Source: Gossypium raimondii
Taxonomy: Eukaryota; Streptophyta; Magnoliopsida; Malvales; Malvaceae
NCBI RefSeq assembly: GCF_025698545.1
Contig: NC_068570.1
Coordinates: forward strand, 1,302,001-1,366,000
Reading direction: 5' to 3'
DNA length: 64,000 bases
The position numbers and the translations under genes are program-made. Of the stretch, positions 1 to 64,000 are shown piece by piece; the stretch's first letter is position 1; every line of letters begins with the position of its first letter. A model generated the notes under the pieces. It was not told the DNA's origin and did no database searches. It saw only the letters and a list, made by a program, of their open reading frames with translations.

Positions 1-2555
1 TGACTTTTTGGTCTTTTTTTTTTATCCAACAACTCTCTCGTTTCACTCTCCACTACGGAGCGCGTGTCTTACTCCCTTCGTCATTGCCATCAAATTTAGA
101 ATATTTATTTATGATTTTAGTCCCTCCACTACACTGAAATTTAGGGCTTAATCACCTACATTAAATTGACATCTACTTAGAGTCACGTGAAAATTTAATC
201 AATCATGTTCAACTAATATATATTTATAAGTCTATTTAAGGCTAAAAGTTGTTTTGATAAATATTTGACATCATCACTTTAACAAAATAACCAATGATAT
301 TATTAATTGGACCTATTAATAATATTATAAAAATATAGAACTAAATTATATATGTCAAATTTTAGTAAAGAGATTAAATATCAAGTTTCATAATAGAATA
401 GGGCTAAAAGAATAATTAGACCTTTCCAAAACTATATATTATATGCTATATATGCATAACAAAAGAGAATAATCACAATGTTTTACTATTAAGTACTTCA
501 AAACTTCAACATTCAAGTTCGAGTCTCCTTTATGTAAATTAAGTGAGGTGAGTTAATTTACTGAATTAATTATTTAATTCAATAATTGTAATGAATAATT
601 CTTACAATAATTAATGACATAATTTTAAAAATTTACAAAATGAACAATTGAGCAAACAAAAATGTGTAACTATTAATTGGATTTTTTATGTTTATTTTAT
701 AATTTATGAAGACTAATCCTTTTAGGATTTGTGGCTACTGTTGTCAATAATATTTTTTACGGGATTTCAACTTGAGCTCTCTTTCTAAAAATTTAATATG
801 TTTTAATGTTGTACTCAACACTTATTAGTTAACTGATTATCCGTATTTATCCAATTGCACTAAAAAAGGTCTATTAAGAATGTTTGAATTGGACCGGATC
901 GACCGGTCAAATCAAATGAAATGAGAGTCTATCAAGGTATCAATCCAAAAAATTAATATAAACCAATTAAATCAGTATTTTTAATATTTTTTTAATAAAA
1001 TTGGTGTACCGCTAAATTTAAAGGGCCAAGGGGATGGCTTAATTAGGGAGTATGATGCACGCGGTAGCGAAAAAAAGGATAATAATAAATTGGAGTCTAG
1101 CAATGTTAACCGGGGATTGATATTATGATTGCATCTCTACCGTACACGTGTCAGACCCACAGACATTTAGGATTTGTTTTTGGAGTTTTAGTGGGCCCAT
1201 GATATTTCCAGCTGGGCAGGTAGAGAAAATCGAGGTAAATTATGATGATTTAAACTTAATTAAAAGGGTTTTATTTAATCATTTTACAGTGTCAAAATAA
1301 ATATTTTATAAGAAATAATTCGTTTTAAAAAATGAATCTTTAGAATTTATTAAGTAAAAGTATTATATAATTTATAATACATAAAAATTAAATCTATAAT
1401 AATCTATAATATTATATGTATGCACGTATTTTGAGTGAAAAGTATTAAAAATTTGGAATCAAATTCATTGGTAAATTTAAAAAGAGGTTACAATTTATGG
1501 ATTTTTTTACAAAGAAAATTCATTTGATTATTCTCTTTAGTTTGAGCTTCGATTCAAGGGTTGTTTGAATTTTCTTTAAGAGTCATCGAGATTTAATCTC
1601 GAATCAATGGTGCCTATTTCAAGAGTCGTTGAGACTTAATCTTGAAAACGGGTTTGGACGATTTTATTTAAATTACTCATATTATATACATCATACATAT
1701 CATTAATATATATAAGCACGTATCTAAAAATAATTTTTGAACTAATGAGAATATTTTTATTTTTCATCATATTACTAAATTCACATTTAAAAATAAAAAG
1801 TTAAAAACTAATTATAATTTATTAATAGTTGGAGTTGTGAGAATTATATATTTAAAATAATTATAATTTAATTTAAAATTATTAAATAAAAATATTATTT
1901 TGATTTTAAAATAGAGTTATTACTTGAATAGAATCTAAGCATAAAATATACGAAAAATTTAACTATAATTATAATTACAATTACTAATTAAAATTTTTGA
2001 TGAAGCTGTACTAATTTTATTTTAAAAAAGATTGTGCTAATTTTATTAATGTAAAATAAAGTTATTATTGAATAAAATTTTAAGTATCTAGATAATTAAT
2101 TAATATTAAATTATTAATATTAATTAGTTATTATTTTGAATAATATTACATTGCATTAATTATCTAAAGTAAAATTATATTATAGGTTGAATATGTTAAA
2201 AATGCTGATTTGAAAATTTTTATTATAATATTTGAACTGATAAATTAATGTGTTTTAATTATATTCGATAATTTAAATAAAAAAATATTATTTTATGTTA
2301 ATTATAACGAATATAAATACAATATTTAAATATAATTAAATATTAAATTTGTAAAATCTTGTTTATAAATTTATTTATTTTAATATTAATATTTGTATTT
2401 CATAATTTTGTTGATATATTTAAAATATTATAGATATACACATCAAAAGCCATTGATTTCCGAAATTCCAACGGTCTGGATGATTCCACGATGACAAGAA
2501 CTCAATCCTACCTAAAATACACCTGTTTACACCTGATCCACTATCAAATTCTTCG
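1..2555. other. Upstream intergenic region, no gene seen
   Basis: Strongly AT-rich DNA with no credible coding exon on either strand. The first 100 bases are less AT-rich and could be the edge of a neighbouring transcription unit outside the window, but nothing decides this. Around 1020-1240 there is a patch of more balanced composition that includes an ACACGTGT G-box-like word near 1145. It could be a distal regulatory patch or an old repeat. The stretch 1250-2450 is almost pure A/T low-complexity sequence. The promoter of the peptidase gene should lie just before 2556, but I cannot assign a TATA box with confidence. Confidence 0.6.
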
Positions 2556-5500
2556 ATGGCTATTTCGAGCCTCACTCGCTTAGCCACTTCCACCATTAAT
2601 TCACCACCACCATTCACCACCGTTCTCATAATTTCTCGCTATTTCACTAAAAGAATCATCTTCACCACCGCTACTCAAAAAAATAATCCACCCCGCAGTT
2701 TCAAAACAATGTCTTCTTCTCAAAACAGCAAAGTAATAGCACCGTACGGTTCATGGAAATCACCCATCACAGCCGACGTCGTTTCGGGTTCATCTAAACG
2801 GCTCGGTGGCACCGCCGTTGACCCTCAGGGTCACCTCTTTTGGCTTGAGTCACGACCTTCTGAATCTGGGTAATTTCAATGTTTTTTAATCGCTTATATA
2901 ATATCTATTTTGATATCGATTATGAGTTTTGCCTTTTTTTTTTTTTTTTTGGAAAAGGCGGGTGGTTCTTGTTAAGGAAGCTGGAGACGAACCGATTGAT
3001 ATTACTCCACCGGAGTTTGCTGTACGGACGTTGGCTCAAGAGTATGGAGGAGGAGCGTTTAGGATTTCTGGGGATACCGTGATTTTCTCAAATTATAAAG
3101 ATCAGAGATTGTATAAGCAATCAACCAGTTCCAAAGGTTCATACTTTTACTGTGTTTTCACCTTAAAAAGTTAGGATTAGGATTAAATTGATAGAATTTG
3201 TAAGTTTAGAGTGTTGAATTTGTTGACTTTTTAGAATTAGGACCAAATTGAAAATGTTAGGGTCTAAATTTGTTATTATACCAATCAAAATCGGTGACCA
3301 AAATAGTAACACCCTCGAACTGGGTGACTATCAGTTAGTTTATCCTAAAAGTTAAGCTCTTTTATTGGCTTTAATTAACTGATTCCAATGGATGGCAGAG
3401 CAGGTTCTTGTCCAGTTCCAATCACTCCAGATTATGGAGGACCAGTTATAAGTTATGCCGATGGGGTTTTTGATTCAAGGTTTAATCGTTATATCACCGT
3501 AATGGAAGGTTAGTCACTTTGTTTTGTATGTTCCTTTTCTCTAGAGTTAATGGGTTTTTGAATTGTCCCTTTTTATTAATTGAATCTTATCTATCACAGA
3601 TCGCCGTGTAAGTAGTACAAATTCAACCACAACAATTGTAGCGGTGCCGCTTGATGGGACTATCCAAGGTACTTAATTTCTCTAGAAATGCAACTTATCT
3701 TCTTTGTAAATTATGTTGCATATGATGTTAACTTTATCTGTTATTGTTTGTTGTTTCGTATGTTTACAAGAAATGAATTTTATTTCCTTTTGTTAACTTT
3801 CAGAACCAAATGTATTAGTGAGTGGCAATGATTTCTATGCTTTCCCTCGAGTGGACTCGAAAGGTGAAAGGATGGCATGGATTGAATGGAGTCATCCTAA
3901 CATGCCATGGGATAAATCGGAGCTCTGGGTTGGCTATATTTCCGAGAATGGGTGAGTTGAATTCTTTCAGTGGTCACATAGCTTGTCTTTGGAATTCATT
4001 TTGTTTCGTATAACATTCCTTGTTTAAATTGAAAGCTTAGTTGTTATAGAGGTAAAAGTACTATAGGCCTCTGTAGTAGGAGTCAGATTGTATTTTGCCT
4101 CCCTCTACTAAAAAAGGGGGGAAAATTAATCCTTGTACATTTGTTAAAAATTTCATTTATTTGTACCGTTAAAAACTGATAGTGACGCCATGTATACGTC
4201 ATGCTAGGTACAAAAATCAAATTTTTAACAGTAAAAATGGATGAAATTTTTAATAGGATCAATTTGCTCTGTCCCTTTTTTTATTAAAGGGAGCAAAATG
4301 CAATCTGACTTCTACTACAAGGGCCTCCATGGTACTTTTATCATGTTATTGATTGTTGAATCTGTTCATCTTTGGTAGTATAAATATATTGATAACTATG
4401 GATTGTTATGTCATGCAGAGACATACACAAACGTGTTTGTGTAGCTGGTTATGATCCTAAAATCGTGGAGTCTCCTACTGAGCCGAAGTGGTCCCCTACA
4501 GGTATTCTGTAATAATTTTCTTATTTTGTGAACAATTCTAAATATGAAATATAGGCTTTCATGATACTTACATAAATATTTTGGAGTTTTCATGAATGAA
4601 ATGGTATGTTCTTTAACATCTGTGTTATTGGGGAAAGTCCGTCCTCCCCCCCGCCCCCCCAAATTCGGTCATTTCTGCCTGGTTTAAGCCAATTAATTCG
4701 ATGTTCTTCTCTCTTTTTGATATTTTCTTATCTTATAGGTAAGTGACTGTTCATGTATCAGTTGTTTAATAATTTATCAGTGAAATATTAAAATATTTTT
4801 GAATTTGTGCAGGAGAACTATTTTTCATTACAGATAGAAAAAATGGATTTTGGAATCTCTATAAATGGGTAAGTTCCTTTTTGTTGATTGCTTGTAATAG
4901 TTCTAATTAGTATTATAAGATCAGTTTCATTAATTTTTTGGCATAATGATAAATTTAGCTTTAAAAATTTTCATTTTCTACTAATTTGACCCTTATTCCT
5001 TTTTTTCTGAGCTAAATTTGATTATTAACCTTTTAAGAAAGTGTCAAATTGCTTTTCTTTAACAGAAATATTGACTAAAACATCAAATTTTTAATGAAGT
5101 TGGCATGACAACTCGTGTGGCAATATACTTGCAATTCGTGCTGACATGGCACTATTTGTCTTATATGTCACTGTCAACAAATAATTTTAAAATTATAAAC
5201 ATAAAAAATAAATCAAATTGAAAAAGAATTATAAAAAGTTCTTAAAAATTCAAAAATATTAACATGAAGTACACGTAGATTGCCACACAGACTGCTATGT
5301 GTAAAAATTTAACATTTTAGTCAGTATTGCCATTAAAAAAAATCAATTCGACTCTTTTTCAAAAGGTTGATGGTCAAATTTTACTATTTTTAAAAGGTTG
5401 AGGGCCTAATTTAACATACACAAAAAAAGAAAAAAGAAAAAATGCCAAATTGACGAAAAGATATAAGCATTAAGGGCTAGATTTGATATTATGCCATTTT

Positions 5501-8500
5501 TTCCCATTCTCTTTTCTCCCTCCAAGGTGGTTTGTAGAGGTTTTCTGCATTATAGTCCTTGTTTGTGCATTTATCTGACCTTAAGAGTGTCTATCAAAAT
5601 TAATCGCCTTTTATCATCTATTGGAACAGGTTGAATCTAAGAACGAGGTGCTTCCACTTTATCCTTTGAATGCTGAGTTTGCAAGACCATTATGGATTTT
5701 TGGGATGAATTCTTACGAGTTCGTCAAGAACGAGGCTGGAAAAACCTTAATTGCTTGCACTTATAGGTAATTCCAAGAAAATTACTATCCGACATACTTT
5801 GATATACAAATAAGATCTTTGTTGGAAAGAGAAAAAAGAACATGTTTCTAGTTTTTTGTTGATTGATACCTTGAATGTCTGAACGCAGGCAGAATGGGAA
5901 GTCGTATCTTGGAATTTTGGATGATGTTCAGGGTTCATTTTCACTGCTCGATATTCCTTTCACGGATATAGACAATATTGTACTTTCAAAACCCAAATTT
6001 ATTTGTAGGTAGGAAATTATAATGACATTCTTTTAAAGATATGCTTTTTCATTTACAGGCTTCATGGAATGATTATCTGTATGTCGAGGGAGCCTCTGCG
6101 GTTCATCCTTCATCAGTGGCTAAGGTAAGGTTGCCCTCTTCTTCTACATGTAGGGATCTTACGATTACGGTCTTAACATTCTTTTGTTGTCGTTGAAGGT
6201 GACTCTAGATGGTCGTAAAGTAGTTGATTTCAAGATTTGTTGGTCGTCTTCGTCAGATTGTTTAAAGTACGAGTCTTACTTCAGTCAACCGGAGTTAATT
6301 GAATTTCCGACAGTGGTTCCTGGTCAAAATGCCTATGCTTACTATTATCCGCCAACTAATCCGCTTTATCAAGCTAGCCAGGAAGAAAAGCCACCATTGC
6401 TGTTGAAAAGTCACGGTATGATATTTGCTTATCTTGAAAGCTGGTTAAAATGCCCCTTCACTTAATGAGTGTTGTCCCCCGTGCATTAGCAAATTCCTTG
6501 GTAAAAGTGCCACAAAAGACCTTGTAAAAGGAGTCAGATTGCATTTTACTCACTCTACAAAAAAATGGGCAAATTAGTCATTGTACGTTAGATCAAAGAG
6601 CAAATTGGTCATCCTTTTAAAAATTCCATCCATTTTTAATGTTAAAAATTGATCTTTGTATGTTAGTATAATATACATGTGGCACTTCATGTGTCACTGT
6701 CTGGTTTTTCCGCCAGGCACAATAGTTTTTAATAGTATAAATAGATGAAAATTTTAAGAGAAAGGACTAATTTGCAATTTGATCTAATGTGCAGGGACTA
6801 ATTTGCCCATTTTTTGAGTAGAATAGGCAAAATGCAATCTGACTCCTAGTACAGGGGCCTCTATGATACTTTTACTTAAATTCTTTCCATATTTGATTTC
6901 ATTGTGATGTATATGTTATGAAATATATGGCAGGAGGACCTACTGCTGAAACTCGTGGAATTTTGAATCTAAGCATCCAGTACTGGACTAGCCGAGGTTG
7001 GGCATTTGTGGATGTTAACTATGGTGGAAGCACAGGTTTGTTCTCCTTGCCTAACATGCAGACACGTTTATTTTTGGTTTATATCTGATTAAGTATGGTG
7101 ATTTGTTTGGACTACACGACACAATTTTGTAGGTTACGGAAGAGAATTTCGTGAACGACTTTTGGACCGTTGGGGAATTGTTGATGTTGATGACTGTTGT
7201 AGCTGTGCTAAATTTTTGGTAATTTGTTCAATTATTCCCAAAATTATAATGAATGGAGATGTATCGTAGACAATACTGCTCTGTCATGATAATGCATGTT
7301 TCTTTTCTCTAGTTGGAGAATGGGAAGGCAGATAAGGAACGACTTTGTATAACAGGAGGCTCTGCCGGTGGGTACACAACCTTAGCAGCTCTTGCTTTTA
7401 GAGATACATTCAAGGCTGGAGCTTCCCTCTATGGGGTAATTTATTTCTCATTTTTTTCAATTACGAGTCCACCGAAATATCCTCCTCTTTTGTATTTTGG
7501 CGCTGTATGCATATATCTTGAATCTTAGAAGCACGAAACTGAAAACCGACAGTTTTATATGGTATAATTCTTTTTTGAACAGGTAGCTGACTTAAACTTG
7601 TTGAAGGCCGAGACACATAAATTCGAATCCCATTATCTTGATAAACTCGTTGGTAAGTAGAAAAAAGTGAACCAATCACTAGTTTGATTTTAAATTCTTA
7701 TCCTTTTAGTTGTTTATCATATCCCTTGCCATTTGCAGGAGATGATAAGGCTTTCTTCGATCGATCACCCATCAATTTTGTAGATAAATTTTCTTGTCCC
7801 ATCATTCTCTTTCAGGGACTCGAAGACAAGGTACATAAATTTTCTTCTAAAACTCTTTTTTGGTACATAATAGTGAAGATCAAGGGGTTATTAGTTAAGA
7901 CTTGAGTTTGTAGAAGTACCATGGAGGCCTCTATACCAGAAATCGGATTGCATTTTGCCCTCTATTCAAAAAATAGTCAAATTAGTCTCTCTATGTAAGA
8001 TCAAAGAGAAAACTGACCCTTTCGATAAAATTTCATCCATTTCTACTATTAAAAACTGGTCATTGTCTGGTTATTCTGTCATACGCCAGTTTTTAATTGT
8101 ACAAATGGATGAAATTTTTAGTAGAAAGGACCAGTTTACTCATTGATCTAATATACAAGGACTATTTTTCCATTTTTTGAGTAGAGGGGGCAAAATGCCA
8201 TCTGACTCTTAGTCGGGAGCCTCCATGGTATTTTTACCCCTTCGTCACTTGAAATTTGTCTTCGAAAATTGTTATTGCAATTCAAGCAGACTTCAGTATT
8301 TTGAATAACCTTTACGTGTCACAGGTTGTACCCCCGGATCAAGCTCGTAAAATCTACAAGGCATTGAAGGAAAAGGGTTTGCCTGTTGCTCTTGTCGAGT
8401 ATGAAGGCGAACAGCATGGTTTCCGCAAGGTATATATACATCCCACTCTTAAATATATACTTTGAATTTTCATCATACCGAAATATGATTGATCCTTGTG

Positions 8501-8631
8501 ATACCGTACTTAAATAGGCTGAGAACATTAAATTCACGATAGAACAACAAATGGTGTTTTTTGCACGGTTGATTGGACGCTTCAATGTTGCCGATCCCAT
8601 TACACCGATCAAAGTAGACAACTTCGACTGA
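2556..8631 (+). CDS. Prolyl oligopeptidase family serine peptidase (acylaminoacyl-peptidase-like)
   Basis: Alpha/beta-hydrolase of the S9 (prolyl oligopeptidase) family, close to plant dipeptidyl/acylaminoacyl-peptidase-like proteins; it should cleave short peptides. Eighteen exons in frame: 2556-2869, 2958-3136, 3401-3508, 3600-3668, 3804-3951, 4419-4501, 4813-4868, 5630-5766, 5889-5979, 6059-6124, 6199-6415, 6934-7035, 7133-7218, 7313-7435, 7583-7652, 7739-7830, 8325-8429, 8518-8631. They sum to 719 residues, a normal family length. The first half is the beta-propeller-like domain. [10 protein letters not shown] opens the hydrolase domain. The nucleophile is Ser569 in GGSAGG, with Asp646 in GLEDKVVPPDQ and His678 in EQHGF completing the triad. 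The first 51 residues are Ser/Thr/Arg-rich with few acidic residues, like a plastid or mitochondrial transit peptide, and Met52 (MSSSQNSK) is a possible second start. Introns 5, 11 and 16 carry foldback MITEs. Substrate is inferred only. Confidence 0.93.
4052..4341. mobile_element. Foldback MITE copy 1 (intron 5 of peptidase gene)
   Basis: The ends read GGTAAAAGTACTATAGGCC and the near-complement GGGCCTCCATGGTACTTTTA, and the two arms can pair along most of the element. Flanks TGTTATAGA and TGTTATTGA look like a 9-bp target duplication with one change, which suggests a Mutator-type MITE. No coding capacity. Confidence 0.8.
6501..6875. mobile_element. Foldback MITE copy 2 (intron 11 of peptidase gene)
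   Basis: Same family as the copy near 4.1 kb, close to full length. It is flanked by AAATTCCTT on the left and AAATTCTTT on the right, a 9-bp target duplication with one mismatch. It sits within the intron between the exons ending at 6415 and starting at 6934. Confidence 0.85.
7911..8238. mobile_element. Foldback MITE copy 3 (intron 16 of peptidase gene)
   Basis: Third copy of the same foldback family in this one gene. Terminal arms are TAGAAGTACCATGGAGGCC and GGGAGCCTCCATGGTATTT. Target duplication is not clear. It occupies most of the intron between exons ending at 7830 and starting at 8325. Confidence 0.8.
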
Positions 8632-9234
8632 GCACCAAGATAAGTCTTTTAGTTCATGGAGTTCACTTACATACGAATTACTTGTAACGTATTACTGTTT
8701 TATAGTTTTCAGGTAGCTCGATTACTAGAGTCTGCACTTAGAACACTTAAAACACTTTTCATCACTGTAAACCCGAAAAAGTAGCCTGATAACCGTAACG
8801 TTTTTCTATGAATAAGAAGGGTCATTTTCATATCTCTAAGTTCTCAAAACGATCATTTATTATTTAGGGCCACCACAGTGGTCCTCATGGCAATGGCTTT
8901 TAAGTACATTTTCGTTTTCGTCACAGCATAGCAGAAGGTAACATGGGTGAATGGATAAAGTATTAAATGTACCAGAACCACCATGAGAAAACTAAAGGCT
9001 GCATTGCTTTAATAGCTTTAGTTATATGCCCACTTTGCAAAAGCTTGAATGTTCTTTGCCCCACATAGGCTTTATAAATCAGGGCCACCTTATTTTGACA
9101 TTTAATTGTTTTGAGCCCAAGACAAAACTTTGATCCCATCAGCCTCATAATAGTTGGGACAGCACTACTTTATTGAACCATGATAATTAAAGCTCTAAGC
9201 TAGCTTTGTCATATTCCCACCAAAATGCCTAAGG

Positions 9235-9539
9235 GTAAAAGTATCATGGAAGCCCTTGTATTAAGAGTAAATTGGTCTTTTTATTAAAATTTTTATTTAT
9301 TTTTATTGTTAAAAACTTGTCCCTATACATCAAGAGGTATACGTGGTATTTTACGTGTCATTATCTTGTTATTCTTCTAGTTGTGTCAGTTTTTAAAATT
9401 ACAAATGAATAAAAATTTTAGCATAATGGATTGATTTGCTTTTTGATTTAATGTTAGAGATTAATTTGCTCATTTTTTTAGTAGAAAGGACAAAATACAA
9501 TCTGATTTTTAGTATAAAGGCTTCCATGTTACTTTTACT
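9235..9539. mobile_element. Foldback MITE copy 4
   Basis: Ends GGTAAAAGTATCATGGAAG and CTTCCATGTTACTTTTACT match the intronic family. It lies between the two convergent genes and is diverged internally. Target duplication is weak. Confidence 0.75.
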
Positions 9540-9830
9540 CCTTATGTAAGCTACAAATATGAATTAATGTATCAAACGTGGATTGTTGAGCCCTTTTACT
9601 ATTAGTTTCTATATGGTATTTGCTCTTTTGCCAAATAAAGGAAGTCATTATCAGCTTCAATTGGTATTGACCTTCAATGGTTGTCCAAACAGATCATAAT
9701 GGTCTAGCCTAGAAAAGGGTTTTTAGGTTGCCTGCTTCTTATGGACCATAAGGGATAGCTTTTGGATATCAACAAGGGTAACCTGCATCGGGTATCAGTA
9801 GCTTTCCTTGAATGCAAAGGCTTAATAATG

Positions 9831-10041
9831 GGTTAGAGTATCTGGAAGGTCCCTGCATTTTATGGACTAGATTAGATTAGTCTCTATATTATTGAAAAAA
9901 TCAAATAAGTTCAAATTTCAGTAACATTTACTGTATAAAAAGACTAAATTGATTCTTTTTATTGTAAATGTCAATTTGATCTTACTTGATTTTTTTTAAT
10001 CAAGTTCTTATAATACAGGGACCTCTTAGGATACATTCACC
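9831..10041. mobile_element. Second-family MITE, short copy
   Basis: Recognised by shared words with the element at 32015-32359: 'aggtccctg' near the left end, 'catttactgt' in the middle, and 'acagggacctcttaggata' near the right end. It forms an imperfect inverted repeat. It is shorter than the other copy and no clean target duplication is seen. Confidence 0.6.
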
Positions 10042-10407
10042 ATTAATGTATGCTAGAATTCCAGTTCAGTTTCTTCTTTCAAAAGAGACATAAATGCTCG
10101 ATAGCCCTAAACATTCTAGACAATTAATGATGCTGATAATGCTTACACCTACTTTTCTTCGATAGTTTAACTCATTTTCAATGAATACAACTTAAAACTT
10201 GAATATATATATACATATATATATGCGCGCACGTGTGCCAGATAATTATCCATAGATAGAAGTATTTATTAATTACATGTAGAAAACCCTGATGAAAATT
10301 CTTTTCACAACTACTTTCCAATTACTCTATACTTGGTATTTGATCTAAGACTGTACAAGAGGTGATACCCTTCAACAAGTTCCAAGTGAATGCCAAAATG
10401 ATATATT

Positions 10408-13400
10408 TTATGTGCATAAAAGGTACCTAAAGTTGAACTCATAAGGTATAATTTGAACAAACTTTACAAGAGACTCTCCTTGAGCTCTTTCTAGATATTT
10501 AATTGCTTCTTTTCCTAGTTCATTGGGTAATTGAAGGCAAATCCAATCAAGCAATGAATCTAAGTCCTTAGCAAAGTCAAGTAAGTACCAATCTAATAGC
10601 TTTGGGATTGCAAACTTTGTTGATGAAATCCCAACTGCAGCCTGCAAGTACTCTCTCTTGGCCACTTCCAACTCGTTTTCAACTTGAGAAGAGGTATAAA
10701 CTCGAACCTTCATGCAATGGAATTGAAAAAATTGGTATTATGTCACAACTAAAAGATGGTAAAAGTATCATGGGGGCATTTATTAGGAGACGAAATGCAT
10801 TTTGCACCCTCTACTTAGGAATGGCAAATAAATCATTGACGTTAGATCAAAGAATAAACTAATCCTTTCTATTAAAAATTTTATCCATTTTACTGTTAAA
10901 AAATGACATGGTTAATAGAATAACCACACAATTACACGTGGTGTCCCACACGTATCTCATTCTAACGTATAAAGATTAGTTTTTAACCATATAAATGAAA
11001 ATTTTTAACGGAAGGATCCGTTTGCTCTTTAATCTAATGTATTGAGACTAATTTGCCCATTTTTTAAGTGGAGGGAACAAAATGTAATCAACTCTTAATA
11101 TAAAGGCTTCCATAATACTTTTATCATCAGTAAAGTGCTTTGGAGTCAAAATAAAGAAAGAAGGAAACAATGGCAATGGCATTAAAACTAGGTGATATTG
11201 ATACATAGAATCAACTATCAAAGTATCAAGGACCACTGAAAGTGTTTTGCAATACAAAAGTGGCGAACTTACAGCAGGAGAGGACCAGCTTCCACATGCA
11301 AGTGCAAATGTCACCAGTGGTTCAGATAATTCCAATCCGAACATGCTCCTGGCTGTCATTTCATCATTTTTGGTACCCTTTGGAAAAGCCTATATCATAA
11401 TTCAAGTACAAAATATAATGGAAGACTTAATTATCAAGCTGAAATAAGATAAAATTATTGAAGTTTGTAAAACAAATTGGAATGAGGTACCACTTACAAA
11501 TTTTGAGTGGTAAGGCAATCTGAGAATGAAATGTTCTATAGTTATTGCATTCAACAGGTGTCCCCCAACATTTATGGTTGCCTGTTACATAAAAACATGC
11601 AATTGAATTGTTGTTTAGGAGAAGTAGTATTCTATTTTGCTTTTTTTTTGAAAAAATAGATAATTAGTTTCTGTACGTTAAATTAAAAAGTAATTTGGTC
11701 TTTTTTGTTAAAATTTTTATCAATTTGTACTGTTAAAAATTGACGTCACTGATAGAATAACCAGATAGTGAAGGGAATAGTTTTTAGTAGTAAATATGGA
11801 TGAAACTTTTAACAGAAGAATCACTTTTTTCTGTTATCTAATGTAGAGGGACTAATTTACCTATTATTTGAGTAGAATGGACAAAATGCAATTCAATTTC
11901 TAGTATAGGGGCCTTTATGGTAATTTTACCCCAAAATAATGTGGTTTTGGGACATCCTTACCTTTCTCATCAGTTCCACAACCATTTCTGGACTTTCTGG
12001 TACTCCTTGTTCTAAGAATGCCTGAAATCAACATCAAGAAATAAGTGAATTCCACATGATAGCATAAACTAGATGCATTAAAAGATAAAAAGTACCATCA
12101 TGATGATCAAGGTTCACATACATTCATCATGCAAGAATTATAAATATTTATCCAAAATGCAAGCTTTTCTTGATGGTTAAGGTTCTGCAAGTCCAATGAG
12201 GCCAATCTTGCAAGGAGGAGTCTGTGAAATACAACACAAAAAACCATCAACATTGTTTATAAAAACATCAAATGAACAAAGAAACTAAATGTAACAACAT
12301 ATGACTTACTTCAATCTATGCAACAGAAATAAAGAATTCGATGTTCGATTTAGATTGATCGAGTCATCACTGATCGAAACTAAATGCTTATATGGTCCAA
12401 TATCTCTCCTTCCATAATCCGAACAAATACCGTAAGGATCACGAAATCCGGTTTCTTGAGACCCCAGCATTGATAATGAAGGAAAAGTTTTCTTTATTGA
12501 GTTCATTCTTAAGAAAATGCTGGATAAACATCTTATAAGGTCCTCCGAAACTTTATTCGGTCCATCGTCTCCCGACGTTCTCTCATCGGGGATGCTTATA
12601 TTTCGTGTTTCTGCGTTGCTTTGGTCTCTCACTCTACATTCTATCTGGAAGCGTAAAATAAGTCATCCACACCTAGCTGCAATTACAATAACTTGAATCA
12701 AAAGAAACCGGTTTCGTACCTGCAACTTTTGAGGATCTAAACGCTTCTCCGATGACTTCGAATCGATCAAAGGTCTCTTCAAAAGAGGTCCCTTATTGCT
12801 CTTTGTGGAATTAGTCCAAGACTGATTCTCTTTTCCTCTTTTATCATCTGGAAAATAACAATGGATGATCAAATATGCTATTGCTAATGGCATTGGCGTG
12901 ACTCATCAGAAGTTAAAAAACCCGAAAAAACTAACCCGAAAAGGATCGTGAATAACTTGCCATCGATGTGCATCGAGTTAAAGTTTTCGGTTGCTGATAT
13001 TTAGGATTATCCAAGCAAGGTTCATTCAAATCAACTGAACTTTCCATGTTCCTTTTCGACGATGATATATAAACAGCTTCTTGATATAAGTCTTGTCGGA
13101 GGTGTACCACCTGTTCTTCGAGCCGAACGATCTCTTCTTCGAGTACTGCCACTTCAGCCAAAAGCTCCAATGTCTACAAAAATCAGAATCAACAATGTCA
13201 GTCACCAATATGTGAAGTTTTTAAAGGAAGCAACAATGGTGAATTTACTAACTGAAGGAGGAAGATATGGAGGAAGACGAGGTAAAGCTCCCAAAGGTCT
13301 ATTAAAAGCTCTCTCTAAAGCTCTATGAATATTCTCTTCTTGTCTAAGCTTCTTCTTCAATTTATCAACCTGATAAAAAAAAAGATTGAAATAGCTTTCA

Positions 13401-13739
13401 AATTTTCAATACAATCAAGTCCTAGTTGTAAATTTTCCTGAGAAAATGAGATAAGAAAATGTATATACATCTTGTTGAAGGGCCATTTTTCTCTCATTGA
13501 TCGAAGCTCGTTTGTTTTTCATTGCCTTTGTAGTAACCATTGACTTGGTCCCCTGCATATCTGCTTTCTCCTTCAAAGAGACAAAAAAGCAAACAGTCAG
13601 CTTTGTTTAAGCCTAGAAAATTCACATTTTCCTGGAAAATTTGGAATTCCACAAAAATCCCAGTTTAACCATTGGATTAAAATGCTTGAAAATTTACTTT
13701 TTCATGCTTCAATGGAACTTTCTTGGCTTTGGTATTCAT
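10408..13739 (-). CDS. MIP1-type leucine zipper / DUF547 domain protein
   Basis: Plant protein of the family with an N-terminal 'ternary complex factor MIP1 leucine zipper' and a C-terminal DUF547; its molecular role is poorly known. Eleven exons on the minus strand: 13698-13739, 13469-13570, 13253-13369, 12936-13173, 12720-12847, 12310-12644, 12122-12221, 11962-12021, 11498-11581, 11273-11389, 10408-10707, giving 540 residues in one frame. Residues about 35-135 form the coiled coil ([20 protein letters not shown], then [20 protein letters not shown]). The middle is polar and low in structure. DUF547 is recognised by [40 protein letters not shown] and [14 protein letters not shown]. The chosen start ([14 protein letters not shown]) is an inference: this 14-codon exon joins in frame to the next, but Met19 or a further upstream exon is possible. 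Introns 8 and 10 carry foldback MITEs. Confidence 0.9.
10759..11124. mobile_element. Foldback MITE copy 5 (intron 10 of DUF547 gene)
   Basis: Left arm GGTAAAAGTATCATGGGGGC and right arm AAGGCTTCCATAATACTTTT belong to the same foldback family. It lies between the last two coding exons of the DUF547 gene. Target duplication is not clear. Confidence 0.78.
11617..11930. mobile_element. Foldback MITE copy 6 (intron 8 of DUF547 gene)
   Basis: Same family. The left terminus is degraded (begins near 'gaagtagtattctattttgc') and the right end 'gcctttatggtaattttacc' is intact. It lies in the intron between exons 11962-12021 and 11498-11581, close to the splice donor of the former. Confidence 0.72.
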
Positions 13740-14317
13740 ATTTTTCAACACTCAAACACCTTATCTGCAACAATAAAAAGAAAGCACCCAAATTCAGAAA
13801 AACTTCATATAAACGACAACAATTTAGCACATTCAATAATTCAGCAACAGATTCAGACCACTTAAAAGGGTTTCAATACCAAGTAAAAGTTCTAAATGAA
13901 ACAGCTTTCATCAATGGAAGAATCAAAATGAAAAACAACAAATTCTAAAAAGAAACAAAGGAAAGAATGTTCCTATGTATGAATTTTAAAGTTGAAGCAA
14001 AGAGAGTTAAAAAGAGGGGGGGGGGTATCTTGGAAACAAGATAGAGCCGAACATAAACTCCATGAAGAAGAAACACTCACTTGCCTGTGTCATCATGAAT
14101 CAACGTGAGTCTTTTATTTTATTTTTTTCTTTTTCACTTCTTTAACTGTTAAATACTAAATAATGATAATATATTCTTCGGTTATGGCTTTTTTACCTAT
14201 AAGGTCCCCCTTTGTCAACTTTTATTTAGTTTTGGGATAAGGCAACATTTGATCTCTGAATTTGATATTTGTTAGGCATTTATGTTCAGCAACCCGAAAA
14301 CTAGGTAAGGTTCGGGT
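13740..14317. other. 5' flank of the DUF547 gene
   Basis: Contains the expected 5' UTR and promoter of the minus-strand DUF547 gene. A G-run of nine bases at about 14018-14026 and pyrimidine-rich minus-strand sequence fit a leader region. No TATA box was assigned and no other gene is seen. Confidence 0.4.
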
Positions 14318-14957
14318 TAGGGGTGTTCATTCGGTTAACCGACCCGAAATTACTATAACCGAATTAACCGACCTTCCAAAAATTTTAACCGTTAACCGAA
14401 CCAATTTTTTTTTTAAAAAAATTAACCGAACCGAAATTTTTTCGGTTAATAAGGTCGGTTAACCGAATTAACCGAAAATTATGTATTTTTTATTTTTGAT
14501 TAAAAATTACCCGAATTACCCGAATTACCCGAATTAACCGAATTAACAGAATTAACCGAATTACCGAAAAATACCCGAATTACCTGAATTTTTTTATTTT
14601 TAAAATTTAAAAAATTTATAAATTATTAAAGTAAATTGGGTTTTAGACTTTAGTAAATTGAGTTGTCTTTTAGTTTTAGTTTTATTGGATTGGGTAATTG
14701 GGTAAACTTTAGTTTTAGTTTTATTGGGTTGGGTAATTGAGTTTGAGCTAGGTTAGATAATTTTATTTATTAATTTTTTCGGTTAACCGAAAATTTTCGG
14801 TTAACCGACCGGTTTCGAACCGAATTAACCGTTAACCGAAAAATCATAAAAAAATTAACCGACCCCCGACCGAAAAAATTCGGTTAACCGACCGATTAAC
14901 CGAATTCGGTCGGTTAACCGAATTTTTTCGGTTTTACCCGAATTGTGCACACCCCTA
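14318..14957. mobile_element. Non-autonomous hAT-type element rich in CGGTTAACCG
   Basis: A 640-bp element bounded by TAGGGGTGT at both ends in inverted orientation (left TAGGGGTGTTCATTCGG, right complement TAGGGGTGTGCACAATTCGG). It is flanked by a perfect 8-bp target duplication GTTCGGGT at 14310-14317 and 14958-14965, the hallmark of hAT insertion. The interior is built from repeated 'aaccgaattaacc' words and many CGGTTAACCG palindromes, so it can fold heavily on itself. No transposase is encoded. Confidence 0.88.
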
Positions 14958-14965
14958 GTTCGGGT

Positions 14966-15270
14966 TGCCTACCTGCGACCCAGATAGGGCCTACCGGTCG
15001 TATACATGCAAGCCTTACGGAATGAAGCTCGCAAAGGGTGTTTGCAAGGAAGCTTGCAGACCTAGCTCGCACAGGACAAGAGGAGTTCGCAAGGGGAGCT
15101 CGCAGGAGCCCAAGGAGTGTCCAGCATGCGGCCTAGAGCAGAACACGTATCCAGCATGCATAGAGTCTGTTAAGAGCGTCAATTCTAAGAACAGTAGCTA
15201 TGTATATAAGGATTCAATTGTCCCCTCTAATGGGACACAACGAACAAATTACTCAACAATATTTTTTTAA
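14966..15270 (+). other. GC-richer block, possible LTR fragment
   Basis: About 300 bases with more G/C than the surroundings, with repeated 'agctcgca'/'gttcgcaagg' words and a TATATAAGG box near 15203 followed by a C/T-rich start-like stretch. An open frame runs through it (101 codons) but resembles no protein I know. The layout looks like the promoter part of a retrotransposon LTR; no gag or pol sequence is nearby. A gene fragment is the alternative. Confidence 0.3.
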
Positions 15271-16369
15271 TTTGGTTCCTAAATTTAGAAACTTTCACAA
15301 TTTTGGTCAATGTAATTATATGACACTTTGAGATTATGCCACGTGATTAATTAATTTTTTTTATAAAAATTATTAATTTTAGGTGATGATGTGGTAAAAT
15401 ATAAGAGAGCCACGTCATCGGATCAAAATTTGAAAAAAAATGTCAAGTTTCAAGGTTAATATAAACAAAAAAGCTGAGGGACTAAGTTGGAAAAAGGTTA
15501 CCAAAATTCAAGGACTAAATTTCACACGGGATTCTTAAATTATGGGTTAAATTCTAAATTGGGTATCTAAACTTCAACTTTTTTCAATTTAGTCATCAAA
15601 TTACTATTAGATCAACTGTTAGCTTTGACATTAAATGTAAAAAAATCACATGTTGGGTTATTATATATATATATACATATGGTAATGAATATAATGATGG
15701 GTTATTGAATGTTGGTTTTTTTTAATAATTGGAAAGTAATTTATGGATTGAATTTTGTAGGAAAAAGCTGCACAAATCACATGTTTGCCAACTAAACATT
15801 TTTAAAAAATACTTATAATATGTTTTTATTAATGTAAAACATTAATAATATTGATGCAATAAATTATTAGAATTGTAACACATTGTATTTTGGGTAAATT
15901 TTAGAATTTCCAAAAAAAAAACACAATACTTCAGGAAATACAGTTGACCTATATATTTTTATTTTTGAATAAAACCTATACCATTTGAGCTATATATTTC
16001 CTTTTAAGAAAACTTATGCATTGACTCTAATTAGATTTATTCGGTCTAATTATGGTTTTAGTCACTCTACTTTGCTAAAATTTATGGTTTAATTCGTCTA
16101 TTTCAACCTGGCATAATTTGATTTGTTTGCTTTTAATAATGTTATTAATAGATTAAACTAATAACACTTTTATTTGGTCACAAAATTAGGGTCACGTGGA
16201 AATCCAATCAAACCGTGTTCAATAAACAATAGATTTATACGTCATAGAATGTTTAATATTAAAAAAAAAATCATATTATCACTTTAACAAAAACAATTAA
16301 CAATGTTATTAATTTGGACCTATTAATAAAATTATAAAAGGTAAAGTGTGACCAAATTATGTCATTGTG

Positions 16370-16550
16370 TGACATAGTAGTTGCTCACCCCATCCCTTAA
16401 TCATATGGTCAAAGGTTTGATTTGATCCCGCTCATGAAATGAAACACATTTTGTAGCCAGCTGTTTACTTTTTCGGAGAGCACTTATGGCGAGGGAATTA
16501 GTTATTGCTACCAGAAGTGGATACCCTGATTTCAACCAAAAAAAAATTAA
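16370..16550 (+). mobile_element. SINE-like element
   Basis: Begins in a tRNA-like stretch with a B-box-like GTTTGATTTGATCCC, continues through a distinctive body (GAGCACTTATGGCGAGGGAA, CTACCAGAAGTGGATACCC) and ends in an A-run at about 16537-16550. This is the layout of a plant tRNA-derived SINE. One copy, recognised by structure rather than by a known name. Confidence 0.45.
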
Positions 16551-16679
16551 AATAGAAGGATTAAATCTCAATTTTCAAGATAATAAAGGGATTAAATGCA
16601 TAACTAAACCTTTTTTTTTATATTTTATTTTATAGATTTTTCTTGTTTCATGATTAACATTGGGATGATTAATACAATA

Positions 16680-16750
16680 CGTTTCAACGCGCTCGAACCC
16701 ACGTCCTTTTGCATAACAATAATATCAATGTCAATTGAGTTAGGACTCAC
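16680..16750 (-). mobile_element. Truncated SINE-like copy
   Basis: On the minus strand it carries GGGTTCGAGCGCGTTGAAACG, a B-box-like core shared with the copies at 17.3, 18.0, 22.8 and 48.5 kb, but lacks the conserved 'cctcctatttat' body. Confidence 0.4.
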
Positions 16751-17228
16751 TCGACATAATTTTATTACAAGATATCTTTGATTTTTTTAAAAAATTTTAT
16801 TTTGTGATATGCATAAATGAAATGGACGCACCACCCATAAGCATGTGATGGCGACTATTAAACTAAAATAATTAATTAATACATTTTAATTTAATTTAAT
16901 TTAATTTGTTATCATTATTAGCTGTTGGGAATTCAGTCAATTCTTCACATTTTTTAAATAATGGATTCCCAATGGTTTTTATTATAATAATTATAATAAA
17001 ATTATTAATTTTATTTTTATTCTTTGAGAAGATGATTTTATCATTGTTAATTGACTACTGAGGTTGATAATAGACCTACTACGAACAAGCCAATTGGGTT
17101 TGGACAATTAAAGCAGACAACTTATATATATAATAATAATAATTATAAAATATTTTGGAATAAGTTATAATAAAATGGAATGATAGATTATGAAAATGAT
17201 TAGTGAAATTAAAATAAAATTATAGTTT

Positions 17229-17360
17229 TGTTGGCTGAGTCTTAGCTTAATTAGTATGGGTATTGTTGTCAATGTAAGAGACGTCGTTTCAAGTACACTG
17301 AAGCGCACTATCCTCCTATTTATAGGTTGGGGAGAGACTAGACATTGTACCCAAAAAACA
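17229..17360 (+). mobile_element. SINE-like element, plus copy
   Basis: Reads TTAGCTTAATTAGTATGGG (A-box-like), then GTTTCAAGTACACTGAAGCGC (B-box-like), then CTATCCTCCTATTTATAGG and a short A-rich end. The order matches the minus-strand copies elsewhere in the window. Confidence 0.5.
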
Positions 17361-17929
17361 AAACAGATATGATTAGAATTTGTTATAAAATTATTCAAAA
17401 AATATATATAATTTTCTCATTACATTTTAATGTCTAATAAAAATTAAAAATCAGTAACGGTTAAATTAGTTCTTAATGTAACATACGTGGCATTTAATTT
17501 TGCATATTTATTGATTTTAATTTATTAAATATTTTTGATTTCATGTAATTAATTTAAAGAAATGTAATTTAAAATGAGTATAAATGTAATTTCAGTTTTA
17601 ATAAAATATTCTAATATTCTAAATTTAACAATAAAAATAAATTATTTTTAAAATGATTATTTTAAATGTATTTTTACAAAAAAATATTAATGTTAATTTC
17701 CTATTTTATGGAACTTTGTTATTTCTCTTAATTTTTAAATAAATTGTTACTAACACTAAATTTAATCAATACTTTTTATACATAATATATATATGTGACA
17801 TTAGAAAATAACCCAATATTAACTATAGTTTGGCAGAAACTTTTTTATTAACTATTTTTTCTTTGAAGATAATTATTTTGTTTCTTTTGAACAATCTTAT
17901 TATAGGTTATAATCATTTCTGCTCATTTT

Positions 17930-18060
17930 GACACAATATCTAGAATTACCCATAGCCCTCCTCAACTCATAAATAGGAGGATAATGTATTTCAACACACT
18001 CGAGCCCATATAATTTTATATTAACAAAATATCTATATCAATCGAGCTAAAAGTCAATCA
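17930..18060 (-). mobile_element. SINE-like element, minus copy
   Basis: The complement carries GGCTCGAGTGTGTTGAAATAC followed by TTATCCTCCTATTTATGAG and GGGCTATGGGTAATTCTAG, the same body as the other copies of this small retroelement family. Confidence 0.55.
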
Positions 18061-19435
18061 GTAAAATTAACTATTTTGTTGAACCATATAATGATTAGAT
18101 TGTAGTACATTTTGAACCATATATATTGAGTTAATAATTAATGTAAAAATGTGGTAACGTGCTTAATAAGTTACCAACCATACATGTGTTAAAAGATGTT
18201 AGATTAAACTGGTTGAATAAACGGCTCATTCATACTTACATGCTTTTAAAAATATGTCTAATTAAAATTATTCAATAACATTAGATTGAGATTAGAATTG
18301 AGTTATAAATTTGTGTGAGAATTAAAATGTAAATTTACCGTTATATTAGCTTATAATTTTTCATTTTCTAAAAGGATTTAATTAAATTTTATTATTTTAA
18401 AAGGTTAAAATGGAATTTTATCATGTATTTTATAACTTTTTAAGGGACTGAAACATAAATTTTGGAGGGATAGAGCCATTGCCAATGCCTCATTCTAGCG
18501 CTCAAGGGTAACCACCTGATCCTTGCAAAGGGGGAAGGGTGACGAAAAAGGTGTGTCTTCAACAGGGACAAAGCCAGAAAATCATTTTGCCATCTTTAGG
18601 GGCAAAATGCCAACACTTGTCCTTTATCTATGCCCTTGGTCTCCAAGATGACGATCAAGTGAACGGTGAGGATGTTTCTAAAAAAACAATGAATGCTAAA
18701 AAAAAACCTTATAATTTAAAGAAAAATTTTTCAAGAATGAAGAGATAGATGATTGTGATGTTATTAGATTAAACTAAACCCGATTTAAACACATTAAAAT
18801 GTTCTAAAATCGAATATTAGTCTGGCCCAACTTGATTAGCTAGTTTACCAATCTCTTAGATGATGAGATATCAATCTCATGAAATCTAATCAAAATTGAA
18901 ATTCTTGATTATGTTATCAATATTTGATTAAACTAATGGGGTTTACATCACATCTCCATAATACAACAATAAAAACAAAGATAATAAATTAGATTATCAA
19001 TTCAACAATCTCAAAGAAATCACAATTATTGATTATTATTATTATTATTAATCTCCACCAACTTATAGATTTATCCTCTTATTAATTAAACAATTTTAAA
19101 AAAAATCTTTTCATTAATTATTAATTAATTATGCCATTGTTAATTGTTGTTAGGAGCAAAGTTGTAAATGACAAAGGAATTGGATCAATGGGGGCCATAG
19201 TGGAAACATGAAAAAGATGAAACAGCTTCTTCTTTAGCATCATTGGATGAAGTTGCTACCAAACATTACTTCTTTTTTCATTATAAACAAACATATTGGG
19301 ACCTACCAATTTACCATCCTCTCCTTTCCATATATATATATATATATATATCAGTGTTTGTAATGATTCGATTAACAAAGTCGGATGGTCATCCATTAAA
19401 ATTTTAGGTCTAATTTTGAGATTTAATCCTTATAC

Positions 19436-19466
<31 letters not shown>

Positions 19467-20687
19467 TACTTTTATAATGTTTTTAGGATACAAAGTCAAC
19501 TTTCATAATGTTATTAATAGGTCTAAATTGATAACGCTGTTAACTCTGTTTTAAAGTGATGACGTGGATTTTATTTTATTTTTGTAAAAATAGTTGTCCA
19601 AACTATCTTTACTGTAAGAGAGTTTTCAATAAAAGGATTACATTATCATTTTAATGACAACCATTAGCAATGTCAACAATTTTACATCTATTAATAAAAG
19701 TGGAGAAGTTCAATTATGTCAAATTAAAGTAAAAAGATTAAATTTCAAATTTTAACATAGTAGAAGGCCTAAAACCACAATTAGATTAAAACTTTACATA
19801 TTTAGTTAATTGAAACATTATGGTAAAAAGTAGACACGTCAATTGGTGGATCAAGTTGGTTTTGGGTCCGATCAATTAGGATAAGATTAATTCGAGGTTT
19901 TTGAGTCAATTTTAAACTTAGGTCATTTCGGGTTCATTTCATTCGAATTTGAGATTCATTTTTTTTGTTTTTAATCATTTTAAGTTCATATAAGGTAAGA
20001 ATTTATAGATCTAATAAAAAGTTCAAACAAGTTATGAAAAAAGCGTGAAATGGAAGTCCAAAAAGTAGACATGTCAATTGGTGGATTAAGTTGGTTTTGG
20101 GTTCATTTCATTCGAATATGAAATTTTTTTTTCGTGTTTTGATTATTTCAAGTTCATATAAATTTCGAGTTTGAATGAGATGGATTCAAGTAATTAATAT
20201 TTTTATACCCAAATCAGATTGAATCAAATTTGAGTCGGTATTAGTGAAATCAAACTTTTGGGATAAGATAAGAATGTATAGATGTAATATAAAGCTCAAA
20301 CAATTTATGGAAAACGCGTGAAATGGAAGTCTAAAAAGGTAGGTCCATGGTTGAGCCCCCAAAAGAGAAATATAAGTAAATAGATTGAGAGACAAGGGGA
20401 ATCATTGATAGGTGTAATCAACAACGTGACTATTCAGTACATCCCCATCAATATTTTTGCCATTGGTCTGGTCCTGTATTAGAAGGGCTTCAAACAAGGT
20501 CAAGAAATAAAGGAAATGATGGTCCAAGACCATAATACCCTACCAACACATATGCCTATATACAACTTATATAGGGCTCTAAAGCTTAGTCAATGTGGAC
20601 ATGTGGGCACCTTTTCCTTGTGAAATGAAATAACATCATTTGTCATGCTCCTCAAAATCATTGTACTTCTTTCACCAAAGCTGCCAT

Positions 20688-20723
<36 letters not shown>

Positions 20724-20960
20724 CATAATAATTTGAAGCAAGGTGGTAAAATTGAATGTTAGAAAATTCAGAGATTTATCAATTAGTTTTCCTGAGGGAT
20801 TTTCGACTCTTTTAAAAGAAGTTTGTGAAGTTTTGAGAACCAACGGATTCAATAATATAGACGGTATTGTATTCTCAAGGTATATATATTCCATTTTAAC
20901 CTTGAGAATTCTTTCATAGAGAAGTTTTTGAAGTATTATTTGTGCCTCTAAAAGCTGTAT

Positions 20961-21430
20961 CTAGGGATGGTAAAAAAAACTAGACTTCGCAGGTTCTGAC
21001 CCAACTCGATCTAATAGGGTCAAATTTTTTTTTTTGTTTTTGGAAATTGGTTTTGGGTTAGGTCTAATTCTTCAATTAGTAGGGTCAGGTCAGGTTTAGA
21101 GAAAATCCACCTCGCCCCAAGATATTTACCAAAACACCCTTTACATATAATATTAGTTTAAAATATATATAATAAAATTTATATTAGTATTTCTCTAACA
21201 TAACTATACCTATAAAAGAATTAATAGTATCATTAAAAAATATTATTATTAATAAAAAAATAAAAAGTTAAAAACTATGGTATATCAAGTTAGAGCTAAG
21301 TATATCTTTGATTTTTCGAGGTGGGTAAATTAACATTTAATTTTTAGTCGGGTCTAGTTATGTTGAGGATAAATCTGTAGAGGTCAAGATGGGCAAAAAA
21401 ACAACTCTACATTGCCTTGTTATCATCTCT
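20961..21430. mobile_element. Non-autonomous hAT-type element
   Basis: Inverted ends CTAGGGATGGTAA (left) and TTATCATCTCT (right) enclose 470 bp of AT-rich non-coding DNA with 'gggtcaggtcaggtt' and 'cggg' words. Flanks AGCTGTAT (20953-20960) and AGCCGTAT (21431-21438) fit an 8-bp target duplication with one mismatch. There is a 2-nt offset between the two termini, so the exact ends are uncertain. Confidence 0.6.
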
Positions 21431-22711
21431 AGCCGTATCAAGTGAGAGCACCTCATCCACTAAGCATATCTCATATTTGTGCTTGTTAGAATATATTACC
21501 ATTTGAGCTTAACAATCATTAATTTCAACATTAAGGAAGAGATATAATAGAATGTAAACACTAAAATGAGAAATTAGTGATGATTCAAGTTAACCAATAC
21601 TTCAAGCAAAACATTAAGCATATAGGAATTAGTGTGAATGTGAAAGGGAATAGATCATAATCAACAATGTCTTGAGTATTGAAGACATCAAAGATCAAAA
21701 AGGCATAGGCATCAAAGGTAAGTGGTCCTACTGTCTATGGAAGCTACAAATCAGTCCATTCCCATGGGTTTTTGGAGTCTTTTAGGTTTTCAAGTAGGAG
21801 AGTCAAGCCAAAATAGAAAAATTGGATAAGCAAATTGGCAATGGGGGGTTGATACAATAATCCATATCCTCATAAAAAAAAAGGGCAAAAACAACTAAGT
21901 GAAAAAAGGTATATATCTTTTATTAAGTGGCATGAACCAAAAGCCACATTGGGTTGGGGCTGAAAGTAAAGTTTAAGTATGATTGCTTTTACACAACCCC
22001 AACTTTGTCCCTAGAAATATCATCATTGCAAAAGACATTCGTAAGTCTTCAGTTTTATCCAAACTTGATTCCATCAATTTGATCATAAAATGTCATAGGC
22101 AAAAGATTGAACTCAAATTGGCTCGTACGTGAATTAACTCAAATTTAAAACAATATGAATCGAAATTCAAAATGAACTAACAAGTAATTCGAAATTATCT
22201 AAATATGAAATAACCAAAACCCTTAATGACCCACAATGGTGTATTTTAGCATTGTGTTTTAGAGTATATTTAGGGGCGTGCATTTTTTAATTTTAACAGA
22301 ATTAACCAACCAAACCGAATTAGTTTAGTTAATCGATTAGTCAACGAATCTAATTCAGTTAGGGATCAATTGAAGGTTTTTAAAAATTTTAGTTATTGAT
22401 TAATTCATTTTGAAACTAAGTAATTAACATTAACCAATTAGTCAAAATTATTGTTAATAATAAGTCGAATATATTAGAGATAGGTCCAATACGTTGCAGA
22501 AGACCAATATATAAAAATTAATGGATTTATAAATATTTTTATAATAGGTGTAAAAATATCAAAACTAAAGTATTTGAAAAAAAACTAAAATTAAACTAAA
22601 AAGTCAACAAAAAGTAAAAATGTAAACAAATTAAAGTACAAAAAAATTTAATATTTTTAGTATAATGTTTGTTATCGTGTTATTTATTTTTTATCAAACT
22701 TATTTTTTTTG

Positions 22712-22835
22712 AAACAATATTTAGAACTACTCATAACTCATCTCCAACTCATAAATAGGAAGATAATTCGCTTCAACGCACTCGAACCCACGTTCTCTTG
22801 TATTGACAACAATAGACTCGATTGGCATGTCTATT
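22712..22835 (-). mobile_element. SINE-like element, best-preserved copy
   Basis: The complement carries an A-box-like start near CCAATCGAGTC, a clear B-box-like GGGTTCGAGTGCG, then TTATCTTCCTATTTATGAG and GAGTAGTTCTAAATATTG. This copy shows the family consensus most clearly. Confidence 0.58.
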
Positions 22836-23685
22836 TAATTTATTAAAACATGTTTTAGTTAATCACATTTTATTATATTTTATCAATATACCTAAACTTT
22901 ATTTTAACAATCTTATTTTCTAGTTTAGTTTCATGGCACAAGTAAAACAACTACAAAGCTAGCTTTAGCTTGTATCTTGTTATTTTCTTGGTTTTGCCTA
23001 AGAAGAACCAACACCCATAACTAGTTTGCCACTCACTCCACTTCACATGAGCATTTTAGATTCATAACATCTAATCCTAGACATTAAAGGATTTCCAAAA
23101 GAAACAGGTTGCTTTCTTCTTCTTTTTTCCTTGTTTTATTTACCACCCATTTTGTACTCTAATGAGAGCAAAGTTAGATCTAATCTTTGCATTGAAATCA
23201 TCAATGAGGGAAGATTGTTGTTTTTGAATTAAGAAAACAAACGGTAAATATACTTTTTCGATATTTGGACTTGGCTTCAAGGTTCAATTAAGTACTAAGG
23301 ACTTGACCTCAAAGTTTAATTTGGTAGTTAAACTTTTTTTGGTTTAATTAGGTATATGAATTTGGCTTCATGGTTCAAATAAATCATTTAATGTATGTGC
23401 TAATTTAGATCAAAAAGTCAAAATTCAAGTACTAATTTGAACAAAATAAACTTGTTTAAAATTAAGTTCAAATACAAAAATGTATATTTGCCCGATAACA
23501 AACAACCAAACCCAAAATAATTAGCTTGAATTGACCCGAACTTAATTAGAAAAATCTTCAAACCTAGGTAATCTGAACCTAAAAAGGCTCCAACCTGAAC
23601 TTAACTAAAAGAATATAATCTGAACCTAAAAAAGCTCCAACCTGAACTTAGCTAAAAGAATATAATCTTCAAAATTAGATAAAAA

Positions 23686-23710
23686 TGCGGTGAGCGTGGA
23701 TCGAACACGC

Positions 23711-23753
<43 letters not shown>

Positions 23754-23758
23754 CCCGC
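23686..23758 (-). tRNA. tRNA-Phe (GAA), intact nuclear-type gene
   Basis: The minus strand encodes a complete 73-nt tRNA starting GCGGGGATAGCTCAGTTGGG, with anticodon loop ACTGAAGATCT (anticodon GAA, Phe), T-arm GCGTG-TTCGATC-CACGC and discriminator A. The acceptor stem pairs 5' GCGGGGA with 3' TCACCGC, with one non-canonical pair. B box GGTTCGATCC-like and A box TAGCTCAGTTGG are present. A five-T run follows immediately downstream on the minus strand and can end Pol III transcription. The sequence is the nuclear, not the plastid, type of tRNA-Phe. It is the best-preserved member of a local array of five tRNA-Phe-related sequences. Confidence 0.96.
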
Positions 23759-24179
23759 CAATGCTTTCTAGAACTGTGCTTAAACAAATATATTTTATCT
23801 TCACTCCCTCCAATGTATACCCTAATGTCTACCATTCGAAGCCCTAGCTATAACACTTAATACAGGTCTAAGTGTTCTACAGACTAAAGCTGGACTCGAC
23901 TTCAATTTATGAGTGATACAGATCACACTGTAAAATATTGATGCCAGATTTTCACTTAACAAGATCATAAATATTATTATCACAAATCAATTATATAAAA
24001 CAACACATCAATACGATAATTAATCTTAATATTCAGGATCGAAGTCAAAATTTTTCATATTAAGAGGCAGAAATTAAATTATAAATTTTTCGAAATTGAG
24101 ATATATGAAATTTTATCATTGTATTAACTTATACCTTCACAATTTTATAACACGATTTTACCATCAAAGAATAGAAAAG

Positions 24180-24600
24180 GAAAGCGATGGGAGTTCAAAC
24201 CAGAACTGTCAATGAGCATTTTTGCATCTTTTCCTTCGTTCATTCGGTGACGACGACTGGTTTAGGATTTGAAGTCAATGACATGTTGAATCACTTGCGA
24301 AGATTGACTAAGACGAAGGCGAAGGAGATCCGATCATGGAAGGAGAGAAAGAGATCAGCCGTGAAGTGTGGCGTTGCCGCCGATAAGAAGAACACGGCGG
24401 AGGAAGAGGAGAAAGTAGCGCCATTGAAATGTACAGATCGAATAAGACGAGGGCGAAGGAGATCCTATCATGGAAGGAGAGAAAGAGATCGGCCGTGAAG
24501 TGTGGAGTTACCGTCGAGGAGAAGAAGAACACGGCGGAGGAAGAGGAGAAAGTAGCGCCATTGAAATGCGATTGGCGCCTTCTGCCCAATTAACCAATTA
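24180..24600. repeat. Array unit 1 (promoter/exon-like repeat, internally duplicated)
   Basis: First of five related GC-richer segments that alternate with tRNA-Phe sequences. Conserved words are GATCATGGAAGGAGAGAAAGA, GGCGGAGGAAGAGGAGAAAG and GCGCCATTGAAATG, ending in ATTGGCGCC. Within the unit a segment of about 134 bp is repeated in tandem (24327 onward and 24461 onward). Open frames on both strands cross it but share no protein similarity I recognise. Read on the minus strand it could be an old promoter plus leader exon. Confidence 0.6.
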
Positions 24601-25609
24601 AATATTTTCCCGCTTTAACAGAAAATCTACCTGAAGCCGTTCAGTTTTTCTCTTTAAACAACTGCTGAAATTCATATTTTGATGCATTATGATGCTAAAA
24701 TTTAAATTTAAATTTATGTATTTTAATTTAATATAACTTGATATTTTATTTTTATTGTGGGATTATTTAAAATAGTTAATATAACAGTAAATTTTAATCT
24801 ACATCCATAATTCAATTCGATTAATTTAAAATCAATTTATTTTAATCTGATTTTATTATAAAAATTTATAATTTGAATTTATTTAACTTGAATTCAGATT
24901 TATCTAAACTCAAATTCACTTGAATTCTAAACAATTTAAATCTAAAATAATTTGAATAAATAACTTAAAATGATATAAACTCAAATAAAAAAGAAAACCA
25001 AACCTCAAATTTGAATAATCCAAACTCAAAAAACTAAAATTTTAAATTTTTAAAAACTCGATCCAAAACCAATTTAACTTAAAATGATCCAAACAGAAAG
25101 TGACTGAAATAAAAAATAATTTAAAATAGTTACAAATAAATCCAAAAATACACCAGCTTTAGAATTTAAATGATTCAACCTCAAAACTACAAAATTTAAA
25201 AATACCATTACCCCAATTGACTCGATGAACCAAAAAAAGAGCTAAAGCCTTAAATCTACCTTAGTCTGAAAACCAATAAAAACAATAAAGATATCCAAAA
25301 AAAAAAATAAAGCTGGAAAAATTTATAACCCAAATTGACTCAATGAAGCAACACAAATGAATGCTACAGCTTTTGAAAATTTAAATCCTATTTGCAATTT
25401 CTCCAATGAGATGCTAAATTCAAATTTTCATCTGCCCTGACTACAATTTATCTACAGACTAATTTTCATTTAACAACATTATCATATTATTAGATTTTAC
25501 AGTCGATCGTAGCTGATTAAATTTTTCCTATCACCTAGAAATTTAGGGAGGTTGATAAAAATTGAAAGGATTTAAAAAGAAATTTAAAAACAAAAAAAAA
25601 AAATCAAAG

Positions 25610-25800
25610 AAGAGAGTACCTAAGAGATGAAAGTTCAAACCAGAGAGTCAATGACGTCGATAAACTTGCTAAGGCAACGGAGACGAAGGCAAAGAAAGCT
25701 CCGATCATGGAAGCAGAGAAAGAGAATCGGCTATGAAGTGTGGAGAGATGAAGAGGAAGAAGAAACATGGCGGCGGAGGAAGAGGAGAAAGTAGCGCCAT
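25610..25800. repeat. Array unit 2
   Basis: Related to the segments at 24.2, 28.0, 28.7 and 30.6 kb, sharing GAGAGTACCTAAGAGATGAAA, GATCATGGAAGCAGAGAAAGA and GGCGGAGGAAGAGGAGAAAG. On the minus strand its left edge reads TTAGGTACTCTC, a 5' splice-site-like AG|GTACTC. No tRNA copy directly attached. Divergence indicates age. Confidence 0.55.
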
Positions 25801-27160
25801 TTGAATCTAATATAATTTGATTTTACCTCAAAATTTTCATAATCTGAATTTATCAACTTAATCCAAATTTACTTCAACCTAAACTAGATTGAACAATTAG
25901 ATAGAAACTAAAAAATTCGAAAAAGCAACTTCAAATATCCAAATTTAAAATGACAAAAAAAGTTATTTAACTCGTAATGAACTAAAAAAATTGATAATAT
26001 TTAGTTTTCTGTTCGAACTTCTCTAAAAATATTTAAATAGTATTTGAATTTGTATTCGGTTATATAGGTTGATATATTTGCTCATGGGTCCGTCCATGCA
26101 AGGTATGTAGATCAATTTTCTAAGCTTGTCTCGACTCGAAAAATGAGTTTATATTTTTGCATAGGCTTGATCCAATTTAAGAAAAGTAAACTCAGTGTCA
26201 ACTCAATCCGTCCATATTTGATTTTTTTAGATCAATTTTATTTAAAAATAAATTTAAAATATATATAGTACACTAAATGCACTAAAAATATTTTTTTCTA
26301 ACATATGAAAAATACATTGAAAAGTATTTATATTAAAAACACTACCATAAATATAATAAATATTTTATTATATTAAAAAACACAAATAAATATAATAATT
26401 ATTTTATTACATTAAATATAATTTTTAAAATTTTATATTTTGGGTTGAGTTATTTAGTTGGGTGAGTTTTATTTTAAGTTTTGGATAATTTTTTTTAATA
26501 ATATAATATATCCAGGTCGTGCTCAAGCAAAAAAAAATCTTGTCCAAGGCTCAGCCCATATAAAAAATTGGCCTCAAAACTTACTCAAGCTCATTTTTTG
26601 AGTCTCGTATTTTTATCTAAACTCTCTAATTTTTCAGATGGGCCTTCAATCTAAAGTGAGTGAATTAACTCATGACCAAGTCTATTCTACACTAACACCG
26701 TTAGTTTATACTAACATACCACATATATAAATTTCAAAATTTTCAAAAAAACCTTTAAATATATATATAATTTTTTCACATTAAAATAAAGCTAAAAAAT
26801 TTATGCTTTTAATTAATTAATTTACTTTTAAATATATATATATTTTAATTTATGCTCATTACATAGTATATTGAGACATCGACACATATCACCATTAAAT
26901 TAATTATTCGTGTCACGTCAACACAAACTAACAATGTTAGTCTGAAAGTACCAATTTAGATGACAAAATATAAATTTAAGTACTAACAATATTCAAAAAG
27001 TAAACTACATATTAACTCCAAAAAAGAGAAATTTAACCTTAAACTCGGATAATTCAAACTCAGAACATAAGAGCTTTAAAATCCCAATTGACTCAATACA
27101 AAACCAATTTAACTCAGAATTGATTCAATCCTAATGTGTTGGACAAAAAAAAATCCTAAA
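25801..27160. other. AT-rich spacer in the tRNA-Phe array
   Basis: No gene recognised. Around 26040-26690 there are words resembling the GC-rich hAT family ('catgaccaagtctattc' at the right), so a decayed element may be present, but I cannot place two termini. Confidence 0.35.
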
Positions 27161-27680
27161 GTGACTAAAAATAAAGAATAATACAAACTCATAATAAATT
27201 ATAAAAAAAACCCCTTGAACCTAAATGATTCAAACACAAAATGTCAAAACTTTAAATTTTAAAAACTTTAATTAATCCTATGAACCGACCGAAAAAAAAA
27301 TTCAAGCCTTAAACCTATTGTGACCCCAATTGACTCAATCCAGAAAAGAATACTCAAGTCTTAGAGCTGCCCTGATCTCAATTAACACAATCCAAAAAAT
27401 AAAAAATGCAATGAACTGGATCGAACACTTGACTAAAAATAAAGAATGATACAAATTCGTAATAAATTATAAAAAAGAATCCAAGCCTTGAACTTAAATG
27501 ATTCAAACTCAAAATGTCAAAACCTTAATTAATTCTATGAACCAACCCCAAAAATAAAAAACTCAAGCCTTAAACCTACCCTGACCCCAATTGACTCAAT
27601 CCAAAAAGGAATACTCAAGCGTTAGACCTGCCCTGATCTCAATTAACCCGATTCAAAAAATAAAAATTGCGGTGAACGTG
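27161..27680. repeat. Direct repeat of about 270 bp leading into tRNA-Phe
   Basis: Two consecutive copies starting at 'gactaaaaataaagaat' (about 27161 and 27430) and each running through 'aaatgattcaaac', 'ctgccctgatctcaattaac' to a tRNA-Phe 3' end. The first copy ends in a decayed tRNA piece (27407-27434), the second in the intact tRNA gene at 27668. It shows that the unit duplicated together with its tRNA. Confidence 0.65.
27407..27434 (-). pseudogene. tRNA-Phe 3' fragment
   Basis: The minus strand reads AGTGTTCGATCCAGTTCATT before GCA, a mutated T-arm and 3' acceptor strand of the neighbouring tRNA-Phe. The rest of the tRNA is absent, so this is a relic. Confidence 0.6.
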
Positions 27681-27692
27681 GATCGAACACGT

Positions 27693-27735
<43 letters not shown>

Positions 27736-27740
27736 CCCGC
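27668..27740 (-). tRNA. tRNA-Phe (GAA), second intact copy
   Basis: Complete 73-nt minus-strand tRNA with the same 5' half and anticodon GAA as the copy at 23.7 kb. The T-arm reads ACGTG-TTCGATC-CACGT, so the closing pair changed from G-C to A-T on both sides, keeping the stem paired. The downstream minus-strand sequence after the discriminator includes a five-T run, suitable as a Pol III terminator. The paired change argues the gene has been under selection, though two copies alone cannot prove it. Confidence 0.95.
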
Positions 27741-27959
27741 AGATGCTTACCGTTCAATTTTACTACTTTAAATCTTATTTGAAGGTTTTCTCCTAAATTC
27801 AACCTCCCTAGAACTATTGTAATTAGAGTGATCCAAAATCACAACGTAGAGACATTGATAACACAAAACAATATGATAGAACATTAAAGCAATCTTAATG
27901 CATTATCTTTTTCTAAAAAAAATAGAAAGATGGATAAAAATTGAAGGCTTTAGAAGAAA

Positions 27960-28195
27960 TCAAAGAGAGTACCTTAGAGCGATTTGATTCGTTCTTTGGA
28001 GACGATGGCGACTTCAAGATTTGTAGTGTTAACAATGCTAGATCACTTGCGAAGACAACGAAAATGAAAGCAAAGAAGCTCCGGTAATAGAAGGAGAGAA
28101 AGAGATCGGCTTTTCTGAAGTTGCAGAGAAAAAGAACATGATGGAGGAACAGGAGAAAGTGGCGCCATTGAAATGTGTTTGGCGCCTTATCAAAT
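27960..28195. repeat. Array unit 3
   Basis: Shares GAGAGTACCTTAGAG at the left and GAGAAAGTGGCGCCATTG, GTGTTTGGCGCCTTAT at the right with the other units. TTTGGCGCC matches the E2F-site consensus TTTSSCGC. No maintained reading frame across the copies, which speaks against a protein-coding exon. Confidence 0.55.
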
Positions 28196-28604
28196 TATTG
28201 AGAAAAAAAAATTGAAAAATCTAAATCGATTCAAAATAAATTCAACTTATAAGTGAAATAGTAAAAGCAAGAGAAATTTAAAGCAGATCCAAAATCAATT
28301 TGATTGGTAAATAGCATAATTAAAGCAATATTATCAAGAAAAGGATTGAAAATTAAAATTAATTCAACTCATAAGGAAATTCAAAGATCTAAAATCAATT
28401 CGATTTAAAAATGACGTAGTTAAAGCAATGTTATCGAGAAAATATATTAAAAATACAAAACCGATCGAAAATCGATTCAACTCATCAGTAAAATTGTAAA
28501 AGAAAATAAAAATGGAAAATACAGTAAACTTTGATCAAACACACAACAGAGAGATCGATAAAATTGGAATGATTTAAAAGAGATGAAAAACAAAAAGAAA
28601 AGAA

Positions 28605-28860
28605 ATCAAAGAGAGTACCTAAGAGTTTAATCCAGAGAACGTGAATGAGCATTTTTGCGGCTACTTCAAGATTTGTAGTGTTAACAATGCTGGATCACTT
28701 GCGAAGATAACGAAAATGAATGCAATGAAGCTCCGATCATGGAAGGAGAGAGATCAGCTTTTTTGAAGTATGAAGTTGCAGGTTAGAAGAGAAGGAAGAA
28801 GAACATGGCGGGAGGAATTGGAGAAAACGGCGCCATTGAAATGTGTTTGGCGCCTTATGC
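28605..28860. repeat. Array unit 4
   Basis: Close to unit 3: both carry ACTTCAAGATTTGTAGTGTT, AACAATGCTRGATCACTTGC and GTGTTTGGCGCCTTAT. The left edge again reads GAGAGTACCTAAGAG, whose complement is AG|GTACTCTC. Units 3 and 4 are more alike than either is to unit 1, so they are the more recent pair. Confidence 0.55.
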
Positions 28861-30227
28861 ATTTAATCAATTAAATATCCGTTTTATACTTTTTTTTTTA
28901 ATCTTAGATGTTGGATGATTATATTAAAATTCAAAAATATAAAAATTAAATCTCAACTACCAATGTAAAAACATATTCCAACCTATGTAACACGAAATGT
29001 TAACATGTTAATTTAACTGATAATATATATTTTTAAACATGATTAAATATAAATTGATCGATCACGGTTCATTAATTTAGTTGGTCTGAACAATTCAATA
29101 AAATAATTCATTAAAAGTTTTGTAAAATTATTTGAAAAATATTAAAATTGGTTCAACCACCGATTTTCTATCAATCTATACTAATTCACAAATCTACTAG
29201 TCTAAAACCTTTTTTCAAACCCGTACCCTAACCAATTTTAAATCCCAACAGATCCAATTCAAATAACCATAACCAAAACAAATATATAACTAAAATGCAA
29301 TAGAAGAACAGCTAAGTTTAATACAAGAATTGCTTCTAACCTTAAGACATTTAGCTAAATTTAACAAAGTTATAAAGCAAACAGTCCGAGAAGAAACAGT
29401 TCACTAAATTTATTAGAACAGTTTCTAGCCTCTTAATGCACTTAACTAAATTCAACAAAAAAAATACAGAAAACACCCTAAGAGGAAACTGTTCACTAAA
29501 TTTAATAGAAGAACCGCTTCTAGCCTATTAAGATACTTAACCTAAGGGAAAGGATTGTATGAAACAGTGACGTCACGTCCTTTGTATCTATTTTCCAATA
29601 GTTTTAGGTCACATCAATATTTTCATCTTGAAAAAAATCAAATCCAAATTAAAGTTCTGAAATTCAAGATAAGAAAACTAATATGACATAAAATTACAAA
29701 GTTACAAAGCAAACACCCAAACTAAATATTGCTCAATTAGCATATCCATACACTTTCAACCGTACTAAACATGTGTAATTTAATAATTGGTCCTTCTCGC
29801 CAACTCTTCACCCATTTACTAAAAATATTAGTGTATTTATATTTTAATTTTAAATTGAGCAAACAATGTATCTCAATTAACGCCTCACTCGTATACAAGA
29901 GGTCTTATAGCTCCTTGTCCATACGAAATTGGCAAGCTTCATCTTTCTCCGTAACTCTCCACGAGAGAGTTTGCTCCTTTCATTATTCACCGCTAAGACA
30001 ATCGGCTCTCTGCGCCATCTTAAACGAAGGAAATCGACCTACTATAACTTCCGCTTGTCTGATCTTTGCATCAACAAGCTTAAAAGCAATCCAAGTTACC
30101 AAAATGGTGTGCCAACTAGTGTGAAAATATGAATATCAAGCAAGGAGAATATTGAGAGCTCAAAGCAGATCCAAAATCAATTCGACTCGTAAATAGCATA
30201 TTTAAAGCAATATTAACGAGAAAAAAA
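28861..30227. other. Spacer in the tRNA-Phe array
   Basis: No gene recognised. An open frame of 117 codons near 29771-30124 overlaps another frame and has no family signature, splice context or codon bias that I can point to. Short repeated phrases ('gaacagctaag', 'ctaaattcaacaaa') at 29300-29530 indicate small local duplications. Confidence 0.4.
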
Positions 30228-30229
30228 AT

Positions 30230-30285
30230 TGATCGCGACCTTCAAATCTTTTATCTGATGCTCTGCCAACTGAGCTATCCACTAT
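30230..30285 (-). pseudogene. tRNA-Phe pseudogene, 5' two-thirds
   Basis: The minus strand keeps GGATAGCTCAGTTGGCAGAGC (A box and D-arm, quoted in part) and an altered anticodon arm ATAAAAGATTT, in which GAA reads AAA, then GAAGGTCGCG before similarity stops. The T-arm and 3' acceptor strand are lost, so it cannot fold into a tRNA. Confidence 0.7.
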
Positions 30286-30559
30286 ATATGTGTTAAAACC
30301 ATTTTTGCTGGTATAAATCTTATTTGCAGCTTCTCCAATGGTATGCTAAATTCAATTTCCTTCTACCTTGACAAAAACTATTGTACAGACTAACTCGATT
30401 CCAATTTAGATTGATACAGATCACACCGTAGATACCTTGAATGCCAAATTTTCATTTAACATTATAATATTGTTAGATTTTAATAATCGATCGTAGCTGA
30501 TTAGATTTTTCTATCACCTATAAATTTAGAGAGGTTGACAAAATCGGAAGGATTTAAAA

Positions 30560-30765
30560 AAAAAATAGTAAGAGGTGCGAGTTCAAACCAGACCCTCAAT
30601 GGGTTGATAGGCTTGAGAAGACGACAAAAAACGAAGGCAAAGAAGCTCTGATCACGGAAGCAGAGAAAGAGAGTCAGCTATGAAGTGTGGAGTTGCAGAG
30701 AAGAAGAAACATGGCAGCGGAGGAAGAGAGGGGCGCTGTTTGTTTGGCACCTTATCCAATTAATC
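30560..30765. repeat. Array unit 5, most decayed
   Basis: Retains GCGAGTTCAAACCAGA, GAAGCAGAGAAAGAGAGTCAG and GGCAGCGGAGGAAGAG, and ends GTTTGGCACCTTATCC where the other units have GGCGCC. The splice-donor-like edge is mutated (agtaagaggtg instead of agtacctaag). Confidence 0.5.
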
Positions 30766-30801
30766 ATCTAAATACTTGTTTGGCAAAACAAAAATTATAA
30801 T

Positions 30802-30848
30802 GGGGTGAGCGTGGATCGAACACGCGACCTTCAGATCTTCAGTCTGAT
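30802..30848 (-). pseudogene. tRNA-Phe 3' half
   Basis: The minus strand carries the anticodon arm (CAGACTGAAGATCTG), variable loop, T-arm GCGTGTTCGATCCACGC and an altered 3' end CACCCCA, then breaks off before the D-arm. Together with the 5' relic about 520 bases away it looks like one tRNA copy torn apart or two separate decayed copies. Confidence 0.7.
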
Positions 30849-31035
30849 CTGGAGAGAAAAAAAGAAATGGAGAGAAAAAAAATTGAGTTCAATTTGATTT
30901 TTTAAAATCGGTTCCATTATAATTTAAATGTGTTTAATTCAATTTGATTTTTGATTTACTAGTTAAAAAATTTAATTAGCATCACTGAATCAATATTCTA
31001 ATTTTATTAAATAATTTTTAAAAAAATTAAAAACC

Positions 31036-31062
31036 AAGAAGAAGAAGAAGAAGAAGAAGAAA
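31036..31062. repeat. GAA microsatellite
   Basis: Uninterrupted run of aag/gaa triplets of about nine units in non-coding DNA upstream of unit-5 remnants. Confidence 0.85.
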
Positions 31063-31791
31063 TAAACATTCAAAGTAATGTCACCCAAAATTAAATATAA
31101 TATACTACATAAAAATGAAATAAAGGAAAACGCTGATACTAATGTAAAAACACATTCTTTAACATGCTAATTTACATAAAAATATATATTCTTTAATTGA
31201 TCTAACCGATTTGGAAGATCTGATTAAATAAATCATAAAAATTCGTAAAAATATTAAAAATATTCAACTGGTTCATACCGATTCGGAGCTCTACCAGTCT
31301 AAAGCCTTTTTCCGGACTGGTATTCTAACCAGTTCCTGGTCAAACCAATCCAGTTCAGATAACCATAATATAGCTTAAATGCAATCCAAGTTACCAAAAA
31401 TGGTGTTCCAAGTTCCAACTAGAGTGAAAATATGAATAACAAGAAGCAAATGAAAGGAACAAATTCTTATTTATGAATATAACTTAAATTATTCATCAAG
31501 CACACTACCACACACGTCAGCCAATTCATATATCCCAATCACCAAGTTTCTCTTTTTAACTGAACACATAAAATTAAATAATGAATCCAATCCCTAAAAA
31601 AACAAAACTACTTAAAAAAAGGGGTCAAAATTCAGTTCCACTCCATATTTGGAGGGATTTATGTAAGAATTCTACACAACCCAGAGAGAGTTATGGAGTA
31701 ACAACTAACAAGCCAGTCCCCCTTTACCCCTCTTTTTTTTTTTCTAGTTCAAGTGTCTTAGAGCTATAACATCTCTCCTGCTGTTATTATT

Positions 31792-34700
31792 TTAGCTTAC
31801 CTGCTGCTGATGACTGCCGTAGATCGGATATGCCCCGTATGCGGTGGCTGCAGCCGCGTACATGCCTAAGCTATTTGGTGGTGGCAAAGCATAGCCGTAA
31901 CCATCGTAGACCTGCCCTCCATAGTAAGCTCCACCCCACTGGTTACTGTAATCAGCCCTAAACTGCAATATCACAAAATAATAGGTTAGGAATAATTCAC
32001 CATAGCTTTCTTAAGGTAAATGTACTTGAGAGGTCCCTCAATTTGTACTATTAAAAAGAATCAAATAAGACCAAACTGGAATAAAATTAACATTTACTGT
32101 TTCAAAAAATATAATTTATTGTTTAATAGAGAGTATTTTAAGTTTTTATGGTTCTGTAAATGAAATCTTCTATTTGCAATTGTTTTCAATTGAAAAAAAA
32201 ATTTCAAGATATTTTCTAAACAATAAATGTTAGCTTTGATGCAATTTGCAATTATTTGATTCTTTTTAATAGTATAGAGACTACATTAATCTATTTAATA
32301 ATAAAGAGACTAATTTGATCTGGTCCCTATAATACTCGGACCTCCTAGGTACTTTAACCCTTTCTTAACGGTGAAAGGGGAACTGGATAGAGAATAAAGA
32401 CCTGTTTATTTGCTGGATTGCGACCCCAAGAGAGACGCACTGTTTGCTTGCCGATATTCGTTTCATTCAACTTCTGTAATGCCTCCTCAGCATTGTTCCT
32501 GTTAGAGACTCAACAGTAACTAGATCACACCTTTAATATAGTAGTCTTCTATAGGCAAAAGCAAAAAAATATAGCCAAAACTTCACCTGTTGGCAAATCG
32601 TACAAACCCACATCCTTTTCCAACAGGTATTTTAACAGAGACTAATTCACCATACTGAGAGAAAGGTTGCCTGAGGTCTTCCTCGGTCACATTAGGGTCA
32701 AGCCCTCCAACAAAGATCTGTAATAAATTTTGATTAGCCAAAGGAGGTACAGATTTTGGTCCTCCTGAGAGTTCAAGCCAAAAGAAGCTTAAAAACTTAC
32801 TGTTGTATTTGAAGAATCTCCATCAGATTGGGTTGAAGAACCATTTGATGCATAGCCACCTTCCAAGAAAAAAAAGAAAGCGAATGTATCAAGCAAAATC
32901 CTAAAGGCTTTTATACTGTAACGGTTAAATTTGCCTTCAGTGGTCGAAAATAGATGGGGCCAGAATGAACACCAAAAGGTTTGCAAGGATGCAATTATAA
33001 AACCAGGTAAATAAGCATCTGGAGTCGGCAATTATCCAAGCACTCACATTATTTTATAATGCCAATCATGAAATTGCCACAAAAGTCAACTTTTCTATTA
33101 AAGAAAATGAAAAGAAAAAGGAATGAAAGAAGTTAAAGATTCATTATTAGACACAATTCAACTAAAAGTATGTTACGGTCATGAAACAATAATGGAATTT
33201 GTCAATCACACATTATCAAAATTTGAGATAACCCAATTAGCTTCTCTCATAGAATACAAATCTATGATGGTTTCGATTTAAAAAAAAATCAAGTCGGTAT
33301 AATAACCTTTATATTTCTTCAAAACCAACAACAAACTAGTCCTTACTGAAAGCAACATACGAAATAGCTGATCAACTTTTAACAATTCCTATGCTATTTT
33401 ATTGCTCATAAAAGAAAACAGGAATCGTGACCCTTGAAATTCAGCTGTGGTCACTGACGATGCTATTTTATATTGCATGAAAAAAGGTACTTACAAATAG
33501 AAATGTTAGGAAGGCATAAACCCCATCAAAAGAGGCTAGTGTGAGTTTGGATGGGCGGTGTGGTGCAGTGCGGTGCGTTTAACTTACTTTTTGTCTCACG
33601 CTATAGTATCACTATAATATCTAATCTCACCACCACCGCTGTTTTTACACTAACAGCAGGTAAACGCACCGCCCATCCAAACCCATACTTAACCAAGTTG
33701 CCCAACAGAAAGGGAAAAGCGGGATATGTAAGAACTTTGTTACACTAAAACAAACAGAAAAGTAGCATTTTATTGCCCCAAAAAGCTAAGATTTGATGTC
33801 AACAAAATCTAATAACCAAAAGAAAGGCAGCTTAGATAAATCATAAAGTGCCTCAGAAGGAATCACTGATCTGCTAGGTTTGAAATTTTAAGTCAAAGTA
33901 AGGGAAGCAGCACCAAATATGAAAGGGTAAGGTGAGGCAAGACTCGAGATAAACTTTTTACATCTACTACAAAGCATCCCCAAAGGAAAAAAAACAAAGA
34001 AATGCAAGCAGCAAGAAACAGAATGTAAAAAGATAAGCACTTGTAGCAATAAAGGTAGCTCCTTAACTAAAATTTTAAGATGTACCAATCCTTTAAAGCT
34101 TAAACAGAACAAATAAAGAAAAAGCACGTTAAATAATCAAATACCCTGTGAAGAATATTGCTGTTGATACCCTGATGACTTCCTGGGAGTTGCAGCACCA
34201 ATACGCATAGGCCTGCTTGAACAATATGCACCATTCATTTCAGTCATGGCTTGGGACCTTTCAGTATCATCCCCAAACCTCACAAAACCATAACCCTTTG
34301 ATCGACCAGTATTAGCATCAATTACAACTTTTGCAGCTTTAACAGAAGGATATTTACTAGCAAAAGTTTCATGCAATAGGCTATCAGTAACATCTGCAGC
34401 TAAATCTCCTACAAAAATAGAAAGATCAGGACCATTTTCTGAGCGCTTCTCTCCTGTGCTAAAAGTAGCCCAATTCAGGCGGAATGGCTGTTCTGTATTA
34501 GGCATCAACATGCCACTATAATTTTGAAGAACTTTCTCTGCCATTGCATGTGAAAAAAATTCCACAAATCCATATCCTTCTGATAAACCAGTTTGCTTAT
34601 TGCGAATGACCTTAATGGACACAATCTGCTCAAATAAATTCCAAATATCAATTATTAGACAAGCAACTAGAACCCTTAAATCAGATTTCTATATTTCCTG

Positions 34701-35823
34701 TGCCTCTGCCTTCTAAAATCAATCATACTTGGTTTAAATTTAAGCAAAGGCTCTATCACAATAAGCGAACCTTACATTTAAGCCAAATGTACTGAACATA
34801 TTGCATAGATCAACATAGGCCAAAAAGTCAAGATATTTTGAATTTAACATGTAATTTAACCTCAACATTCATAATATATGTTGTAAACAGCTTTTTAACA
34901 TTCCAAACAATATCTTCAACCAAGAAAGTCAAATTCCAAACTTGTTTCAGGCTCTAGTTAATTAATCAGCTTTTTGTTGTATTATCTTTAAATGCCTCAA
35001 ATAGCAAAATCAATAATTGACTACACCCAGTTTACTGGTTCATACTCATCCCATTCATAGTATTTGATTCTATATATACAACCACGCGAGCTACATACCA
35101 AGACCAATAACACTGACATAGATACACAACCCCATCTTTTTGCTACAAATACCCTATAACAATACTCGTAAGATTACTATTTTCATCAATAGTAGTCAAT
35201 GAAGATGCATTTAATTTGAATAATCTCCATAAATAGTACAAAATAAGTGCTCTTATAGCATTCTCACGTGCATTTACATACACACTAGTCACACAAGCAT
35301 ATCAATCGATTGACAGTGCCATAATTGCAGAAACCACAACAAATATAATTTCAATAATTAATGAAATATAAACATATTCACAGCCAATCATTCAATTAAA
35401 ACTAAGCATCTAATTTTTTTAAAAACAAATCAATATAATTAAGAGGAATTCGTATCAAGTTTCAACCTCGCCAGTAGAAGCGAAACAGCTATGAAGATAG
35501 TTCTCATCCATCCAATGATGCAAATCACCAACCCAAACGGTCTTATTCTCGCCGCCACCACCAGATCCTTGCTGCTGCTGCTGCGACAGCGCGTGACCGT
35601 GGTGATGATACTGATGATGATAAGGCACGTAGTGTTGAGGCGGAGGAGGTGGCGGCGCAACAAAGTGTTGCGGTTGCATCATTTGATGCTGCATTACCAT
35701 AGCCGCCGCAGCAGTCGGAGGATACTGCATAGCCACCCACTGTGGATGCGGTTGCGGCGGCGGTTGTTGTTGAGGCCGTTGATTCTGTTCCGTTTGTGAA
35801 TCCGAACCACCGTTTTGCTGCAT
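31792..35823 (-). CDS. RBP45/RBP47-type triple-RRM polyadenylate-binding protein
   Basis: Nuclear mRNA-binding protein of the plant oligouridylate/poly(A)-binding RBP45/47 group, implicated in mRNA processing and stress granules. Six exons, minus strand: 35467-35823, 34145-34625, 32801-32859, 32587-32717, 32402-32498, 31792-31962; 431 residues. The N terminus is Gln/Pro/His-rich (MQQNGGSDSQTEQNQRPQ). RRM1 (about 94-172) has KTVWVGDLHHW and GYGFVEF; RRM2 (about 187-265) has SIFVGDLAADV and KGYGFVRF; RRM3 (about 286-357) has IFVGGLDPNVTEEDL and GCGFVRF. The C terminus, rich in Gly/Tyr/Ala, ends HQQQVS as usual for the group. Intron 2 contains a MITE and intron 5 another. The last three codons GTA AGC TAA also form a 5' splice-site consensus. 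The first exon is partly copied at 44751-44861. Confidence 0.95.
32015..32359. mobile_element. Second-family MITE with perfect 9-bp target duplication
   Basis: A 345-bp element with ends GGTAAATGTACTTGAGAGG and CCTCCTAGGTACTTTAACC in inverted orientation, flanked by identical CTTTCTTAA at 32006-32014 and 32360-32368. A 9-bp duplication fits Mutator-type insertion. It lies in intron 5 of the RBP45/47 gene (between exons 31792-31962 and 32402-32498) and ends 42 bases from exon 5. A shorter relative is at 9831-10041. Confidence 0.85.
33538..33694. mobile_element. Short MITE with GGATGGGCGGTG termini (intron 2 of RBP45/47)
   Basis: About 155 bp bounded by GTGAGTTTGGATGGGCGGTG on the left and its near-complement CACCGCCCATCCAAACCCAT on the right. 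The interior has no coding capacity. A relative lies at 46271-46418. Target duplication is not clear for this copy. Confidence 0.8.
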
Positions 35824-38020
35824 CCTTATCTCTTTCTTATTGCTATTAATTAAAAAAATACAAATAGATAATTAAATTTTCAAAAAAGACTTTGAATGTT
35901 TATTAAAGATTGAATTTGAATCTAATTTCTTTTTCTTTTTTCTTTTCTTTTTTTTTTTGAAATAAATTTCTGTTCTTTTTTTTTAAAGCTAAATCTGAGT
36001 ATTTTCAGGGGAAAAAAAGGTACGGCTAGGGTCTAATTTCTAAAGCACTTAAAACTATGACTTAAGCGAAGGGTGACTGGGAACATGAAACGTGGAGATT
36101 AATCGATCGTTAGATGGTGAAGATATAGTTTAATATTAACCGTTGGATTTTGACATGTTGTAGTGGTGACATGCACATGATACTGTTTATGTGGGTCTCT
36201 ATCTCCTACCCTGAATCCGCCGCCAGCTGCATTCTTTTAACCTTTTTCTCCTTTTTAGGATTTTGAGGATTTAATTTAGGTATAATTGTGTCTCAGTCCG
36301 TGAACTATTTAAAATTTGAAATTTAGTCTTCATTCTTATTTTTAATAATTTAATCCCTCTATTTGTTTGGTTTGGATTTAAAGTTAAATTCCTAAAATTA
36401 AATATATGTTAATCTAATTATAAATAAATTTGTGACTACCGCATGAGCAATTGAATCTAATATTTTAAAGAAAAATAAATAATCCTTCTAATTATTTATG
36501 AGATTGGTTGTTTTTTAGCACGTCAGACATTATTTTCAAAATCGGACTGATTGGTCAAATCAAAAATTGATCCATCATATAAAAAATCAGCCAATTGGAT
36601 TGAGAATTGGTTAGACTATTGATCTGGAATGAGGAGTAGGATCCATTTAACTCATAAACTGGTTAAACTAGGTGATCAATCCAGTTAAATTGGGTTTCTA
36701 TTTTTTTAATATTTTAAATAATTTATTTAATTGAACCTGACAAATCTATTGAGCCGGTCGAGCCAAGAATCAGAGGTCTAACCAATTCAACTACCGATCC
36801 AATTCTGAAAACCTTGACGTGAGATCCATTCAATGCTATATATATACATATTTAAATTTTGATTCATATTTTTTAATGTCCAACCTAAAATCCAAACTAT
36901 CATTTTAACACCCAAGTTGACTATAAAGTTCGACTAAAGAATTTAATTGATATAATACCGATACTTTAAAAAATTAATCAAAGTATTTGGAAGTTTTCGA
37001 ACCAATTTAAAATCTTAGTCATAATTTAGGGATTTTAAGTGAAATTAACCCCTTGATTTGTGCAAGTTGACAATTCTTTCTCGGCTCGGCATGTTATTAG
37101 AACATGTTCTGTTTTAGGACATGAATCAAAACACAACGAAGGCTAGCAGCCCAATGATAACACCTTTGGGCCTATTTGTCGAATCCGAAATAAAATTACT
37201 CACATATTCATGGATCCATATACATGCTAAACATTTAATAATTTTTTATTATATAAAAAACATTTAATATTTTTTTTAAAAAAATCCAACATATAATAAT
37301 TATTATTATGTCTCAAATCGATGAAAAGATTGTGAAACATTTTATATTTTATACCTTATTTAAGTTCAAATTCAGAAAATTACTTTAAAGGTAAGAGATG
37401 AATCCTAACTTTTAAAGAGTTAAAAAGTGAAATTTTACCATTATATTAATTTATAATTTCATAAATTTTAAAAGGACTAAAAGGCACATTTACCATTTTT
37501 TGGGAGGGCCAAAGCCAATACTTGCCCCTTTATCTACACCCTACATTATCAATGAATCATATGATACCACATAGTTAAAAATGAAGTACTAATAAACCTC
37601 AAATTGTGGTCTATTAGTTGAGTGTTTACTTTTTCCAAAAACATCATGGGTATAAATAATAATTGTACAAAAAAAATAAAGTACCAATAAAGACTAAAAT
37701 TGAAATCTTAAAAATTTAAGGTCTCGGTCTAAACCCTGAACTTAGTAATATTTAAATTGACATAAAAATATAAATAAAACCAAATTTACTTTTATTAACT
37801 AATAAATTAGATGCATTTTTTTGGTATACTTAATACATTACAAGCCTAGTTATCAACTATAACATAAAAATTCGTCGTATTCAAATAATCTAATTATTAA
37901 ATACGAGTACATATGACACGTCACATTATCATACATCTTCGACATATATATAATAAAAGGTTTATATTTAATACCGACAATCTATGCATCAACTATAAAT
38001 TTATATGATAAGCGATAGAC
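35824..38020. other. 5' flank of RBP45/47 and spacer to the CEP gene
   Basis: The first few hundred bases hold the promoter and leader of the RBP45/47 gene (minus strand), with a C/T- and A/G-tract near 35930-35985. The rest is AT-rich. The stretch of about 595 bp at 37143-37737 is missing from the duplicate copy near 46152, so it was deleted there or inserted here. No coding exon seen. Confidence 0.5.
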
Positions 38021-38248
38021 CTAGTTATGATCATTGCTGTTTGGTCCAGTAGAATGACCGGCGCCGGGGCTATGACCGGGAGTTGTCGGCCGGAAATCAT
38101 CGGTATCATACTCCGTACCAACATTGTCTGCAACAAATGCTTCATAATGATCAGCTTTCAAAACCCTTTCCTCACTAAATGAAACTCCATAAGCAAACAA
38201 CAACACAAAGAGAAGGGCACCAACAAAAAGGATATCGTTTTTAGCCAT
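38021..38248 (-). CDS. CEP (C-terminally encoded peptide) hormone precursor
   Basis: Secreted signalling-peptide precursor of the CEP family, whose processed 15-residue peptides act through CEPR leucine-rich-repeat receptor kinases in root growth and nitrogen-demand signalling. Single exon, 75 residues from ATG at 38248; a TTG codon upstream in frame was not used as start. Residues 6-25 are a hydrophobic signal peptide (ILFVGALLFVLLFAYGVSF), followed by an acidic variable region. The hormone domain at residues 51-65 reads DFRPTTPGHSPGAGH, with the family's conserved DFRPT-PG-SPG-GH pattern and prolines available for hydroxylation. A 10-residue tail follows. A TATAAATA box lies at 38348-38355 (minus strand), about 95 bases before the start codon. 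A pseudogene copy is at 46.5 kb. Confidence 0.93.
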   Translation of the reverse strand: MAKNDILFVGALLFVLLFAYGVSFSEERVLKADHYEAFVADNVGTEYDTDDFRPTTPGHSPGAGHSTGPNSNDHN

Positions 38249-38347
38249 GGAAACTAAAATATTCAATCACTGTAAAAACCTAACAATGGAATATAGAAAA
38301 ATAAATAAAAGAAGTTGAGATATGGCCTTAATGCTTTGGGAAATGGG

Positions 38348-38355
38348 TATTTATA
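38348..38355 (-). promoter_or_regulatory. TATA box of the CEP gene
   Basis: TATAAATA on the minus strand, about 93-100 bases before the CEP start codon, so a transcription start about 30 bases downstream would leave a leader of some 60-70 nt. The same box survives in the pseudogene copy at 46855-46862. Confidence 0.65.
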
Positions 38356-40874
38356 GAACTATCAGAAGCTACCATTGTTTAGCTTGGTTGATTATAATGG
38401 ATGTCCCCTATTGGATTCCATTACGACAGGACATGTTTCAGTATAGTCCAATGTTGTGTTGAAAAAATCTTGAAGTGTGCTGTTTTTTTGCCATGCATTG
38501 TTTCTTTATATTTGAAAACATCGTCTATGTATGGTGGAGGTGGTAACTTCACGCATTTGCTAAGATGAATGAGACTCCTTTTTTTTTTTTTTGGTATAAA
38601 AGCAACATGTAGACTTTTTGTTGGGTTCAATTTTGCTTCATTGAATATCTACCTTCAAAAGTTCTTGGAATGTACACCGTTCATGCATTATATATCACGT
38701 GGTAGCTAGATATAGACTTTGATTATTCCGAATCCGAGCTCAATCCAACTTGATTTTATAATACAAAGGAAATTTTGATTTTAGGGGAGTAAGATAAGAA
38801 TATAAATTGTTGAGGTAAATTTATAAATTTCATACTAAAAAGATTAAATTGGATTACAAAACAATATTAGGGGGTGAAATTGCAATAAAGCCACTTTATC
38901 CAGGGTTTTTCCCTTTTTGGATATGACTTGACTCGAAATTGATCTAAACGACATGAACACAATAAAAAACCCGACTAGCAAGCTTGACTTGCCTTAACTA
39001 AACTGACATGGGCCCGAAATAAAATAATCCAAGCCATGGTTATCTTTTCTTTTTCCGTCAATAAAAATTTAGGGAAGAAAAGGCTACCCTAATCTAGGGT
39101 TGGAGCATGACATCGATCTCATAAAGAGCTAAAAGCGATACATATTAATTACCCATCAAATGAGATTGTTGGTAAAACTCAAATTATGAACCACCTGTAT
39201 TTGAGGGTTAAGGCCTCCAAATTATGCTATTACTAGGGGTAAAGCCAAAAAATTATTTTTAAGGGTCAGAGTGTAATTTTATCATTATATTAAAATATAA
39301 TTTCATAAATTTTAAGGGACTAAATGACAAATCTATTATTTTTGGGAAGACCAAGGCCACTCCCTACCCCCTTTTGTGCTTGCCCCAGGCTATAACCCCT
39401 GTAAAATTTAGAAATTTATCAGTCAATACATGATAAAATTATATTTTAACCCACTTAAAATGATAAAATTACGATTTAATCTTTCTTAATATTGTAAAAT
39501 TATAAGTTTGCAATGAAAAGAAATTACATTTTAACTCTCATAAAATTTAATAATTTAATTTCAATCCTCCAAAAATCCCATATTCACCATTCTTGTTTCA
39601 TTTCTATTAAGAATTACACATATGCATTCGATTCATTAACCCAAATCAAGAAGAGAATAAATGAACATTAACTTGGCTCATCAAAAGATTCCCTAGCATA
39701 AATACAGCAAAGGGAAACATATCAAAAACAAGTATCAAAAATGGCACCAACCTGTTTGCCTTTTGTTCCCAAAGAACATAAAGTGGAAAACCAAGTTGTC
39801 TTCCAATGTTCCTTGTGCCCCTCAAAAATCTTTCCAAACTCGAATAAAATGAATTCTCTGCCATTCTTAAAATTTCAAAAAGAATCATCACATACCTTGT
39901 CTGACTTGGGAGGATACCAAGCTCAACATTTGATGGTTGAAATACCATGTGGTATTTTAATTTTTTTCTACTGCTATATAATTTTCATTTTCGTCCTTGT
40001 TGTTTGTTACTATTTTAATGTTATTAACCTTAGTTGCGTGACAAGCTAGTGCAGCCTATATTTGTGCAATATGTGTCAATTGGCATGATAAGAATCTAAG
40101 GAGGATTTTGCGTGGTTGGTACGGCTGCTTGGAGAATCTTTTTTGGTGTGATTTTAGTTCGGGTCAATTTTGGATTATGATTTGAGTTTGAATTTTTTTG
40201 GTTCAAGTCAATAGGAATTCAGATCATTTCAAGTTTTGATCGACTTAGGTTCATACTATTTCGGGTTATTGTTTGGGTTATTCAAGCTTGGATTATTCTG
40301 GATTTGGGTTGTGTTAGTTTTGGGTTGAGTTAAGTTAATATGATTAATCAGACTAATTTGGGTTTTTTTTTTTGTCATTTTGATTCAATTTAATTTTAGA
40401 CTTGGGGTTGAAGTTTTTTTTATTTAGGTCAATAAGATTTTGAATATTTCAAGTTATGATCGGTTCATGTTTAGATCATTTCAAATTATTTATTCAAAGT
40501 TATTTAAATTTAGATCATTTTGAATTTTAGTTAATTTTTCAGATCAATTTAAGATGAATTGGAGGATTTTGAGAGAGAAAGATTGAGTGGAATTCTCTTA
40601 TGAGTATCTCATCAAAGTACAAGGTTGATGCCTATCTTAGGAAAGATACCATCAGTGCAGATAAAATAAAATCTATATAAAATAAAACTTAAAATACTTA
40701 TTTTAAAATTATAATTATCAAATTAAGTAGAGGAACGAAAAGCATAAGTAAAATTAATGAACAAGAAAAAACTAGAATTTTCATTGTAGTCAATAGAGTA
40801 TAGAAGCAAAGTATGTAGCCAAGCTAGAGCATCAAAAACCAAATTTACATCTAAAATTCAAAGGACTATAGTGG

Positions 40875-41205
40875 GTAAAAGCATTTCGAAGTCCCTTGTA
40901 TTAGGGGTCTTACTTGAAAATTGGATAAATTAATCTTTTTATGTTAAATCAAAGAGCAAACAAGTTCTTTCTGTTAAAAATTGGCATGGTTAACAGAATA
41001 ACCAAACAATTACGCATGAGATGCAACATGCATCATTTTGACATATAGAGATCAGTTTTTAATAGTAGAATTGGATAGAATTTTTAACAAAATAACTAAT
41101 TTACTATTTGATCGAATATATCAGGATTAGTTTGTCCATTTTTTAAGTTAAAGAAGTAAAATACAATCCAACTTTTAGTATAAGGACCTCAATGATACTT
41201 TTATC
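40875..41205. mobile_element. Foldback MITE copy 7
   Basis: Same family as the intronic copies. Flanks GACTATAGT (left) and GACTATATT (right) are a 9-bp target duplication with one mismatch. It lies in the part of copy 1 that copy 2 lacks. Confidence 0.82.
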
Positions 41206-41604
41206 GACTATATTGTATAAAAGTGCCCCAAAATGCAATTATTTTACAAAGCACTTGCGAGTAGCGATAGGAGACCACAATGCAATTTCAAAGCTGTTAC
41301 CATTAAAAGTAAAAGACGTGCATGAACCATTGTGCTCCCATAGAAATCCAAATGGACCCATAATGAAAGATATTGAAGTCAAATGAAGCTAATGATGTTT
41401 GTATAGTGTGCTATGAGCTTTCCACTATAAGGGAATGGGGGAGAGGTACTGGCCGGTGTCTAAAGCATGGCTAAAGCATGGTTGGTTCCTCGAGTTGAGG
41501 AAGTTGTTATTTTCCCAATAAGCTAGGTTTTGATAATGGAGAAATGGGTTCCCATTAGTTCATTGCATTTTGAAAATTCGATTCAATTAATTTGAATTTG
41601 ATCG

Positions 41605-41975
41605 ATAAAAGTATCATAGAGGTCTTTGTATTAGGGGTTAGATTGTATTTTGTCTCTTTTATTTAAAAAATTGATAAATTAGTCCATGTACGTTAAATTG
41701 AAGAGCAAAGTGGTCATTCTATTAAAAAAAATTTTCATTTCAATTTTTAAAAATTGGCCCCTGTACGCCAGTATAAGGTATACGTGACATGAATAACTAT
41801 CTGGTTGTTTTATCAGTCGCACCATTTTTTAACAATAAAAATGGATAATTTTTTTTAACAAAAATAAGTAGTTTGCTATATGATCTAAAGTATAGGGACT
41901 AGTTTACTCATTTTTTGAATAGAGGGGACAAAATGCAATTTGACTCTTAGTATAAAGGCTTTCATGATGCTTTTA
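41605..41975. mobile_element. Foldback MITE copy 8
   Basis: Ends GATAAAAGTATCATAGAGG and GGCTTTCATGATGCTTTTAC. Flanks AATTTGATC and AATTTGACT are similar 9-mers. The body words 'gcaaagtggtcattct' and 'caaaatgcaatttgactc' match the family. Confidence 0.8.
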
Positions 41976-42193
41976 CAAAATTTGACTTGAGCCCATTGAT
42001 AATAAAATTTTGATAACTTGAACCTATTCATTTTAAATTCAAAATTGATTCAAAACTTTAATAACTCAAATTTGAAGTTACTCAAATAAGTAACCTTAAA
42101 ATGACTTAAACCCGAGATGACTTGACTCAAAAAATTTGACAAGCAAAGCTGAATGACTTAACTCAAAATAGAGATGATAGTGAATTTGATATA

Positions 42194-42744
42194 TAGGACT
42201 TGTAAATGAACCCAGTTTGAACTAACGAAACCTTTGGTTCATGCGCGTTCATTTATTTTTTAAGCTTGTCATGTTTGATTCGTGATCGTTAAGAATTTCA
42301 AATTATGTATGTTTGATATATGTTTTTGTTCGCTTGTTTCAAATTATGTATGTTGATGTCTGTTTATTTAAGTTAAACGAATATGTTCGTGAACATTAAA
42401 TGAACATGTACATAATAAACATATAATTAAACATGTTTATAAACAATATTCATGAATGGTTATAGTAAATGAGCATATATATTATTTTCTAGATGTAAAA
42501 TAATCAAATACAAGTATTAATAATTATATCATAAACAATAATAATTGTATTAATATATAATAAATAAATAATAAACGAGTTTTTCATGAACATAAATTAA
42601 CTTAATAAACTTTGTTCACATTCAGTTCATTTAATAAACGAGTCTTTAAAACTTGTTCATATTCATTTATTTAGCTTGATAAAATAAACATAAACGAACA
42701 AAAATCAAGTTGTTCATCAAATGTTCTATTCATTTACAACCCTA
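42194..42744. mobile_element. hAT-type non-autonomous element rich in GTTCATGAAC words
   Basis: Inverted ends TAGGACTTGTAAATGAAC and GTTCTATTCATTTACAACCCTA (right end shown in part) enclose 551 bp filled with 'aaacgaaca', 'tgttcatgaaca'-like words that make it self-complementary. The flanking 8-mers TTGATATA and CGAATATA agree at five positions, so the target duplication is old or the ends are slightly off. Confidence 0.6.
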
Positions 42745-43814
42745 CGAATATATGTCATTATTGTAAAATTCGAATACACAATCTGCTTAAACATCCAAAT
42801 CCATTTATTATTTGCATTAAATCCAACCTTCACTACCCAAATCAGAATTGATTAAATTTTCATCAAATATTCAAACTCGCTAAATATCAGCATTTAATAA
42901 AATATTTTTAAACAATCATTTAAAAAGTAAATATGATAATTTATATGGATATCTGAATCCAAATTCATTATCCGCAATATTTGAATTCACAGAATTAAAT
43001 CAGATTTGGGTAATGGATAACTAAAGGTTAATATTCATATCTACTTTGAATTTATTACAAATAGAAATTAAAATATTCAAATCTGTATATTATTCAAATT
43101 TATAATATTTAAAATTTGCCAAAAAACAAATCAAATATCCACAAATATTTAAATCTGCATTATTCATTTTCATCTCTAACCTAACTCAAACTCAAAACAA
43201 TTTAAATTAAAACAGTTCGAATCTGAAACTCAACTCGAAGTCAAATTAATCCAAATCCAAAATCAATCAGATTCGCTGAATTATTGGGTCTAGTTGTGAC
43301 TACTTAGTGATGAACATGGGATGGAGAATTGAGCTTTTTTTCTCTTTAACCAGCCGTCAAATCCTAGCCATTGAACATGTTTTCATAATCTTGGTAAGTC
43401 AAAGGAATCTATGAATCTATGAATTGGAGTTGATGGATATGGTGTACTTGGAAAAGGGGTTTATAGGAAAATTTAGTGGAGAAGATCATCATGGAAAATG
43501 AATGTGGGTTTGAAATTAATTGGGAAAACAGTGAAGCAAGATTTTTTTTTTAATTTTTTTACTGTTATAAATACAATTTATTCACATAAACATTTAACAG
43601 ATGATTAGGGACTTCCATGAAAAAAATAATTCCAAAGGCCCACTTGATTGCAATTTATAATTCAAAGTGTTTATTTGATGTGATTTTCGATCATAGAGAC
43701 TTAAGGAAAAGCACACTTAATTCACGTCTTCTTCATTAATGCAATAGCAACAACGTCATTAAAATTAAAGTTTGATCCACATATATTTTCTTTATACACC
43801 TTATCTCGACCTTT

Positions 43815-44040
43815 GAATTAGAATAAATACGCACTTACGTGCGGTCAAACCCATGCCCACCTCCCTATTGCAATAGCAATGGTGCCAACAGAGCTAAATC
43901 TCAATTGGCTTCAACCTTTAAATCAGAGAAAAAACACACTTACATGCGCTCAAATCCCAATCAGCCTCAACCCTTAAATCGGAGGGAAAAACACACTTAA
44001 GTACGCCTGAACTTGTATAGCAATAGTACCAACAAAGCTA
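43815..44040 (-). repeat. Three partial repeats of a SINE-like segment
   Basis: 'cgcacttacgtgcggtcaaacccatg', 'cacacttacatgcgctcaaatcccaat' and 'cacacttaagtacgcctgaacttg' (each quoted here only as landmarks) occur at about 43831, 43936 and 43993, accompanied by 'agcaatggtgccaacagagcta'-type words. They resemble the B-box part of the SINE family on the minus strand. The last one abuts the deletion edge at 44045. Confidence 0.45.
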
Positions 44041-44750
44041 AAGCTTGATAAGGGCATTTTTAAAAGATATTTTTCATGTCCATTTTACAATCCATGTTTG
44101 AGATTCGTGGCTGTCTCTACCATTAATGTTATCTTTAATGTTCAAAACAACTTTTTCTCTTTAAAAGTGAAATATACCTTACCATTTCACTTAACATTTG
44201 TTAATAGCGAAATATACTTTAGTATTTAAATATCAAATTTATATATGATAATGGATGTAAAACCACATGGGTTCCTTGCAACCGGTTCATGGGCCTGCTT
44301 TGTTTAAAGCAGAGCTCATTAGCTTTGGCCCAAAAAAAGTAGACCATTAGGCTCATATGGAGGACCAATGGACCCATATTGCGTATGCTTATCTTCAACT
44401 AGTTAGCCTTTTTTTTGGTTAAATATAATGTCGGGTACTATACTTTTGACAAATTTTAAAATTTAATCCTTATATTTAAAAAGCTAAAAGTTAAGTCTTT
44501 TAACTTTTTCGCTTTAAAAACCTCAGTCCAACATGTAACATCATTAGTATTTTTCATCAAAATTTGTCAATTTGGCATATTGATTAGGTTACATTTATGA
44601 TTGAAGAAAAATAAATATATTAAGTTAACAAAAAATACTAATAATGTTAATGATTGAACTAGGATTTTTAAATTAAAAAAGTACGAGGATTTAATTCTTA
44701 ACTTTTAAATTATAGGGACTACTTCTATAAAAGTAGAATGATTAACAACG

Positions 44751-44861
44751 GAGGATACTGCATAGCCACCCACTGTGGATGCGGTTGCGGCGGCGGTTGT
44801 TGTTATTGAGGCCGTTGATTCTGTTCCGTTTGTGAATCCGAACCACCGTTTTGCTGCATCC
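44751..44861 (-). pseudogene. Truncated copy of RBP45/47 first exon
   Basis: Minus-strand match to the first 37 or so codons of the RBP45/47 gene plus its 5' flank. A 3-base insertion in the CAA-repeat region creates an in-frame TAA after MQQNGGSDSQTEQNQRPQ. Downstream of the breakpoint there is no RRM, so no functional protein can be made. The flanking promoter region is also duplicated and could still start transcription. Confidence 0.88.
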
Positions 44862-46270
44862 TTATCTCCTTCTTATTGCTATTAATTAAAAAAATACAAA
44901 TAGATAATTAAATTTTCAAAAAAGACTTTGAATGTTTATTAAAGATTGAATTTGAATCTAATTTCTTTTTCTTTTTTTGAAATAAATTTCCTGTTCTTTT
45001 TTTTTAAAGCTAAATCTGAGTATTTTCAGGGGGGGGAAAAAGGTACGGCTAGGGTCTAATGTCTAAAGCACTTAAAACTATAAGCAGAGGACTTAAACGA
45101 AGGGTGACGGGGAACATGAAACGTGGAGATTAATTGATCGTTAGATGAGTGAAGATATAGTTTAATATTAACCGTTGGATTTTGACATGTTGTAGTGGTG
45201 ACATGCACGTGATACTGTTTACGTGGGTCTCTATCTCCTACCCTGAATCCGCCGCCAGCTGCATTCTTTTAACCTTTTTCATTTAGGTATAATTGTGTTT
45301 CAGTCCGTGAACTATTTACAATTTGAAATTTAGTCTTCATTTTTATTTTTAATAATTTAATCCCTCTATTTGTTTGGTTTGGATTTAAAGTTAAATTCCT
45401 AAAATTAAATTTATGTTAATCTAATTATAGATATATTTGTGACTACCGCATGAGCAATTGGATCTAATATTTTAAAGAAAAATAAATAATCCTTCTGATT
45501 ATTTATGATATTAGTTGTCTTTTAGCACGCCAGACATTATTTTCACAATCGAACTGATTGGTCAAATCGAAAATTGATCCATCATATAAGAAATCAGTCA
45601 ATTGGATTGAGAATTGGTTAGACTATCGATCTGGAATGAGGAGTAGGATCCATTTAACTCGTGAACTGGTTAAATTAGGCAATCAATCCAGTTGAATTGG
45701 GTTTCTATTTTTTAATATTTTAAATAATTTATTTAATTGAACCTCACAAATCGATTGAGCCGGTCGAGCCAAGAATCAGAGGTCTAACCAATCCAACTAC
45801 TGATCTAATTCTGAAAACCTTGACGTGAGTTCCATTCAATGCGATACATACACATATTTAAATTTTTTTTCATATTTTTTATTCTCCAACCTAAAATCCA
45901 AACTATCATTTTAACACCCAAGCTGACTATAAAGTTCGACTAAAGAATTTAATTGATATAATACCGATACTTTGAAAAATTAATCAAAGTATTTGGAAGT
46001 TTTCGAACTAATTTAAAATCTTAATCATAATTTAGGGATTTTAAGTGAAATTAACCCCTTGAGTTGTGCAAGTTGACAATTCTTTTCCGGCTCGATTACA
46101 ACTTGGCCTGTTATTAGAACATGTTCTGTTTTAGGACATCAATCAAAATCCTGAACTTAGTAATATTTAAATTGGCATGAAAATATAAATAAAACTAAAT
46201 TTACTTTTATTAATTATAACATAAAAATTCATTGTATTCAAATAAACTAATTCAAATAAATTAAAGGTGA

Positions 46271-46418
46271 GTTTGGATAGGCGGTGCGTTTACTTGCGGT
46301 TAGTGTAAAAACAGTGGTGGCGATGAGATTAGATACTGTAGCGATACTGTAACGTGAGACAAAAAGTAAGCTAAACGCACCGCACCGCACCCAATCGTCC
46401 ATCCAGACCCACCCTAAG
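46271..46418. mobile_element. Short MITE inserted in copy 2
   Basis: Ends GTGAGTTTGGATAGGCGGTG and CCATCCAGACCCACCCTAAG, a relative of the element at 33538-33694. Flanks AATTAAAG and TATTAAAG look like an 8-bp target duplication. Copy 1 has the empty site at about 37893-37903 ('attattaaatacg'), so the insertion came after the duplication. Confidence 0.85.
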
Positions 46419-46516
46419 TATTAAAGAAGAGTACACATAACACATCACATTATCGTACATCGCTGACATATATATAATAAAAGGTTTATATTTAATACCG
46501 ACAATCTATGCATCAA

Positions 46517-46755
46517 CTATAAATTTATATGATAAGCGATAGACCTTGTTATGATCATCTCTGTTTGGTCCAGTAGAATGACCTGCGCCGGGGCTATGAC
46601 CGGGAGTTTTGGGCCGGAAATCATCAGTACCATACTCCGTACCAACTTGTCTGCAACAAATGCTTCATAATGATCAGCTTTCAAAACTTTCCTCATTAAA
46701 TGAAACTCCATAAGCAAACAACAACACAAAGAGAAGGGCAATTATTTAGCCATGG
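46517..46755 (-). pseudogene. CEP precursor pseudogene
   Basis: Duplicate of the CEP gene at 38.0-38.2 kb. The start codon remains (ATG at 46753-46755) but is followed by GCT AAA TAA because about 16 bases of the signal-peptide region are lost. Two further small deletions, of 2 bases near 46688 and 1 base near 46648, break the frame again. The hormone motif itself is still readable in one frame as DFRPKTPGHSPGAGH, with Thr to Lys at position 5. The TATAAATA box and leader are kept. No intact precursor can be translated from the normal start. Confidence 0.9.
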
Positions 46756-48439
46756 AAACTGAAATATTCAGTAACTGTAAAAACCTAACAATGGAATACA
46801 GAAAAATAAATAAAAGAAGTTGAGATATGGCCTTAATGCTTTGGGAAATATGGGTATTTATAGAAGAAGCTACCATTGTGGAGCTTGGTTGATTATAATG
46901 GAAGTCCCCTATTGAATTCCATTATGACAGGACATGTTTCAGTATAGTCCAATGTTGTGTTTAAAAAATCTTGAAGTGTGCTGTTTTTTTGCCATGCAAC
47001 TATCTGTTCCCCACTGTTTCTTTATATTTAAAAACATCGTATATGTATGGTGGCGTTGGTAACTTCACGCTTTTGCTAAGATGAATGAGACTTTTTTTTT
47101 TTTGGTATAAAAGCAACATGTAGACCTTTTTTTTGGGTTCAATTTTGCTTCATTGAATCTCTACCTTTAAAAGTTCTTGGAATGTACACCGTCCATGCAT
47201 TACGTATCACGTGGTAGCTAGATATAGACTTTGATTATTCCGAATCCGAGCTCGATCCAATTTGATTTTATCGTACAAAGGAAATTTTGATTTTAGGGGA
47301 GTAAGATAAGAATATAAATGGTTGGGGTAAACTTATAAATTTCATACTAAAAAGATTAAATTGGATTACAAAACAATACTAAGAGGTGAAATTGTAATAA
47401 AGCCACTTTATCCAGGGTTTTCCCCTCCTTGGATATGCTCCTCACAAATTCAACAATCTGAATTAGTCCAACTCTAACTTGAAAATAACTTGACTCAAAA
47501 TTGATCTAAACATAAAATGACATAAACATTAAAAAAAAAAAACCCGACTAGCAAGCTTGACTTGCCTTAACTAAACTGACATGGGCCAAAAATAAAATAA
47601 TCCAAGCCACGGTTATCTTTCTTTTTTCTGTCAATAAAAATTTAGGGAAGAAAAGGCTAATCTAATCTAGGGTTGGAGCATGACATCAATCTCACAAAGA
47701 GTTTGATAGGGGCATTTTAAAAAAAATATTTTTCATGTCCATTTTACAATCCATATTTGAGATTTGTGGCTGCCTTTACCATTAATGTTATTTTTAATGT
47801 TCAAAACAACGTTTTCTCCTTAAAATTAAAATATACCTTACCATTTCACTTAACAATTGTTGATAACGTTATCGACATATACTTTAATATTTAAATATCA
47901 ATGATAATGGATGTAAACCACATGGGCTCCTTGCAACCGGTTCATGGGCCTGCTTTGTTCAAAGCAGAACTCATTAGCTTTGGCCCAAAAAGAGTAGACC
48001 ATTAGTCTCATATGGAGAACCAATGGACCCATCTTGTGCATGCTTATCTTCAACTAGTTAGCCTTTTTTTTTTTTTTGGTTAAATATATTGTCGGGTACT
48101 ATACTTTGACAAATTTTAAGATTTAATCCTTATATTTAAAAAGCTAAAAGTTAAGTCTTCTAACTTTTTCGCTTTAAAAACCTCAGTCCAACATGCAGCA
48201 TCATTAGTATTTTCTATCAAAATTTGTCAATTTGGCATATTGATTAGGTTACCTTTATGATTGAAGAAAAATAAATACATTAAGTTAACAAAAGATACTA
48301 ACAATGTTAATGATTGAACTAAGATTTTAAATTGAAAAGTACGAGGATTTAATTCTTAACTTTTAAATTATAGGGACTACTTCTATAAAAGTAGAATGAT
48401 TAACAACGAATTTTGACCTTTTACTTTTTCCTTTCATTG

Positions 48440-48575
48440 TTGAATATTGGGAATTAACTCATAATCCCTCTTCAGCCCATAAATAGAAGAGTAATACACT
48501 TTAGCGTACCTGAACTCACGTCCTCTTGCCTTTGCAATAATGTACATGCCGATCAAGCTTAAGACTCAATCGACT
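48440..48575 (-). mobile_element. SINE-like element, minus copy
   Basis: The complement carries GTGAGTTCAGGTACGCTAAAG then TTACTCTTCTATTTATGGGC and GAGGGATTATGAGTTAATTC, the conserved body of the small SINE family also at 17.3, 18.0 and 22.8 kb. It sits just outside the right edge of the tandem duplication. Confidence 0.5.
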
Positions 48576-49103
48576 ATATATAAAATTTTGATTTAATTCA
48601 ATTCTTGTAAATTATTAACACAATTATTGATAAAACATCGTTTTATGTTTATATATTGCATACATAAACAATTTGTATTTATTTTTTAAATGCGTATAAT
48701 TAAATTAAAATCAAAGTTTCAAGTATATATTTCAACCACAATTAGAGTTTCATGTATACACGTGCATATTAAATTAAAGTTCAAGTAATATTTTGAGATT
48801 TATATCTATAATTTATCATATTTGGTCAATATATTGTTACTAAAATTATGTGAAAATAGTTTAATTTTAATATAAAATATTTATTTTTACATAAGAAATA
48901 ATTAAATTAATTATAAATATAATAAAAAGTCTAATTTAATACCAACATACACCACAGGAATATTGTTTAAATTGGATTAAATCGATTGGTGAAATCAAAA
49001 ATTAACCTAAGTATTTTTTAGGAGAATGACATTAAATCAATTAAATCGAAAATTGAAATGAAGTGATTGAATGTATAGGACGAATGATATTACCGGTTGG
49101 AAG
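48576..49103. other. AT-rich intergenic DNA
   Basis: No gene, RNA or element recognised; simple AT-rich sequence with 'ggattaaatcgattggtgaaatc'-type repeat words that recur elsewhere in the window. Confidence 0.4.
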
Positions 49104-49455
49104 TAGACCTGTCCAGCCGGGCCTGGAAAAAATTTCGGTCCGACCCGAAATATGGGCCTAAAACTTTGCCCAGGCCAGGCCCGGGAAAAAATAATAAGCC
49201 CGGCCCGGCCCGGCCCGATTTTTAATAAACACAAAAAAATATTTTAAAAATAAAAAAATAAAAAAAATATTTTTAAAGTATGTTAAAAATAAAAAATAAA
49301 AATAAAAATAAAAATATTTATTATATTCGGGTCGGGCTGAGCCGGGCTCAAGCCAAAAAAGTTGAGCCCGAGCTCATATTTTGGGCCTATATTTTTACCC
49401 GAAACCTCCGATATTTCGGGCGGGCCGTCGGGCCGGGCCGCCATGGACAGGTCTA
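49104..49455. mobile_element. hAT-type MITE, GC-rich arms
   Basis: A 352-bp element with 12-bp perfect inverted termini TAGACCTGTCCA, flanked by a perfect 8-bp target duplication GTTGGAAG at 49096-49103 and 49456-49463. The arms are unusually GC-rich for this window (CCGGGCCGGGCCG-type words) and the centre is an A/T tract. No coding capacity; open frames across it are chance. Confidence 0.92.
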
Positions 49456-50260
49456 GTTGGAAGAGGGGTTGAGTTCTAAAAACATTTCGCACCAGTAGCT
49501 CGTCTTCCACTTGTCGGATTCTCAACTCTCTTTAACCTTCAAGCAATCTGCCCCCAAATCAAACGGTTTTCAATACAATCCTCACAAATCCTGAACTTAA
49601 GAAATTCATTTTCAACATCACTCCCTCTTTAATAACAATAATTAAAAACTCTCCAACTAATTGGAGATGTGAAAGAGAATATGCCATTGCCATTATCAAC
49701 TGCTTCTACATGCATCCTTTCTTTTTTCTCTTCAGGTACCCTCCCTATCTCTATTGAACTTTTTATTTTAAAATTTTCAAATGATCAAAGACCCTTTGAT
49801 TGTTTTCTGGTTTTTTTTTTTGTTTTTTTGTTTCTGATTGTTATCGAATGATTTAAATGCTTTGTAATAATGAATTATTATTATTAATATTTTTAATATA
49901 ATTTGAAGCGAAAACGAAAAACCCTAGTGGCATTTTTGATCGCAGAGGAACGTAGGAAATAGTTAGGCAACTAGAATTTTAATTTTGGGTTTACGTTAAT
50001 TAATGATTTTGAAGTAGAAGATTACAGTTTTAACTTTATAATCAATGTGGTTTTTGCGTGTTGGTTTAGTTAGCCCCTTTTTTCTTTTTATAGAACATTT
50101 TAGCTTGATGGAAATGGTTCATTTGATTTTGTTGGATCGTTAGATTGTTTATTACTTTGGAAACTAAAAATTTCTTATTAAAATCTAGTAGTCTTTTCTG
50201 TTTTTGTTACATATTCTAATTTAGAAATTCTCTAAATTTTATGTTTTTTTTTCCTTCCAG

Positions 50261-50390
50261 TTTAAGGCTTTATACAGTATTGTTATCAGGAATCTGGAGC
50301 AGGTCATGTCCATGGTTTTCAACTTCCTTTGTGGGGGAAATGTGGGTGCAATTTGTGAGACATTGAATTAAGCTAAATAGTTCTTGAGAA
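50261..50390 (+). other. 5' UTR exon of the phosphoesterase gene
   Basis: Begins after a strong pyrimidine tract and TTCCTTCCAG acceptor at 50260 and runs to the start codon at 50391. An upstream leader exon may end at 49735 (CTCTTCAG|GTACCC). This 5' UTR intron is inferred from splice signals only. Confidence 0.5.
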
Positions 50391-53300
50391 ATGGGTTCTG
50401 ATAAGCGTTCAGCTGGATTGTTACCCAGAATGGAGAGGGTTCGGACGATTTTAACGCATAAATACCGTTATCCGCATGAACATTCACGTCATGCAATAAT
50501 TGCAGTAGTTGTGGGTTGTTTGTTCTTTATCTCATCAGATAACATGCATACTTTGATAGAAAAGTTGGATAATAATATCAAATGGTGGTCTATGTATGGC
50601 TGTTTACTTGGATTCTTTTATTTCTTTTCGTCTCCGTTTATTGGGAAGACTATCAAGCCAAGTTATTCAAATTTCAGTCGATGGTGAGTGTTCTAATCTG
50701 ATGCCTTCATTAATCATGTTGCAAATTGATATTCAGTTGGATGATAATGAGCAGCCATGGCTTATTTGTGGCTTCATATAACTTAAATTCACAGGTACAT
50801 AGCGTGGATTTTAGTTGCAGCCGTGTATCATCTTCCGAGTTTTCAGTCAATGGGAGTGGACATGAGGATGAATTTGTCTTTGTTTTTGTCAATATATCTC
50901 TCTTCTATTCTCTTTCTCCTTGTCTTCCACATTATATTCTTTGGTCTGTGGTATCTTGGTCTTATTTCTCGTGTGGCTGGAAGGAGGCCAGAAATTTTGA
51001 CTGTTGTCCAGAATTGCGCTGTAAGTGTTGAAGATGCAAATGATGGTTTTTTTTCTTTAGACAGCAGATTTTACCTTTCGTGTGATGCTGTTGCTTATAG
51101 GTATTTTCTTCTCTTGCCCTTTGTAGGTTATTAGTATAGCCTGCTGTGTATTTTATAGTCATTGCGGCAACCGTGCAATGTTAAAGCAGAAACCTTCTGT
51201 AAGAAAAAATTCTATTTGGTTTTGGGAAAAAGGTGAGAGAAACACATGGCTTGCAAATTTTCTTCGTATGAACGAGTTGAAAGACCAAGTCTGCTCATCT
51301 TGGTTTGCTCCAGTTGGCTCTGCAAGTGATTATCCACTTTTATCGAAGTGGGTTATTTATGGTGAGGTATGGCTCTTACTGAATACAAGATTTATATTGT
51401 CTGTATCACTCTATGGGTATTCTTATGGTGTGTTTTGTTGTTTTTAATCCTTACATATTTTTCTCTTGATATTTTATTTGCAGATAGCTTGCAGTGGTTC
51501 ATGTTCCGGTCCTTCAGATGAAATTTCTCCTATATACTCACTGTGGGCTACATTTATTGGCCTTTACATTGCCAATTATGTAGTGGAAAGGTCAACAGGG
51601 TGGGTAGCAGTATATTAGCTTGTTCCAAAATGTGTGAACCATTTGTATTTGTTGCATGTTCTTGAATGAAATTGTAATATATCTTGCATGAGATCCACTG
51701 TTTAGATTACTAGGTATTCTTGCATTGAGGTTCATTTTCATAGCAGTGGCACTGGACAGTGAACATTGAGGTACACTTTGTTTCTACATGCCTTGATCTT
51801 TACTCTTTATCTTAAATTTTTGTTGTTCTACATCAAATTCAGGTGGGCTCTTACTCACCCTTTGTCTGTTGAAGAATATGAGAAGCTGAAAAAGAATCAG
51901 ATGAAACCAGATTTCTTAGATATGGTTCCTTGGTATTCAGGGTAAATATTTAATATTTCTTTGTCTTTTACCTTTTGCTTCACCATGTGGTAGGAGTGAA
52001 AAGGTTTCAATCTTTTTAACTTTAGTATGCTTATCACAAACTTTGCAGAACATCAGCTGACTTGTTCAAGACTGTTTTTGACCTCTTAGTATCAGTAACT
52101 GTGTTTGTTGGCCGGTTTGACATGCGCATGATGCAGGTGGAGTTTTAAAATTTGATAATTTATGCATTTATATATTTTCCTTTTTTGTTTTGTAAGGATA
52201 AATCTCCTGATAAATATTCCATCAACAAATGACTTTCTATCCCCCTTTATGCCTTTTGTCAGGCCTCAATGAGCAGGGTCCATGAAGGAGCTCAACAGTA
52301 TGATCTTTTTTATGATCATTTGAGTGAAAGGGAGGATCTATGGTTTGATTTCATGGCTGATACCGGTGATGGTGGAAACTCGTCATATGCTGTGGCTCGG
52401 CTACTTGCTCAACCTTCCATACTGCTTACTAAAGATGATTCTCTACTTACGCTGCCACGCGGGGACCTGCTACTTATTGGAGGAGATCTTGCGTAAGTTA
52501 GTACTTTCATATTGATTGTTTATTATTCGTGAAGCTAGAACCTTTAACATAGCTGTTTGAATTTTTGGTTGATGATTTGGTCATAAAGTACTCTCATAAT
52601 ACTAGTTATCGCTCATAACCTGGTTGCCTGTAGGTATCCTAATCCATCAAGGTTTACGTATGAAAGGCGCCTCTTTTGTCCTTTTCAATATGCTCTCCAG
52701 CCTCCACCTTGGTACAAACCTGATCACATTGCTGTAAACAAGCCCGAATTACCTGAAGGGGTTTCTGAACTCAAGGAATACAATGGACCCCAGTGTTTTA
52801 TCATTCCTGGAAATCATGGTAGGTCGTACTTTTTAACACAAAATTTATCTTCAGTGATCTATTTTTCTCATGTAAGAAAAATTCAAAGAATTTGTTTTCA
52901 TGTATTTGTTAATAAAAAAGTTCACTATTATTATTGCTATCTAAAGATTCAACTTAGTGCAATGGAATTATACTTCTGACTTTACAGATTGGTTCGATGG
53001 ACTTAATACTTTTATGAGGTATATATGCCACAAGAGCTGGTTGGGTGGCTGGTTTATGCCACAAAAGAAGAGTTACTTTGCTTTGCAGCTCCCAAAAAGA
53101 TGGTGGGTATTTGGTCTCGATTTATCACTCCATGCCGACATTGATGTATACCAGTTCCAGTTCTTTTCTGAATTAGTAAAGACCAAGGTATCGTTACTTC
53201 TAAGATCTATCCCTTTCTGTTATGTTTGCTATGAGAAAATACACTGTAGAAGTACTATGGAAGCCCTTGTAGTAGAAGTTAGATTGCATTTTGCCCCCTC

Positions 53301-56300
53301 TACTCAAAAACTGGGCAAATTAGTCCCTTTACATTAGATCAAGGAGCAAATTGGTCCTTTCAGTTAAATATTTCATCCATCTTTACTATTAAAAACTGGC
53401 GTGGTTGATAGAATAATCACAGTGCCACGTGTACCTTATGTTGACGTATAAGAATCATTTTTTAACGACAAAAATTGTCAAGACTTATTAACAGAAAGAT
53501 CAGTTTGCTCTTTGATTTAATGTATAAGGTCTAATTTGCCCATTTTTTTAGTAAAGGGAGTAAAATGCAATCAACTCCTAGTAAAAGGGCTTCCATGGTA
53601 CTTTTACTTAAAGTACACCTAAGTGAAGGAGGGAGTGTATTTTAACCTAATGGAAGACTCATCTATCTTTTATGGTTTCATAGTAATGTCATGCATTAAT
53701 GCATTCCAAAGATTTCACATTGCTATAACTCTAGTTTTCTTTCCGAGTCCTGTATGATGCATTTTGATTTTGATGCCTAAGGCATAAGGCATACTGCGAT
53801 TCATGCGTTATGCTGGTTGAACCCTACATTTTCCTTTCAGGTTGGTGAAAATGATTCTGTGATCATTATGACCCATGAACCACACTGGCTTCTTGATTGG
53901 TACTGGAATAATGTTTCGGGCGAGAATGTCTCACACCTGATATGTGATTACTTAAAAGGAAGGTGTAAACTTCGAATTGCTGGTGACCTGCATCATTATA
54001 TGCGTCATTCATGTGTTCCTTCAGAAGGTCCAGTTCATGTGCAGCATCTTCTTGTAAATGGGTGCGGAGGTGCATTTTTACACCCCACTCACGTGTTTAG
54101 TAATTTTAGCCAATTTTATGGGAAAACATACGAGTGCAAAGCTGCTTATCCTTCTTTTGATGATTCAAGCAGGGTACTTTTCCATTTCTTTTCTATTTCT
54201 TTGAATCCATTTGTCTTGTTCCCTAAGTTCTCACTCAAATTGGGACTGTAACTTGATGCAGATTGCATTGGGAAATATCTTGAAGTTCCGTAAGATGAAC
54301 TGGCAGTTTGATTTCATTGGTGGTATTATATACTTCATATTGGTTTTTTCTATATTTCCACAGGTATATTTCTTTTAAATCCTTTGAAGTTCGTTTTGTT
54401 TGACTCGGTTTTTCTAACTTTAACTCTCATTGAACCTAAAATGACCTGATTATTGGCTGTGATCCCCTTCTCTCTCTTAGAATGTTTCATGTAATATTGT
54501 AATGTTCTACCGACTAATCTGTTTCCCTCTTTTTCTAGTGTCAGCTCGATCACATATTGCAAGATGATTCATTTTCTGGTCATCTTAGGAGTTTCTTTGG
54601 CACGGTGTGGAATTCTTTTGTATACATGCTGGAACATTCTTTTGTATCGTTGGCTGGTGTGGTGCTATTGTTGATGTTGGCATTCACATTTGTTCCTTCC
54701 AAGTTGGCTCTCAAGAAACGTGCAATAATTGGAATTCTTCATGTTTCTGCACATCTAGCTTCAGCCGTTATTCTCATGCTGCTCTTGGAACTAGGTCTGG
54801 AGACATGTATCCGGCATAAACTGCTAGCTACTTCTGGTGAGTTACATTCTAATCACCTGTTCTGCTATCGTAGGATTGTTAATACGTGATAGTTTCGTGA
54901 TGACTGTATTCATGCTGACTTTTTAATTGAAGTTAATGACGATTGGTTACTGTGTTCAGGTTACCACTCTTTGTACCAATGGTACCAATCGGTGGAAACT
55001 GAACATTTTCCAGATCCTACTGGTCTTCGAGCGCGTATAGAGCAATGGACATTTGGCCTTTATCCAGCATGTATCAAATATCTTATGTCTGCATTTGATG
55101 TTCCTGAGGTAAGAAACCTCTCCTTGTTTGGGAAATGTGATAACTTTCACGATAAAAGTACCATGAGGCCCTTGTATTAAGAGTTAGATTGCATTTTGCC
55201 CCCTCTACTCAAAAAATGGGCAAAAATGGGCAAATTAGTCCCTGTACGTTTAGATGAAAGAGCAAACTGATTCTTTTGTTAAAAAATCCATCCATTTCTA
55301 TGGTTAAAAACCGGTACTTGTATGTCAAAATAAGGTACATGCGGCTGTTTTGGTTATTTTGTCAACCAAACCAGTTTTTATTGATAGAAATGGATGAAAT
55401 TTTTAATAGAAATGACCAATTTGCTCTTTAATCAAACTTACAAAGATTCATGTAAAGGGGTAAAATGCAATTTGACTAATAGCATGGGGCCTCCATGGTA
55501 CTTTTACCAACTTTTCACTTGTCAATATTGATGGAAAGAATTTGCCTGCCAGGTTATTGCTGTCACTCGGAGCAATATTTGCAAGTACGGAATACAGTCA
55601 CTTTCCCGAGGAGGTGCTATTATATATTATGCTTCTGTCTTCCTTTACTTCTGGGTTTTCTCAACCCCCGTGGTTTCATTGGTGTTTGGAAGCTACTTGT
55701 ATATTTGCATTAACTGGCTTCATATACACTTTGATGAAGCATTCTCCTCTCTTAGAATTGCTAATTACAAGTCATTTACACGATTCCACATTAACTGTGA
55801 TGGTGATCTCGAGGTTTTCACTCTTGCAATCGATAAGGTAAGAAGCCAATATTTATTCACTTGTTACTATCTTTTTTCTTTAGGTTTCTCGTCGACATTT
55901 GAAATTGCCGTTTTCCTTTAGCTGCATGTTAAGAACACAACTATCTGTTTTCTCTCAACGATTTTAGCAGTTCAAATGGAATTTGGTTAAAACCAAGTTA
56001 GCTGACCGAATCCAGGCAATTTGGTTAATTTGGTTTCGGTTTCTGGATTAGTTTAGGGTATTTGTTAACTGACTTTATATTGCCCAAACACAAATCCTAT
56101 GTGGCTCGGACTCTTTTGTTTTCTTGAAGTACTCGTGTCTGATACATGGATATGAAGATATGATTTACAAGGATCTTTCAAATACATGGAAAAAACTTAG
56201 AAAAACTTAATCATATCTGTGCCGGATATATACTCATATCCAATACTCACACTTAAGTTGCACTAACATAGCCTAGATCCATTATAATATTCCCCAAATC

Positions 56301-56738
56301 CAAATATAAAATAACAAAATCCATTAATATTCCTTATTTTTCTGTTAAGGCGGTCAATAGATCGAACCTATTGAGTTAAGTCAGTTTTGTTATTGCGGTT
56401 TTTCTTTAAAGTCAGTTCGGCCATCGGTTTTTATTTCTGAAAGGTCGGTTAAGTTCGTTTGTAAGTTGAACTGATTGATCACACACTTGGAATATATACA
56501 TTTGGACACTCATCCATTTGACGTGCAGGTTCCAAGGGAATGGAAGCTAGATCCCGATTGGGACGGAGAGGCGAAACAGCCGCAGCAGTGGAGCCACCGG
56601 ATAAAACATCCTAGCAAGTGGAGTGCATCTGTAAGTCATCAAGATCCACTGAATACTGTGAGGATTGTTGACCGATTTATTATTAAACAAACAGATAATC
56701 AGGATTTTGCATCAAGTAATGGGTCAATTAATAGTTGA
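50391..56738 (+). CDS. Multi-pass membrane protein with calcineurin-like metallophosphoesterase domain
   Basis: Plant protein of the calcineurin-like metallophosphoesterase superfamily; substrate unknown. Fifteen exons: 50391-50683, 50795-51020, 51127-51366, 51484-51599, 51843-51941, 52049-52136, 52263-52492, 52634-52818, 52988-53187, 53841-54173, 54262-54363, 54539-54836, 54960-55108, 55553-55837, 56529-56738, giving 1017 residues, all phases consistent. Hydrophobic segments near 34-50, 67-83, 98-111 and 124-155 precede a soluble catalytic part. Metal-site motifs in order: MADTGDG (Asp387), IGGDLAYPNP (Asp429), GNHDW (Asn491-His492), MTHEPHW (His571) and AGDLHHY (His610/611). More hydrophobic segments follow at about 685-702, 735-755 and 765-785, then a cytosol-like tail. 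All canonical ligand positions are present, so an active enzyme is likely. Two introns carry foldback MITEs. Confidence 0.94.
53246..53608. mobile_element. Foldback MITE copy 9 (intron 9 of phosphoesterase gene)
   Basis: Near full-length copy with TAGAAGTACTATGGAAGCCC and GGGCTTCCATGGTACTTTTA ends. Possible 9-bp flanks AAATACACT and AAGTACACC. Starts only 58 bases after the exon ending at 53187. Confidence 0.8.
55151..55508. mobile_element. Foldback MITE copy 10 (intron 13 of phosphoesterase gene)
   Basis: One of the best-kept copies (GATAAAAGTACCATGAGGCC ... GGCCTCCATGGTACTTTTACC). Flanks AACTTTCAC and AACTTTTCAC are a 9-bp duplication with a one-base slip. It fills most of the 444-base intron, leaving about 44 bases to the 3' splice site at 55552. 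Confidence 0.85.
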
Positions 56739-59518
56739 TTCTTGGTGCTTTTAACATCACTTAGATTGTCGTTTCATTGCATTAGGGGTTGTTAGTGGTG
56801 GTGTTTAAATGGCTATCATCATTGACATGTCACGGTTTATTTACGTTGTTCCGATTTTTTTATTTGAATTACCTGTGTTTATATTCGTGTCAGACCCATA
56901 TTTGAATGTAAGAATCGGGTTAAAGATTCTTCTGAGTATATAGAGATTCTTGAAATTTTTTTAGTTGGGCTGGAATTAAATTATAAAATTTTGAGATCAA
57001 GATATAATTTTATCTTTTATTATTTTATGATTTCATCATTTTTAATGGGATTAAATAGAAAGGATTAAAGTGTAATTTTACTATATATTAATTTAAAATT
57101 CCATTATTCAAGAAACGGCTAAATTGAATATTTTTCGGGGTGGGGGGCTAAGTCCCTTGCCTGCCTCTTAAATTCGCCTTTAGTTAAAACTGACTTAACT
57201 GGTTGTATTCAGTTGATCCGGTTTAGTCAGTTTTAAGATCAGTTATAGTAGGTTTTAATAGACTTCTAATAAATAAATATTATTTTTAAAATTTTTAAAT
57301 ATAATCTATAATTCATAAGTAAACTTTCTGTTTTTCTCCTTTTTGAACAACATGAATTCAAAATGATTCAAACAAATAACTCAAAATGATTAACACTTAG
57401 AGTGATCAAAGTTCGTAATGATTACTTGACTCATGGATAACTTTAATCAAGACGATTCTAAAAGTTTGACCAGACTGATTGGTCGAATTAGTTGAATCGA
57501 AAATCGATCGAAATATCAGTTTAAAAAGAGCTGTAAATCAATATAGATAGATTGGATCAACGGTTAAATTAAATTTTATTATAACTATTTAATAAAAGTT
57601 TATAACTTTAATTTTTTAAATAATTTATTCATTTTAAATCAAACAAATTATTTAAATCAATCCGGTTCCTAAACATTATCCATCCTATCCTTAGTTGTAA
57701 TTATTACGTGAGGTCCATTGTTTCTCCTTCTTGAGTACCTCACATCTGTCGTCAGCATCATAGGTATGAAACACTATTTCATTTCTCATAAGCCAAAATG
57801 TTGACATTGTAACACCCACAACCACCAATCATCTCTTCTTCATTGTACCTCTAAAAGAGGGAACCTTGCCATTGAATAATCAAATCAAACCCCAAATAAT
57901 CCAATAGAAAGAGCATGAACCCAGTCCACTAAAGCTGCTTTACACACCACTTGGACATACAAATTGTCTGCTCAACTGGAAAGGGAAAAATTGGCAAGAT
58001 ATTGTATCCTAATTATGTGATATAATAAATTCTAAAATAATGTCGCTTAATTTAAAGGAAATAAGAGTTTTACTTTGAATAGAAATTAAATTCTGTTCAT
58101 TCATGATTTGGTTACTTGATAGACGTACTGAATTAAAAGTTGATCATTATAAATTGATCCTCCCTCTATCTATTAGGGTTACACATGCAAAAATGCATTA
58201 AAGATTATAACCTCCATCACTTAGGGTTTGTATAATTAAGGAAAAAGATCAAGAGGGAGAAATCAATTTATCGCGTTCTTAAGCTTATGAAAGTCATATT
58301 ATTCTAAAGATCTTAAAATAATTATTTATGATTTGAAGGAATTGATTTACATAATATTTAGATCTAATAGATCTTACAAAATTGGATTGCAAGAACATAT
58401 AATTGAATGTTAGAAAGTAGAGAATGTTTCATAATACCAGTCATTAATTACCCCCCATTACCAAATCACACTTCTTCTGGAGCCACTTAAAAATTATGAG
58501 TTTGAATGCATTTAAACGTTTTTTTTTTAAGTTTAATTCATGATTTCACTTTTGAACTATAGCCGTTTTTTTCATTTTGGTATCTAAACTATTTTTGTCT
58601 CACTTTAGTACTCGAATTATTACTTTCGTCTCAATTTACCCAAAAAAAATACAAGTTGTCAATTAGAACGTGACATCACATTCTAATTGGATGTCGGTAT
58701 TTTTTTTTTTGGGTAAACTAAGAAGAAAAGGATAATTCGAATACAAAAGTAGGACAATAAAAGTTTAATTACCAAATTTTAAAAAAAAACTACTTTAAGG
58801 GCCATATCAATACATGAACTATATCTGTTTTTTCATTTTGGTTTCTAAGCTTTTTTGTCCACTTTGGTACTTGAATTATTATTTTCATCTCAATTGACCC
58901 AAGAAAATAAAAGTTGTCAATTAGAACGTGAAACGTGTCACATTTTTATTGGAGTCGATAATTTTTCAGGTAAAATGGGACGAAAATGATCATGTAAGTA
59001 CCAAAATAGGATAGAAAAATTTACATACCAAAGTGAAAAGATATGTATAATTTAAGTGTCAAATTCATGCTATTCTAGACAGGAATCGAGTGAATGTAGG
59101 ATCGATTACAATGTAGAGTCTTGATAGATATGGTGTACTTGGGAACTAAGTGCTTAGAAGTTAGGTTATAGATCTTCAATGGACCACCTAACTCTTAAAT
59201 TTCGTATCTACCATTCTCTGGGAACTTGGTCTAACCAACAGTTCTCCAAAAAGAAAAGTAAAACCAAAACAAAACCCTTCGATTAATGCTACAAACTTAA
59301 TACACTTATATTTTATTTTTTCAAGTGGTCCATTGACGTACCATTAAAAGAAAAGTATAAAGTTTGGTCAAATTTGATGCAATTTTTCCACATATAGTAC
59401 CATTAAGGATAGGATCAATGTGGTAGAAATTAATATAAACTAGACCAATATCAAAGCTCTTTAAGGTTTTATCAAGCTTCCCTTTCAATCACAAACACCA
59501 TTTAGATTATATATATAT
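56739..59518. other. Intergenic region, no gene seen
   Basis: Contains the 3' UTR of the phosphoesterase gene and the promoter of the patatin-like gene. Two similar segments at about 58540-58760 and 58795-59040 share 'actttggtactcgaattatta', 'ctcaatttaccc' and 'tcaattagaacgtgacatcaca' words (given as landmarks), a local repeat in direct orientation. No coding exon or complete transposon recognised. Confidence 0.5.
58540..59045. repeat. Local direct repeat of about 250 bp
   Basis: 'gaactatagccgttttttt' ... 'agttgtcaattagaacgtgac' occurs near 58553-58670 and again as 'gaactatatctgttttttc' ... 'agttgtcaattagaacgtgaa' near 58816-58930. The copies are diverged. It may be part of an old repeat family. 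Confidence 0.55.
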
Positions 59519-62500
59519 ATGGAGGGTGTAAAGGAACAATTACAAGCTCCTATATATAGAACTTTAACCACCGTACATAGCATTGATGGTGGTGGAATAA
59601 GAGGGATCATCCCTGGAATTATACTTGGTTTCTTAGAATCTGAACTTCAGGTACGTACGTGCACTCGGTCACTATAATATACATGCATGCACACAAGCAT
59701 GTCTATATATATATATATATATATACATATACTATGTGCTATATTTTAGTCTTATTAATATGGGTCAAGTTTAGGGAGCTAGAGAAGTTGACTAGGACCC
59801 AGGTCATTTGAGTTTGATCATTAGGATTTTCAGATCAGGTTATTTCAAGTTCAAATCATTTTATTTTTTGATCGCTTCTAGTTACTTGTCAAGTTATCTT
59901 AGGTTATTTGTTCTGGTCATTTTGGGTTTGAGTCAATTTTGAATTCGAGTTGGGCACGTTCAAGTTTGTTGAGAAAATGTCAATGGACCTCTCAACTGGT
60001 TGTGGTATTGTCTATTGTCAGGGTTGTCTCCCCACTCTGCGAAGAGGTGACAGGTTTACAGAGTAGGAGCTAGATTATAAAGTAGTATCATGTGCTCCTC
60101 AAGATTACCTATAAGCCCTATGCTCACATTTCCTTTAGTAGGTAGCCGTGCACCATTCATGGTCCCAATGAGACGCTCCCGTTCTATCAATTTGTCATTT
60201 CTTCCGGCAATCTTAGGCATTCAAATTCTCTATTGAATTGAAGACAAAACTCTGACTAAGAACATGCTGATCTGTTGATGAATTTATCGTTACTTTAAAA
60301 CCATTATAAAATAGAGACAATTTCTCTCCCAATAAAGGTATTAACCTTTTATAATCATATCCAATCAATAACAACGAATTAGAGTTGAAAGGTCTAATAT
60401 ATACAAACCAAATTGACATAGACTACCATAAGTACATTGACCTAATTTTGCTTATCACTAGGTACAGATTTTATGTTTTGTGTTATTACATAGAAACTGG
60501 ACGGTGAAGATGCAAGACTAGCAGATTACTTCGATGTGATAGCAGGGACCAGCACCGGTGGCTTGGTGACAGCCATGCTAACTTGTCCGAACGACAAGAA
60601 CCGACCATTATTTGCTGCCAAAGACATCAAAGACTTTTACTTAACTAATTGTCCTAAAATATTCCCTCAACCAGGGTACAGCACACTTTTTTAGCAGTAA
60701 AACTAAAAATCAAATTGTATTTTGTTCACTCTATTAAAAAAGAGTAAATTAGTCTTTGTATGTTAAATCAAAGAGTAAATTAATTTTTTCTGTTAAAAAT
60801 TCTATCTATTTGTATTGTTAAAAACTGGTATGACAAACAGAATAGCTAGGTAGTAAAACGTGGCACGCCACGTATACCTTATGCTAATGTATAAGATCAG
60901 TTTTTAACAGTAAGAATGGATGAATTTTTTAACAGAAAAACCGGTTTGCTCTTTGATCTAATATATAGGACTAACTTACCTATTTTTTCGAGTAAGAAGA
61001 GTAAAATGCAATCTAACTCCTAGTAAAATGACTCCATGATGCTTAATTTTACCACCCAAATAATGATTCTAACAGTATTTTATCAGATAAAATTAAGTAA
61101 CATTTTTATTTTTATTACTAGATTTCCATTGTTTTCTCAAACAACAAAAGTTCTCAAAGCTCTATCAGGACCAAGATATGATGGCAAGTTCTTACATTAC
61201 ATTATTAAAAAAAAACTAGAAGGGAGAAGGTTGAATGAGACATTAACTAATGTTGTTATCCCAACATTTGATATCAAGCTTCTCCAGCCAGTCATCTTTT
61301 CAAGCTTTCAGGTTCCCACATATACATATACATATACATATATGTATGGTTTGTCTTATCATGTCGTGTTTGAACATGCAGGTGAAAAAAAACCCTACTT
61401 TGAATGCCTTACTTTCAGACATATGCATAGCAACCTCAGCTGCACCAACATACCTCCCTGCTCATTACTTTAAAACCATAGTCTTCGAAAGGAAAAAAAG
61501 AGAAAATAACCTCATTGATGGTGGTGTGGCTGCAAATAACCCAGTATGCATCGACAAAGAGGAAAGAGAAAATAACCTCATTCATGGTGGTGTGGCTGCA
61601 AATAACCCAGTATGCATCAAAGAAGAGGAAAGAGAATATAACCTCATTGATGGTGGTGTGGCTGCAAATAACCCAGTATGCATTCTCAAAATGATAACAC
61701 TTATTCAATTATATAGTCAAATATGCAGTAATGTCCTTGTAATTTTACCAAATTTACAATTTTGTCCTTAATTTGCATTTTTTTTTTCAGACTTTACTGG
61801 CTATGGGGGAAGTGAGCAGGGATATTATTGACAAAAACGGTGATTTGGGTACCCAAAAAAACAAAAACGATAATTCCAAGCCGTGTAATGAAGCCATAGA
61901 CTATAGTAAATTTCTGGTTATTTCGTTGGGGACTGGCTCTAGCTCTGAGGCAAAAACCACAACGAAATACAGTGCTAAACAGGCGGCCAAATGGGGTATG
62001 TTAGGGTGGTTAACCAGCGGTGGTTCGACGCCGTTAGTGAATGTTTTTACTCAAGCCAGTGGAGACATGGTCGACCTTCACCTGTCTGTTTTATTTAAAG
62101 CTCTTGACCACTCAGATAAATACCTTCGAATCCAGGTAATTTAATGCATGCATTCGCACTTAATTTGAAAAATAATTTGGTTAAAATGTGCCTATAATTC
62201 CTATACTTTTTGAAAATTAGGAAATTTAATCCTTGTTCTTGTATTTCTAGAAATTTAATCTCTCTACTTTTTAGATTTTAAAATTTAGGTCAAACTGTTA
62301 ACATTGATAATTTTTTTGTTAAATTTGTTGTTGTGACATTTTGAAATAAAAAACTACTCACTGAATAGTTGTGTAATTTTAAAATGATGTTATAATTAAC
62401 TTGACTTTAACAAAAATATTTAACAATATTAACAGTTGGACCTACATATTAACTATCTAGTTCGAATCGGTCAAGCCATCGGTTCATCAGTCTGTCTAAT

Positions 62501-63327
62501 TCAATTTAATAAATCATTAAAAAAATTAATTTTTTAAAAAAATTAAACATTTGGTTCAATCTGTTTTAAGTCCAGTCCAATCAATCCGTACAGGTTCCCA
62601 TCTCATCCATATCTAAGGCCTTTCTTCCGACAAGTAGTATCCTAGTTGGTTCACGGTCCAATATATTTGAGGCCGATTCAAATAACCATGGGAAAATGAC
62701 TTAAATGGCTTTCTTTTTACAAAGTAAATTATATTGTTAGGAGAGTATTTTTACCTTTTTATATTTCTAAAATTGTTAATTAATATAATCGTAAAATTAT
62801 ATTTCTTCGTTCTAAAGTTTAAAATTTAATTTCGGACCCAAAAATTTTCTACCCCACCCTTGCTAGCATTCCCTAATTGAAATTGTGCACCAGCTCGAAA
62901 ATCATTAAAGAGACGACGGTTCTGGGTAACAATGTTCTAATCTACTGCTTGTTATCATCATTGAATTGTACGTAGGATGACGAATTAAAGGGGGATGTAT
63001 CATCTGTGGACATAGCCACGAGGAAAAATTTGGATGAATTGGTCAGAGTCGGCGAGAAACTGTTGAGGGATCCAGTTTCTAGGGTTGACTTGGTAACCGG
63101 CAAGTTCAAGCCCGTCACTGAAGAGACTAACGAAATAGCCCTTAAAAGGTAATATATAGGAATTTGCCCCCCATAAATTTACATTTTGGTCCCAATAATT
63201 TTTTAGTTTTACTTCATCTCCTATTTAGAGAAAATTTGATGTTTGTAGGTTTGCAAAATTACTGTCCGAAGAGAGACAGAAACGACATCCTAAACCACTT
63301 CAAGAGAAGGCTGAAACACAAAATTAG
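59519..63327 (+). CDS. Patatin-like phospholipase
   Basis: Lipid acyl hydrolase of the plant patatin-like family, releasing fatty acids from membrane lipids in defence or storage contexts. Seven exons: 59519-59650, 60494-60675, 61122-61311, 61382-61543 (or to 61609 or 61675), 61791-62135, 62976-63148, 63249-63327. With the first donor the product has 420 residues, the usual length. DGGGIRG (Asp23-Gly29) is the oxyanion-hole loop, GTSTGG has the nucleophile Ser64, and DGGVAANNP supplies the catalytic Asp214. The exon-4 end is unusual: a 66-bp block with the Asp motif and splice donor CCA|GTATGC is present three times in frame, so 420-, 442- or 464-residue products are possible. The middle repeat has HGG in place of DGG. 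No signal peptide is evident. The start codon directly follows an (AT)n run. A polyadenylation-like AATAAA is near 63417. Confidence 0.93.
60690..61053. mobile_element. Foldback MITE copy 11 (intron 2 of patatin gene)
   Basis: Left end partly degraded ('agcagtaaaactaaaaatc'), right end 'gactccatgatgcttaattt'. The interior words 'caaagagtaaattaattttt' and 'gtttgctctttgatctaat' identify the family. It begins within about 15 bases of the splice donor at 60676. Confidence 0.72.
61478..61680 (+). repeat. Three tandem 66-bp repeats at the end of patatin exon 4
   Basis: Unit length is 66 bp (22 codons), seen from the splice-donor-like GTATGCAT at 61544, 61610 and 61676. Each unit encodes a form of [17 protein letters not shown] plus KEER. 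The units differ by few bases: unit 2 has CATGG (His-Gly) where units 1 and 3 have GATGG (Asp-Gly), and unit 3 has TAT for the first AAT. The high similarity points to a recent expansion. Confidence 0.95.
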
Positions 63328-63868
63328 TAGTTTTCACCCATAAATATTGGAAGTCAATTGCACTTCCAATAAAACACCACATATTTGTACCTTAGAGTAC
63401 AAATAACTTTGTGATTTAATAAAAATCCCAAAATGGGATAATAACTTGTAATTCCTTGCTGTTGGAACTCTACTCATTTTCTTTGGATTGTATGCGTACA
63501 ATAATAATATTTCATCATTTGTTTAGAGCGCCTGACTAGATATGTTTATGGGTTAGGTTAAGGTCTATTCGTATTTGGGATGGTTTGGATAAAAAAAATT
63601 AGACGCGTTTAAAATATGAGTCTAGTTCGGACTTGAACATTTAAGGCTCGAGTTCAACTAAATTTAAACTTTATCTAAAAAAACTTTGTAATGCAAAATA
63701 TTTTGTTATTTTTATATATTACGTAAATTATAATATAGAAAAATTAGATCCATAGTAGTATATAATCCTGCTATAATGTAAACATTAAAAAAATGCTGAC
63801 ATGACTATATATAAAATTTTAATAAATTTAAAAAATATAAAAATATTAAATATTAAATTAAAAATAAC

Positions 63869-63900
<32 letters not shown>

Positions 63901-64000
63901 TTTGAGCGGGCCTAAAATAGGAAAATTTTAGGTCCATATTTCAAGTCAAGTTTGAGCAAACATAGAGTGTGTTAATATCATGTCTAAGCCCAACTCGATT
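63328..64000. other. 3' flank of the patatin-like gene
   Basis: Holds the 3' UTR with an AATAAA near 63417, then AT-rich DNA. The stretch 63540-64000 has words such as 'gggcctaaaataggaaaatttt' and 'aagcccaactcg' that recall the GC-armed hAT family, but only one end could be inside the window. Confidence 0.4.

Follow-up and report, generated by a model that had tools for sequence, protein, structure and literature searches.

The exon that carries the catalytic Asp motif of one patatin-like gene of Gossypium raimondii ends in a threefold repeat, with a 5′ splice site in each copy. The question that this locus raises is which of the three donors is joined to the acceptor downstream and, with that choice, which protein is made. 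The gene (gene A) lies near the end of a stretch of 64,000 nucleotides from contig NC_068570.1, called the window below, and all positions count from the first letter of that stretch unless another coordinate system is named. Table 1 collects the features on which the discussion draws.

Table 1. Features of gene A and of its repeated exon-4 end (window coordinates).
Feature	Position	Strand	Remarks
Patatin-like phospholipase gene (gene A), pPLAII/PLP2 type	59519-63327	+	7-exon model
Exons of gene A	59519-59650, 60494-60675, 61122-61311, 61382-(61543, 61609 or 61675), 61791-62135, 62976-63148, 63249-63327 (TAG)	+	
GTSTG nucleophile motif	60545-60559	+	exon 2; residues 62-66, Ser64, intact
Repeat unit 1	61497-61562	+	donor after 61543
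Repeat unit 2	61563-61628	+	donor after 61609; His replaces catalytic Asp
Repeat unit 3	61629-61694	+	donor after 61675; 53-nt core same as neighbour gene B
Donor-dependent segment, exon or intron	61544-61675	+	132 nt, 44 codons, open
Intron 4 core	61676-61790	+	115 nt; start aligns with gene B intron 4

The exon model is a manual prediction, guided by homology and by splice dinucleotides. Its spliced translation is free of stops, AG precedes all six acceptors and GT follows every donor. The Pfam Patatin profile (PF01734, curated cut-off 27.7 bits) matches both the shortest and the longest predicted product above that cut-off, at 80.2 bits (3e-22) for the form of 420 residues and 86.6 bits (3.3e-24) for that of 464 residues, and the 464-residue form has its best match among solved structures in Patatin-17 (1oxw, 2.4e-80). 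Both motifs of the family are found, namely a GxSxG nucleophile (GTSTG at residue 62) and the DGG/A Asp motif. The profile match and the stop-free seven-exon model bear out the first-pass annotation, which had named a patatin-like gene; the product would be a pPLAII patatin-like acyl hydrolase, its activity being a prediction. Intron 2 contains an inverted repeat of 43 nt with 84% complementarity (60785-60827 and 60898-60940), possibly the remnant of a small mobile element.

The end of exon 4 and the first bases of intron 4 consist of three head-to-tail units of 66 bp, in frame and together covering 61497-61694. An earlier reading had recognized this array but placed it at 61478-61680, which begins 19 bases early and ends 3 bases (Tandem Repeats Finder) or 14 bases (repeat search) short. 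The units are spaced by 66 and 66 bases, and identity to unit 1 is 94% for unit 2 and 89% for unit 3. Tandem Repeats Finder describes the array as 61497-61683, with a period of 66, 2.8 copies and 95% matches; because its score of 339 tops all 30 rows in the window, the array is not a matter of chance, and a chance repeat was rejected as an explanation. A separate tandem repeat, with a 9-bp period (AATTACCCG, 9.4 copies), occupies positions 14505-14590 of the window. Every unit of the array carries CCA followed by the donor GTATGCAT, after 61543, 61609 and 61675 (donors 1, 2 and 3), each copy thus holding an exon end together with an intron start, in other words a duplication across a splice boundary. 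The core common to the units is 53 nt long (45 nt of exon plus GTATGCAT). Pairwise, the units differ at 4, 7 and 10 of 66 positions and their cores at 1, 1 and 2 of 53, and the three donors are the same from -25 to +8.

The acceptor AG of intron 4 ends at 61790, and splicing donor 1, 2 or 3 to 61791 gives 420, 442 or 464 residues, in each case without a stop. Much of what had been claimed for the array is reproduced by these spacings and joins: three in-frame units of 66 bp, a shared donor (CCA/GTATGC), a product of 420 residues from donor 1, and 22 or 44 residues added in frame by donors 2 and 3. The claim that every unit contains the Asp motif holds for units 1 and 3 (D214 and D258) but fails for unit 2, which reads HGG (H236). 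The enlarged forms had accordingly been credited with two or three Asp motifs, whereas donor 2 brings a His motif and not a second Asp; with unit 2 reading HGG, the 464-residue form holds the Asp motif twice and the His motif once.

Information on the origin of the array comes from its neighbour. Gene B (L009:2847-8155; C6:1366847-1372155) is patatin-like, has the same orientation and starts about 1.5 kb past gene A; all seven exons are matched, and its Asp-motif unit is single. Compared with that unit, the core of unit 1 has one difference, that of unit 2 has two and that of unit 3 has none. When the 66 nt past each donor are compared with intron 4 of gene B, donor 3 scores 36, donor 1 scores 10.5 and donor 2 scores 9.0, the low values past donors 1 and 2 being expected since the sequence there enters the next unit. 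Because the core of unit 3 is the same as that of gene B and the intron that follows it is alignable, it is unit 3 that looks ancestral, not unit 1. Unit 3 is probably the ancestral copy, and donor 1 as the ancestral site was rejected by the core and intron comparison. Further, GTATGCATC is common to both unit junctions, which, with the gene B comparison, fits one duplication followed by expansion in register. The order of events suggested by these difference counts, which are small, would begin with a single exon-4 end and donor GTATGCAT that was duplicated in tandem, the breakpoint falling shortly after the start of the intron; the duplicated end would then have grown in register to three copies.

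The array was also placed in the context of the genome (751 Mb in 281 contigs), which was searched as a whole with a degenerate pattern for GGVAANNP; a primer for cotton ubiquitin has a single, exact match in this genome. The search yielded 11 exact matches, three in the array and eight single, motif variants lying outside its reach. By this exact motif search no repeated copy was found beyond the array of gene A, which is unique in this genome. A looser pattern was run over nine paralogous loci (L009, L011-L017 and L023), a set kept apart from distant members (L001-L007 and L018-L022), from loci that repeat a scanned place or the window (L008 and L024-L028), from the flank L010 and from two short DNA matches (L029 and L030). 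One motif copy was present in each of the nine, and the array as a feature of the patatin family was rejected on this ground; the duplication in gene A appears to be derived, its relatives within this genome being single-copy. GT stands right after the NNP/NDP codon, in the same phase, in all nine loci as well as in all three array units, consistent with a phase-0 intron at this point across the paralogues, the use of which is judged from homology. A DNA search with the array region returned seven matches. Aside from the window itself, the best of them (86%) falls in gene B, some 6 kb downstream, and comes in two pieces that bypass the extra units of gene A. The part of intron 4 at 61740-61786 matches C3 (32 nt, 100%) and C10 (45 nt, 87%) and is perhaps a repeat remnant.

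How, then, might the three donors be told apart? Because they are the same from -25 to +8, their intrinsic strength is no discriminator, and position and context must decide. A rule for identical donor hexamers was not found in the portion of PMC12480690 drawn on here. AU-rich sequence is described as essential for intron definition and for the choice of the 5′ splice site in dicots, in a review and in an Arabidopsis study (PMC2682935, PMC9813592). The 132-nt insert between donors 1 and 3 is exon-like, with 20% T, 58% AT, 63% purine and no stop; for the 115 nt past donor 3 the values are 44% T and 76% AT. Only introns 1, 2 and 5 are long enough to hold windows of 132 nt; none of the 1736 overlapping windows taken from them, which are not independent of one another, is as poor in T as the insert (27 of 132). 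The exon windows of gene A (n = 398) contain 26-43 T, so that the 27 of the insert lie at the low edge. Exonic enhancer hexamers, taken as the 36 from Arabidopsis shown in table 1 of PMC1892810, match the insert five times and the 115-nt intron 4 core not at all; the exons have 2-5 matches each, and the other five introns of gene A (2299 nt) have six together. Donor 3 is, in addition, the donor closest to the acceptor. The AU-rich intron that starts only after donor 3, the exon-like insert and the proximity to the acceptor together lead to the prediction of donor 3 as the main site, with the qualification that the composition of the insert was inherited from the exon sequence it derives from and is no proof of present use.

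The array probably serves as an extension of the exon. The favoured explanation, which is considered fairly likely, combines a duplicated exon-4 end with dominance of donor 3 and a protein of mainly 464 residues. Since the unit measures 66 bp and has no stop, exon 4 is lengthened by 132 nt. The spliceosome would mainly use the donor at 61675, which kept the original AU-rich intron, and proteins of 420 and 442 residues would arise to a minor extent from donors 1 and 2. In the 464-residue protein, unit 3 would supply the catalytic Asp (D258), beside the usual continuation TLLAMGEV, and units 1 and 2 (D214 and H236) would lie as inserted sequence within the linker that joins YFKT to NLIDGG.

The stretch before NLIDGG is visibly variable among the paralogues, as judged by eye and unscored in ten genes. 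If unit 3 is catalytic, the 44 extra residues would fall in this linker, before the Asp, which is the favoured arrangement; if unit 1 is catalytic, they would sit between NNP and the TLLAMGEV segment, which is less favoured. In the HMMER alignments with Patatin-17 and with the Pfam profile it is unit 1, and not unit 3, that is matched, a placement that is indecisive because the copies are near-identical. Both of the two changes among the unit cores alter amino acids, so protein-level constraint on units 1 and 2 is not evident. A point against the 464-residue form is that 44 residues inserted beside the catalytic Asp could harm folding. The array, its frame, the comparison with paralogues and the base composition are observations; the order of events, the donor preference, folding and activity are inferred.

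A different outcome, possible but not the one expected, is that three equal donors are used in mixture and yield proteins of 420, 442 and 464 residues, possibly in a regulated manner, as in the built-in switch proposed by the first-pass annotation. The shared donor sequence and the in-frame joins from all three sites are what such a mixture calls for, but the downstream context and the distance to the acceptor differ strongly among the donors and favour donor 3. Nor is there a sign of conservation, the exact-motif search showing no second repeated copy in this genome. A regulated donor switch in gene A is possible but unsupported. It is improbable that the array, having copied the catalytic-Asp motif together with the donor, lets donor choice set Asp, Asp plus His, or Asp plus His plus Asp, and that each form has its own activity or substrate range.

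Another reading concerns the gene and not its splicing: gene A might be a decaying or silent duplicate, and the array would then be without effect on any protein. This is unlikely; it is compatible with any of the splicing readings, and the likelihoods expressed here do not sum to one. Divergence was assessed over 374 codons common to gene A, gene B and a third gene, C (the C5 paralogue, L011), exon 7 and gapped positions being excluded. The dN/dS ratio is 0.52 for A-B, against 0.18 for A-C and 0.14 for B-C, and gene A has accumulated 40 residue changes on its own lineage versus 12 for gene B (chi2 15.1, p 0.0001). This asymmetry persists when the linker is removed together with the region of the exon-5 insertion (30 versus 11, p 0.003). 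In addition, two stretches in exon 5 of gene A, one of 11 and one of 3 residues, are absent from both compared paralogues, where they appear as alignment gaps.

These signs of rapid change would suit a silent copy, but the seven exons are open, the splice dinucleotides are all intact, as are the GTSTG and DGG motifs, and dN is lower than dS in the A-B comparison (Fisher p 0.0003). Moreover, the synonymous change of gene A is also higher: its branch has dS 0.19, dN 0.086 and a ratio of 0.45, and that of gene B has dS 0.047, dN 0.037 and a ratio of 0.78, so that weaker constraint on A than on B is not supported. As modelled, gene A is a fast-changing copy with an intact coding sequence. Along the gene, the synonymous divergence between A and B is 0.125 in exons 1-3 and has risen to 0.53 by exons 6-7; the low values in the 5′ exons could reflect past gene conversion there.

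It is quite unlikely that donor 1 dominates and that units 2 and 3 lie harmlessly in the intron, the arrangement that had been taken as standard. It would yield a single-motif product of 420 residues whose Asp, at 214, bears the residue number reported for GhPLP2 (PMC8593000), and the replacement of Asp by His in unit 2 would be cost-free. However, it requires an intron of 247 nt that opens with 132 nt rich in purines and poor in T, in contrast to the other introns of gene A, whereas an AT-rich intron begins only past donor 3. The ancestral-looking pair of donor and intron belongs, moreover, to unit 3, and the earlier choice of donor 1 is not upheld. An assembly error is very improbable, for although short near-identical repeats are prone to mis-assembly, the pairwise differences given above, with a His change and three junction bases that tell units 1 and 2 apart, led to the rejection of a simple assembler copy.

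Gene A can be set beside known patatins. Its model of seven exons is like that of the cotton subgroup II patatin-like genes, for which seven exons and six introns are given in section 8 of PMC10685517. Gene A resembles GhPLP2 and Patatin-17 in having GTSTG and DGG, the motifs of the Ser-Asp dyad, as well as the DGGGIRG element, the roles of these motifs being taken from PMC8593000. It differs from them in that the exon end with the Asp motif is present in three copies, theirs being one, and in the 44 additional residues that would result from use of donor 3. The array illustrates the in-frame growth of an exon out of its own end, and it raises the question of how well a Ser-Asp acyl hydrolase tolerates added residues next to the active-site Asp.

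The closest precedent is an RdRp gene of potato, in which an intron-exon boundary lies within a tandem duplication, as documented with genomic and RNA reads (PMC4974935). Both cases are short tandem duplications across a splice boundary of a plant gene that copied the splicing signals together with the contrast between exon and intron composition. The potato duplication, as reported there, affects the boundary of intron 1 to exon 2, thus the acceptor side, and is accompanied by a new intron and 106 RNA-seq reads. Gene A is instead a donor-side array of three copies, with no new intron inferred. Beyond this precedent, none of the open-access titles listed by the literature searches names a gene with a repeated donor array, patatin or other. 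Tandem duplication across a splice boundary is a known kind of event, of which gene A is a donor-side, three-copy case. Competition between duplicated 5′ splice sites was reportedly described by Reed and Maniatis in 1986, and proximity and exon sequence are said to have mattered. Their substrates were engineered, whereas the array of gene A is natural and in a plant, and it makes a natural test case for donor choice in plants, with three donors of the same sequence that compete for one acceptor.
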